This document shows positions 1 through 64,000 of a stretch of 64,000 nt of DNA, piece by piece; within the stretch, counting starts at the first letter, position 1, and each line of letters opens with the position of its first letter. The position numbers and the translations under genes were made by a program. Below the pieces are notes generated by a model that did no database searches, was not told the DNA's origin, and saw nothing but the letters and a program-made list of their open reading frames with translations. The DNA lies in NCBI GenBank assembly GCA_033439255.1, contig CM065883.1:682001-746000 (forward strand), in the 5' to 3' direction. Source of the DNA: Hericium rajendrae (Eukaryota > Basidiomycota > Agaricomycetes > Russulales > Hericiaceae).

Positions 1-1
1 T

Positions 2-1076
2 ATGCTCGCGGCTCCCCAGCGTGTGTATCGCCAAAGCGGTCCCGCATCACGGAGCCTCAATCGACGTACATTCCACCTCTCAGAATACCTGTCAACTCCA
101 CCCGAAGCGATGGAGATCGACGATGACAACGACAGTTTCGAGAGTCTCGTAGATGCGTCAGGCGCGATGGAAGGTGCCCGATTCCCTACGGATCTGTACA
201 ATGCATATCTTCCTTCATCCTCTGGTACGTTTGTCTCCGTAGATTCGTCTGTGCTTTCGTTGATGATGGCGTGTCGCTTTAGCTTCGAATCACCCGGTAT
301 CGAGGTCGAGAGCGAGATTGCCAGGGAATTTGGATGCTCTGGACGAGATCGCGAATATGCCGCGGCCAGCATTTCCAGGCTACTCAAACGCGACGAATCC
401 TCAGGGATCGGCGCTCTCCCGACAACCATCAGTTCGCCGCCCACCTGCCCGCTCGAGAACAGTCGACTTCAATGACTTCACGTCACGCCGCAGGTCGACG
501 ACTCGGGAAGCACCAGCGCAGGATCCTGGCGCCGAGCCGATTGGCGAGAGTGGGACCGGCTCTACAGAGCGACGAGCCTCGTTGTCGAATATAGCACCGC
601 CAAGGCGGTTCTTCCCACAGATGCGCCGCCTGGACCTTCCTTGGTCGGCATCAAGCGATCACGACTCACGGCCGTACAGAGATAGTCTCGAACGTGAACG
701 GCCGTATCTGTCCTGGCTATCGTCGACTGCGCCGCTCCCGCTGCCTTCGGTACCGGCATTTCATCCGACCGCTGAATACCACAGCACTGCCGCAGCAGCA
801 GCAGACAGCAACAGTGATGACGCGCGGCCCGCACCTCCGCGACTGCGACGTGGTGGACTACGTCCGCCCGAGTCGCTGCGTGCCTACCATGACCTACCGG
901 GCCGACACGAGGATGAAGATGAGGACGACCTTGCGCACGTCGCGAGCTATCTGGCTGGTCCCGGAGGAGGGCATGGCGAGGACGCGGAGGCAGAACGCGC
1001 GGCGGCGCCTCCGAGTCCACTGCCCGTGAGCGTCCCGCTTGAGATGCGGGGTTTCTCACCGGCTGCGGAGAACTGA
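2..1076 (+). CDS. Pro/Ser/Arg-rich protein of unknown function, 5' partial
   Basis: The upstream end of this gene lies outside the window. Two exons are supported: 2-224 and 283-1076, joined by a 58-nt intron (225-282) with a gtacgt donor and an ag acceptor. The reading frame continues exactly across the junction and stops with TGA at 1074-1076. The visible C-terminal part of about 340 residues is low-complexity. It holds an acidic patch near the start (EIDDDNDSFESL), Arg/Ser/Pro-rich stretches, an alanine run, and a second acidic run (HEDEDEDDL) near the end. I see no membrane segment or known domain. It reads like a disordered nuclear or regulatory tail, but that is inference, and I do not recognise the family. 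Confidence 0.6.
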
Positions 1077-1536
1077 GCGTGGGTGTGCGCTGCGTTTATG
1101 TCTTCCGTACAGATGCTGGATCCCCAGGGTTTGTGCTATGGCAGAGGCGAAGTGTCGTCAAGGAGGAATATGCGTTCTGACCATGTACTCTGTGTTCGAT
1201 TAGGTTACCGTCCGTGAGCGCTGGGAATTTAGACAAGTCGAGTGTCTTGTGGACTTTTCTGATTTACCCTGCTTTCATGAGCGCATACATTGGCCACGCG
1301 TATGCAAACTCTTTCGATGAGGGCCATTCGTTGAGGTCCTGTGTTTCAGTGCTCCAGCGTTTTGGGCGTCTCGTAGAAGGGACAAATCGATAAGTTAGGC
1401 CTCGGTTAGGGGAGCGTGAGAAAGTCAGGTCCATGGACCAGGTCCAGGACTACCCCAGCTTCGTATTGGCCTCTTGCTCTCAGCAGCTCTAAGCTCGAAC
1501 GCCCACCTTCTCGTCCCCCCGTCAGCTCTTTCAACT
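1077..1536. other. Intergenic spacer
   Basis: This holds the 3' flank of the first gene and the promoter side of the Tls1-like gene. A short palindrome (ggtccatggacc) lies near 1427-1440. I see no coding or RNA gene. Confidence 0.5.
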
Positions 1537-2752
1537 ATGATAAGAAAGCGTAGCAGGCCGCAAACAACCACACGTGAACACTCGCTCGATTTCCAGGAAA
1601 AGTCTCCTGAAGTCGACAGTCTGTCAGAGCCCGCTGAAGGCGAGGAAGATCTAGCGTATGTCGCCTTCTTTGCTTCCCCGTATCCTCGAGACGTGGCCTG
1701 ATGTATCTCCGAAAGGAGTGTTATAGTGTAGCAGATCTGATTGAACTGCGTAAATGGCGACGCCAGAAAGGCGGCATTGACATTACGAGGTTGGGCAAAG
1801 GCGACGCGAAGAAGAAAAAGAAGAAGAAGGAGCCGGAGGAAGAGGCAGAGCCGGAGTACGGATTGAAGTTGGGGACGAAAGTCGATGCTGGAGAGGATTC
1901 GTGAGTGCTTATCAACAGCTCTTTGAGTGCTTGATACTCACAGCCCGCAGGGATGAGGATGACAAGGCAGCGAAGGCGAGGCGCGCCGTTCGGTCGAATA
2001 TCTTCACGCAACAGACGAATGCGCTTGATGTGGACAAGCATATGTACGTGGCTTTCTATCTTTTCTATGACCGGCCGCCTCATCTCGCTGTAGGATGGCA
2101 TATATTGAGGAGAACATGCAGCTGCGGCGGGGCGCGCAAAAGGAGGCAGACGGCAAACCTATAGACGAGAAGATTGAGATTTCTCGCCTTTCGGAGAAAT
2201 ACAAGATTGAGAGAAAGGCGATGGAGGAGGGGAATGTCACGAACAGCATGGCGATGTTAACTGCTATACCGGAAGTGGATCTCGGTATGGAGTACGATCT
2301 TTACTTTCTGATATCTGTTGCACATGTTCTCATCAAGTCCACGCCGTTTTCAGTGCTCGACTGAAGAACATTGAAGACACGGAGAAAGCGAAGTTGCTGC
2401 TGAACCGGGAACGCAAGGGAAAGAAACCAGACCGTAATGACGAAGAACATCTTGTCGCTTCTCGCTGTAAGCCATACTTTCCCTCGAAGATTGTCGACAT
2501 TTATAAATGGTGGTTTGCAGTTTATCGCCCAAATTTGCGCATGAAATCCGATGAAGATATCATACGTGACGCGAAGCTTGAGGCTATGGGTCTCCAACCA
2601 GAAGACCATGAGCATCATCGGCCTCGTCATGACCGCCCGCAGATGGCCACTGATGAAATGGTGAGTGTTCAATCCCAGTTTCTTGCATCGCGCTGTTTCC
2701 CAACTCCAAGTTGCAGGTCATGGAGCGCTTCAAGAAGCGAATGCGCAAGTAG
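1537..2752 (+). CDS. Tls1 / HCA59 (Hep_59, C9orf78-like) spliceosome-associated protein
   Basis: Seven exons fit in frame: 1537-1655, 1727-1900, 1951-2043, 2094-2291, 2354-2466, 2521-2660 and 2717-2752. The start ATG at 1537 gives a basic N-terminus (MIRKRSRP). Family landmarks appear in order: DLIELRK, a Lys/Glu-rich linker containing a seven-lysine run, KHMMAYIEENM, the signature IPEVDLGM followed by ARLKNIEDTEKAK, and a short basic C-terminus (MERFKKRMRK). Known from the family: fission yeast Tls1 and human C9orf78 bind the spliceosome, and Tls1 affects splicing of telomere and heterochromatin factors, so this protein should be nuclear. The KNIEDTEKAK exon only joins in frame if the donor at 2292 is used rather than the earlier gtatgg at 2285. 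No frame break is seen. Confidence 0.88.
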
Positions 2753-3318
2753 AGCGCGCATATGCTCGGTTTCTGGATATCATCCGGTACTTTTTTTACT
2801 TATTCTGTACCATACTGGCGGTCATGTACTATAATGTATTGCTTCGCGCGTAGTGTCCGTATGGACCGCATTCCGCTTGTGAATGATGAGGTCGACCATC
2901 GACGTTACTGTACTGCGTGTTGACCGAAACACCTCCGTATCGGGTCCGAAAGCACTAGTAGAGGAACCTCGCAACCGCGCGGCGGCGCTCGATCAGTTTT
3001 CGTCTCTTTACACAGCCCTGTCTCTAGCACTTCATCTGAATCTTCCCACTTCTTCCCCTCTATGCGCATGCCATCTCTCCATCAGACACTAGTGGACACT
3101 ATGGCAGACAGCGTCGGCAAAAATGATGATGCCATCCGCGATTGGGATATGCTTGGGATCTGCAGCTTGTACGTATCACCGCCCACATGCTTGCATCGGG
3201 AACTATCAATCCTCGAGAAGTCGAAGTTGACCCTGATAATTCGGCTTCCCGAGCTATAAAGTCAGTTACTTTTACCCGGTTTTCGACCTTGTGCTAATCC
3301 CCAGCCTGCTTTCGCTCA
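2753..3318. other. Intergenic spacer with promoter of the sedolisin gene
   Basis: Short open frames here show no family resemblance. The right end carries a TATA box, given separately. Nothing else is recognised. Confidence 0.45.
3255..3260 (+). promoter_or_regulatory. TATA box of the sedolisin gene
   Basis: A clean TATAAA lies 59 bases upstream of the sedolisin ATG, a usual distance for a fungal TATA promoter with a short 5' leader. Confidence 0.5.
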
Positions 3319-5653
3319 ATGCTCTGGCCAGCCTCCGTCCTCGCGTTCGTCGCGCTCGCCCAAGCGGCGCCGAAATGCGCCCACAAGCTCAAGGAGACCA
3401 TCGCGTCGCCTCGCGACTGGGAAATTGTCGGCGCGGCACCGCAGGACCACATCATTGAGCTGCGCATCGCGTTGCCTCAGCCGAACTTCCATCTCCTCGA
3501 GCAGCAGCTCTATGAGGTGAGCGACCCGTCACACGAGCGCTATGGAGAACATCTCTCGCAAAACGAGGTGAACGAGCTGGTCGCGCCGCATCCAGACAGC
3601 TTGGCAGCTGTGACGGAATGGTTGGCGGAGCATGGGATCCCGGAGAGCCAATACACGCGGTCGCCTGCGAATGATTGGTTCAAGGCGAAAGTCCCCGTGG
3701 GATTGGCGGAGAAAATGCTGGATACCGTGAGCGAAACTGTCTTATACTGCTCATTCGTCATCTGAGCACCATCTGCAGAAATATCACGTCTGGAAGCACT
3801 CCACGGACGGAGATGTCGTCGTGCGCACGACGAGCTATAGTCTCCCCGAAGATTTGCATGCACATATCGAGCTTGTTCAACCGACGACGATTTTCGCCCG
3901 TTTCAAAGGTCACCGCACTACTTTCCACTTCTCTGACGAGCAGAATGTTGGCCCTGCTCCCGGGATAGCGACGATCGTGGATCCCACCTCTGGTGTCAAG
4001 GTGGACGCGAGTTGCAACACGACAGTGACCATTACATGCCTGAAGGAGCTGTACAATGCAGTAGGCTATAAGACATCTGCTAAGAATGGCAACGAGATCG
4101 GAATCACTGGCTACCTTGAGCAATTCGCCAATATCCAGGATCTGCAAACCTTCTACGCTGATCAGCGACCGGATGCGCTCAATTCGTCGTTCAAGACTGT
4201 GTCCGTAAATGGTGAGTATTTTCCGAGTTTCACGCGTCTGACTTAACATCCGCTTTTGCACAGGTGGTGAGAACAATCAGACTTTGAGCGAGGCGGGTGC
4301 AGAGGCGAACCTCGATACCCAGTTCGCATATGGCTTGACGTTCCCCACGCCGGGTACCTTTTGGACCACAGCTGGCGAGCCGCCTTTCATTCCCGATAGC
4401 GGCACACCTACGGACACCAACGAGCCATACACCAAGGTGAGCGACAAACGCAATGGAATCGCTGAGTGACCCAACCCTTTTCCCGGATCTAGTGGCTCGA
4501 CTTCGTGCTTGCACAAAAGAAGATTCCTCAGACCATCTCAACAAGTTATGGAGATGATGAACAGACTGGTCAGTAGAGATCCATTTATCAATGTTTTGAC
4601 TGATGGCAATGCAGTTCCGGAGAGTTTCGCGCGGCGTGTGTGTGGCGACTTCGCAGTACTCGGTATTGCCTTCACTTGCCTCATCCACAATTCAAAATTT
4701 ATTGATCTTGTCCGCCAGGCGCTCGCGGAGTGACGCTGACATTCAGCTCCGGAGACGGAGGTGTTGGCGATGGCGATCCGAATCCCGCGACTCAATCCTG
4801 CCTGACGAACGACGGACGCAACGCTACCAAGTTCATTCCTGGCTTCCCGGCCAGTTGTCCTTTGTATGCGTTTTGTTCCGACTATAATATATTTGCTAAA
4901 ATAATCTTGAAACTAGTGTCACCGCAGTCGGAGGTACAATTCATGTCCCTGAGGTTGCAGTTGACTTCTCTGGAGGAGGCTTCAGCAATTACGTACGTAA
5001 ACAGCTCCGCGATTGACCTATTTGTCTGACTAGAGTTATTGCAATTACAGTTCGCTCGGCCTTCGTATCAAGAAGCGGCGGTGTCAGGTTTCCTTGAGAA
5101 GCTGCCCAAGGGCTTGTACAAAGGTCTTTCAATCCGTAAATACATCTAGTCCGTCGTTTCAACGTATGATGTCTGACAACTTATTTCTAGAAATGGACGC
5201 GTGAGTGCATATCTGTGATTGCGTCTGAATCCTGCGCACTGACGACTTGTCATCTCGCAGGCCATTCCGGATGTGTCTGCGCAGGCCGATAACTTCCGTA
5301 TCTTCCTCTCGGGTCGCGCAGTCTCCATTGGCGGCACCTCTGCGTCGTCGCCCACCTTCGCCGGTTTTGTCTCGCTCCTCAACGACGCTCGCCTTTCGGC
5401 AGGCCAGCCGCCTCTTGGCTTCATCAACCCTTTGCTCTACAGCATTGGTGTGGACGGATTCAATGATATCACAGTGGGCAACAATCCTGGATGTGGTACG
5501 CCCGGCTTCAACGTGAGTGCCTCGCGAGCTCGGTACATGATATACAGAATTGACAATACTTACTGTTCACAGGCTACGAAGGGTTGGGATGCCGTGACTG
5601 GGTTGGGTACACCGAATTTCGGAAAGCTGAAGGACATCGTGCTGTCTGTTTGA
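3319..5653 (+). CDS. Secreted S53 sedolisin (tripeptidyl-peptidase-like serine protease)
   Basis: The N-terminus ([17 protein letters not shown]) is a signal peptide, followed by the activation prodomain (residues about 30-190) typical of pro-kumamolisin. The catalytic S53 residues are visible: Glu and Asp in [11 protein letters not shown], the oxyanion Asp in [10 protein letters not shown], and Ser in [17 protein letters not shown] and IPDVSAQA also match the family. The protein should be exported and cleave tripeptides from protein N-termini at acidic pH. About eleven exons: 3319-3726, 3779-4211, 4264-4436, 4493-4568, 4615-4662, 4719-4863, 4917-4992, 5051-5135, 5191-5200 (10 nt), 5261-5512 and 5573-5653. 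Oddity: near 5126-5130 the frame needs one extra T to join exon 8 to the NGRAIPD exon, so an apparent one-base deletion breaks the gene; an assembly error is likely. Confidence 0.88.
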
Positions 5654-5891
5654 TACATAAACCCTGTTGCGATAGCCATCTGATTGTATGGGAAGTCCCG
5701 AGATGCTGCTGTGTTATTGCGACACGTCCTGCCCAGAGGGCGCTAAACTCGGCAGCCACAATCGCGTGTATTTCGCCAGCGTGGCAGTCACGTGGGCGTG
5801 TTTTCTGAGCGTATTGTGGCAGTTCCAACTTGTCTTCGGCCACCTCAGGTTGCTTTCTCCAGTCTCTATTGCCATCGACGACAACTGCGAT

Positions 5892-7718
5892 ATGCCGCCA
5901 AAGACGATCTTGACAGTAGCCCCAGAAGTCAAACTGCGAATATTCAGCCATCTCAGCGACCTCGACCTTATACGCTGCTCCTTGGTACGTGCCACCCGAT
6001 TCGTCCAGGCTCTGGAGTTCTCAGTTACATTGCTCAACGATTACCTTCGCAGGTATGCGTTTTGTTTCGAAAAGTGATCGCACGTTCCGCGCTCCTTCGC
6101 TACCGAGTCGAGCTCTCCTTCGAGGGGCTGATCGACGGACATCCTGACGGGCCCAATGTGACCGACCGTCTTCGGCGCTTGCTGGACCGTCGTTCCAACT
6201 GGCTCAATCTGAAGTGGAAGAAGCACGACCCCATAAATTTAGAAGGCTATCTACTTCATTACGCTCCAGGAATCTTTGTTACGCTTCGGGTCAAGGGCAA
6301 CACCCGTCCGTTGACATTTTACACGCTTCCGAGCTCGAACACGCAACCGGAAATACGCCAGAGTCCTCCTCACGAACGCCGTCCCGATGGCATAGCCTGC
6401 GATATCAGCCAGGACCTCCTTGTTATCTTTGAGCGAGACGACCCTGTGTGGGAGGAGGACGATTTTGAGCCATCCGGCGGCAACTATCGGCTTCGGTTTT
6501 TGACTCTCAGTTCGCTGGGAGATAAACCTCACCCAGATGCGGCCGTGCCCGTAATCGAAGCTGAATATATGCCTGGTGATAATTATGAAACAACCCTTTC
6601 TGTGGCAGGAGATCTACTCGGAGTTTGGGGAAACCTAGCGGTTGATGTCACTATCTCAGTCTTAAACTGGAAAACGGGCCAGCATCTTGTTGTAAGGATT
6701 CTCTATCGTCCCTTGCTGTGCCCACATTGACTGTTTTGGTCGCAGGAAATTGATCCCAGGAATAGTCCATCTTCATTCGACTATGTCCCTGGAGGGTACA
6801 CCTTTGCGACCTCTAGGTTGCTAATCCTTTTCTCGAGTGCCCATGGTGGCTGCCTCCAGATACAGCCAATTCCTGGGAAAAGGCGCATGGTTTTATGCCT
6901 GCCATTACCTAAACATAGATCCCAAAGAGATCCCAGGATCTTCGAGATCGCAACGGCTAGCAGCTCGAGGCCTGGGGTATCTTTTGTGACATCGTCTGAC
7001 TCTGGCGTTTACCTCCTCGACATCTTTGAAGGCCAACTCGCCTTGTTCTTCAAGCATTCGTCGCTCACATCTTTGCTGGCAGAGCATTTCTGGGGTCATT
7101 CGGCTAATGAGCCGGTGATTGTGCCACTGAAGGAATGGGATCGTCCGACTAGTGAGCCAGTGATTGTACCATGGAAGGAATGGGGTCCTCGTCATGCCAG
7201 AGTCCTCAGATGTCGCACATCGCTCAATGACACCGGGTGAGTATTTCATTTTTTGACCTTGCAGAAATGCTGAACATTTGGATCTGAAAGTTGCGTCTAT
7301 GACTCGCGCGCCGTGCTTCACATGGCCGATATGGCCGGTGCTCAAGATGCGCAAGCCGACGTAACTCCATACATTCTGGACTTCAATCTGATACGACACC
7401 AGCGTCCTGTACTCGACTCGGAGGCTCACGGTGACACGGCATCAAACGGAAGTGGACATTGATCGACGAATCGACGAGCATCTCAGTACCGGAGTATGAA
7501 GAGCCGATCATCACCAGTCTACCATATTATATCGCTCCTGCGCCTGGATCCGAGCAGCATACGCGGTATTGCATTGACGATGAGAGAATCATCGGCATTA
7601 CTCAGGTGAATATCGACCCCTGTTCCTATTTTGCCACATGTCTGACTACGAGCTTATCATCGCTACCAAGGCTCCGCGGTCAGACATGGCTGGAGAAGTC
7701 ATTGTATATTCGTTCTGA
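5892..7718 (+). CDS. F-box protein
   Basis: The N-terminus (TVAPEVKLRIFSHLSDLDLI, then CSLVCVLFRKVI across the first intron) is an F-box, the Skp1-binding part of SCF ubiquitin ligases. The rest, about 480 residues, is the beta-rich substrate-side region common in Agaricomycete F-box proteins and is not further assignable. Exons: 5892-5984, 6053-6691, 6746-7236, then 7291 onward, a segment open from 7453 to 7605, and 7653-7718. Between 7404 and 7453 the frame changes; either a 44-nt intron (7409-7452) or a one-base loss near 7450 would restore WTLIDES. The two near-identical phrases around 7110-7185 (EPVIVP.KEW, twice) show a small internal duplication. The target of ubiquitination is unknown. 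Confidence 0.75.
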
Positions 7719-8429
7719 GAAGACAAATTACACATTTGGCATGAACTTTCTTGCTTCATATCTCTGTCTTTATGTAGCTCGAGCTTCCATCCTACCTGCG
7801 CGATGTGTTACAGCCTTGTCATGATACAGATGAAATGATGTTTGGAAAATTGGGTGGCTCGAGGAGCGGTCTTTCGGACAGACTATGCTCGACTTCGACA
7901 GATTCCAAATAAATAGCTATTCTGAATCGAATGACGTGAAGTATGAATGAGTGGAGAGCACTCATTAGACCAGCCTCGCGTAGTACATCAGCAAAACAGT
8001 CGGGGTCCTTGAGGCCTTGGCGGCTCTTAGCGCACTTTGCAAGAGGTGTCAAGAGACCTAGGAAGATGTCAAGCACCGACTGCTTTGCTGATGACTAGTG
8101 ATCACAGCGTGTTCTACTCGACGACACCATGGACTACATCTGCCGTGCTAGTGCTGTTCGATGACTGGAAGTATTCCTAGTCGGCACATCATACTTGAAG
8201 GACATTTTTAGATGCCTCTATTATTTGTTGCTGAAGTGTTTTAGTTTTGATTCTGGCTCCTCAAAGTCAACGGGAAAATGTCGCGGAATGTAGCACAAGT
8301 TCAATATATGACATTACTATTATAAAATATGTCATTCCTACGCAGGGCATAAATAACCACCAATTCACCGCCACGCCAATAGATAAACAACCAGTCATTA
8401 CGAATAAGTACATCACCACGGGTCCACGC
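7719..8429. other. Convergent intergenic region
   Basis: This lies between two genes that end towards each other and is comparatively AT-rich. Open frames here are short and show no family features. Expected content is 3' UTR and terminator sequence. Confidence 0.4.
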
Positions 8430-10448
8430 CTAGTCAAGTTCGTCCAGGTCGCGAGCAGCGAGAAGGGCAGTAAGCAGCTCGCGGCGGCTAACAAACTCCA
8501 GCGCACGTTTGGAACTAGATATGTCAGAAGATCAGCTTTAATCGGGGCATCATGAATGTCTATGTACTCACGTTGCGTTCCCGGAGTCGGAATCGTCACT
8601 ACCGCCACCGATTGGCAGAAGGCCAGCGAGAGGAAGGAGCTTAGCGATCTTTGAGAGGCCGTTCTTCAGCCCTTGAGGGATCGCGAGCTTGCGGGCCTCA
8701 AGATCATCGATATCCAGGTCATCGAGATCAAGACCGCTGAGGTCGAAGCCGCTGTCGAAGCTGCGCGCGTAGAGCTCCATGAGCTCGCGTCTCGACCTTC
8801 AAATAGCATCAGACTCTGTTTGTTGCAAGTTAAATGCCCAGATACATACGTCGCGTTGGCCGAGTCGTCGGAAGAGTCGTCGCTTCCGCCAGCGAGGGAA
8901 CCGAGAAGACCGGCGAAGGGAAGCAGAGATCCGAGCTTTCCCCCGAGCTTCTTGAGGCCGGGCGGGATGCTCAGCTTGCGCGCCTCCAGATCATCAATGT
9001 CGAAGTCGTCGAGATCAAGGTCGTCGAGGTTGAGATCCTCAAGCTGGCGGGTGTAGAGCTCGATGATCTCGCGCTTCGCCCTGTGAATTGATAAATTATT
9101 TATATACATCCTCATCGAAGTAAGTTCACATACGTTGCATTGGCTGAAGCGTCGGAAGAATCGTCGTTTCCACCAGCAAGGGACCCGAGAAGACCGGCGA
9201 AGGGAAGCAAAGACCCGAGCTTACCCCCGAGCTTCTTGAGGCCGGGCGGGATGCTCAATTTGCGCGCCTCAAGGTCGTCCATGTCGAAATCGTCGAGATC
9301 GAGGTCGTCGAGGTTGAGATCCTCAAGCTGGCGCACATAGAGCTCCATGAGGTCACGTTTCGCTCTGCAAGGTAATTAAATGGTCATTATCTCGCTATCT
9401 AAAGAGAGATAAATCCACATACGTCGCATTGGCAGAAGCGTCAGAGTCATCGCTACCACCTCCGAGGGGCAGGAGGCCTGCGAGAGGAAGGAGCTTGGCG
9501 ATCTTTGAAAGGCCGTTCTTCAGGCCTGCAGGGATTGCGAGCTTGCGTGCCTCGAGGTCATCGGCGTCGAGATCGTCGAGGTCAAGATCATCGAGGTCGA
9601 GATCATCGAGGTTCAAGTCCTCGAGCTGGCGCGTGTAGAGTTCGATGAACTCACGCTTTGCCCTACAGGTCGATTGCTTGTTTAGTATATCATCATCCAA
9701 TGTTATGAGTTCACGTACGTTGCATTGGCAGCAGCATCAGAGTCATCACTGCCGCCTCCGAGAGGCAGAAGGCCGGCAAGGGGTAGAAGCTTGGCAATCT
9801 TTGACAGGCCGTTCTTGAGACCAGCAGGGATCGTGAGCTTGCGTGTCTCGAGGTCGTCGGCATCGAGGTCGTCAAGGTCGAAGTCGTCGAAGTCGAGGTC
9901 CTCAAGCTGCCGCTGGTAGAGGTTGATGATCTCGCGCTTCGCCCTGCGGTTTGGTTACTTCGTTATTATCTCCATAACATATCCAAATGAGTTTACATAC
10001 GTCGCATTGGCAGAAGCGTCGGAGTCGTCGCTGCCGCCTCCGAGGGGCAGAAGGCCGGCAAGAGGGAGGAGCTTGGCGATCTTTGAGAGACCGTTCTTCA
10101 GGCCTGCAGGGATCGCGATCCTCCGCGCCTCAAGGTCATCGAAGTCGAAGTCGTCAATATCCTCTCCATCAAGCGAGCGCGTGAGCAGCTCGATCAGTTG
10201 GCGTTCATTGAGCTCCGTGTTCCTGAAATGAACGTGAGCATCTGCGTCAAAACGATGTCGCGGAAGGGCTCGACTTACTGGTGCCTCGCCGCCAATTCCA
10301 TGCTATTCCTCATCCTATGCAGTCTCAACATTAGTTCAAATCTGCGAAAAAGGAAATTCTTTACATACGGGATGGGGCCGGAGACAGCAGGGGCAGCATA
10401 AGCAGCAAGAGTCAAAGCAATGACAGCGATGGTGAAAGTGGAACGCAT
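8430..10448 (-). CDS. Secreted Kex2-processed tandem-repeat polyprotein (candidalysin/KEP-like architecture)
   Basis: Nine exons, all joined in phase 2, give 524 residues: 10448-10369, 10314-10279, 10222-10001, 9943-9719, 9662-9423, 9364-9134, 9080-8850, 8796-8572 and 8514-8430. The start encodes a signal peptide (MRSTFTIAVIALTLAAYAA). Each of exons 3-8 encodes one repeat of 73-79 residues: an ELY.RQL segment, an acidic Asp/Leu run, EARKL, then a cationic helical stretch such as GLKNGLSKIAKLLPLAGLL, a GGSDDSD tail and an NAT glycosylation sequon. Exon junctions create dibasic sites: TAKR four times, TSRR, TSKR, plus SRR near the end. Known biology: Kex2 cuts after KR/RR in the Golgi, as in alpha-factor, Ece1/candidalysin and fungal KEPs. 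I infer that this precursor releases several similar peptides. Membrane activity is a hypothesis; structural surface peptides or a RiPP precursor are alternatives. Confidence 0.85.
8572..10222 (-). repeat. Six exon-encoded tandem repeats of the polyprotein
   Basis: In transcript order the units are 10222-10001, 9943-9719, 9662-9423, 9364-9134, 9080-8850 and 8796-8572, each one symmetric phase-2 exon of 222-240 nt separated by short introns. Two sequence types occur: type A (GLKNGLSKIAKLLPL) in units 1, 2, 3 and 6, and type B (GLKKLGGKLGSLLPF) in units 4 and 5. The acidic run differs in length, longest in unit 3. Units 4 and 5 are nearly identical, pointing to recent duplication or gene conversion. 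Confidence 0.9.
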
Positions 10449-13400
10449 TGTGTGAATAGACGTGGACAAGTGAAAGGGTGGATAAAAAAGAGTGGTTGAT
10501 CTTTGACTATAAGGAAAGTTGGGAAGAAAGGTGGTCAGAGGGGTACCAGTACCCGAAGAATGCGAAAAGGTGAACGTAAGTGGGGAGCGAACCGGGCTGA
10601 GGAAATTTTCCTGCATTGGCCTTGTATTTATATGTTCTGGCTACAGGGCTTGACGCTCAATGGTGTGGTGGCTGGTCTCGCCGACAATGGGCCTTGGAAA
10701 TTCTGCATAACCGCTGTCGTGATGAGCGCTGCAGAATCTGTCATGGTGCACAGGTTTCGCACATGCACATCCGTAAGAGATGATGGCAAGTGAGCTTCTT
10801 CACCCGTCCCCTTGACCGTATGATTGACGCGTTGTCCATCGAATATGTACGTTCGAAACGGGGGTTCCTACTGAATGACAACGTTATCCATGGGCAGTTT
10901 TGTGGAACGTTATTCATGAACTTGACCATGAGCTGAGATCGCTGCGCGCCGTTGACCGGTCTGTTTCGGATGCCCACTCGTTATCAGGAACACACGACTG
11001 ACTGTTACTCCAATGCTATCAAAGCAACTTGCAAATTGATACAATATGGTGAGATGTTTTCGGCCGCCCTCGATCTTGCTAGGGCAATCGCAGCCTCTAG
11101 TGCGTAGGGGCAATGTGCGACATCAATGGACACTTATGAAAGATCAAGGCCCATAAGATGGAATATCGAGTCTGGAGGCGACTATGAACACCGATTGTCA
11201 GCAGAAAGCTAAATAAAATTGAAATTCAACTCAGCGAACCATCCACCATCCATCCTAACGAGCGATACGCCCAGTCCTCCGGGAAAGAAAGACAACTGGA
11301 AAATTCACCCGTCGCATAGACGAGGTCTCAGTTGGCCTGTCACGCATGTACTTACTTACTTCCTCATGATCGGATGAAATAAACCGGCCGTGCTTGGTTC
11401 CCGGTAAGATGATGACAACCAGCAAACCACCGTACGCCAACAAGCGTGCAATGCAACAACTATCAAATTCAGTGATCTGTCCGTGCGTACGACGTGCCAA
11501 GTCTGGTTGAGCCAAAGGTACTAGCACGTTTGATAGAAGTGGCGGTCCTCGGCAACGCCAGACCAGATCAGCAGCGAGGGGTTCAAGAAACAGAGAATTG
11601 CGATTCTCATGAGCTGTCCACTGAGAACGTGAAGAAGCTTAAGGTCCCATCGGGAGATCATTTGATAAATTGACACTCGGCCGCTGGACTAGCACAGTAC
11701 CGCTCGCTGAGACAGCGGTGGTACGACGTCTAGCGCAACTCGCAATGATGATGGAAAATGGCAGCAAGCGGTGCATTACGAGGGCGCGCATCGCAACTAA
11801 CGCATGTTATCGATAACAAAATCAGCCGCGCTTGAAAATGACAGGACAGCAGCTGCATTGTGAGCACACACCTCTGATCATTGGCACTGACAGTGATTGT
11901 CATGCATGAGCACATGGAATCCACCCAGCTCCCGGGCCATCATGGCGCTGGCTTGAAAGTTGATACAGAAGCATGGACGCCTTCGGAAGTTTGGCACCTG
12001 CGAGACCATTGAGCTTCTTTTCGATCTAGAATCTTAGTCTACGCACAAGACTGGAATCGTCGTGAGGGGTGACCAGTGAACTCGAGGATCAAAAATTTAA
12101 AGCCAAAGCCAGGTGGTCGCGATGGGTAGAGATGGTGGCGATGGGAACTGGAAAGTTTAGACCCCAAGGGCGGGCCGGCTCTCCGGGCGCTCGAGGTCAC
12201 GATAATGGCAACCTACCCCGGCCCGGAAATTGTAATGTGTACCTCGGAAGAGAGATGGCATTCAGAACCCATTCGCATGTTAGTATATGTACTCTAGCAC
12301 CAGACGGGTGAAAGCGCCTTTCATCAACCCAGAGGATCTCTGGTATCCTTAGCACGTTAGCCAGCCCCAGCATTGTCAAATTGAAGGAACATTTTTGGAG
12401 CCTCGCGAGCAGAGTATGGACTTTGATGTACTCGGATATGTATGAGCAAGGCAACTAATAGATGGATGAAGAAAAGACACATATGCAGCCAGTCCAGATG
12501 ATGTGTTGGTTGGGATGGACCTATCGGTGCCATGCGTTGGCGTTGTTCGCTGGGATCTTTTTAGCGGAAAGCCTGATTGAACGCTCCTTCCAGTCGTAAT
12601 TGTCACTTCCGGGAGATTGTTGATTGAGAGGACGTCGACGTCATTTCTAGATGTCGAAAATGAAAGAATACCAGTGTCCAGGGTGCCATTAGTGGGAGAC
12701 ATTCACTCTACCAGGAATTTGTGGAGGGTCAGTCGGACAAGCGTTGTCGTCGACGAGCATTCCAGAGAAGGGAAATGAGGATTGCCTTCGTCCGTTGTAC
12801 ATGATATCGATCGACCACCAAAATTCCTTTTCCACCAGGCCAGTCTGCACACGATCCGGCGTCATTGTAGCAGTGACGGCGACGTTAACGACAATGTATT
12901 GGGCATTGATGGCCGAGCCGATCCCAGTGGAACCACGCTCGATGACCAGCTCAGTCCCAGATATCCTGTCGGGGGTGCTTGCCAAGTAAATGTTGATTAG
13001 AATAACAGAGCCAGAATAACAGAGCCTTCGGGCGGCGGTGGAAGACTGATACGAAGATTGGCGACCATGCGATTGTAAGATGAAAAATCAGAAGGCGTAC
13101 CCATGACGGTGGGTCGCGAGCGGCCTACGGTTGTCAAGTGAGCCAGAGCGAGGAACCATCTTCATGCGTATGGCGATCAGCGAAACCCTGACCGTGGAGG
13201 AACCACCATAAATGATACCAGCGAACGACGATGGTGTCTGAACTGCGACAGTAAGACAAACGCATAGAGCGGGAACAAATATTGATTACCGATTTTCTGT
13301 AACCCTGCTCATCGCAGTTTACCCGATTCGTACATTACATCATCACGTTCGACTTTAGCATACGGTTTCATGGCTTCACTCCTTTAGTTTTACCGTCACC

Positions 13401-14854
13401 TTCCTTGTATCCCTTGTCTAGTCCTCGACAATATACCGTGGTCATAACAACTTCTTGTGTGATCTCGTCTCTCAGTGTTGTCTGCTAGCGCAGGCTTCCA
13501 TCTTCATGGGTTGAAACTGAGTTGACGAGCGAATTAGGCGAGTCAGGGCGGAAAGAAAACGACAAAATGGAAAGAATGAGGTGTCCAGCACCTGTAGCGC
13601 GTATCATGAGCAACGATGTTAAGGGAACGTCGCTTTCGATGGCCTTCATTTATATGTCGGGGACGGGGAACATAAGCCCAAGGAAAAAACACCCTGCAGG
13701 GCTGGAAACCAGACGAGACACGCGTTTCGATCAAAACGTCAACCGACGGCTAGTATGTCTCGGTCTCGAGCTCGGCGCTGAGTTGTGTGATCTGCTTAAG
13801 CATTGGTTCAGATAGTCACCAAACTACTCCACCCGAGTCCATCCGGGACGTGCCCACAAAGCATCTGCACGCTATTGAAGGTCTCACCTTCACCGCGCGG
13901 TCGCAAAAGTAGCGAACACGACCAGCGGTGATCTGGCGATCAACGGATTGAGGCAATGTGTATCAAGGATCTGGCTGACTCTGCAGGTAATGAAATGATT
14001 AGTGATGGCTTGGGATGCACGAAAACTATAAACCGATACCATTCTGCCAATATTGTAGAAAAGCATGCATGCGCACCTTGGGATGTACGCGAGGCAGATG
14101 TTGAATGCTCCCCGTCGCGGACGATCCTGCAGGTCGCAAACGGCCTGTGTGCATGTCAAATAGCGACCCGAGACGAGCGACAGACTCTGATCTCCGAGCT
14201 CTGCGGTGAACCGGGTATAACGCATCGCCATCAGGCACGAGATAGCCCCAAACGGAGATACCGATCATGGCTCCAATACAGCATGGTTCCCGCCGGCGAC
14301 AGTGAGCGCATGCCGTCAGTGCGCTGTCACCTGCATCCTGGATTTCCGGGGTTTGACGGATGCCGAGGTATACCACGCTGTAGATTCCATTTCGTGTTAG
14401 AGAAGACGAAGAAGATCAAGGTCGAGCTGGACCGCGAAGCTTCCGACTATTATGATCAAACGTGAAAGGCGTGGTATCACCGAAAAGGCGATGCTTGAGA
14501 TGTGGGTAAGGGCATCGGCTACAGACATCAGGCTGAAGAAGAGCTTTGAGCTCGGGCACTCGTTGATCTGGAAGGGGTTGTAACTGCTAACGTCGTGGAC
14601 TATTCCGTAGGAAGTCGTCTCGGACATCACTGAGGATCGACAAGAACCAGTGGTTACCCATCAGCGAATGTAGATGACAGAATGTGTATTACTTTGAAGT
14701 GACGAAGGATCACAGCAGTACTTCAACGATACCTTCCTTGCGAATTTGTTGCGGATTACATCCTCCAGATCATCATGATGCGCGTCGGGCAAGCACCAAG
14801 CCTAAACCCATCATATCATACAGCAATGGCACGTAGAAAAACGAACAGATTAGT
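10449..14854. other. 4.4-kb gene-poor interval, possible decayed genes
   Basis: I find no reading frame longer than about 170 codons and no recognisable domain. The left end is the promoter of the polyprotein gene. Frames on the minus strand near 12380-12985 and 14400-14630 have protein-like composition (for example SKLFFSLMSVADALTHISSI, hydrophobic) but could not be linked by splice sites into a gene. They may be remnants of a membrane-protein gene. No terminal repeats or transposase were seen. Confidence 0.4.
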
Positions 14855-16014
14855 TTATCGCTTCCCTCCGCGCCCACGGCCACGTCCCCGTCCAGAAGTG
14901 CCGCTGGACTTGCGCGCCATAGCCACTCCGCCTTCGCCCCTGGACGCAAACCGCACGGCTTTCCGTACATTGAGCACGTCGTCGCCTCCTGTACGGGGCT
15001 TTTTGGACTCGTTGCCGAGTTTCGAGAGGAGAGCCAGATTCGCCTCTTTCTCGCTGTGGATGGACTTTTCTGTAGGGTCGAACTGGGACGGCGCAGTCAA
15101 CCTCTGGATCACATGCGGTGATACGGATGAGGATGTACATACCTTACGCTTGACACCCCGCAGCTTCTTTTCGCCCTCGAGCTTTTTGTCGAATTTGCCC
15201 ATGCTCGCGGTGCTCATACGCGTGGTCGCAAGCGTGCGGTCGATCTCCTTCTTGCGCCCCTCCCGATCGTTGGGTGCTCCCTGCGCGCGGGCCAAATTCT
15301 GCAGCTGCTGCCGCTCGTTCTTCGCCACGCGGGATTTACGCTCGTCGCGCGCCGCCTTGGAAGGATCGAACTCCACATCTAGATTTCCGGAGGTTAGACA
15401 GTTTGCACGCCATGGATGACGGACAGACCTACCTGCGTTGGCGGGAACTTCTGTGATCCATTGTGTCTCTTTCTCCTTGTTTTTGCCGTTCCAACCCCAG
15501 CGGCTGACCCACTCTTGCTTTTCCTCATCCCACACCTTCTTGTCCTTCTTCGTCTGCTGGATTCCCTTCGCCCGCGCGAACTTCTCCCATTTCGTTGGTG
15601 GTTTCGGTTTGGGCAAGGGTTTCGCGCGTGGGAGCTGTGTGGTCGGAGGTGGGAGCTGGGCCAAGGGGCCGTCGGCTGAGGGAAGGGTAGGGAGAGAGAA
15701 AAGAGACGCGAAGAGAGCCTGGACTCCGTCGCGAGCGGTTGATTGCAAGTACTCTTCGAGATTTTCCCTGAAGCACAATGGATAAGCAACAATTTAGGCA
15801 CGAGTAAATGATATGGTTCTCACTCGTAGCTTTCTTTATCTATTGGGTTCAAGTCCGTTACAGTGAGGAACCCGGCATCCACCTCGAGAGGAATGTCCTT
15901 CTCGACGGTGACCGATTTGCTGCAGTCCTGGCTCAGTAAATCACTCTAGGACTAATTCAAACGTCTAGCTCACTGTTTGGCTGCCTGCGCAGCGAGAATG
16001 TCAGACACGTCCAT
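14855..16014 (-). CDS. RRS1: RRS1, regulator of ribosome synthesis
   Basis: Five exons: 16014-15974, 15919-15824, 15767-15433, 15378-15143 and 15082-14855. The protein starts MDVSDILAAQAAK, and the early block KSVTVEKDIPLEVDAG is the RRS1 signature. Then follow PTKWEKFARAKGI, a Trp-rich WDEEKQEWVSRWGWNGK segment, DVEFDPSKAARDERKSRVAK, GVKRK and FDPTEKS.SEKEANLALLSKL, ending in a Gly/Arg-rich tail. Known role: Rrs1 pairs with Rpf2 in the nucleolus to load 5S RNP into pre-60S ribosomes. The fourth intron (15142-15083) is 60 nt, a multiple of three with no stop, so its retention would look like coding sequence; I removed it because KRK then joins FDPTEK as in the family. Confidence 0.92.
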
Positions 16015-16476
16015 GATGAGCAAGGAAAGGAAAGGTGGAGAAAGGCCCGCACTCCTTGGCAATGGCACAGTGCAGCAAAAATTCCCAGAGCCGATGCTTA
16101 CGTAATTCAATATTATTCTTGCTAATGGAATCAACGTCAACTTGGCGGCTGCTTTCTTCAAATTCAAGACTGGACTGACGTCTCTGACCGACCACTTCAA
16201 TTTATTAGGTGGATGAGCGGGTCCAAAGGCTTATAACGCGCAGTCGTCAGATTGCCCACAAGACATGAGGAACCACGGAACAATATCGGTTACGTTTGTA
16301 AACTCTGTGTTTTACAGTTCGAACGACGAAGACTGCCCAAACTGCTCAAAGCGCTCAAAGCTCGCAGCAGGAGTCATTAGCAATTAGCGTTGGAACTTGT
16401 GCTCGTAAAAATCCAGAACAAATAGTAGGTCTGGTCACATCGCCTTCCATGACTACTGTCAAAGCGTCCATCGTGG
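16015..16476. other. Intergenic region upstream of RRS1
   Basis: This is the promoter side of RRS1. The open frame running back from the RRS1 start is an artefact of the 5' leader. Nothing else is recognised. Confidence 0.4.
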
Positions 16477-16666
16477 ATGCCCGACGAGACAGAATTCCTT
16501 CACGTCATTCGCGCCCAACCCACTGTAATCGGGGTTCCTGTTGAGAACAGCGTCATACGCTCGCTGAACGTACAGTGCTCCTCACGGAAGGCATCCCTGA
16601 CGGGCAGTGCATCTGAAAGTGTTCTTATACTAGTTCCCCCAGCGGCGGACATCGGTTCCTCAATTC

Positions 16667-17588
16667 TTGACGGATACATCATTCCGTAAGACGTCCTCGG
16701 ATTCTACCTTTCTTCCTTTTTCAACGACTCGCTGCCTCTACATTCTACTTATCAGCGTCGTCGTCTTCGTCCACGATGGCGGAGGTGTTGCCGGTCGTCC
16801 CACCGGTGCTCAGCACCTGCCGTTTGTCTACAGTCTGGTCAAGCCGTTGGAGGGCACCATTCTGTTCGCCCCATCGTATTGTCTGGCCGCATTACCCGAG
16901 AAGACGTTCCGTGCGGTTCTGTAGGACATATTTTCGGCATACAGATATATCCTTTCCCAAGGCTTCGACGCCAATATCACTATCGCCGGAGACAGCGCCG
17001 GAGGAAACATAGGCTGGGATATCTGTATAATGACCACGGACATTTGTTGACCGGGAACGAATATTTAGATTATACACGCACGTGTTCGCAAGTGTCTCTA
17101 GCGACCGCACTCACTCTTCTGCTCTCGCAAGCCGGCGCCGCCATGCCTGCGCTCTGGTCGCTGTTGCCCCAGCCGCCGATTTTACCCATTCGCTCATTCC
17201 CTTCGCCCGTGCTCAGGCCGAAGTCGATGTCCTCCTGATAGAAGCTTATGATGCCTGCGTACAGAACTCCTCCACGAAGTGGATCTCACCCTTCGTGATG
17301 ATCATCTCTTTCGTGCCTTCCATTTGGAAGCGCACCGATCCGTTCGTGTCGACAGCACACGCGGCGTTCCCGACGGAGGGATGGCCGCCCACGCTGATTT
17401 TGGTGGGCACGGTGGATCAGCTTGTGGATATATCGAGGACGATTGCGGAAAAGCTGCGGGCGGGTGGAGCGGACTTGAATTTGGTCGCATTCGAGGTTAT
17501 GGCGCATGGCTTTTGGATCCTGCCGGTCTTCATCAAGGCGAAGGAGAGAAATGCAACAGAAGACTGTCGAGTTCGTGAGAGCTTGTAA
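16667..17588 (+). pseudogene. Alpha/beta-hydrolase of the GDXG (hormone-sensitive lipase) family, degraded
   Basis: Pieces of an alpha/beta-hydrolase fold are readable in order: VVVFVHDGGGVAG (oxyanion-hole region, normally HGGG), YRYILSQGFDANITIAGDSAGG (nucleophile elbow GDSAG), TLILVGTVDQLVD (catalytic Asp region) and VMAHGFWILPVF (catalytic His region). A TAG stop at 16922-16924 interrupts the frame between the first two motifs, and the C-terminal third lies in another frame. The oxyanion motif carries an extra Asp. Unlike the homopolymer indels elsewhere, this gene has a substitution stop plus motif damage, so I call it a pseudogene. It sits next to an O-methyltransferase, which may or may not be meaningful. 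An N-terminal part upstream of 16667 is likely but not definable. Confidence 0.65.
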
Positions 17589-17765
17589 GGTATTTCAAGG
17601 GTGAGTGTCTCGAGTATTTAATGGCTGGAATAAGATATGCCAACAGGTCTGCTGGCCAGTGTAGCAATTCGAAGTGTAAATTTCAATTCAACTTCTGCCC
17701 ATATCATACATGCCATAAAGGAAATCCTTGTTATCATAAACCTGTTGTTCCCCAAGATTCAACGT

Positions 17766-19636
17766 TCAATGCGCGGGCCCCAGTTCTATAACACCGCTCT
17801 CCACACCGTCCCAAAATTGGATAAACTTCATGTCGGCCTGCTTCCTGCATAGTATCCGGGCACGCATTAGCATCAACGTCCTTGCGATGAATAAAATCAT
17901 GAACTTACGCCAGTTGCACCACGTCATCGATGGAGCGCTCCTTCGCATTGAGCAGGGCCATGACATTAATATCCAGCGCGAGGGGCAAGATGCCACCAGC
18001 TCCATAGTTCGGAAGCAACGGCGGAGGAGCGTCCATCGAATTCGTAGCGGAGTTCTTCGTTCCTCCAGCGGTAGATCCGTCACTGGGCGTCGGGAGCACG
18101 AGATCATCTGGAAGAGACGTTTATAAGATATCCTTTGTCAAGAAAGGGGAATTACTCACGGACAAGAAGCCGGCTCGAGGGCTTCATTGCCTTACGGATG
18201 TTCTTGAGTATGACAGTTGCGACATCATCTGGCCAGTCGTGGATGATGAACCTCATCTGTGCTATGTTCAGCGTGACTACACAGCGATGAAGGACCGGAC
18301 ACACATAATAAATATCCTGCCCCTTGACTGGCGCTTCCTCCATGAAATTGATCGGCACGAAACTGAACTTGCTTTGCTGGAACACATGCGGGACCTCCTT
18401 GCTCAGATGCTACATGCCACCAAGCGCACGTCTGCGTTAGAATAACTCAGTGCTGTAGGACGGGATTCAGCGTACCTCTTTGCCTTGCTCGATGACGTTG
18501 GGCAGGTCCTGCAGCGTCAAGCGGAGCTTCGGATTCGCGCGGGCGACTTTGGCAAGGGGCCCACCGATTCCGCCGCCAATGTCGCACCACGTGGTATCTG
18601 GCGACAGAGACGCGACCGGGTAACCTGCGGGTGAAAGGTGGTCTGAGGCCGGCGAGTTTTGAAAGAAGATCATCTTACAGTCGGATACATTTGCCAAGTC
18701 GACAGCAGTCATAGCGTGATTGAACCGCTACAGATTTTGTTAGTCTGGAGCGTCAGAAAATAAACAGGACAAGTATGACCTCGTGCTGCTCCGGCTGAAA
18801 TTTCAGAAAGAAGGTCGTTAGCGGTGAGACGACGAAGCTAGCACAGACGGATACTGACGTGCTTCAGGTACCAATCGAACAAGGCAGTATCAGGATACTC
18901 CTTTCGAATGTTGTAGCTGAAGGCCGAGCGCTTGAATTCGAGCGAAGGGCCATATTCCGGGTCATGCAGTGCTTCATACATGTTAGCGAGACCCAGGCTG
19001 CTGGCCTCGCCGAGCATGAAGCCCACAAATGCCGAATTTGGGTCGGACGAGCGCAGGACATACGAGCCGCGGTTGTTGGCAAATACGTCTTTAGACACTA
19101 GACAGATAGGAAGATGTCACGTCGCGAAGGCTAGGCATGAAGGCATGAATACCTTCACGGAAGATATGCTTCATGGTGAGGCAACGGAGGATACGGGCCA
19201 ACTTGAACGGGGGCAAATCACTCTTCTTCGCAATCTCATCAACGTGCACGCCCTTCGGCTTGCCATCCAAGAAATCAGCAACCTTGGCCTCAGTCGCCGT
19301 GCGCAGGGCTGCGGCCTCAATAGGCATGAACGCGACCTGTCAAATCACCATGAGTGGGTCTGTTCACCGCCAGGAGAATGGGCGACGCACGTTGGTCACA
19401 TTCAGGAAGGTCGGCCGCAGGAGGAACGTCATCTGTTGGGAGGCGCTGTCCAGGACACGGATGGCGCGAAGGAGCGCCGGCGAGGGCGACTTGTCCCCGG
19501 CGGGCGCGTCATCTAGGCCGGGGACGCCGCCTTTTTCTTTCCACACCGCGATCGCATCTTCAACGGACGAATTGACGAGCGCGAGGAGGCCGCGAATGTC
19601 GGCCTCACGTTGGTCGATGCTAGCTGCTTTAGACAT
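17766..19636 (-). CDS. SAM-dependent O-methyltransferase (family 2, plant/fungal COMT-like)
   Basis: Nine exons fit perfectly in frame: 19636-19391, 19336-19153, 19097-18859, 18794-18780, 18727-18476, 18409-18305, 18256-18160, 18107-17909 and 17844-17766, giving 471 residues. The N-terminal half has the winged-helix dimerisation fold (ALRTATEAKVADFLDG, LARILRCL). The Rossmann SAM-binding motif WCDIGGGIGG comes next, then LTLQDLPNV. The catalytic-base region FIIHDWPDD carries the expected His, and LLNAKERS matches the C-terminal motif. Such enzymes methylate phenolic or polyketide hydroxyls using S-adenosylmethionine in the cytosol; the substrate here is unknown. Exon 4 is a 15-nt micro-exon encoding PEQHE. 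No cluster of biosynthetic genes surrounds it apart from the broken hydrolase. Confidence 0.9.
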
Positions 19637-20423
19637 GGTCGGAATAGAGATCTGGGCTTAGCGAGAAGCTGTTAGTGCTAGATGCCTCATTTCAAGTTTC
19701 TTATAAGTGATGCCAGAGCATTGAGATAAAATTGGCGGCGGATGGGAAGGTGGGTGCGTCTGCATCCGTCGAATCAATGTGCACAACGCAAGTGCGGAGG
19801 GTGACCGAGGCGGCCAATCTAGACAACAGAATAGAGATGGCGACGCAAGCCGTGCAACATAACGCCGCAGGCCCGAGCCGCAGCAATATCATTGAAAGGA
19901 TGGGCACAACTTCAGCTTGGTGGGTACGGTTCCTGTCAAACTTGGCTGCGAGGCATGTCAGCACCTTGAAAATCGTAGTGCGCACTGCGGTTCTATTCGG
20001 ATCCGAGTACTTTCCATGCTAAGTTATAATTGCCGGGCGTTGTGTCGTGGTAGGAGCTTGGCTGCGACTGCGCTCTGTCTTTTGGTCATGACGGCATTTG
20101 CCGCAGCTTGGGTAGTACTACCCAGATCGCGGCTCACGCAGTCGCAGTGAACCTACTTCGATGCAGGACGAGAACCGTGCTATCTCTGCTCGCGAAAGCT
20201 TTGAACGACTCAGTAAGTTTGTCGGACTTTCTGATTGCAATTGCCTCAAGTATGATCTGTTTAGAAGATGCGACACTGTTTGACTCCCGTCGATCCCGAC
20301 TTTCGCACCGACGCATTCGTTCTCACCAACTCTAGTAGGCTGGACCTTCGATATTTTTTTTTTTACTCCATCCTGAGCACCGATTAAATAAGAATTACGA
20401 GATAGACGGTTCACAGCCGCGCC

Positions 20424-20457
20424 TCTGCGCCTCTGCTCAATGGAGCAGAGGCGCAGA
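20424..20457. repeat. Perfect 15-bp inverted repeat (hairpin)
   Basis: Two 15-base arms (tctgcgcctctgctc and its reverse complement) flank a 4-base loop. There is no matching element elsewhere in the window that I noticed. It could form a stable DNA or RNA hairpin; its role is unknown. Confidence 0.7.
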
Positions 20458-20911
20458 AAAATCGTGTCGACGGGATCAGGCTCGCCTGCGCACACTCGGG
20501 AGAGGGCTAACGTACTCGTCAACATCAGGCGCGGACGAGCACAGCGAATTCCAACTCACTATCCAGCAATCGGACCCAGAGGTATCTATGTGCGACAGAT
20601 GAAGCAGAGGCCTGCGGTTCGGAGCTCATTCATGACCGGCATGATCAAGGATGTTCAGGAATATTTCCATTGAAAAACTACGTTGTACTATTTACAAGGG
20701 ATGTAAACAGCAGCTATGTACTCAGATACTCATACTGTGAAATAGCTGGGGAGGATATGTCCGAACATCAACAGCAGGACCAGACCATGTCGACTACACT
20801 ACAAGGTATGTGATGCATGCGCATGGACAAGGCGTCCGAAACGGTAGCGGAGAAGGATAAGGTTTTCATATCTGCGATGGACGGACTGGATTCGCCACGC
20901 CAGTCTTGACC

Positions 20912-20959
20912 AGGACAGTGCGGAATAAGGACAGTGCGGAATAAGGACAATGCGGAATA
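20912..20959. repeat. 3 x 16-bp tandem repeat
   Basis: The unit aggacagtgcggaata occurs three times head to tail, with one substitution in the third copy. It is a minisatellite-like tract in non-coding DNA. Confidence 0.8.
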
Positions 20960-21129
20960 GGGACTGATACATGGCTGACGGATATCGATACGGCACTCAT
21001 GTGGTGATTTGTCTTCTCACCTGAGATCCGAAGTAGAATTGTCATATTAGACATCATAGTATTCCAAGAGAAATACATACAAATAGTACGCTAGTCGATA
21101 GTGCGAAACTCCACATGTACAGTCCGCCA

Positions 21130-22248
21130 CTATTTCGAAGCGGCCTGGTCTACTGGCAAACGATCCAGGCTCGCCCGTCCGTCCTTGATCCATTCCTCCT
21201 TCACCAGCTTCTCCCGCTCCGCATAATACAGCCTATAAACCAACTTGATCGTGCCTTCACTGACACCAGCGACGTTGCTGATCTCCCTAGCAGACTTCGC
21301 CTTGCCAAGGAGGTGGCACGTGAAGAATATCGCGCCCCCCGCGATCGATACGGGGCTACGTCCATCGGCAATACCGCGCGACCGTGCTTCGACAATGATG
21401 TCTTTGCAAATTGACTGCACGTGTGGGGAAGATCGAGGTGATTGCAGTACCGGACGAGTAGATCCTCGGGGCCGGTGGACGTTGCAGGGCCGGACACATG
21501 GTGCGCAGCCGACGCGCCCGGAGTGAGGTTGAATGCCTGCTCGAGCGCCTTGTAGCACTGGCCGAGCACTTTCTTCGAGACATGCGTGAGGTTGCAGATC
21601 TCGCGGAACGTGCGCGGCACATGCGCCTGCCGGCAGGCGATGAAGATGCATGCGGCGATGACGGCGTCGAGCGGCTTGCCGCGAAGGAGCTTTTCCTCGT
21701 CTGAGCGTTTGTATAGCTGCTTTGCGATGTCGCTGATCGTTTTCGGCAGCGAGAACTGGTCGCACCAGCTGGAGATGTCGCGGAATGCGGACAGAAGGTT
21801 GCGCTCCGAGCGCGAACTTTGTGAGCGGGAGGCAGCGCGCTGCAGCTCCCTAGCGATACCTGATCCGCCGTCGCGGAAACTGATGACGGTGTCGAGCTGC
21901 TCTATGCCATCAAGAAGCGGGTCGAAGCAGCACCGACACGGGAGGGATCATCGCCTTCGTCGTTGGCGAACGTCTGTGCGCCGTCAGCAAAGTGCTCCAG
22001 AAGAGCGATAAAAAGAAGAAAATGCAAAAATGACATACCCTCCATTCGCTTCGCGTGTCGACGACACGGTCACCAAGCACCAATCCACAAGTACCACACA
22101 CAAGGTCCCCGCTCCCAAACTCCTCGCGAATGTCCGGGTTCGGGTCTCGACAATCTGGACAAATCAAGCGCACGGCGAGATCCGGAGCGAACGTTGCCTG
22201 TTGCTGCTTCTGAGGAGCAGCAAGCGGAAATGGTTGAGAGTATGCCAT
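21130..22248 (-). CDS. TFIIB, RNA polymerase II initiation factor
   Basis: Exon 1 (22248-22039) encodes the zinc ribbon with CPDC and CGTC and the B-reader/linker region LVLGDRVVDTRSEWR. Exon 2 (21973-21130) holds two cyclin-like repeats: FRDISSWCDQFSLP, DAVIAACIFIACRQAHVPRTFREI, then LLVRYCNHLDLP and SPVSIAGGAIFFTCHLL. The stop is TAG at 21130-21132. TFIIB bridges TBP at the promoter to Pol II and is essential, so the two frame breaks inside exon 2 (near 21922 and 21425-21428, each repaired by one added base in a short homopolymer) most probably reflect the assembly. No intron can explain them because conserved residues lie directly on both sides. Confidence 0.9.
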
Positions 22249-24445
22249 TGTTCAATTCGACTTCACGCAAGAGAGTCTTGAAAGCGGCAACTTCTTGTCT
22301 GACGATTCGAGTGTGTGGTAAAGATGGAGATGGTGCCCAGGGCTGGAGAGGACGCCGTTACGTAGAATTCGTCTCGTTACAGAGCAGATATGTCAGTTTT
22401 GCAGTCCAGCCTACCAGAGGCCAGCAAACTACCTAACGATGGGGACAAGAGTCTAGTTGGTCACCGTCTTCTCTCGTCGATGGTGGTGGTCAAGAGCAAA
22501 GAGCGGGCGACTAGCTGATGACCAAGCCACCGCCTTACATGCAGTTTGCCTCATCGTGCCACATTAGGAAATCAGCACAGCCACAGTTACACCAAGTCAG
22601 CCAATCCCCTTCGCTATGACCGTATTGTCAATGCTACACCGTGCAGATCCTAACTCAACTGTCTATGTGCTTTGATGGAATGCAAAGTGAACGTGTAGAC
22701 TTTCCAAGGCTCGTAGAGTCTGCGAAATGGAAATTGAAGGTGAGCATCGGACGTTGATCCTAATGGTGACTGTACTCCTATGATGCTAACTCTGGATCGT
22801 TCGTGCTCGACAAGTCTTACATATATTATTTATTAGAAACCGCTGAGCAGGTACGTTAATGATGACAGATTCAGGATCCGTGAATCTACATGCCGTCTGG
22901 CCAGATCGACGACTTGCTGCCTTTTGGTGACGTGCATTGAACCCTCGCGAAGATGGGAAGCATCACATACCGGAGGCAACGCTGTCAGACAAAACCTTTT
23001 GTCTCCTCTATAGCTGTGAAGTCGGGACAAATACGCCTCTTGATAGTACGCCCGCTTTGCCTCTTCCATATCGGTTTGTTCAACGACTTCTCAGTATAGG
23101 CATCACGGACTTTCTTCTTTCTCCCCACGCCATCCCATACTCGAGTCACATTTCCATTCAAGCACATTACGCATTACTCAGGCCATTTGCTAGTCTTCAC
23201 GCCTGGATCGCTCCTGCAGACGAGCCAACACTCATCTCGCCCTCTCAGAAACATGCCCCCGTCCCACGGCGCAGCCCAGTTATCCGGCGAGCGCCAGAAC
23301 AGGACAGCACCCAGCTGTTGGCCGCGACAATGCTTTGGTGCTTATAGGGACGTGGTCTTCGAAGGTAATGTTGTCCGGCGCGGCGGAAAGAAGAGTCGTG
23401 AACGCGGACGACTGCCTGGTGCGGCGCATGGAGGCAGAAGGCAGAACAACACGGCAGCGTTGGGCGTCGCATGCACGCAGGACTGCGAAAGTGCGTCAGC
23501 GCGCGGAGGTCGTAGCTCAGCATGCGATGTACAGCTCTTGGCTGGCTAAGCCGACTGTGAGCAACCGTGTACGTGTGAAGTAGCAGGCGCATACAGCGCG
23601 CGAGCTCTACGAAGACCGTGTCTTTGTGCTCCCAGGAGCGCCTTGTACTCAAGCATGTACAAAAGTAATCCGTGATCTATAGTAGGCGCACATTTATCAG
23701 CTCCCTTTTCATCTTTATACATTCAGGGCGTCCCGCGTACCTACGCCTGTCGGCTCAGGAAATTTCGGAAGTCTCTCCGGTTGTCAAGGATCATGCGGGC
23801 GATGGTGAGCTGTGAGTGAGTACCTTTCGGGAGCTAGAAGTTGTCTCTGCATGATATTCCAGTTCCTCGTCAGAAGAGGAGGGGTCCCGTTGTAACTTAT
23901 CTCATCACAGCCCTGCCTCTCTTATTGTCTCGACTGACCGCTTTCTGTACAAGTCGCGGACGTACTCGAACAGATACCCCATGAGCATCGGCAGGCGAAA
24001 TAGCTGGAATTTCACAGTGTCAGCATCATCCAATGAGGACGAGTCGGAGGGATGCGTCTATTACTCCTACTCCGATGGAGACAAGTTTGGACGGTTCGTC
24101 GCACCTTCTTGTCTCGATTTCATATCTAGGGCTCTGCAGTCTATCTCACGACCGCAGCGCCCTGTTGTTCCGCTCTTCGTGGGACCCGATTGCTCACCTG
24201 CGGAAGACAAGCAGACGATCAGGAAAGATCCGACCGTACAACATCATATGTTCCGTTGCTACTATTCAAGAACATCGGTTGCTTCTGCTGTACTATTCGC
24301 CTCATGGAGTCAATGAGGTTGCAGGCGTGTCAGCTGGAGTTCGATTTCCCATGATTCATCCGGTTATGGGCAATCTTCAGGCGCTTGTAGTAATGCCTCC
24401 TTCTAAGACGTTCATTTCCGAACAAGTCTTTGACAATGATATTCA
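22249..24445. other. Intergenic region, no gene recognised
   Basis: About 2.2 kb between the TFIIB promoter and the 3' end of the kinase. Open frames reach about 155 codons (for example near 24033-24500 on the plus strand) but show no domain, signal peptide or convincing splice continuity. I cannot exclude an unrecognised short gene near 23980-24320. Confidence 0.35.
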
Positions 24446-26004
24446 TCACAGCACGACGAAACGACCCCTGCATTTTTCTCGGGCGGCTGTTTTCGCATAG
24501 CAATCGGCGGGTAAAATGTAAGACGTATGATGGTATACGAGGCGATAGGCATGCCTGTTCTTCGGGTATACAATTATGATACAGATAAAATGAGTGTGAT
24601 ATGAAGACAACCCATGACAGCGACAAATACGACAGCGATGACATAGATGAGAAAATGAGGGAGAGGAGTTAGGATCCTTAGGTATAGCAGGCGCACGTTG
24701 CAGGACGTATCCTGCAGTTCGGAATACGTGAATAGGAATCCTCCAGAGTTTAGCGGGTGGAAACTCTTTGCGAGAGGCTACTCGCGCTCGGAGCTTCCAC
24801 CAGCTCAATGATTTCATGATCTCGTCATAGCGTTTGACGACTTCATGTATGTCCGGCCTCTTTGACGGATCATTGCGGACCATGTCGGCAATGAGTGGCT
24901 TCATGAAATCAAATCCATGCCATCTCTGCGATACATTCAGATGAGAGGAATTCAGTAAGCAGGATTCTACGCACCCCCATGATGTGTGTCCGAATGAAAT
25001 TTCCAATATAATATATGTCGGTAGGAAACGGGTCGTGGGGCGTGTTATAGTGCGCTCGTTGGTGCTCGGGCACGGACTTGTCACCTCCTGGTAATGGAAG
25101 CTCACGAGGCGGTCCATCATCCGGATTATACTTCCGTGCGTGGCCAAAGTCGATAAAATAGTACTTCGGTGGACATTTAGTGCGCGGAAGCCATTGAACT
25201 TTCCCAGTCCAGTCTCGGCGGCGATCAGTCTTTACTGGATGCCACGGCACCTTGAACATGGGAGAGGCGTCCATCATTATGTTGTCCCTGGTGCAGTCAC
25301 TGTTGAATATGAATAAAAACGGAATGTCAGACGCATGCTCAAGACGATGACAGCGTACCGATGGGCAATATTCTGTTCGTGCAAAAATTCGAGTCCCTGG
25401 ACTAGTGTTCAAACTGACGTTATCATGCTCCCAGAGATTCGATAATACCTCAAAAATCTGGCGAAAAAATGCGCAAACCTCCCCAATGGATTGAAAGCGA
25501 GGATCATCCATGCTCGGAATAGCGGCATAACGATGAGTTGTTTCCCATCATCGTCCGGTAAGTCGAGCACGTCTGAATAACGGACGCTATGATTTCTGGG
25601 ATCTGAAGCAAATGGTTCTGATGATAGAAGCTGGCCAAGTTCAACCTCGAATAAATCTGTGCTTTTGTCACCTTCTTTATCACAACATAAGCTCCATCAG
25701 AAAGCCTGGTCGCGTCCATGGCGATACATCGCTTCGACACAAGATGAGTCGGAGAGCGCAAGACAGAGTGAGAGCACGCACCCGACGCTGTTGTCCATCC
25801 TCCACGGTTTCCATCTTGACCCCCTTTTCTTCCAAGAACGTTGCCAGTCCGGCTGGTATCGCGGTCGCAGGAGATAGCCATGCTCTTTGAGGAACACCGA
25901 GTGCTCCGCCCACCAACGCTCGGGCTCCTCAATCCCTCAGGATCCGCCCTCCAGCGGCGTATACTTTCCTCGTCATCCCAAGGCTCCAAGGATATCCTAG
26001 ACAT
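24446..26004 (-). CDS. Agaricomycete-type protein kinase, frame-disrupted
   Basis: The protein starts MSRISLEPWDDEESIRRW. Readable parts include ERWWAEHSVFLKEHGYLLRP, LSDGAYVVIKKV (VIKK supplies the ATP-binding Lys), LIVMPLFRAW, CAFFRQIFE joined to GLEFLHEQNIAHR, HRDCTRDNIMMD (catalytic loop with HRD and Asn), FIDFGHARKY (DFG) and a C-lobe with TDIYYIGNFI and MVRNDPSKRPDIHEVVKRY. Catalytic residues are all present, so an active kinase is plausible; its substrate is unknown. Four one-base losses in short homopolymers (near 25935, 25844, 25664 and 25509) break the frame. The 3' end is uncertain: the last frame stays open to 24446, but the conserved part ends near 24680. The family is expanded in mushrooms and has no assigned pathway here. 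Confidence 0.78.
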
Positions 26005-26544
26005 GTTTGCAAGAGATAGAGCCTAGGGACAGAGGCTGTTGTGTGAACCTGTGGTGGTTATTGTTTATCGGTCCAGACGGCTGTTGAATTTCTGTATTTA
26101 GAAGTCCGCGAACGCGCACGCGGCATCCCTGGCAACCACCAAATCGGCGCTAAGCATTTGTTCTCACTAGTGGCTCTCACCCGGGTTACTGTCTTCCATG
26201 TTCTCACCCAACAATTGTACGTTTTGAGAACAATAGCACTCATACTACTTGCCCTTTTCAAGCTCATCATTCTTCCCCATCCGTCGTCTTTAATGTTCTG
26301 CTGGGTTACTCGGAAGGATCCGTAACAACGCCTCTGTCGCGGATTCACGTTCATCACGAGTGCACAGATAGGTGTGCATCTGCAAAACTTGGACATACCT
26401 GGTCCCACAAGATCAACATATGTGGTGAAGTTTCTCACCCGAGCGCTTCGGATACATGGCATTTAAGTCAGGATGGAAGCGTCTCTTCACACAAAGGTTC
26501 TCTCCCGGATTCATTACTTCATTCTCTCATCTTGATGACTTCTT
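26005..26544. other. Divergent promoter region between the kinase and the unknown gene
   Basis: Two divergent genes start on either side. No gene or strong TATA box was recognised within. Confidence 0.4.
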
Positions 26545-27574
26545 ATGGAGGCATTTGGAGCCGCAGTTGCAGCGGAAATTGTTGGTGGTGTTGCAGGCTC
26601 GATTGCCGCCGTTGCTTTAAAGGCTAGCACTCCGCTGCTTCTTAGAGGTTCTCCATCCGCTCGCGCAAGAAATGCAGAGAAGCACACGACAGCAGCACGT
26701 GGATACCTGGAAAACGACTTCAAAAATATGGATCCAGAAACTTTAATTGAAGCTAGAGCGGATTTCAATATGTACGTCTTTTTCAATTTTTTTTTGTTCC
26801 TGTAATTTCACTACTATCACGGGTTCTGACATTTTTTTCCAAAGGGCGAAGGATGCTAGGGAAAGGTATAAGCAAAGCACGGCCTTCTTCGAACGGCTTT
26901 CACGCTCCATCGAATTCGAGCGGCGTGGTATAAAAGCCCACGATACGGCTTATGTCAGTGCTTTCCTTCCTCTTCATGCGACCTTTCTCACCTCTCATAC
27001 AGATTGTATCGAGCAGAGTGAGAGAGCAAATGTTATCTCTAGCAATTCGCGAGGAGATTGGCCCATATGGTGAGGAAGTATCGTTCAGACAGTATACTCA
27101 ATTCACCCGATGGACAGAAAATCAGAACCCCTTTTGTGATCCCAAGGACCCTCGCTCCGGCAACGGTGATCCTCTATCTACTGAGAGTTAGGCATGTCCC
27201 GTCTAACGTCCTTTGTTTGAGGCAAGTCGTTGCAGCCGAGCCTTATCAAGAGAGTTTTGAAGCACATGAAGAAGAAATCAACTCGAGCAAACAACATTCC
27301 GCTTCGTCGCTGTTTCCTGACATCTCCGGTGAGTATCCCATGCAGGGTATCAAACGTTTGCAGTTTGCTTGACGCAGAGAATAAGAGTCGACGGAGGGAA
27401 CAATCGGATCACATGAGTGGCAGGAAGAAGTTGTACCAGACCGCCCGCCATCCGTTGTCTTCGTCCACACAACTCTCCAAGACCGCAGTATCATCGGTCA
27501 CCAGTGGCATAGGCGCCGCAAACACGACTTTGCAGGACGTCGATGCCTCAGTTGCGCCGCCTTCTGCTTCATAA
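26545..27574 (+). CDS. Unknown protein with a Gly/Ala-rich hydrophobic N-terminus
   Basis: Exons fit in frame: 26545-26771, 26845-26953, 27003 to about 27069, one near 27118-27165, and two later ones ending in TAA at 27574. Residues about 2-30 (EAFGAAVAAEIVGGVAGSIA, continuing AAVALKAS) form a Gly/Ala-rich hydrophobic helix. Next comes a charged helical part (DARERYKQSTAFFERLSRSI), then an acidic exon (EPYQESFEAHEEEI) and a Ser/Thr-rich basic tail. It has no classical signal peptide cleavage motif. The Gly-rich helix followed by a helical bundle loosely recalls membrane-targeting fungal cell-death domains (HeLo type), but I cannot show homology. The middle exon boundaries are uncertain. Confidence 0.5.
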
Positions 27575-27947
27575 AATTAAATGTTCAAGGAACTGGTATA
27601 CTATCTATACTGCTATCTGCGGGCAGACTTGCATCTTGATACCCACTGTATGTAGATCGTGTGTATCATATAATTGGATTGTGTGTACCATATGCTGCTT
27701 TGCTATCATTGGCTGCACAAAACAGTTTGTATTTATGTGCTTGTATACCCATCAGTGATACAATAGGTCTTTTGTTGATTCAGGCCGGATTGACTTCAGG
27801 ATGGTGTAGGAATGTGACGAAACTCGAAGACCAAAACCGTTGCGTGATAATTAGTCCGTGAAGTGTACAATGCGATGTCAATATGCTACAAACTAGATAT
27901 TATGCCAATGCTCTGATATCTACACATAATCAAAACCAACCGCCGCC
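27575..27947. other. Convergent intergenic region
   Basis: AT-rich spacer between the 3' ends of two genes. Nothing is recognised. Confidence 0.4.
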
Positions 27948-30900
27948 TCACAGGAACGGAACATTCTGCATCTCGCCCGTCGCAAACAAGTCCTCGTCGA
28001 ACGCATGCTCCGCCGCCTCCTCGTTGATTGCCTCGTGCCCATAGCCATCCTCGCGCCCAAACTCCAGCTCCTCCTCATCTTCCGAGAATGACGGACGCGA
28101 GCCCGGCAACGAGCCCGGCATGCTTTCCATGCTCCGCTTCCGCACCCTGCGCCGCTTTCCGCCCTCCAGATCCTCGTCCTCTTCCTCCGATGTGGAGTAC
28201 GTCGCCGACGACTGCGGGCTCAGGCTCCGCCTCGGCGACGAGAGCGTCAAACCCGAGAGCGTGTTGCTCAGCCGCTCGAGGCTCGACAGCTGGCGCAAGT
28301 GCGGGTCGCGGTCCTCGCTCATCTGCCGCCCGCGCGGTGTGCCGCGTGGAGGCGGCGACAGCGTGTGTGAGCGCGAGCTGGTGTGGCTGCGCAGGCTGAA
28401 GTTCCGCAGGCGCGCGAAGGTGCTCTGGTTTGACGTGTCCGAGCGCGCGCTGAGGGCAGGCGAGGGCGGGGTCAAGTCTGGAAGGGGAAACTCGGGCATT
28501 GGCGTCTTCCAGTATTTATTGTCGGTGAACTCGGTCTCCCACTTATGTTGAATGGGCGGGAACATCTGGTCAACAAGGTCGGTCATGTGGATGTAGCTAG
28601 CCACCGAGCTGGAATGGTTCTTGTGTGATTATCATTCGAGTGCATATAGTGTCAAGGAAACTCACGGTGACTTGTAGCCTACCAATTCCAGAAGCTCCAT
28701 CTTGACCTCTCCGTTCGAATCGATAGTAAATATCCTCGAGCTTGGAATATTCACACTACGATACGACAGCGCATCTGTGATCGGTTCCCAAAGCCGGCAT
28801 AGAAAGGGCTCGGGCTGGTGGGACCGAACAGTCGCTGGATATCGCGCAGACATGCCATCTTGAAGACTTCGGGCTTGCGCATGATGACTTCCCGATGCAG
28901 AGATGCCATGAGACGGTCGGGACTCATGATCACAGGCCCTTCAGGCAGTTGATAGTCGTTCTGCTTGATACCCTGCAGGTAATACCGCGTCGAATCTGCC
29001 TGCCCAATGGCACGCGAAGTAAGATACATGATCTTGTATCCATTTCGACAGATGTCGGTGTAAAGCTTGGCTACGCCGAGGTGTGTCCAATCTCGTCCAA
29101 TCATCGTAAATACATGGCCAAGGGCGTCGGATCTAGCACATAGTAAATAAACCAGGTGGTAAGACGACGAAGTCTGCAATCACTCACTTCGTGATCGTGC
29201 CATCTATGTCAGAGACGACAATATGGTCTGTGGAATCCCAGACAAAGATACGCGCTGTGCAAGCTACAACCCCAGTCGTCGAAAGCGAGAAAGTGATGGT
29301 ATTGGCTCCAGACTGCAGATCGAGACTTTTCTGTACCAGATGGAATTATGACAGTGTTAGTTGAGTGCAGATGGATTCCCGCGCGGACTTACGAGCTGGT
29401 CGGACGTTAGTCGGAGGGTCTTCGCGAATTTCTTGCGATGATCGTCTTTCGACGGGACCGGGGCAGACACTTCCTCCACAGCCTCTGGTGGTAATCCTGG
29501 AGACGCAGGACCAGATACTGAAGGAACTGCAATGGTCTTGCTCCGTCTGAGGGCATCCTACAGATCGTGAAAATTAGAAATTACTTTGAGTGACTTATGG
29601 CCGAAGAGTTTCACTTACGGTCTCCGCTGGTTCCGATACATGGCCTTGCAGCAGCGGCCGCTCGCCATAGCTGCTGACATTACGTTCTCTCTCGCCCTCG
29701 CTTTTCACCTCCCTTCTCCGCTCATCCACGCTCTGCGTCCGTGTCTTACTATTCCGTCTCCACCACCGCACCCAAGATTTCCGCTCTGCGCCTTCTGCTG
29801 GTTTCTCGCCCGTCTGCTCCTGCTCGCCCTCGGATGTCAATTCCTCCTCGCCCTTGTTCATCTCGTTTGGTCTCTGTTCCTCCTCCTGAGATGGCGAGCG
29901 CACCAGCGGCTCCGGAATCGGAACGATTCCTGCGTCCACATCGAGCTCCGGCGGCAGGCTCTTGCTACGATGAAACACGTCGTCGCCCTCGCCGTCCGAC
30001 TCCCCTGATAGTTCGGCGATGTCCGCGTGCTGTACTTTCGGAAACTGTGCGCGGTACGGCGAGCGCTGTGGGAACGCACCCCACTCCCAGCTGTATTCAT
30101 GGATGGACGCGGAAGTGGAAGCATGGTGCAGGACAGGTGGTACGGCACGCGGTGAGTCAGGTGGTGGCTCAGAAGGCGCGCGGATTATGGGGAAGGGGAC
30201 GGAGGGTTTGTTGGGGCTGGCGGTGGGGGAAGGGGCCTGAATGTTCAGTCGGGGGGTCGAAATCTGGATATTAAGGGGCGCTGACGTTGGTCGGCTGAGG
30301 GAGGAGGCGCGAGAGGATGGTTGCGAGCTAGGGACGGGGAGGGTCATGGACTGTCGTGGGGAAGTGTCGTGCTGGGAGGGCTTGGACGGTTGTGAATGGT
30401 ATCCGGACATATCGATGACAACATCTATAGGGCATGCGCATTGATATCGCAAGTGAATAGGAGTAAAGAACAATCTCACCTCCATTGTTCAGGATCTCTG
30501 GTGTCTGAACATCTTCTTCCTTCACCTTTGGTAGTGCCTCATCGCCCGTATCAGCTGGGACTGCGGGATGAGTGCCAAACTTGAACCGCTCAGACACGCC
30601 AGTCATCATGTTCTCGGCGACGTTGTGAGCCGCGTCAGCATGGTCCTGGAGGTGGCCAGTCATCTCCCGCTCCTGCTCCATGACGGCATGCACGACGGCC
30701 TTTCCGAACTCAGTTGTTCGCCCAAGAAGACTAGAAGCACCGTTTGGTTCATTGTCAACGTCTGGTTGCATGGCTTCCGGTGTCACGGTCGACTCGTCTC
30801 GGAGACTCGGTTCCGTCTCCGGAGACGGCACTCGCGGGAAGGGCTTCGGCATATCGTGCAAAGGTGATTCTGACGCGTCCAGATCCAAAAACTCTGGTTC

Positions 30901-31399
30901 TGTAGCACCGTCGTCGTGAGTGGGTACCGCAGCCTCGACGTCCTCTTTCGCACCGAACCGGCCGCCTTCTTCGCCTAGCGCTTCTGGCTGGCCGGGCTGC
31001 GTGGGTTGGAGCACTGGACTCGTGATGAGATCGTCGGGGACATCGCCCTCGGTCTCGAAGACAAAGAACGCTTCTCCAGCATCCCCGATCTTCATATTGA
31101 AGGGTATCATTTTACCATTGACGGTGACGTTCACCTAGCGATCCGTTAGCACAACCCACAGCCTATCTCCACATTTGATGTACACTCACCTTCTTCTCCG
31201 CAGGCCTGAGGACCTGCCATTTTCCAAAGCGTACATGAAATGGCGAGCAGACGAGCTCGGTGTCGCCTTCCGCTGCAGGCCTGCGAATGACAATGACATC
31301 AATGGCGCCTGTTAATGTCGCGGGGTTGATAGGCGGAAGCTCCTTGTAATACTGATATGGGGCACTAATGGCATTGACGGCGCCCCAGAGATAGTTCAT
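27948..31399 (-). CDS. PAH1: Lipin-family phosphatidate phosphatase (PAH1/Smp2/Ned1)
   Basis: Exon 1 (31399-31190) opens with the lipin N-terminal domain MNYLWGAVNAISAPYQYY and VRFGKWQVLRP; exon 2 starts at 31134 (VTVNGKMIPFNMKIGDAGEA). A long Ser/Pro-rich disordered middle follows, typical of phospho-regulated fungal lipins. The LNS2 domain carries the catalytic HAD motif DIDGT (near 29195-29215) and then ALGHVFTMIGRDWTHLGVA, VIMSPDRLMASLHREVI and FYAGFGNR. The enzyme dephosphorylates phosphatidate to diacylglycerol at the ER/nuclear membrane, controlling lipid storage and nuclear membrane growth. The tail is acidic, with a Trp in EFTDNKYWKTP. A one-base loss near 28781-28784, between FGNR and ITDALSYRSVNIP, breaks the frame in conserved sequence; an assembly error is likely. 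Confidence 0.92.
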
Positions 31400-31869
31400 C
31401 GGGGCCCGACGACGTCGAGGAGGGGTAGATGGCGACGGGAATGAGGGTATGGGTCAGCGAAGGCGAACTGCTGCAACCTGAAATGAATGTGAAAGCTGGA
31501 GGCACGTGCGCGTTCTGGCGTGGGCACGTGGATATCTCCAGACTCGAGCTGCAGCAGCAGAGCCTCTGCTTTTGACGATTTCCCCAAAGTAACGGCATTC
31601 ATGATCCGCGTAACTTCGTACTGAACATTTGCGAAATCGGTCGACAGATGACCTTTCAGAATGGGGATCGCTGATACGAGTGCCGCCGGGTCTGATCACC
31701 TGTATAGCCGGTGCGTAGCAGTTTGTGAAATCTCTGCTGATCTTCATGTTTGCTTCTGCCTTCCCGCCATAAGGTCAGCAGAATCTTTGCAGGAGGACGC
31801 TTAGAAGCCACACACTAACCGCCGCGATACTGTGTATTGGGGTTGTACCGGAACAGCCATATCAACCCC
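31400..31869. other. Divergent promoter region between PAH1 and the epoxide hydrolase
   Basis: The two genes start back to back. Open frames extending from PAH1 into this stretch are not supported. No gene is recognised. Confidence 0.4.
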
Positions 31870-33152
31870 ATGGATCCCGCAGACCCCACAAGTTTCAACC
31901 ATAGGACGGAGCATCTCTCAACAGGTCGCTTGTATCATTTCATAGACGAGAAGCCGCCCGGATATGATCCCACAACTACGCATACTATCCTTTGTGTCCA
32001 TGGTTTCCCCGATATCTGGTGCGTGCTTCGCGACAGGATAGCCCTTCGGGTTCAGGAAAGGCTATCGTGTCATAGTACCTGACATGCTGGGATACGGAGG
32101 CACGGATAAGCCCCGCGCTGTAGAAGAATACACGATGAAGCGCTTGTCGGACGATCTTGCGGCGTTGCTTGACTTGGTTGGCGTCCAGAAGGCTGTCAGT
32201 GCTTACCATAAGTTCCGTAATTGCCCATTCACCACGTTTCTGTCCTGAAGATTGTTATCGGCCATGACTGGGGCTCGTACACTGTCGAGATTTGCTCTCT
32301 GGTATCCAGATCGGCTGTTAGCCCTGGCGATGTAGGTAATGTCTGTACTACATGAAATAATGCTCTGACCTGCTTAATTGCATGTAGACTGGCGATCCCT
32401 TATGCTCCGCGCGCAGCTGAATATATACCCTTAGAAGAAGTCGTAAAGAAAGTGCCTCATTATGGATATCAGCTCTATTTCTCCGATTCAAAGTCTACAC
32501 TTGAAATCGAGGCAAATGTAAGTGATGTTTCTCTTCTTTGAGTCTATCAATAATTGGCAAACTCATTCGCCCGTTTCCAGCTATCGCATTTCTTACGAAT
32601 CATGTATGGCATGGTCAAGCCATCAAAATCCCTCGTTCCCGAGGGTCACCTCAAGCAGATCCTTCATACTCATGATGGGGGGCTCAAGGCAACGAATGTA
32701 GCTAACGAGCAGGTGGGCAAAACCGCGTTATGTACTGCCTGAGCATTGATGAAAAACCTTTGGCCCGCAGGAGCTGCAGTATTACCTCTCGCAGCTGAAA
32801 GATATGAACGGGCCGCTGAACTACTATCGTACCACTAAACTCCGCTTCGAGGAAGAAGAAGGCATGCTAAGTCGCGATGCGCAGACCTACATTAATCTGA
32901 CTATGACGTGAACCAGCTGTCAATCTGCCTCGGGAACTTCGTACGGACCTGCCCGTGCTGTACCTTGGGGGGTCGAAGGATTCCACCGGGACGCCGTGGC
33001 AAGTCGAGTCATCGAGAAAGTATATTCCTAGACTGCAGCATCGCACGATTGAGGGCGTAGGGCATTGGCTCATGGCGGAGGCGAGGCAGGAAGTTACGGA
33101 AAGGGTCATCCAGTGGTTAGATTCAGTCCTACCTCAGCAGGCTAGATTGTAG
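31870..33152 (+). CDS. Soluble epoxide hydrolase-like alpha/beta-hydrolase, frame-disrupted
   Basis: The ATG at 31870 sits in a good context (ccatgg). Motifs in order: LCVHGFPDIW (oxyanion hole HGxP-like), GYRVIVPDMLGYGGTDKP, IVIGHDWGS with Asp nucleophile, a lid region (EEVVKKVPHYGYQLYF), LPVLYLGGSKD (charge-relay Asp region) and IEGVGHWLMAE (catalytic His). Such enzymes open epoxides to diols in the cytosol, in detoxification or lipid signalling. Two lesions occur: near 32019-32040 the first intron is only about 18 nt and the usual WRYQ segment is missing, and near 32286 a one- or two-base change shifts the frame. One intron near 32862 appears to use a GC donor. It could be a pseudogene or a misassembled intact gene. 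Confidence 0.75.
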
Positions 33153-33712
33153 GCATTTCAATCTGGCTCATTTTTATGTTTTGAATCAAGTCAGATTCCT
33201 TTCGTTCAGTAGAATGATTTTAATGCAATTGTTGTCCAAGTTGACACCAGTCTCGAGATGCTTTTCGAGGGTTGCTGGAGCATGGCAATAGGTTTATAGG
33301 TGGGCTAAACGGAGGCAGATCGAATTAATTATTTAATATGAGGGAGAGGGAGGGGAGGAGGGGGGAGGACGGAGGACGGAGGACGGCGGGTTGAGTTGTG
33401 TATAGATTCGAGTTGGGCGAGCAACCTCGGCTAAAGTGGCACGTAAACAACGGCCGGCAAATGCTGCCAGACCGGTTCGCAGTACATCGGGATCTTTAAT
33501 CTGACAGATTGCCCTGATGCTTGATACTGATGTGTGCGCGTGATGGGTCTCTCGAAGACAATTAATTGAGCAGCTTATCGCGAGCTCATCGAGTACAATA
33601 ACGACAGCAAACTGAATGCTAGCGAGAATGTGCAGTGCGTTCTCTATCAGCACGCTAATCTCTACCCCCCTCGGTCTCGCCACTACCCTGTCCCTGTTCG
33701 CTGCGCGGGAGC
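33153..33712. other. Intergenic region with polypurine tract
   Basis: This lies beyond the 3' ends of the epoxide hydrolase and the transposon gene. A plus-strand G/A-only stretch starts near 33338 and runs into ggaggac 7-mer copies up to about 33390. No gene is seen. Confidence 0.5.
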
Positions 33713-36700
33713 TTATTGCACGGTGAGTCCCTGCATGTGTTGACAGCGTGCTTCGATGTTTCGGCCTGCGCAGTCCTCGCGGCCACACTGACTGCACTGC
33801 GGCACGTCGGTTGTCGGTCAATACGAGCCCACCAGATTCATATGGGGATTCTCGGTACGTACCTGCAAGTATTGGCATGCCTTATTGATGTGGACTCCAT
33901 TGCAGTCAGTACGAGCACATTTTGAGCACTGCACAATCATCCGGTGAGTCCGTACACTTTCAAACGGGGACGGCCTTATGCTCACCTTCGAAAACTGGCA
34001 TGGACGACTATTGAATCGTCCATTACAGTCCGATCTTCCGCAATGCACACAGCAGCGCGCTTTGCGCTTCTTGATGACTGGCGGGATCCCAGATCCCGAT
34101 GCGCCTGGCATGGATCCCGATGCAAGAGACGTTGGATTGGTAGCAACATCGGAATATGGTCGCTTGGTGCGGCTTGAGGTGGCGACGGCAGCAGTCGACG
34201 GGTGCGTGATATATCCAAATTCCTTTACTGACTGTCGTATGCTGAGCTCCCCGAGAAGGTTTGAGACATCCCAAGATGTGACCTCAACTGTTGGCAGAGC
34301 AGTCGGTGGGCAGATTTCGGATGCAAGGGATGCCGGGTGACGTGATGGGATGCCGGGTAAGTTCTTGATCTCTCGAGCGAGCGAAGATCGGAGGCGCTGA
34401 TATGCATCTCGGTATTCTTCGACAGAGTTGTGTTCATTCCGATGTTCTGTCCATGACTTGTAGTAATTCTTGAGATGCTCTGGGAGCTGCCAATCGAAGG
34501 ACGAGTTGTTAGATTATACTGTAGGTAAGATTGAGATCACGAACTTTATAGAATATAGTCTTGCCATTGCAAGAACCGGACCAGCAGGCAGAAACAGCAA
34601 CCCAGTTGGGGTTCCGCCTGCCGGCAAAGACACCATTCGTTTCACTTGCTAGCAAGCGGAACAGTGCCCGTTCCTCTGCGGTATGGACAGGCAGGATGGC
34701 ATGTCGCGTGCTCTGAGCCTTTGCTAACCATTGATGTCGAGTGCCAGGCTCCGCGCTGACTGCGGTATCGTAGCTGAGCATGCCATATGCAGCTTTGGTG
34801 GCATCTGCGATGGGGAGAATGCCAAACGTTTCTTTTGTTGGCTCGTAGTCCCAACCATTTACCCAATCACGCCGGCTACCGGGCGGGTATGTCATGACAT
34901 CTTCAAGGAGAGACTCAAGGAATGAGATCCGGTTTAGGATCAGGATATCGTACGATCCCTGCCACCGTTGACCTGTATGGTTGAATGTCCCAACCTAAAA
35001 ATGCTGGAAGTAAGCAGACATGATATAATAAGTGGGGGCTGCCAGCTCTCGCACCTGCAGATTATGAACAAACCGGTAATCTCGAAGTAGGTTGTTGGCA
35101 AATTGCGGCGAGGCATTGAATGCGCTGAAGTTCCGGATCACATTTTGATGGACACCTCCCTCAACGTGATTGGTCCCCCGCAAGCTCCGATATAAGTTCA
35201 GGCCATCACGATCCTTGCCTCGCACATAGTATAGAGGCAATCCAGGTGGATCTGTATAGTAACCTCGTCTCAGATTCTCCACCACATTATCACATGCATC
35301 CCATGCCCCATCGTTAAATAGAGGCTGACCTGTCGTGGCATCCTTCAGTGGTCCAAAGGTGGTAAGGACCTTCACGACGCGTGGGATCAGGATGTCTGGT
35401 TGAGGTACGACACGCTTCATGCGAGACAAGATCCATTCTGGATGTGATAGCAATACTGCATCAAAGGAGACACCCCTCTTCCGCAGAACCTCCTCTATTG
35501 CTGCTTTATCCTCAGAGTCTGGGATGAACAGCGCATCTCGCAGTGCACGTGCAAATGGTCGTCGCAAGCCATGATGAACAGAAATTTTGAATTGATCCAT
35601 CAGGTGCCATATGTCGCCGAGAACACGAGAACAAATAGCATTCAAGCCATCGCACGGATGAGTATCCATGTATTGGAGTAGCTGTGCAGCTCGTGCATGT
35701 GAAGGTGGATCTGCCTCCGATTGTTCCACGCCTTGTTCCATTGAAGGGTCAAGCTCCGTGGCATCGTACCAATGGTTGACATCATCGGATGGTTCACCAG
35801 GTGCTCTCAAATCTGACGAAGAGCTTGCATCTGGAGGAGGCACCATAGTGAGAGCTGGGAGCTGCTGCGCTGCTGAGCTAATGCTGTCGCTATTGTCAAA
35901 TTGAGGGTTTGACGGTGTAGCAAGATGGCCTGTGTCTGAGGGTTCTTCTGAAGCTGCCGATGCACGGAGCTGCTTGAACTTCCAAAGTAGTGTCGCCGGA
36001 AGGGTGGAGCTCTGCGTGAATGCTCGCAACATGATGGGCTCATCGTCCCGGACAAGATCGGGTGGGATGATATAGCCCGGGACAAGAATCTTCGAAATGC
36101 GAACGACAGCACGGGTCTTGGAAACATTTACGCCATTCATCTGCTTGGGCCGCTCGGAAAGCAAGTGACCACGTGCGACGACCTGAGATCCATCCCGCGC
36201 CATGAGGTCCACGGCAGTGCCCTCACGAGAATCTTCGGTGATGTCTTGACCAATGTCAGGAGAAGTGTTCAAGGCTTCGAATATGGCGCAGCATGCATAA
36301 ACATCAAGCGCGGCATAGTGGATGTGGTCTTGCGAAAGTGTTGTATTCTTCCATCCAAGGCCGACTCTGATGCTCTCAGGTTTGGCAAGCCGACGATGCA
36401 GGGTCCGGGCCGTGAGATCAACAAGCGATGGGTTGGCACGCGGGGTGATGTTTTTTGACTTTGCGAGCGCACCGAGATCCAGGGCGCCCGAAAACGGTGC
36501 ATCCTTCGACGGAACCATGTTGCAGTCATCGTATAGGCGCGTAAGATCACCTTTTACACCGACACCAATTTTGCGTATGCGAGAAGACCGTAGGAAAGTG
36601 AGAAGGATGGGTGGAAGATGGAGAAAGCCATTACGAAGATAGTGATGGAGCTGAGCGTGACCGTCAGTAAGACTCTGCACCAACGGCAATGAACTTGGGA

Positions 36701-39608
36701 CATACCTGAAGTAGAAAGATACTCTGTTTGAAAGCAATTTGGATGACGGCCACTCGGTGGCGCACACCGGATTCCCGATCAACGGGCCATTCCATGTCAA
36801 ATCCAACATGCAATTCACTGGTCTCATCCTCCTGGAGCTTCAGTTCCTCGAGAATGAGATTGACTTGTGTTCGAACTTGATAGTCTGATGCCAAGACAAA
36901 GATCTCCCACCCGCTATCTGGCAACGCGAGGGGTTTGAGATCAGTGCGGTCTTCGACTGGATGAACATCATGGCGGAGATAAGGAAATATGCGCTCGAGC
37001 TCCGCTTTGTCGCCTCTAGGGTTGTCGGTGAATACCAACTCGACATCACCATGCCCGTAGGTATCAAGCGAGCCCGAAATCTTCGCGAGAGCTGGCATAC
37101 ACTGGTCATGAGCCTTTGTCGGTGTGAGGGTCATTTGGCGAATTTTGCCGTACTCATTGACCGTGGTATGCAGTGCTCCAAAGACAGATTCGCCAGCTAC
37201 CTTCCCGAGTCGTTTCGAGACCTGGCAATTGGTTGAGTAAATGAGGGCTGCCAATAAGATGCATATATACCTTGTGGCTGTGGTCTATAGCTAGATACCG
37301 AGCTCCGAGCATCGAGTCACGTTGGTCCATGGCCGGTCCAATTTTCGCAAGTAGATTATTGTAAAAGGCCTGGTAGTAATTGCGCCCATGTACAAAGCCC
37401 GAATAGCCATTCCGATCATTGAACTGACCAAGCGAAGGATATCTCAAGAGTTCGCCAGTGCTCTTGTCCCGGTAAAGGCCACCCTCGAGAGCATCTCGCC
37501 GAGATCTGATGTGCTCAAGCCATTGGACTTGGAGACCTTCGAAGTACCGATGGTGAAAGCTTCGAAGCATATCTTCGAATGCACCAGGACCTGTGCCATT
37601 GCGAAAACTGGAGCGTAATAGAGAGACAACACGGTCGGTGAGTCCGCCCCGATATGTGAGGGAGTGCGTGAACTGCATTGCAAGCGCAGGAGGGAGAATG
37701 TCGAGCAATGCTGGACTCCAGCCTTGGTATGATTTATGGCATTGTGGGCAGCGATATCGAGGGCTGACAATGAAAATCGTGTACTCGAGATCAACTACTC
37801 GTCGCGGCGACGACGGCCATCCATTCAGATGCAGCTTGTTCAAATTATTGAACTTCGGATGTTTGCGGCCGGCTTTGAAGCATGCAGGGCACAAAATCCC
37901 ATCGCGGGAAAGGAGGTGGGGATACCACACGAAGAAAAACGGGTTGAAAAAGTCCCGAGGTGAGAGGATCATCTTCGTAGCTGCATGCTGGTAGGAGATC
38001 GGCCCGCCGACGATGTATCGCCCTTCATTGTACACTGTCGGCTTCTGAGAAGCATTCGCTTTGATCTCGGCATCCAGCTGGTCGCGCACTTCGCGGTATG
38101 CATCTTGGAGCCACAACGGCATCGACGAACGACTTTGCTTTGGGCGGGGAGGCACAGGTGCGCTCGCAAGCGGGGCCGGTTGGTTCTGTGAAGGCGAAGT
38201 CGCCGCCTCCGCTTCGTCGTCATCAGGGAGTATACGAAACTCGAGCTCCAGGTCATCGTCATCCTCGATCTCGCCAAGGACACTTCCGATACCCTCTTCT
38301 TCCTCAGACATCCAGTTCGAGCCTGGGGTTGAAGACATATTAGATACACAGTACACGAGGCGCAGGTCAGAAATGATAAATGTGCACCTGTCGGGCCGGG
38401 AACATACGGCTTGGGCGCTAGGGCCCGTTTATCGATGTCGAAGCTGCTCCGACCTTGCTGGCTTGGGTTCAGGCAAATGGGCAGGGTAGCAGTAGCAGTG
38501 CCATGCGGGACCTTCGTGGGTGCAGAGTTGGTCACCACGGTCGGTGCTGGTTGCCCAAGATCAGATGTTGCTGTGGTCGAACGGGAAGGCGGCGCTGCGC
38601 CAGAAGCTGGACCATAGGGGAAAGGCCAAGTAAATACAGAGATCACCTGAAAACGAGGAAAAACTGACCAGGTGTGTCAACTGAGCCAAGCGGCTGCGCT
38701 GCCGAAGGTGAACTCTCGATGCTGTCAGAAACGCGTGTGCGTTCCCGTCCCTGATCTCGATCTGGACGAGAGACAGTGAGTTGCGCCATGATCCCCAGAA
38801 AATCGAGTTACATACCACATTCCTCCAAGGGTACCAAGTCCGGCAGTGAGCCGGACTCTGATGCTTCGCCAGGGCGACAGGGTGTGACTCCACACATATC
38901 GTCGCTTGCCGATCGCGGGGCTGCTTGCTGAACACTGCTCGCGCCAGCGGCATCGCAGCGTTCGATTCTGGCGGCATCCGTCCTTGATGGTGCCGGGAGC
39001 TAGATAGGCAGAAAATTATCTCAGCTGTTTATCGTCAACTCCAGGGCTATCGAGGGTGGCACATACCTCTCGTTGGACATTCGAAGGTGCCAAATCCGGC
39101 ACACGCGTCTCGGGCGAGGCCGCCACCTGTTCAGGTCGTGCGCCCGGCGACTCGACATCGCACCTCACACTGTCCGGTGTGACTGAGGGCCCAGCAGAGG
39201 GCGTGCTCATGGGTGCTACAGGCTCTGAAAAAGCAATGTCATATTGGTCAGTTGTCGAAGACTTCAAAAGAAAAGAAAAGGAGCCGCATCCTCAGTCGCG
39301 TGATGCCAAATGCAGTATATACACGCGCCCCCGTCAAGTCCGTTTCGAACCGCGCGTCGATGACATACTGAGCGCGCACTCCAGGAACGAGGGAAAAAAG
39401 AAAGAAGGCACTCACGAAAATAAGACAATATCGAGGGCCTTGCAGCTGGGGTGCTGGCCGCCGCTGTACTGCTCTGCGAGCCATCTTGTTGCGTCTTTCG
39501 TGGCGGTCCGCCGTTCTTTGGGGGACGGCCAACAGCTCCCGCTGTGTCCTTGTTGCGGGTGCCCTTTGGACGACCGGGGCGGCGCTTCGGTGGGTTTTCG
39601 GGATCCAT
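33713..39608 (-). CDS. Transposon-type protein: AT-hooks, zinc ribbon, putative DDE nuclease with embedded DEDDy exonuclease, three Cys knuckles
   Basis: The start at 39608 gives MDPENPPKRRPGRPKGTR (AT-hooks RPGRPKG and GRPPKNG), then small disordered exons down to about 38350. Exon 38356 to about 37272 holds a zinc ribbon (CPACFKAGRKH ... YRCPQCHKSYQG) and a region ending LAIDHSHK; the next exon gives VSKRLGK...VFTDNPRGD. After these two candidate catalytic Asps comes a 3'-5' exonuclease: FDMEW (Exo I), IGVGVKGDLTRL (Exo II) and HYAALDVYA (Exo III with Tyr and Asp). Downstream, RGTNHVEGGVHQ offers a candidate Glu, and FNHTGQRWQGSYDI follows. The C-terminus has three C..C.R.DC.G......C knuckles, stopping at 33713-33715. 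I infer an RNase H-like transposase with an inserted WRN-like exonuclease. No obvious frame break was seen in the main exons, so it may be active or recently active. Confidence 0.78.
33713..39608 (-). mobile_element. Candidate DNA transposon (boundaries unknown)
   Basis: The call rests on the encoded protein only. I could not identify terminal inverted repeats or a target-site duplication in the flanks (33150-33700 and 39610-40180), so the limits given are those of the coding region. A domesticated single-copy gene is an alternative. Confidence 0.5.
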
Positions 39609-40180
39609 GCACGAGGGGTGTTGCTTCTGGGAGATCTGATTGAGGCCGTACGCTGCTTCTCGACGGTTCGAACGATGGCGAGGACGACGAAGCACGGTGG
39701 TGTCGCGCGTCGACGGTTCGGGCGCTTATTCTCGGCCCGATATTTATTGTTGTTTGCTGACGTACTTAGGTCGATTTCAAATTCAACTAGGTCCTATTAG
39801 CGCACACCTATAGGGTGACCGCCTGGAGCATGATGCTGGCCGGCTGCGGAGACGTGTGAGTCAGCGATAGGCGGTGCTGCGGAGCCTAGAATATTCGGGA
39901 AGTGCCGTCCGCGCCTTGCTTTGTGACCGTCGTCGTCGTTGTTCCCCTCGTCCTCGCTCTTGCCCTCGCCATCTTCCACGACATCCACAACGACTTTCAG
40001 TCTTTTTCATCACACTGCAACGTACTTTTATCTAATTGCATATCCAATCACTTCTTTACGGCTTCGACTCTGACCAGGACTCGCTTCCAAAGTATGCTTC
40101 AACAACCTACCATCTCCTGAAACTTTCATTCTGATTTGGACTGCTCTTAGGCCTTTCTTTCACGTTCACATCATCATAGA
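39609..40180. other. Divergent region between the transposon gene and the Btz gene
   Basis: This contains the 5' flanks of two divergent genes; the right half is pyrimidine-rich, as in many fungal leaders. No gene is recognised. Confidence 0.4.
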
Positions 40181-42760
40181 ATGCCAGCTCCGACCTCTTT
40201 AAGGCCATCTAGGGCGATCAGCGCAAATAATCTGCATGCTTCGCAGAAGAAGACACGGCTCGTGCGACGGAGAGGAAGGGCGCACGATGGCATCTACAGT
40301 GACGAGGAGATCGAGCGCGAGGCCAGGTCTGACTCGGAGTCGGACGACGACCGGTCTTCGTTAGATTCAGCGTCCGATTCCGAGACGGAACCCGCCTCAG
40401 ATGACGTGCAGACGGAGGGCCATCCAGCAGTCATCGTTCCCAGTTCGACCCATACGCCACACCCTCCCGAAGTCAACGGCATGCCTACGATCTCGAAGGT
40501 TGAGCCTGCACCGCTCCTTGCAGCAACCGTTGACTGGTCCGAGATGGTCGCCAACGGCGATGCAGGCCTGCCAGTCATCGACTTCAGCGATATGGCAGCA
40601 CAGGGCGTCGACAGTCTACCTCCCTCTCGATCAAGCACCCGCTCGCGTAAGGAGACCAGATTTGCGAAAGCACCTGCTCGCACTTCATCCGCACCGCCGT
40701 CCGTGCCCTCCCCATCAGCGCCGGCGCCTGAGCCCCTCGAAGGCGAAGGCGAAGGCGATGCTGATGCTGAGACTCCCGGGCCCTCGTCCCAGGAGCGTAG
40801 GGGCTCTTTCCCACAACGTCGCATGGGACAGACAGCACGGCAGGCGTATCAGGAGCGCTTGGAGAGCGACCCATCGTACGTTCCAACCGTCGGTGAGTTC
40901 TGGGGTCATGATGACCGGCTGCTAGACAAGGATCTACGGAGTCTCAGCGGCTGGTGGCGCGGACGCTGGCAGGGTCGTGGTCGGGGGCGAGGCAAATTTA
41001 GCAACGGGTTCATACGTGGCCGCGGTGGGTTCTTCCCTCAGCGTTCGAACGGTCCTGCACCACTGGACAACGAAAACGGACAGGAGGCCGAAGCGCAAGC
41101 GCAAGCGCCCGATGTTCCGCCTGTCGAGCGCGCGTGGAATCACGATGGGTTTGAGGAAATGAAGAAGCGGGACGAGGCCCGGCGTCTTCAGCAGCAGCAG
41201 GGTCCACCTCAGCGGGGGTTCAGGGGAGGGTTCCGGGGTGGTCGCGGTGGCTTTGTTCCTGGGCGAGGTGGCCGTGGATTCGGCCGTGGGGGTTCATTTT
41301 CTCCAGTCACCACCCATGGACAGATGCTGTTATCGTCGCCGACGCCACGTACGTGGTACACGATGAAGCCGGAGCGCGTCTGGACAAAACATCATGAGAT
41401 GTTTCTGTTCTCTGACCCCGTTCTCAAACCGAGAGCGGGACAGGGGCCCGGCTATCGTATCAAGTTGCCTGGGACGCAGCACGAAGAGGTCGTGCGAGGT
41501 CCGCCCCGCCCTTGGCCATATGCGGGTGGTCGGGATATACAAGCAACGCTTACGGTTGTCGATGATATCGACAGCAAGGCAGCCACAGTGCGGCTTCCTC
41601 GGAAGTCAGATAAAGGGAAGGCAGTCGAACGGGAGGTTACATCCTCGGCTCCATCCACACAGGCGCAGCCTATTCAGCAAGAGTCTGCGATGACCGTCGA
41701 GAATCTTTCCCTTGACGACGATGCGTTCACCATCAAGAAGCCTCCGCCGCCGACTGTCATACCTTTCCCTGAGCCCGTGCCCCCTGCACAACTGTCTCAT
41801 ACTCAAGTGTCGAATGCTACAGAAAGTTCATCCTCCCAAGCTGGACCAAGTTCCCCGCGCGTGCCTCCAGCTGAAGGTTCTCAGCAGGCAGACTCGGCCG
41901 AGGCGGATGGCTGGATTGGGCTGTCTCCGAAGGCCGAGAAGAAGCAGGAGCTCCCACCATCAGGGGAATCGCGACCCGCTCCACCGACACTACCGCCGTT
42001 GCAGACCACGTTCTCTCCTATGGCTCAGCCGACTCCCCAGTTCAGCTCACCGTATGGCTTCGCTCCAGCGCTTCCGCCAGGGATCGTACTCAACCAACAC
42101 GGGATGCCGTACGAAGCTTCCACAGGACGCGCGGTTTACCTGCAGCCGACACCAGCTCCGATGTACGACCCTCGTTCCGTCATGCCTCCACACATGCCTA
42201 TGCCTCCCCCCGGCGCACCATTCGTACCACAGCATCTCCGCCATCATTCGAGCATGTCATCGCCCGACTTCTTGTCTCATTCGCCCACGCCTCCTGCCGT
42301 GTTCGGTGAGACGCCGATATTTGCGCCACCTCGTCAGAGCAGCCGCATTGAGATCCGCAAGCCAATGCCAGAAGACGAAATGAAGAAGAACACGTCTCCG
42401 CGTGTGCAGCCGCGCAGCGGTCCTTCAGGCCTGCGCACCAGCATGACGCCGGCGGGTTTCGCACCTGTCCCTACGTTTGGCACGTCGAACGTTCCCCGTA
42501 GCGTGCAGCCTCGTTCTACGACTTCGCCGCGGCCTGTTCATGAATACGTTCCATCGCAGTCCCCCGGTTATGCCGCGGGACCGTCAGAGCCAGGGCGCCC
42601 GCCTGTCGACGTTGGCATGGTTGGCTATCCGTCGTACCAGCAGCCGTACTACTACCCTCCCGAACAGTACGGCTACGCGCCATACGTCGAGCCGCAGCAG
42701 GTCATGCAGTACGACATGTACCCGCCGGATCCTCGCGCGCCGCAGCCCGTCTACTACTAG
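40181..42760 (+). CDS. Btz (CASC3/Barentsz/MLN51)-domain protein
   Basis: A single uninterrupted reading frame of 859 residues, with the ATG preceded by a pyrimidine-rich leader. Residues about 30-85 are acidic/Ser-rich (RSDSESDDDRSSLDSASDSE). Residues about 225-265 (YVPTVGEFWGHDDRLLDKDL, then SLSGWWRGRW) match the Btz/SELOR motif that binds eIF4AIII in the exon-junction complex. RGG-rich stretches follow (RGGFVPGRGGRGFGRGG), then a Pro/Tyr-rich C-terminus (YPSYQQPYYYPPEQYGYAPY). The protein should bind mRNPs and shuttle between nucleus and cytoplasm. The lack of introns contrasts with its neighbours. Long frames on the opposite strand are shadows. Confidence 0.82.
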   Translation: MPAPTSLRPSRAISANNLHASQKKTRLVRRRGRAHDGIYSDEEIEREARSDSESDDDRSSLDSASDSETEPASDDVQTEGHPAVIVPSSTHTPHPPEVNGMPTISKVEPAPLLAATVDWSEMVANGDAGLPVIDFSDMAAQGVDSLPPSRSSTRSRKETRFAKAPARTSSAPPSVPSPSAPAPEPLEGEGEGDADAETPGPSSQERRGSFPQRRMGQTARQAYQERLESDPSYVPTVGEFWGHDDRLLDKDLRSLSGWWRGRWQGRGRGRGKFSNGFIRGRGGFFPQRSNGPAPLDNENGQEAEAQAQAPDVPPVERAWNHDGFEEMKKRDEARRLQQQQGPPQRGFRGGFRGGRGGFVPGRGGRGFGRGGSFSPVTTHGQMLLSSPTPRTWYTMKPERVWTKHHEMFLFSDPVLKPRAGQGPGYRIKLPGTQHEEVVRGPPRPWPYAGGRDIQATLTVVDDIDSKAATVRLPRKSDKGKAVEREVTSSAPSTQAQPIQQESAMTVENLSLDDDAFTIKKPPPPTVIPFPEPVPPAQLSHTQVSNATESSSSQAGPSSPRVPPAEGSQQADSAEADGWIGLSPKAEKKQELPPSGESRPAPPTLPPLQTTFSPMAQPTPQFSSPYGFAPALPPGIVLNQHGMPYEASTGRAVYLQPTPAPMYDPRSVMPPHMPMPPPGAPFVPQHLRHHSSMSSPDFLSHSPTPPAVFGETPIFAPPRQSSRIEIRKPMPEDEMKKNTSPRVQPRSGPSGLRTSMTPAGFAPVPTFGTSNVPRSVQPRSTTSPRPVHEYVPSQSPGYAAGPSEPGRPPVDVGMVGYPSYQQPYYYPPEQYGYAPYVEPQQVMQYDMYPPDPRAPQPVYY

Positions 42761-43791
42761 CCGTGTTCCTTTTCGTTGTCCGTCCGGTGTCAGTACTTGT
42801 CGAGGTACATATGATCGCACTTTCCGAGTTCTAATTGCGCAGTGATGTGCGCATGCATTCGTACATACATAATCCGTCACATACCTACGTACTCCCAGTC
42901 TCCATGCTTGCTGCTCCTGCTTGCTCACGTCCATGTCCCTTCATTCCACTCTGCTTTCTGTTTTCATCCAGTTCCTTCATTTCAAGTGCTCAATGATTGA
43001 CTTTGTTTTCTGCTCATTCGCTTGTGCATACACCTTGATGGTTGGCGGGATCCTCGGTTCTTGATTTTACGTCTGTTCTTTGCGCAATTGTTGTGGTCCT
43101 GTTGGGCTCCGTTTCTTTACATCTTTGACTGCCGCTTTCCTTCACATGCAATTCTTGTTGTGATTATCCTGGGATAGACCTAAGTAAAATTTTACACCAA
43201 ACTCGTCGATGGGGAAATGGTGCATCGGCTCGGAGGTAAGATGCCATTGTGAGGTGTTCATATACGCGCTCGACACGACACGGGCCTACTAGTTGGACTT
43301 GCTTGCTCTCAAATCCACAGGTGAACATAGCATAATGGACAATTTCGATTGGCAAAGCAAAATAAAATGTAAGGCTACACTCAGCATACCAGGATGCAGG
43401 TGGCAGAAAGCGACTAGGCGATTCAGAAAGCAAAGAGCAACAGTTCATCAAGAACGACGAAGAGCAGACAAGAGAGCAAGACAAAATAACTATATGGGCG
43501 CATGGATGGGGAGCATAGGGGACAACAAAACGGAACACGATAGCGTAACGAGGCGAGAAAGCGGGTCGTCAGAGCAGTGTCAGTAACAGTAAGGCATGAG
43601 AACATGGTTCAAGAAAAGCGTGAGTTCGTTCGCTCGTCAAAGCACTGCAGAAATGGTACAACAAACGAAGAAAGCAAATGCACGCGAAAGCAAGGGGAGA
43701 AAAATATCAAACAAAAGAAAGAAAAAAATGACAATCACCGACGGGGGTATATTACATCGTTGCCAACTTGAATTTGCGCGCCGTATGACGT
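42761..43791. other. Convergent intergenic region, 3' UTRs
   Basis: About 1 kb between the 3' ends of two genes; T-rich then A-rich on the plus strand, which fits two opposed 3' untranslated regions. No gene is recognised. Confidence 0.45.
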
Positions 43792-46700
43792 TCACCGGAA
43801 CGTGTATGCGGCATAGCCAGTATGCTGCGACTGCGACGGCGGGCGCACGACCACGTCCGGCAGCACCTCCTTCGCGCGAAGTGCCGCGCGCTCCTTTGTC
43901 GTGTCCGTCCTCGCAAGCTTGAACGAGCGCAGGCGCTTCCTGGCCCCGCTCTCTTTGTTCACGGGCACCGCATTCTCGCCGTCGCCGCGCGCGTTCTCCT
44001 CTTCCCCACGCTCAGGCTTGCGCTGCTTCTGCTTCTTCCCGAAGGAGAGCGGCGTCACACGCGCCGCGCCGGCGGGCGCGTTCGTGTCCTGCAGCAGCGT
44101 GAGCGGGCGCAGACCCCCGCTGGGAGAGTCTGCGGTGGGAGTGTTGGCGGGCGTGACGGGTTTCTGATGCGACTTGCTTGACTTGGGCATGAGTGGGCGC
44201 ACGGCTCGCGTGCCCCACTGCTGGAGACGTCCGGGCGGGGAGGTCTTGATGCTGGGGTTCGTGTTTTCGTTGGTTTCGTCGAGCCGGGGCAGGGCCTGGC
44301 CGGTGGGGGCGTCGGTGTTGTTGTCGGACTTTATGTACACAATGCTAGAGCGGCGGCCGGAGCGACCAGAGCGGGTGGACACACCGCTGTGCCTGCGGTA
44401 GTCGGGCGGTGTGCTCTCGGCGAGCGGGGCCTCGGAGTCGAAGTCGAAGAGCGTCACCTCGGAAGTGGCGGAGGGAAGCGGACGAGCCATGGGTTGCTCC
44501 AAAGCCGCAAGGAGAGTCGTAAGCGACGAGCGCGCAGTGTCAACGCCAGTGGGAAGATCTGCGAGCTTGGAAGAAGATGGGCGGGGCCCGATAGTGCGAC
44601 CAGAGGCGGAGCGTGTCAGTTGTGCCCCAGGGGCAACGGGCTGAAGGGTTTGACCATGGTTGACAGGCTTCAATTCGGCGGATTGGACATTAGTCGATTC
44701 TACGCCGTTATACGTCTTTCTGCGGTCGTCAACATCGGTGACAGTCATGGCAATGGGCTCCGGCCCATGGTTGACCTGGTTTCTCCACGTAGACATGGCG
44801 AGAACACCATCCTTTCCTAGTGAAAGACTGTGAAAAACATGTCAGCGTCAGTAGTAACAGAAGAATATATGCCTACCTCGGGAGGCTGAAATGATGCCTC
44901 TTATGCTCCGAGGCCTTCCTGGCTCTCACACCCTTCCTGTTCACCGGCGTCGAATGGAACTCAGGACTCGAAAACTCCGCCGACGTCGTGAACCCGCCAA
45001 ACTCGGCCTCCGCCTCCTTCAGCACCGACATACGGCCCTTGGCCTTGCCCGCCTTGGTGCTGGCCTTCGACCACGTGCCGGGTGGAGACCAGTCCTCTCT
45101 GATCGGCATATCCGCGCCGACCTTGAGGCCGGGCACAAGCAGCGGGAGGAGCTTCGCCGAGAGCGCGTCGATCTCGTTCACGTCGCCGTGCGCGACGGCG
45201 CCAAAGTCGAAGCCGGAGGAGCGCGAGCGGCGGTGCAGCAGGCGCGCATTCCGGACGGACGGCGGCGTTGGCGGGAGGGGCGAGGATGGCGGCTGGCTGA
45301 CGGGTGAGTGCGGACCACTGAACGAGGATGCGGAGCGTGTGCGCAGGTGGGTGGGCTGCGTGGATGCGAACTGTCCTTCGGCGTTGGTGGGCGAGCCTGG
45401 CAGGAACATCGCTGTCGCGACGGCGGAGTAGTGGCGCTGTGCGATCATGATGCGGGTATTCACTGCGAGGGAGTCGTCGCCTCCGGAGAAATGCGAGGAA
45501 GCTTTCGATTCCTTGCGCGTACGCGTGCGGTTGTGCCCGAGCTCCGCGCTGTTCGCCGACTGCGGCGTCGGCGGGATCGTGGGTTCCGTGTCGTCCTGGA
45601 TGGGCAAGGGAGGCGTGAGCGGGGCCAGGTCTTCGGTCTCCTCAGGCGGCAGGACCGACAGCTTCGGCGCAGGCGCAAGCATCTCGAGTGCGCGGCCGAC
45701 ACGGGTCTTTCCGTCAATGGCATCGCCCTTGGCGAGCCAGACGTCGGTGCTACGGCGGCCTTCGATGAGGGTAACGCTTGCACTACGCTTATATTCGCCA
45801 CCAACATGGAGGGTCTCGGCAGGAGAGGGAGAGCGGGCGACGGCAGACGGGGGCTCGTTGTACACGTCGAAAAGACCGGTGGGAATGGGGATGGGCGAGC
45901 GCAGGAGGATGTTCAAGGCCATAATGGGCGAGGAGATAGTCACGCTGACAGTAAGCAGGATGGACATGACCTGGCTGGCTTGAGAGTGGGATACGAGCAC
46001 CGAGAAGCAGTAGGGCAAAGAGAGGACCTGCATAGGAACGTCAGCCACGATACGTAATGAAACAACGCAGAAGCACTTACCAAAGGAACCCAGACACTAG
46101 CCAACCATCCAAGGGCGCGAGTCCAAGAAACATCGATGTCGCTGGCGGGTACAGCAGCGAGCGCACCGACGCCCTGCTCGAGGTGTACCGACGACGGCGC
46201 GTACCCATAGCCGCCAAGCACCTGGGCACTGGCCATGGCGGGTGTGACAGGACGCGATTGAAGCAGCGCAGAGTTCAGGTCGTTCGTGGACGCGAGCGCA
46301 GGTGCCATCGGCGTTTCCATGCGATCCGTGGGGAACGACCAGGCGGTCATGGTGGCACGCGTGCCGCTGCTGGACGTGAGCCAGGAGCTCTGCGAGCCCA
46401 TGCGAATGCGCGCCTCGTGCGGGGACTCGCTGCGGCGGAATGGGTCCGGGTCTTCGTTCAGCGCGTGGCGGTAAGGAGACGGGAGCGGCGGGACAGGGGG
46501 AACAGAGTCGTGTGCGGCTCCGCCGTGGGGCGTGGCCGGGTTGAACCAGAAGGATGACTTGGCTGGGATGGATGGGTTGGATGCCACCGCGGGGTGCTGC
46601 GAATGGCCATGGTGCGTCGAGAATGAGAACGCAGAGATCGAGTCGTGGCTTGAGCCAGCCTGGGAAGTGATCCAGGAGCTGCCATCGCGAAGAGCGTCAA

Positions 46701-47430
46701 TGTCCTCGGTCGCAAACGACGGACGCGGCTTCTCTTCGACCTCGCGCACGGGCGGCCAAGGTTGCGCATCATCACTGGTGACGGTGAGGTTGCGCTTGAT
46801 GATGATGAGCGACCCGACGAGGCAGCCGAAGAAAACAGTGCTGGCCACGGCTGTGACGGCGGAGTAGGCAACGTAGCCCACAAAGAAGCTAGTCATGGTT
46901 GTGCCGGCAAGGACGCCGGCAAGGGCGGTCGACGTTACGACGAAGACAAGCATGGGTGCCCAAAGGATCCAGTGCTTGGCGCCAAAAGATACAGAGCGAC
47001 CCATACGGACATGGAGGAGAGTAATGCCGGAGACGACGAGAAGGCATGTCTGACGCAGAGTCAACGCGAACCAGAGACGTGTCGCGGAGGCGGGGTCTGA
47101 CGCAGTTTGGAAACCTGACGCGCTCCCGAGATACTGCTCAACTGCTTCCCAAACGAAGATGGTCAAGGCCAAGAGGTCGCAAAAGGCGAGCCATACATGG
47201 CTCTTATCTGAAGCAGAGATGGACCGGAAGTTAGGGAGACCGAATTCCGACTAATGACATCGCAATAAGTTCCATGATAGAAAACCAGGATGAAGACAAC
47301 AACTCACAGGCGGAACCCGTCTGCTCAAAGGATGAGGAGGAAGAATAGGAAGTATGATACGCAGAATGACAAATGCAGAGCATAAGAACGAGACGAAAGC
47401 GAGTGCGAGTGCTGGGATGAGAGGAAACAT
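43792..47430 (-). CDS. Large multi-pass membrane protein with long disordered cytosolic tail
   Basis: Exon 1 (from 47430) encodes a hydrophobic start, MFPLIPALALAFVSFLCSAF. Exon 2 (about 47250-46080) carries several membrane helices, including LALTIFVWEAV, LLVVSGITLLH, ILWAPMLVFVVTSTALAGVL and STVFFGCLVGSLIII, then a Ser/Pro-rich loop. Exon 3 (about 46027-44873) adds more hydrophobic helices (LPYCFSVLVSH, VMSILLTVSVTI) and a long basic Ser/Pro tail; the last exon (about 44830-43792) continues it. Total length is near 1,090 residues. The layout recalls fungal 7-TM receptor-like proteins with phosphorylatable tails, but I recognise no named family, so any signalling role is inference. The frame is intact throughout. 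No signal peptide is needed. Confidence 0.72.
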
Positions 47431-47863
47431 CCTTGAAGCGTTGCTATTCTTGAAGTGAGCGTTGGTGCGTTGGAGGCGTTAGGGCGTAAGGCCTTCGCGG
47501 AAGCGTCGAACGAGGAAAGGTCGAAGCCGCTGGAAGAAACAGGATCAGTGAATGGTCGTGATCGTGCAGAACAAGGGAAAAAGCAACGCCCGCCTTATTT
47601 AAATCCAACACGGGACAAACAAGTGTGTGGACCCACAGTTTCAAACAACGCCTCAGCAACGCTCGACCGCGTCCCCAACACGTGCTCTCTCCAAGTCGTC
47701 ACGCTGGTCACACGCCCCGTCGCGTAGACGCCCGTTCGACAAGGTCTTTTTCAAATCTTTTGCAAGGTTCAGTAGAACTGTACAGTAAATCTTTACTGCA
47801 CAGAGGGATGCGAGCGAGGCCCGGAGAAATGCGATTATAGTGTCTGCTTTATACTACAATAGT
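47431..47863. other. Spacer between the membrane-protein promoter and the THOC3 3' end
   Basis: This holds the promoter of the membrane protein gene (no clear TATA box) and the 3' flank of THOC3. Nothing else is recognised. Confidence 0.4.
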
Positions 47864-49261
47864 CTCATATCCCAGGTCCAAACAAGCTCATCACAGCAAC
47901 CGGCGGCGGCCCCCCTTCCCGCACCTTTGTTTGTCCACAGTACGCAATTACATACTTTGACGGGTGCCATGTAACAGTGGGTGACGGCGCCAGAGCAGGG
48001 ACGCGATGCATAGGCTCGCTGGTTTCCGTAGCACACTGTCATAGAGCCTCAGATATGCGTAGAGGAAAGCATGGCGAAGACGGCTTACAATATCGATATA
48101 CGGGCCCTGATTCGCAATGGCGATGAACTCGCCATCATGCGAGAAGCTGAGAGCGGTGATGGCGTGTCTGTAGCGTGACAATGAGCAGGATGTTGTAAAC
48201 TTGCTAGCAGAAAGACTTACTCGCATGCGGTAATTGTCCGCGCGCATATCCATTCCGACAAGTCGAACAGATTGACGATGGATCGTGGCCTCCCGACGCC
48301 AGATACCGCCCCCTGGGATCCAATGCTACAGCAACACAGCCCCCTACATGTGCGGCCGGGTTTTCGTACAACTGCAGGGACGGATAGTCCAGGACACGGA
48401 TGGTATGCTCCGAATTGTGCGTGAGGATGATACCATCTCCTGCATGATTGAACATTGCTGTCGATGCCGTGTTCTGTCGCAGCGTCATTAAAACAGATTT
48501 CAGTTAGCCGGTGAGATGCATCTTTACCGCCTCCCTGTCCACCGTCGTCCACTGCTCTTTTGCTTCTTCGCCCTCTTTTACTGGTATCTTTCTTGTACTC
48601 CATGAAGTGAAGCTGGTTTCCTACTGAGATGTACAGCAGTGTCTTTCCATCGGGAGAATAATTCATCTGCGCAGGCGGTACGCGGAGGCTGACTATCTGG
48701 ATATGTCTGCTCTCTGCAAGAAGTTCAGCGCCCTCTCTGGGGTGACCGCAGAGACAGACATACGCCGGGCATCCCAGAACACTATGCGCCGGTCCTTCTG
48801 GCTCGACGAGCAGAAAAGCTCTGGGTGAGTCGGGTTCCACGCAACATAATCCACATCGTCCAAATGCCCGCCCGAGAAAAGGGTCGCCGAGCGCATCTCC
48901 ATCTGCCAACCCGCCTTCAGCACCCTGCGCAGAACGCACACAGCGACTGAACACAGCTTACGCTCTTCTCCGGCTGCCACACCCTCACAATCCTATCAAT
49001 TCCGACGGCCGCGAGCTTCTTCCCATCGCAACTCCACGCGACGTGGGTCATCGCCTGCGGGGACGTGATCCGCACATCGCGCGGCCGGAACGCGGAGAAC
49101 GTCGGTGTCTGGCAGTCCCCCAGCGTGTCAGGTTATGCGAGAGCGGGCGGCGGAGCGGCGCGTACATGGACGCCTCTGGCCGCGAAGGTCGTGTGAGGCG
49201 GCGGGGAGGGCGGGCGTTGCGGTGGGGGAATCTCGTCGTCGCCGTTTGCTGCGTTCGCCAT
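47864..49261 (-). CDS. THO complex subunit 3 (THOC3/TEX1), WD40 protein
   Basis: WD40 repeats are readable: MTHVAWSCDGKKLAAVGIDR then VRVWQPEK, DYVAWNPTHPELFCSSSQKD then RRIVFWDARR, MNYSPDGKTLLYISVGNQLH, TAMFNHAGDGIILTH then TIRVLDYPSL, VALDPRGRYLASGGHD then VNLFDLSEW, ALSFSHDGEFIAIANQG, and a final WHPSKYVIAYCGQ. The order and the CSSSQKDRRIVFWDARR block match THOC3/Tex1 of the THO/TREX complex, which couples transcription to mRNA export in the nucleus. Frame breaks: near 48281 a one-base loss splits GGHD from SIVNLFD, and the first 60 codons (49261-49080) need two shifts to join MYAPLRRPLSHNLTRWG with FSAFRPRDVRI. The start codon is therefore tentative; an ATG near 49166 is the alternative. 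Confidence 0.78.
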
Positions 49262-50007
49262 GGTGGAATGAGCTACACAATCCTTGCTACCTCCTGAACT
49301 CAAATGTCGTGTGGTTGGGCAGGTTAAAACGCGTAAAGCTGAGGTAGTTGCAGATTGGTTGAAAGTGTATAAAAGTGTAGATTATAGGACGCGAACGCGT
49401 ACAAGTAGGTACAATCTACAGATCAAGTACAACTAAGGTTAGGGTTAGGACCGCGGTCCGACAAGAAAAAAGACCCGCTCAGCCCGAGGGCCGAAGCGGG
49501 ACAGGAAAATATTGAGACGGTGCACGAGCCGAAGCCCGTACAAACCACGGGTGCCCTCTGAGGACATGGTCGCCGTGCTATGGAAGGTCCCCGCGGCCCA
49601 TAAACCCAGGTAGGTGAAGGGATCTATGCCATCAAGGTAAGTATGAGGAAATTGTTACGCCGACAGGAGGCTTATGTAGGCAGGCGGGGAGCGCACGGAC
49701 CAGGCATGAGGCGGGTGTGCGTGGTGGGTTTCCCGAGCTGAGAAACGGCAGTAGGGATCATAGATAGGTCGCAATTTCCCAACTACAAATATGCGGACCT
49801 TACATGGAGGATAATGGTCTTTCTTTGTGAAACAGCAATTTTGCGATTCGTTATGCGAACACGCGCACGCTCCAGGCTGATATAGAATTAACCAAGTAGT
49901 GACAGATAACAAGTATAACACAGAGTCCCTAAATCCCATCTCCTGTCCACTGTATGCATAGTCGAATAAATTACATTCGCAGATCACAGCAGAAATCAGT
50001 TCTGTGT
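49262..50007. other. Intergenic region with telomere-like motif and GC-rich hairpins
   Basis: It contains a TATA-like tataaaag near 49368, two tandem ttaggg-like units near 49437-49449, a 12-bp palindrome (ggaccgcggtcc) at about 49448-49459 and a GC-rich hairpin at about 49474-49500. No coding gene is seen. A retroelement (LTR) remnant is possible but unproven. Confidence 0.45.
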
Positions 50008-51754
50008 TCAAACCGTATCCTCCTCGCGTGGACGCGGCGCTATCTCCCGGTCATCCATAGAATACATTGTCATGCTCTCGTCGCCGCTGTGCTGAGCGGG
50101 CACGAACGTCTCGAGGACATATGAGTCCGAGCCGTCGCCCTGCACGTGGTCGCCCACGGTGGTGTTGACGTGATGCTGCTTGACGCTAAGCACGATCTCG
50201 CGCATGCTCAGGAAGAGGTGGGAGCCAAGGATGGAGGGCAGCGCGCAGGACCATCTGGAGGGTGCTTGTCAGAAACATGAAAAAGAGCAAGACGGACAGA
50301 AGACGGACGGCATGATGATGTTGATGTAGCGGTTAGAGCCGGCCCAGATGACGCTGTTGACTGTCAACTCTGCGAAGATACTATGGAGCGCCGAGTTAGA
50401 GCTTTGCCACAGATAAACGCTCAAGGACCTACACCAGGAAATAGTACAGACTAATGAAGAAGCTATCAGCTATGCCGATTTGCACGGATACCGGAGCTTG
50501 ACTTACCTATCGCGCGCAATCGACTTGATTACCTTTGGCGTTGTCGAACCGTTCTTGTCCCCACGCCAGTAGCCATACTTGATCATCAGGTCTTCGCCCC
50601 ACGCTTTCCACACAACCAGCAGACAAAGCACAGGCTCAAAAAAGAGCGCTGGGATCCAGAAGAGTGCGGAGACACTAAAAATGCCAGAGTAGTAGCATCC
50701 GGTTGGGGTGGATATCACAGGGAGGTCTGGAAAGCATGTGGTCAGCGAGGATGAGAAGGATGGAAAGAATGAACGGACGGGATATATGTGTCATGGTAAC
50801 GCCGATGAGGATGATCATGATGCCTAACTCAACCGCGGTGCAAGCGATGAGGAAGTAAAGAAGCTTGCGACTTCGGTCATACAAGGCGTACACCTACAAG
50901 GATTTAAGAAGTTATTATGGTGATGCCACTCTGGCGATAGCAATCAATACCCACTCGAATTTGTAGAATGACTGCCAACGAGAGGAGGTCAAGATAAAAC
51001 GTATGAGCTTGAGAAATAAACGACGTACTTTGCACAGACAGCGTTGTCAGAAGCGTGACGATGTCGTCGCACATCAGGTATATGATACATCTAGGCCCAT
51101 CTTGTGAGTTTGTCAAGAAGAGCACGTACACGGATCTCGTACAGCTACAGTTGCTTCAACATCAGCTACGAATGTCACTAAGAAGGGACGAAAGGGAATG
51201 ACGAACGTGAGGTGAAGCAATCCCACCCGGGGCGAAAGGTACTAAACAAATCCGTTGAGCATGCAGGCTCGTTGGTTATACGAACGAACGTGCACGTACC
51301 CATATCGAAGATCAACCACAGCATCGGAAAGAATCTGTTCTATCCACCTCTAAGTACGGGTCAGGGTGAATATTTGCGAAAAACTAGACTTACGAATATG
51401 TACAACCAAAACCCGAATCGTTTCTTCCCGCCTTGCATCCATATGACTTCAACCTAAGTGTTGCCTTTCAGCTCATCCGTAAATTTGGCCCGCGGCAGTG
51501 TCGCATACCTCTCTGTCAAAACAAATCCCTGTACGGACGCTCAGACTCCAAGGGCAAATAATCACGATGCAAATAGGCGCTTACAATGATCCCATGCAAG
51601 TAGTCCTAGCGCGCCCGCCCGCGACTGCTTCCCAATGGCCACTTTGTAAGGAGCGAAAAAACGGTTATCGTTCTATTGGCATGGTACGTGAGAGATGATG
51701 GGACTTACACGCCTCCTGAAACGGGATCGGTAGCGGGATATTGGCCGCGGACAT
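50008..51754 (-). CDS. DUF6533-type seven-helix membrane protein
   Basis: The ATG at 51754 opens MSAANIPLPIPFQEA. Spliced pieces then give ALGLLAWDH, a TLPRAKFTDELK stretch and VEVIWMQGGKKRFGFWLYIF followed by NRFFPMLWLIFD, matching the N-terminal DUF6533 pattern (DH, EV, IW, NR, P) of Agaricomycete membrane proteins. Further helices follow: VYALYDRSRKLLYFLIAC and VELGIMIILIGVTM, GCYYSGIFSVSALFWIPALF then EPVLCLLVVWKAW, and a last helix near 50230. The tail is polar and acidic, ending REEDTV. Known of the family: abundant, uncharacterised and plasma-membrane predicted. Exon borders before 51400 are approximate. Function and ligand are unknown. Confidence 0.65.
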
Positions 51755-53377
51755 TTCGCAACGTTGAAAGGGCGAGCAATGCGAGCGAAGCCTGCGCCAA
51801 AGGCCCCACGACCAAGCCTTATATTGCATATATGAACGCGCGCTAAATCTATCTCCATATGAGCGCCAGCGCCCAAAGATAGTGCAAAGGATGCCTTGCT
51901 TGTGTGACCACAATGAGATCACGTAACCTGTGCCTTGCGCCGGGTGCTTCGAACGTCAAGAAGTCGGAAGTGGCGATGTATCAGATCACAGTAGAAAATC
52001 ACCATCACGACGCGTCGAAGGACGATGGCGGCCTATGTATGATGGCGTCCGTGTTCTTTGAATCCCCTGGACGCGGTGCTTGTGATCATGGACGACAGCT
52101 GAAAAGCATCCGTGGTTTGATTCTGAATGCGCAATGGGTGGTCTCAGACTAATAACAAGAGAAAGGACTGTCTTCCTGACCGATGGAAGCAACGGCGACT
52201 TGGACACTACAATCGATTGAATGATTGTGCCGGAGCTTGGGTATTGGCTGCCGTAGTGTTTCTGTTCGGCGTCAGATTCTGGCCATTCAAGAGCGCTAGA
52301 CAAGCCTCAAGTTCGCGCACAACTCCTGAGCGCTGTGAGATGATCCGCGAAGACGATTTGAGTAATGTTCATAGCGGCGGCACTCAAACGCCGCGTCTTT
52401 TCACACCCCGGCTTGCTGTCCCTAAGGCCATTCAGCAGTTAGCTGCTTGCAGAGTGCAAACAGCTCCGTTGTCTGCATCACATGCAGATGAATGCAGTAT
52501 AGCACCGATTGGAGCATGATAGCCCCAGACAGTGAGACGAAGCAAATCAGTGCACAGCAACGTGGAGGAGGGTATGAAACGAATACTGACTCAACGGTGC
52601 CGATGGGCCACAACTTTTGCCAGTGTTCCACGAGGCTCCAGATGTTGACCGAGACAAAGATCATTGATGGGTATTCATGTTGACATCATTTCATGAAATG
52701 ACTGTGGTAGTAAGATTCGTGCAAGAGGTAAGACAGAGGTACCGGCCAGAGATCATTTGAGCTTCTCAGAATCCCAGGATCCTGGGCAGAGATCAAACTG
52801 CAAAGGAGATCAAGCCGTTAACGGCTGCGAGGGCAATCAATACCTTCCTATCCAGTTCATATCAATCAAACTTCCGAATGTTGGAGGAAAACTAGGCTGG
52901 GGGCAAAATTGAATGCGACCCATATGGAAGCAGATCATGGGAAGTTCGGGCCGCGGCAGTGTTTCCGATCAGAAACTGTCAAGAGGAGAAAACGACTGCG
53001 TAAAGTCCAACCTGTGGGTTTAAAGATGTAAGATAGAAACCAGGATGTAAGATAGAAACCAAGATCATAATTGAGCGGCATGCACTCCAAAGGGTTCGTG
53101 GTGGCCTGTTAACAAACAAATAATTTACAGTGGTCGCGAAATAAGAGACAGACAATGGTGAGTGCGAGGCCAGGATAGCCATACCTACATATTGCTGATT
53201 GCTAAGGTACTGGGAACTTGGCATGACCGCTGCGATTTGCTTTAGGAAGATAAATAGCACTTGCGAAGGTCAACATCCAAAGTAGGGGTATGGCAGATGG
53301 GAAGATGACATTCGCAGCGATAGACCGAGGGTACAGCGTTTGTCTACAAGGCGCGCCAAACTTCTCAATGATGTGCT
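51755..53377. other. Intergenic region with possible membrane-protein remnants
   Basis: Hydrophobic minus-strand fragments occur near 52420-52660 (FVSLSGAIMLQSVLYCIHLH) and 53110-53370 (FPSAIPLLWMLTFASAIYLP). They could belong to a second, decayed or unrecognised membrane-protein gene related to the neighbour at 50-51.7 kb, but I could not build a continuous model. A 2 x 18-bp direct repeat (gatgtaagatagaaacca) lies near 53024-53061. Confidence 0.35.
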
Positions 53378-53930
53378 TCATGGTCGAAAATAGGACCTAA
53401 CGGGGGCTAAGATAGAGGTAGTGAGCATCAGGATGAGTATGAAAGTCGGAAGCGGAAGAAGGCCTACAGGTACGTTCCGTTCCCTGAAGCGTGGCGTCGT
53501 GTCAATCGATGTAAGATTCAACTTCAGAAGATACACGCACCATTTCGTACCGCCAGGGAAAGGCGCAGCTGCATAAGAACGCAGTTCAATATCAAGCCAA
53601 CAGCTGCGTGTCAAATACGTACGAATATAAGGATCGGGGTGCTTTTTGTTGTCGAGGTCCGCCTCCGCTTTCCCGATGATGTCCGCGAGGGCACGAGGGT
53701 CGCTCACATCTCTGTGATATATCATAAGCACTCATAACACCAGGCAACAAGCTATGCAACTGTAGGCAAACCGAAACACGCACCTGTTCCTCTCAAACTC
53801 GGCTCGGATTGCCAACGCCCGTGGCTTGAACAGGTCATACCGGATAACCCAATCCATCTCATTCTTCAACATCCGCTTGTACAAAGACTTGACATACAGT
53901 CTGTGCGCTGCTGAGAAAGGAGACGACATG
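53378..53930 (-). CDS. Mitochondrial complex I LYR-motif subunit (NDUFB9/B22)
   Basis: The start gives MSSPFSAAHRLYVKSLYKRM, where the LYxxxLxR-like helix marks a LYR protein. Then come DWVIRYDLFKPRALAIRAEF, RDVSDPRALADIIGKAEADL, KKHPDPYI, PAPFPGGTKW and ERNVP, in the order seen in NDUFB9. LYR subunits bind acyl carrier protein and sit in the membrane arm of NADH dehydrogenase in mitochondria. Exon pieces begin at 53930 and about 53723; a short exon near 53570 (PAPFPGGTK) and one near 53490 follow. The frame after ERNVP runs on to 53378 through a hydrophobic stretch not usual for the family, so the true stop or a final intron there is uncertain. The gene is head-to-head with RRN3. Confidence 0.8.
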
Positions 53931-54041
53931 GTTGCGGTCAGCGTATGATGTTCGGAGAGCGCCTGTCGGGGACAAACGCGGCGACTTGGATTACCTAATC
54001 TCAATTTCTCTCTTTCTCCTCCTCCCCGTGCCGTCAAAAAT
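53931..54041. promoter_or_regulatory. Bidirectional promoter, NDUFB9 / RRN3
   Basis: Only 111 bp separate the two start codons. The sequence is pyrimidine-rich towards RRN3 (tctcaatttctctctttctc). A shared promoter for a mitochondrial and a Pol I gene is inferred from spacing alone. Confidence 0.55.
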
Positions 54042-56796
54042 ATGGACCCACACTCCCGACTATCTCAGTTCAACCAGCGACCGCCGAAAGCAAAACCCTT
54101 CGAACCTGTATCACGGCACATGGACTTACCTCAAGCCAAATCTTCGCCCTCGCTGAAGGACTTCACGAAGCGGCCGGGACCATCACGCTCTGCCTCGGCA
54201 TCCACACCACCATTAGTGGCATCAAGGCTTATCGCTACCAACTCTAGAGTCAAGCAGAATGAGCAGCTTAGGAAGGATATGCATCTGGCTTTTGTCAACA
54301 ATGCGCTTCAGGAGAAGACGATGGTGCGTTTCTTCTGTCGCGTGCCGCAGCAAGTTATGTTTTCTTTATCACATCTCGAGACTATCCCCGTGAAGAGAGC
54401 AGTGAGTGCGTCAAGGTTTCAGCGATGTGAATGATGGCCGATTCTACTCGCATGGATATGTCTCAAATCTCTCGGGCTGATCTACATTGGGAGAGAACGC
54501 TACTTCATGAGGGAGGTCTCGACTGTGAAAAGAACATAATTTGGCTCGTCCTCATATGAGCCGTTCTGATTTTTTCATTGAAGGGGAAAACAGATAGCTT
54601 TAACGAGTTGGTCGACCAATTCAATCTCAAGAGGACGTCCAACGACCATTCATCTCCCATTCCACAGTTGCGATTATGGATTCTCGCATTGACACATGTT
54701 GTGTCCCGTCTAGAACGGACACACGCAGCACTAGTCGAATCTATTGTACGCATGCCGTGGATGACGATGGACTCAAATTTTGTCAAATCATATACATCGT
54801 TCATCGGGATTCTGGTCAGTGCCAGACCCGAATATCTGTCACTCGTGCTCGGCAAGGTTGCCCAAGGTTTCACATATCGTACGTCGAAATGCTTTGTGCT
54901 CAATACTGGCTGCTAACTATAATATGCAGAATCTGGTTTGCAAGCATTGGAGGTTGGTTTACCAGAGAGTTCCACAGCTCCACTCACACGACGCGTGGTG
55001 TATGACCGCATACATTATCTACTGCGACACCTCCTCTCCCTTGTGCCGACGCTCCCATCTACCCTGCAACCCCTCCTATACCGCAATTTCCCTCACAAAC
55101 GTCAGAATCGAGTATATCAAGTAGCATATATCCGTAACATGTTACGAGTTATGGAGTATTGCCCTGAAATCGCCGATAAATTAATATCCTCAATCATAGA
55201 CCGCGCAATCCAGATTGACGTGAGTCAATGTCGATTACCTTGCAAGACGACTGCTGATGAATCCCATATCACCTCCAGGTCGAGATCCAAGTTGAACTCG
55301 AAGAGCTGGAAGCGGTAAAAGCAATCCAAGAGCAGACCGAATTATTTGAACTCGATCCATTCGACACCGTTGTTGGCCAAGAAGAATCTGCCGACGACTC
55401 CGGCTCCGATGATAACCCGGATATTGGTGACAATTTCTCAGACCTTTCGTCAGAGGCAGGGGAAGTGGAAGAAGACGACCCCAAAACTGTCGACGCTCCG
55501 CTCGATGTAGACCACATCCACGATATGGTCGGCAAACTGGATTCCATACTGAAGCTTATTTTCGACCACTTCAGTCGTGCCAGCATCACTCCACCGCCGG
55601 ATCGGCCACTGTCGGACCCAATGTCGCGCACGGATTCCTCTTTATCTCCTCCAGATATCTTCGGCAGTACGGATTCGCGCAATCTAGTCTCGTCGGAAAA
55701 CAATAAGGACCATTTACGCACCCAATTTCACACACTTCTCGCCATCTTCGACCGCACAATCCTTCGCACCTTCAAATCGCGTTATACGCAATTTCTCCTC
55801 TTCTGGTACGCGTCGCTGGATCCAGAGTTCAGCGACACGTTCCAGGGGGAGCTTGTGTCCAAGGCGCTATTGGAGGCGGACCAGCCCGTCGTGACGCGAG
55901 CCGCTGCGGCGAGCTACATTGCCAGCTTTGTGAGCCGTGCGACGTTCGTCGACCGTGAATGCGCGCGCAGTGTCGTGCGCATCCTGTGCGAGTTTCTGCG
56001 GAGCCAGCTCGATCTCTACGAGATGCTGGGCAGCTCCGTGCCACGGCATGCCGCGGGCCTCGCACCACTCAATGTGATATATGCTGTCGTTCAGGCTGTA
56101 TTCTTGATTTTCTGCTTCCGATGGAGAGATTTGATGGAAGACGAAGACGAGGAGCTGGATGAGTTCAGCTCGAGTCCGAGTCATGGGTCAAAGAACAAGT
56201 GGATGGACGCATTGGCGATCGTCCAGCGAATCGTGAATAGCGGACTCAATCCACTCAAGGTAAAGGCAAACTCACTCGGCTCATTGGACGTCGAAGCTCA
56301 TCTTTTGCTACAGTTCTGTTCTGAGAATGTGGTGCTCCAGTTCGCCCGCGTGGCACAGGCAACGGGCTTCGTCTACGTATATCCAATAATCGAGGCGAAC
56401 CGCCGCTTCGACTTTACCCCCAGCGCGCCGTCAACTCCCCATGCCAACGGCGCATCCACATCATCAGTCCACTCTCCGCTTTTCGGCAATAACATGCTTG
56501 GCGAGCTTAACACGTTCTTTCCATTCGATCCGTACAAACTGCCCAAGACGAGTTCGTATATCGAGGGCGTCTATCGAGAATGGTCTGCGGTAGCGATTGA
56601 TGACGAGGAGGAGGAGGAAGAAGAGGAAGAGGACGAAGAAGGCCATCAAGGAGTTCCTACCATGTCTGGGCGTCCAATATCCGATGCTCCGAGCTCGCAG
56701 GACCGGGAGACGGAAACGTTGGGCGCATCTTTTGGCGGGATGAGTATCAGTCCCGCGACTGCGCCCGTGGCTGGTCTGATATCGATACCTACATGA
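54042..56796 (+). CDS. RRN3: RRN3 (TIF-IA), RNA polymerase I initiation factor
   Basis: Four exons in clean frame: 54042-54323, 54584-54878, 54930-55219 and 55279-56796, giving 794 residues. After a disordered N-terminus come HEAT-like helices (LRLWILALTHVVSRLERTHA, YDRIHYLLRHLLSLVP), an acidic loop (QEESADDSGSDDNPDIGDN), and the core motifs FWYASLDPEFSDTFQGELV, AAASYIASFVSRATFVDREC and PLNVIYAVVQAVFLIFCFRW, diagnostic for RRN3. LNTFFPFDPYKLPKTSSYIE, also conserved, precedes a poly-Glu tail. Rrn3 binds the Pol I stalk in the nucleolus and recruits the polymerase to rDNA promoters; in the family it is controlled by TOR-dependent phosphorylation. The frame is unbroken. Confidence 0.92.
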
Positions 56797-57561
56797 TCTT
56801 ACATGTTGGTGGTAGTCATTTACGCATTACTGTCTTTGGATTGATTTGCTCACCGGCCCTGCAATCACTTGCCTTGTGTTATAGAGGTGATTTTACCATT
56901 CTTCTCCCATTGGTCAATGCTTCCTTGCGATAATTCTGCAGATCGCTCCTCTAGCGTGATTTCCCTCGAATCGCGACAACCTCGGCCAACCTGTCCTGTG
57001 GCCGTCAAGCTCATGATAGCAGACAGCCCAGGAAAGTACTTTTTGTCGCCTCCATTGTCAGAAAATCAGCGCTTTCCGACCGGGCCACATCAGAACCGAC
57101 CTGGAAGCGGGAATTCGTATGTTTCTTATGACAGAGTTAGTCAGGTTCGGGCTCATCCCAGCCCGAGACCGCCTCAGGTCGTTGTCCAAGACTTAACTTG
57201 CTTCATATCCTCTCTGCTGCCATTATCTTTGCCAGGGTCCGATCTGTGGCCGTCTGCTGGAAACCCCCCTGGTTTTTCTGACAGGGAGACCTTAAACACG
57301 CGATTCCGGCAGCGTATTCCCTCGAAATCGAACCTTCCGGCCTTCAATCGGCCATCATATTGCTGGCAGAAGCGCCTCGCATGAGAACTGGTGGGAGCCA
57401 GAACGATGATTGTTGGCTCGTGTCGCGATTCTGCTCCATGGGGCATCTATCATCATCCTCAGATCCCTTAGTCTGTGTTTGAATGGCCACTGTAGGGCGT
57501 CTTCACTAGCTATATATAGAGAGAGAGCATCGTCAACAGAACAGCAAAACAAACTGGCAGC
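56797..57561. other. Intergenic region upstream of the DUF302-like gene
   Basis: No gene is recognised. The right end carries a TATA box (given separately). Confidence 0.45.
57510..57518 (+). promoter_or_regulatory. TATA box of the DUF302-like gene
   Basis: An extended ctatatatag element lies about 45 bases upstream of the ATG at 57562 and is followed by a gagagaga tract. Confidence 0.55.
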
Positions 57562-58133
57562 ATGTCTGAACGCACTACCGAGGAGCGCACCGTGCGACGC
57601 ATCACGTACCAGACCACACTCCCCGTCGCGACGATTGTCGAGCGGATTGACAAAGCTACCAATCGTTCAAAGGCAGAGGGACGCACCCTGCCTACATTGG
57701 CGGAAATGAAGACTCGGGAGGACGTCGAGGCGCTGATGGACCAAGCCGTAGGAGACACGTTTGCGTGCGTGCTTTCCTTACCGATCTATCCAACCCCTGA
57801 TCGGCTTGATTTACCAGGTTCTTTGTTGAGCAAAACCACGGCAACTGGTTACGGGCAATCTTCGGGCCCCAGTCGCCCGAGGTACACGCCTACAGCATTG
57901 GCAACGTCCTCATCGCGCAGACGCTGCTGAAGTACGATCCAGTCGCAGGTCTGTACGTTCCTCCAAAGCTGCTGGTGACGGGACCCAGAAGCACCGACGG
58001 ACCGGGGGCAAAGGTCATCTATGACGTTCCATCGACCCTCATTTTGGCGGAGGAGAACGTAGAACTGCAGAAGGCGGCGGAGGCACTGGACGAGAAGCTG
58101 GACCAGTTCATACGGAGGATGATTTCAATGTGA
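57562..58133 (+). CDS. DUF302-like small protein
   Basis: Two exons (57562-57764 and 57818-58133) joined by a 53-nt intron give 172 residues. The start MSERTTEERTVRRITYQTTL leads into a two-layer alpha/beta sandwich pattern: VATIVERIDKATNR, then FFVEQNHGNWLRAIFG, VHAYSIGNVLIAQTLLKYDP, YVPPKLLVTG, VIYDVPSTLILAE and a C-terminal helix. The YDVPS-type phrase and size fit fungal DUF302-domain proteins. No signal peptide or membrane segment is seen, so it is probably cytosolic. The biochemical role is unknown. A strong TATA box suggests regulated expression. Confidence 0.7.
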
Positions 58134-60299
58134 TCCTCTAGAGCTGCGAAACACACTGTGTGGCATATGTCTTGGTTAGCATACACTATATCACCGCAAT
58201 GTAACTAGACGACGTCTTCATGATGTCCATTCCGTCTCACGTGGACGATTCATGGAATGCGCTGACGACTTTATGTACCATCTACATGACGGACCGTATA
58301 ATTTACGAACTGACGAGTAAGTCCATTATCCACAATTTTGGAAAATGAGCGTTTGGTGAGTATTTTTACATTGTCTGGCCACTGGAACTTCCGCTCTGAC
58401 TTTACTGCGTGATGCACCGGGGCTACAGTAGCGAGGAAGGAATGAAGCACTGCGCGTCGACCCAGATTTTTGGGGAGGGAAAATCGCCAGAAAGTTTGGT
58501 TTTCAACGAATTAATCCTTCCGGACATTTCCGGGACAAAGCGCTTGAAAGTCGCTTGTGGTTCCGAATTTCACCCGCATTATCAAGGCATTGTGTCCATG
58601 GAGGACCATCTGCCCGCGCCCCTGCCGCTTCATTTTGTATATATAAAATCGCTTTAAATGCTCAATAAATCGAGAATGCCTTGTACTCGACATTTGCATA
58701 ATCGCAGCAGGCAGCGTGCCGCGCGCTAGATACACACGAGGCTTGTAACTATGCTTCTCAGCAAGAAAGGCAGGACAGATGCCCATTGGGGGCTGAAATC
58801 ACAGAGTGCGGTAGAATAAATTCATCAATAGTGATACGATAATAGTATGTCATCGAGGTGGACGACTGGGGAGGGGATCGAGCGAAAGCGAAGCTGAGAT
58901 GCTGGTTATATGGGTCGGACGCTGGGATGTTTCTCGCCCGTTCCTCATCTACAGAGCTATCTGTGAGCACGAAAAACAGCAGTCTCAACAGCCCACGTAC
59001 CGTGCAGCATGTCCTCCAAATTGCATTCAACAGCACTGGATGATCATCTTGCCCAATCTCTGAAAAGCTCTCTGCCAAAACGAGCGCCTGTATAACAGGG
59101 CGCGCAGATGAGCAGGACGAGCGGCGCGGGACCGCTGAAGGATGGACTTACCGGCGTCGTCCGTATTATCACCATTTGGCGAGGAGTATTGTTCTCCCTC
59201 GTCTTCCACATGCTGCTTCAATGATAGATGAAGGATGGACTTACCGGCGTCGTCCGTATCGTCACCATTTGGCGAGAAGTATTGTTCTCCCTCGTCTTCC
59301 ACATGCTGCTTCAATGATAGAGAAGTCAGAACCGTACACAGTATCATAGACACTAGTTATCATACATATGCAGCGACGTTTCGCTGGAGGTTCTCACTCT
59401 GGAGACAATGAGCGAGCACAGTCTGGAGGATTCGTATTGCTGCCCGGCTTCGAGCTGTCCTTCTGCTTCAGCACGGGTACCCTTGATGCCCTTAATCGTG
59501 CTAGTTCGGTACTGCTGCGATCTCGAGCGTAATGATTGTAGATTGTGCGCAGTATTTGGGCCCGACGCGCTCGTATATCGAACAAGCCGTACAAGGGCAG
59601 TATTGCAGTTTGCTCGAGCTCATGGGTACTGTAGAAAAGCGGGATCTTTAGTAAACTATGTGAGTATATAAATGATCTTGTGGAGAGCGAGAAAGATAGC
59701 ATATAGTCACCTCACACGCGTAGGAGGTCTAAGTGGCGCAGGCAGGCAGTCGCGACTTAGAGAAATTCGACGCGTCGAAGTCATGTCCCTCATAGTCAGC
59801 GATATGACGTGATCAAATTCAATTATTGGTCTAAGGACAATCGCCCGATCTCGACCTGACCCGACATTCGCCCGAAAGTCCCTAAAAATTCAACTTTCCC
59901 TCCATTATCCTGTCCTGAAATTTAGGCTCGACGCGCAGTGAAGCGTTGCTCAGATGTCTACATCATCATAAGTTTCAAATTGGAGCCGCGTGATGTAGAC
60001 GAGTGCCCATAGGCTAACATGTGTCCATGTCAAGCATGTCATCATCACTTCCCTTTCATTCATCTGACCCATGTCGAGATGCAAAATGCTGAATCAGTGA
60101 GGTTCCGTTTCAATCCACTCGTGACGATATCTGCTCCTTGGCATAATTACCTCCGAGCTGCATTGGGACCGTGCATCATTTGAAGCTCTCCAATGGGGCC
60201 TTCCTAGTCATCTGCAGTCGAGTTCATCGAGCTCCGCTTTGCTTTAAAGCCAACAATGGAGGCCACTGGCCTGTGGTAGCCCGTCGCCTCATCTCCAAT
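58134..60299. other. Intergenic region containing a 93-bp tandem duplication
   Basis: No recognised gene in about 2.2 kb. Minus-strand frames at 58758-59353 and 59394-59702 may belong to one unknown spliced gene. The duplicated block inside it is listed separately. Confidence 0.4.
59136..59321. repeat. Tandem duplication, 2 x 93 bp
   Basis: Two head-to-tail copies of 93 bp differ by only a few substitutions. On the minus strand each encodes the same 31-residue phrase (HVEDEGEQY.SPNGD.TDDAG) and contains a possible gtaagt donor. Because the unit is a multiple of three, the frame is kept. Confidence 0.85.
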
Positions 60300-60892
60300 A
60301 TGAGGCTGCCATTTTGTGCTTTTATCCTCGTCATCGCAGCCTCAGCCCAGAGAATCAGCATCGCGAATCTTCCAAGCGGATCTTCCGTCACTCCAGGACA
60401 ACCCTTTTCAGTCGAACTGGACTTTCCTGTTCGTGATCGATGGCTGATATTGCGACATCCAAGCTGACCGCTGTGATAGGATACTTTGACAGGTATCCGG
60501 CATGGGTCGTTGATCATTTCACACATCGCATGCGAAATGCAGATATGCGATACTCATGATGGTGCAAATGCGAGTCGAGGAGACGTTCTGTACTCTGGCG
60601 ATTTCACACCATCTTGCTCGGACGACCCGGCCAAGGTATCTATCAGAGAGCATCTAACTTACGATTCAAGGGTTAGAACGTGCTGACTGCGATTTTGATG
60701 ACAGCCACCTCACCAGAAATTTGTGAGATCGTCCGACACTCCTTTCAATCTCTTTCTCACAATATTTACCAGACGGTAACACTCCCTACCGGTATACTCG
60801 CAGGCAGTAGTCTGCTCAATGTAGCGCACTTCATATTTATTGGAGTTAATCAATTTCTTGCTCTTACTGTTAAAGGCACCGACAGATATTGA
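60300..60892 (+). CDS. Small secreted protein (Agaricomycete family of unknown function)
   Basis: Four phase-0 exons: 60300-60428, 60480-60635, 60705-60722 (18 nt) and 60773-60892, giving 140 residues. The start MRLPFCAFILVIAASAQR is a signal peptide. The mature protein begins ISIANLPSGSSVTPGQPFSV and continues VELDFP/DTLTGIRHGSLIIS. Two Cys pairs are visible (HIACEMQICD and SCSDD region), then PPHQKF, TVTLPTG and LLNVAHFIFIGVN. This pattern resembles a basidiomycete secreted family with phrases like SVTPG..F.V and PDTLTG; I recall no function for it. The size and secretion make an effector or wall protein possible, which is inference. Confidence 0.7.
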
Positions 60893-61518
60893 TGTAGACG
60901 AAAGCGCAGCCGATTGTCGAATTCAAAAATTTCTCGTTGGTCGTCCGAACGCCCGTGGAGGATCGTGGAAGCAGGTACCGCGTCGCCCGGGCTGACTGCG
61001 AATGGAATGCTGAACGGCTTGCATTGCCCACCAGCCTCACGAAAACACGCTGGTTCTGGACGACTTTCATCCACGATGTTCTATCTGTCATCTATCTTTG
61101 TTTCGTCCTTGCTACAGGCTTGAACCGCGACCTATAATCCCCAGCTTTAGCGTTTCCCGGTACTAACATATGGACATATGCTATACCTCACCTTACTTTA
61201 TGATAATCAATGTATCTGAGACCTGGAATATAAGAATCTTCATACCATTATGAGCAGTGGTCCGTCGAGCATTCACGAAGGAACAGTAGTGCGATATGAA
61301 GGCGAACCTTTGGTTCGTTGAAGCAACCTAGGTCCTAGTCAGAGTATTACGTCATGCACTCAGCCGATTCAGCGCTTGAGGCGATTGCTTTCCGGGCCAT
61401 TCAACTTCACTGCAAGCTGGAGTACATCCTCTTCCATAGCGACACCAGCTCCTTTCTCCCCTTTCTGTGGACCTACTCTCTCATTGGTTCTTGGTGATCT
61501 CTGCATCCACGTCCAGTC
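60893..61518. other. Intergenic region upstream of CTNNBL1
   Basis: No gene is recognised; short open frames near 60910-61140 lack any family feature. Confidence 0.45.
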
Positions 61519-63920
61519 ATGGATATCGACAAGCTGTTCAAGGTACGAATTACTCTCCCCGCGGGTGCCTCAATGCACATATCCTGAATGCGACATATCA
61601 GGTGCCCAAACTCCCGAGCGGGAGCACGAAGCGTCGCATGCCCGATGCGCCCACGCCCGAAATGCTGAAGAAAATGAAGTTCGATCAGACGCCAACCTCG
61701 GCCGACGATGTCTCGCGCATACCAGTGTCTAACGGCGCACCATTAGCCAAGCCCAAGCCGGGAAAGGTGACAGTAGAGGATGTTGAGGATGAAGAAGTTG
61801 AAGGTGGCGATTTTGCGCCTGGCGGAGACGCAGACTATTTCGCGGAGGAAGACGTCGAGGGCCGCTTCTTTGGCGGTGGTTTAACCAGCGAACAGAAGGA
61901 GATATTGAACATATTCGAGAGCGCGGCGGCCGATGAAGTTCCAGACGATGTACGTAGTCGAATACTTGTACTTTCTCTCTGGTGCTTACTCGGACATGAC
62001 GGTCAATTGCAGTTCGAAGCGCTTTCGCCCGTCGGCATCCGCAAACTATTGCTACGTTTTGAAAGAGCAGCTAGCAAGAACCAAGATCAACGATCAAAAT
62101 ACCCAGACGATCCTACCAAGTGTGTCCGCATATCTTTGGCATGCCAATGGACTATCTGATGCTCTATCGAAGGTTCATAGACTCCGAAGCAGACCTGGAT
62201 AGTGCTATAAAGGCGCTGCTCCCGCTTGCACAAGTACCCACTGTAGCGTACCCGGAACTTGTACGGTCCAATCAGGTCGCAGTAATCGTGGGGCTTCTTA
62301 GCCATGAAAATACGGACATCGCGCTCGACATCGTGGAGCTCGTCCATGAACTCACGGATGAAGATGTAGGGATGGAGGGCGAAGAAGAAATAGATCAAGA
62401 CGAAAGGGACGCTGCTTTGAAAAGTCTTATCGACGCTCTGGTTCGTTGTCTTCCACGCGTTTGCGAATGACGAGAGGCTAATCTATTGTCACGAAGCTTG
62501 AAAACTCCATTTTGGATCTTTTGGTGGAAAACATGTCAAGATTCAACGAATCCGAGGAGGCTGATCGCGAGGGCATCTTCCACGTCCTCGGTATGTGTTA
62601 AAAAGCTCTACAAATATCTTGTTTCTGATTGTGTCCTTCGTAGGCATCTTCGAGAACATTGTCGGTTCGGACCCCAAATTAGCAGAAAAGCTGATTCTCA
62701 AGACCACTCTGCTGAAGTGGTTATTGAAGCGCATTCAATCCAAAACTCATGAAGAAAACCGAAGCTATGCGGCCGAACTGCTTATCGATTCTGCTTCAAA
62801 ATAGTCGACCTAATCGACTTGAGTTCGCGCAGAACGACGGTGTGGAGACGTTATTGAAGGTTGTCTCTGTAAGTAGGACCGCCTAGACTCGCATGCCTTG
62901 ACTGACCTTCCACTAGCAATTCAGAAGACGGGATCCTGTAGATCCTGACGAAACAGAATTTATGGAAAACGTTTTTGACACACTGTGCTCTGTTCTCGGA
63001 GAACCTGAGATCAAAAAGCTGTTCCTGAAGAGCGAAGGTGTGGACCTGATGGTTCTCATGATGGGGTGCGTTGAATGACCCAGCTATCATTCCCATCCTT
63101 TCTCATTTCTTCTAGTGAAAAGAGACAGTCGCGTTCAAGGTCAATCAAGACTCTCGATCACGCATTATCAGATCAGTCTGGAACGGAAGCCTGTGAAGTA
63201 TTCGTCGAGGCATTGGGATTAAAACATCTATTTTCTGCGTTCATGGGGAAGGTGAGCACAGATGAATTGACAGCGCGCATACAGTGGGCTAACCCACATG
63301 GACGTCATAGGTGTCTAAAAAGCAAAAAGCTGCCGTAGCTCAGCCAGCCCCAGAAGATATAGCGCATGTCCTGGGCATCGTGTCCTCCCTCTTCTCAAAT
63401 CTCCCGTCTGATTCACCAGCACGCATTCGTCTCTTGGCAAAGTTCGTCGAAGGAAATTACGAGAAGACTGACAAGTTGCTGGATATCCGCGAGAGTGCGC
63501 AGGCTCGGTTAAAGGCGGTGAACAAGGAGATAGAGGCAGAGAAGAAGGTTCTCATTGCCGATGGCGAGGAGATCGGAGAGGAGGAAGAGGAAGGCTGGTA
63601 TCTCAGACGTCTCGATGGTGGTCTGTACACGTTGCAGACCGTGGATTATATCTTGGCTTGGATAGTCATGGAAGACGATGGGGTACGTGCACTCACTTTG
63701 GTTTCACTGATATCTTCCTTGCTGACTGAGTTATCGCAAACAGATTCGAACGCATACCAAGCAGATGCTGGATCGACGCAATAAATCGTGGGCGGACATC
63801 AAATCGACGCTCGAGATGTATCGGGACAACATTGGTATGGAGGAAGCGGTGGTTGAGCCAAATCAACTTACACAAGGAGACATACTTAACCATCTAATCG
63901 ACTTTCTGGCGGGCTGCTAG
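61519..63920 (+). CDS. CTNNBL1: Beta-catenin-like protein 1 (CTNNBL1), spliceosome-associated ARM protein
   Basis: Exon 1 is tiny (MDIDKLFK, 61519-61542). Then come a nuclear-localisation-like basic stretch (GSTKRRMPDAPTPEMLKKMK), an acidic segment (VEDVEDEEVEGGDF) and ARM-type helices: FEALSPVGIRKLLLRFERAA, FIDSEADLDSAIKALLPLA, IVELVHELTDEDVG, IFENIVGSDPKLAEKLI, LKWLLKRIQSKTHEENRSY, FAQNDGVETLLKVVSQFRRR, FMENVFDTLCSVLGEPEIK, LDHALSDQ.GTEACEVFVEAL and a C-terminal GLYTLQTVDYILAWI. The order matches CTNNBL1, which binds Prp19/CDC5 complex proteins and NLS cargo. Near 62784 the frame breaks between AAELL and ILLQNSRPNRLEFA (one inserted base or two lost). The stop is TAG at 63918-63920. Confidence 0.9.
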
Positions 63921-64000
63921 TGCTTGGCCATAGTTATTGCACATACTACTTTATTGCGTAGGGTATTTATACTTTTCGGTATGTTACGAGGATGGCTATG
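63921..64000. other. 3' flank of CTNNBL1 to window end
   Basis: Short AT-rich 3' flank. Nothing is recognised. Confidence 0.4.

Follow-up and report, generated by a model that had tools for sequence, protein, structure and literature searches.

The window analysed here is a 64,000-nucleotide stretch of the Hericium rajendrae genome. On its minus strand we found a gene that runs from an ATG at 10448 to a stop codon at 8430, exactly where a previous sequence-only reading had placed it. Our gene model has nine exons with a coding length of 1575 nt, corresponding to a protein of 524 aa, and eight introns of 53–58 nt, all bounded by GT..AG and all in one common codon phase (Table 1). Exon 1 encodes a signal-peptide-like start and exon 2 a linker, each of exons 3–8 encodes a single repeat unit, and exon 9 supplies a short end. 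The spliced reading agrees with the earlier proposal of six similar units behind a signal peptide. Introns 3–8 interrupt the T codon of the NAT motif found near the end of each unit, and therefore the dibasic site that closes a unit is placed at the start of the following exon. The exon order is supported by a hypothetical protein of Hericium alpestre (P0001, 519 aa), which aligns with the spliced product from end to end at 93% identity.

Table 1 Features of the precursor gene and of its surroundings in the window.
Feature	Coordinates	Strand	Basis or remark
Possible TATA box, TATAAAT, 184 nt upstream of start codon	10626..10632	-	Consensus match only
Exon 1: start codon and signal-peptide-like MRSTFTIAVIALTLAAYAAPAVSGPIP	10369..10448	-	Hydrophobic stretch by hydropathy
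Exon 2: short linker	10279..10314	-	Gap-free alignment to H. alpestre P0001
Exon 3: unit 1, type A core, internal site LEARR	10001..10222	-	Gene model and repeat comparison
Exon 4: AKR site and unit 2, type A, LETRK	9719..9943	-	Gene model and repeat comparison
Exon 5: AKR site and unit 3, type A, LEARK	9423..9662	-	One 5-residue acidic repeat more than in H. alpestre
Unit 3, site and acidic half (LDLDD pentads, LEAR at end)	9545..9661	-	
Unit 3, cationic half KLAIPAGLKNGLSKIAKLLPLAGLLPLGGGS and acidic tail DDSDASANA(T)	9425..9544	-	
Exon 6: AKR site and unit 4, type B core GLKKLGGKLGSLLPFAGLL	9134..9364	-	
Exon 7: AKR site and unit 5, type B	8850..9080	-	
Exon 8: SRR site and unit 6, type A	8572..8796	-	
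Exon 9: SKR site, short C-terminal part ALEFVSRRELLTALLAARDLDELD, stop	8430..8514	-	
Pro-kumamolisin activation domain	3298-4243	+	Pfam

The six units measure about 73–80 aa each, and units 1, 2, 4, 5 and 6 are 73–89% identical to unit 3. A unit starts with a stretch such as EIIELYTRQLED and continues into an acidic block of pentads, for example LDLDD or FDLDD, with LEAR or LETR at its end. This is followed by the motif K/R-L/I-x-IP-x-G and by a cationic, leucine-rich core, which occurs in two types. The type A core, GLKNGLSKIAKLLPLAGLL, which had been put forward as the core of the unit in general, is present in units 1, 2, 3 and 6, but units 4 and 5 carry the type B core GLKKLGGKLGSLLPFAGLL in its place. 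The tail of each unit is again acidic, begins with DDS and contains NAT, so that every unit ends NAT-(A/S)(K/R)R, with AKR at four unit ends and SRR and SKR at one each, as the dibasic sites TAKR, TSRR and TSKR of the sequence-only reading had indicated.

A second site, LE(A/T)R(K/R), lies inside every unit and is kept in all 12 units of the two Hericium species. It reads RK in five of the six window units and RR in unit 1 alone, and even this RR is replaced by RK in H. alpestre. In 7 of the 12 units (3/6 in the window, 4/6 in H. alpestre) the internal R(K/R) is followed by IAIP or LAIP, and in the remaining 5 by LTIP or LSIP, whereas the six unit-end sites of the window protein are followed by EI, EF, DL, EI, EL and AL, none of them an XA or XP dipeptide. 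The N-glycosylation sequon NAT precedes each dibasic unit end (NATx(K/R)R in 12/12 units, two species), and neither protein contains any other N-x-S/T sequon.

The acidic half of a unit has a net charge of -8 to -14 and a pI of 4.1–4.2 (the value for unit 1 includes the linker), and the segment from K/R to GGS (or GGN) has a net charge of +4 in all six window units. The pairing of an acidic with a cationic stretch proposed for every unit is thus present, yet the units taken whole all carry a net negative charge (-6 to -13), and the C-half together with its tail reaches only 0 or +1.

Three longer families of direct repeats (137–240 nt) show 63–87% DNA identity to their own reference copies, which argues against a chance origin of the repeat; the pairwise identity of introns 3–8 is 38–67%. 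The ratio dN/dS of whole units was 0.06–0.25 in all 15 unit pairs, which share units and are therefore non-independent, and in which the high dS values are rough. For the acidic part the ratio was 0.06–0.34 in 13 pairs, with unit pairs 1–3 and 1–6 saturated, and for the C-half 0.02–0.28 in 14 pairs, with pair 2–4 saturated; in the C-halves of units 2 and 3, dS was 0.95 and dN 0.02. Furthermore, 81 of the 99 nucleotide differences in the six pairs of type A C-halves fall on third codon positions. Together, this third-position bias and the low dN/dS indicate a coding, conserved repeat: as judged from the sequence, synonymous sites of the unit exons diverge while the encoded residues are retained, and the gene is a real one under constraint at the protein level. 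Tandem repeats of 15 bp at 9552–9625 and 9848–9906 encode acidic pentads, and since H. alpestre lacks one pentad of unit 3, the length of the acidic block can shift by one pentad.

P0001 was the sole relative found among 5.8 billion sequences, in searches with E values of up to 0.001 and up to 10, and a 164-aa query designed for relatives with fewer units had no match in the same collection (E up to 10). These searches require exact shared words and a similar length, and one of them scored the best 7999 candidates by shared words, so distant relatives could be missed. We found no further copy of the gene beyond its own locus using protein queries and one DNA query against the 46.8 Mb genome (19 contigs), in a search that scored the best candidates only and in which the query with the acidic half recovered 5 of the 6 units. 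Nothing meaningful was found among PDB entries, and titles and abstract openings yielded no literature on this gene or on Kex2-processed repeat proteins (KEPs) of Hericium. On these searches, the precursor is so far seen only in Hericium, and the basidiomycete setting assumed previously is borne out by the H. alpestre relative. The two proteins differ at 4/27 signal, 10/201 acidic, 10/188 cationic, 3/79 tail and 2/24 C-terminal positions, in addition to the one 5-residue acidic repeat. The cationic part is thus no better conserved between the species than the acidic part, which argues against the cationic part as the sole payload.

A Pfam scan of 30 ORFs of the window gave 14 with a match at an E value no worse than 0.01; one of these matches, THOC3-like, was below its own cut-off. 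Besides the pro-kumamolisin activation domain (Table 1), the matches include RRS1, an alpha/beta hydrolase, TFIIB, lipin, a 3'-5' exonuclease domain, DUF6729, Btz, RRN3 and CTNNBL. Downstream of the pro-kumamolisin activation domain, the motif GGTSASSP was recognised by eye in an ORF without a Pfam match (5243–5650), and the interval 3298–5650 of the plus strand probably represents a gene for a secreted sedolisin (S53) protease. Apart from this protease, none of the scanned ORFs suggested a peptide-processing or peptide-modifying gene, and no biosynthetic cluster was evident among them. The gene-poor region adjoining the precursor gene contains a dispersed repeat of about 203 bp (13298–13500), with copies on contigs C7, C8 and C10 that are 81–97% identical, two of them partial. 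A 93-bp unit is present in 2.1 tandem copies, with 95% matches, at 59136–59325.

The class to which this architecture points is that of the KEPs, which are defined by three or more similar units set between Kex2 sites (PMC6339444; PMC9769878), by a length of at most 800 aa (PMC9769878) and by not being membrane-bound (PMC6339444), and for which units of 3–352 aa are reported (PMC6339444). The Hericium precursor has six similar units between KR/RR sites, its 524 aa are within the permitted length and its units are inside the reported size range. As judged by hydropathy only, a charged start is followed by a hydrophobic stretch (mean Kyte-Doolittle value 1.88 over residues 5–20), and the highest 19-residue value after this signal is 1.26, with no stretch suggesting a transmembrane helix. 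The genome also carries a kexin gene, recognised by a P-domain above its cut-off at C12:765907–766077, a second piece at C12:765763–765864, and subtilase motifs and a membrane span identified by eye. By architecture, therefore, the precursor is a KEP, as had been suggested, probably secreted, with a putative signal peptide recognised by hydropathy only, and belongs to an already known, diverse class that includes many orphans. Because a survey of 7878 KEPs counted 2560 without homologues (PMC7329392), the expression "undescribed system" used for this locus was too strong. The type of precursor is known in fungi; for its sequence and for units built of two such parts we found no description in the portions of the KEP literature that we consulted.

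We give about even chances to a mechanism in which this KEP undergoes a second cut that frees a membrane-active cationic C-half in two variants. After removal of the signal peptide, Kex2 would very probably cleave the precursor at KR and RR in the Golgi and release peptides the size of a unit. Cutting at KR/RR in silico gives 9 fragments after residue 24; unit 1, with its internal RR, is the only unit split internally, while units 2–6 stay whole and keep a net charge of -8 to -13, so that freeing a cationic peptide takes a further cut, at LE(A/T)R(K/R). We place such a cut, which would part the acidic block from a C-half of about 40 residues with a short amphipathic K-rich helix, slightly below an even chance. 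In its favour are the conservation of the site in 12/12 units and the charge contrast between acidic half and cationic segment. Against it stand the net acidic KR/RR products and the predominance of RK at the internal site, since RK is a poor Kex2 site, and the near-neutral charge of the C-half plus tail speaks against a cationic payload. Both type B cores also contain KK, and a cut at this pair would break the helix. On the other hand, for KEPs of C. cinerea expressed in Pichia, cleavage after a single Arg has been suggested (PMC9769878), which lends plausibility to a cut at LE(A/T)R. STE13 removes XA-XP dipeptides after Kex2 sites, X often being D or E (PMC9769878), and IAIP/LAIP, which are dipeptides of this kind with L or I as X, are a hint that the internal cut could be real.

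In the remainder of the proposed mechanism, the acidic block and the acidic tail, possibly with an N-glycan at NAT, would neutralise the helix and maintain its solubility within the cell; once outside, the freed peptide would act on the membranes of competitors or grazers, with variants A (units 1, 2, 3, 6) and B (units 4, 5) supplied by a single transcript. A helical cationic stretch had been claimed before. The high helical moment of 13-residue pieces of the core, which were chosen afterwards, was reached by 0.4% (type A) and 3.3% (type B) of shuffles, but the full cores of 19–22 residues are not strikingly amphipathic, as 6% and 19% of shuffles reached their moment. AlphaFold predictions for the six units (mean pLDDT 54.9, pTM 0.20) placed helices at 2–15, 33–38 and 45–57, the last corresponding to AGLKNGLSKIAKL, with low confidence. 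Moments and model together thus provide weak support at best for a cationic helix. A pentapeptide-repeat fold was also considered for the LDLDD pentads, which have a fitting spacing, and was set aside, as no such Pfam match was obtained and AlphaFold predicted coil, with low confidence.

An alternative that we consider unlikely, yet worth keeping in sight, is that the whole acidic/cationic units are the end products of this KEP and, being charge-paired, serve a structural or surface-active role, perhaps as a coat on aerial hyphae or spines. The KR/RR sites alone give whole units in five of six cases, the two species conserve both halves to about the same degree, and amyloid-like fibrils are formed by the Rep1 peptides of Ustilago maydis, likewise products of a KEP (PMC9769878). 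Nevertheless, against it stand the retention of LE(A/T)R(K/R) in all 12 units and a change in the length of the acidic block by one step of 5 residues, which would suit a spacer. Rep1 resembles the Hericium precursor as a basidiomycete KEP that yields several peptides (PMC9769878); word-based protein searches found no sequence relation between the two, and fibril formation is a feature of Rep1.

We regard as improbable a secreted repeat protein with N-glycans that stays unprocessed or is processed in part, in which the acidic pentads would form an extracellular cation-binding or wall-associated polymer and the dibasic sites would be incidental or masked by glycans. The position of all six sequons directly ahead of the dibasic unit ends and the regularity of the pentads fit such a protein, but the dibasic pair is kept at 12/12 unit ends although its neighbours vary (AKR, VKR, SRR, SKR), and the genome possesses a kexin gene. 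A precursor of a signalling or modified peptide, either alpha-pheromone-like or a dikaritin RiPP, is disfavoured and in our view very improbable. These precursors share the overall KEP architecture (PMC9769878), and XA-XP follows the internal R(K/R) in 7/12 units of the two species, yet the dipeptides are missing after all six unit-end sites, and the units are far longer than the 9–24 aa of alpha pheromones (PMC6339444). Furthermore, no UstYa (DUF3328) was present among the 30 window ORFs scanned; a genome-wide search for UstYa had no match either, though this search also missed its control.

The precursor had been described as belonging to no named family, which formally does not hold: Pfam PF10279, Latarcin, matched it at 33.1 bits against a cut-off of 25, as the sole family above its cut-off among the seven listed, and matched P0001 at 26.9 bits. 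When the cationic halves were scrambled the match was retained (27.3 bits), whereas it was lost when the acidic halves or both halves were scrambled (one scramble each); unit 3 alone, unit 4 alone and either half of unit 3 gave no Latarcin match. Because the match survives scrambling of the cationic but not of the acidic halves, these single scrambles point to the acidic repeats and their Glu-x-Arg end as its main source, to which the cationic part adds a few bits. Despite the scores in both species and the common layout, in which an anionic block is followed by a Glu-x-Arg motif and then by a cationic peptide, we reject, and give next to no credence to, a true latarcin homologue sharing descent with spider venom precursors, since the match is not carried by the peptide itself, units 3 and 4 taken singly do not yield it, and the word-based protein searches returned no animal relative.

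Among known systems, the precursor is closest in build to other KEPs, with which it shares the signal-peptide-like start, the six similar units, KR/RR at the unit ends and a kexin in the same genome. It differs from them in its long units with a strict acidic-then-cationic layout, and in the internal Arg site and the sequon that stand ahead of each dibasic unit end. Most KEP peptides are without known function (PMC9769878); knocking out six kep genes in Coprinopsis caused no phenotype in pure culture (PMC9769878). Synthetic KEP peptides of C. cinerea were inactive against the bacterial strains on which they were tried (PMC9769878), a point against the membrane-active reading.

The likeness to Ece1 and candidalysin of Candida albicans, which the sequence-only reading had proposed, holds for a secreted precursor with KR sites and for a helical amphipathic segment proposed as the active part. 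In Ece1, however, the toxin occurs once, as a segment flanked by KR sites (PMC7329392; PMC5784256), while here the cationic module occurs sixfold, is bounded on its N-side by LE(A/T)R(K/R) instead of KR, and is joined to an acidic block from which KR/RR cuts alone would not separate it in five of the six units. Word- and length-bound searches of the 5.8 billion sequences, in which P0001 was the only match, gave no sequence relation to Ece1, and we consider the likeness to candidalysin a weak analogy.

The complex precursors of spiders (latarcins, cupiennins) offer a further parallel. In these, many peptides are encoded per transcript and anionic linkers stand between the cationic peptides (PMC7889660); the linkers end in a motif with Arg at position -1 and Glu at -2 to -4, and also have an inverted motif with Arg first (PMC7889660). 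In the Hericium protein, anionic stretches with a Glu-containing end in Arg likewise alternate with cationic peptides, LE(A/T)R fits the published motif, and RQLE, which opens the acidic block in four of six units, fits the inverted one. The differences are that the gene is fungal, that the blocks are rich in Asp and not in Glu, and that KR sites between units and sequons are present. The resemblance in layout is apparently one of convergence. A fuller version of the two-cut mechanism, which we regard as possible though doubtful, would have a self-neutralising mask of Asp/Leu pentads joined to a membrane-active helix and freed by two different cuts, one by Kex2 at KR/RR and the other at Glu-x-Arg, perhaps with STE13-type trimming of LA-IP, as a spider-type precursor that evolved independently and delivers a two-variant defence mix. 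Constraint and charge layout together predict which bonds would be cut and which piece would act on membranes. If this were true, the precursor, from a genus which includes an edible mushroom, would be a mushroom counterpart of the candidalysin-type and spider-type cytolytic precursors, and a clear case of convergence in the safe storage of membrane-active peptides.
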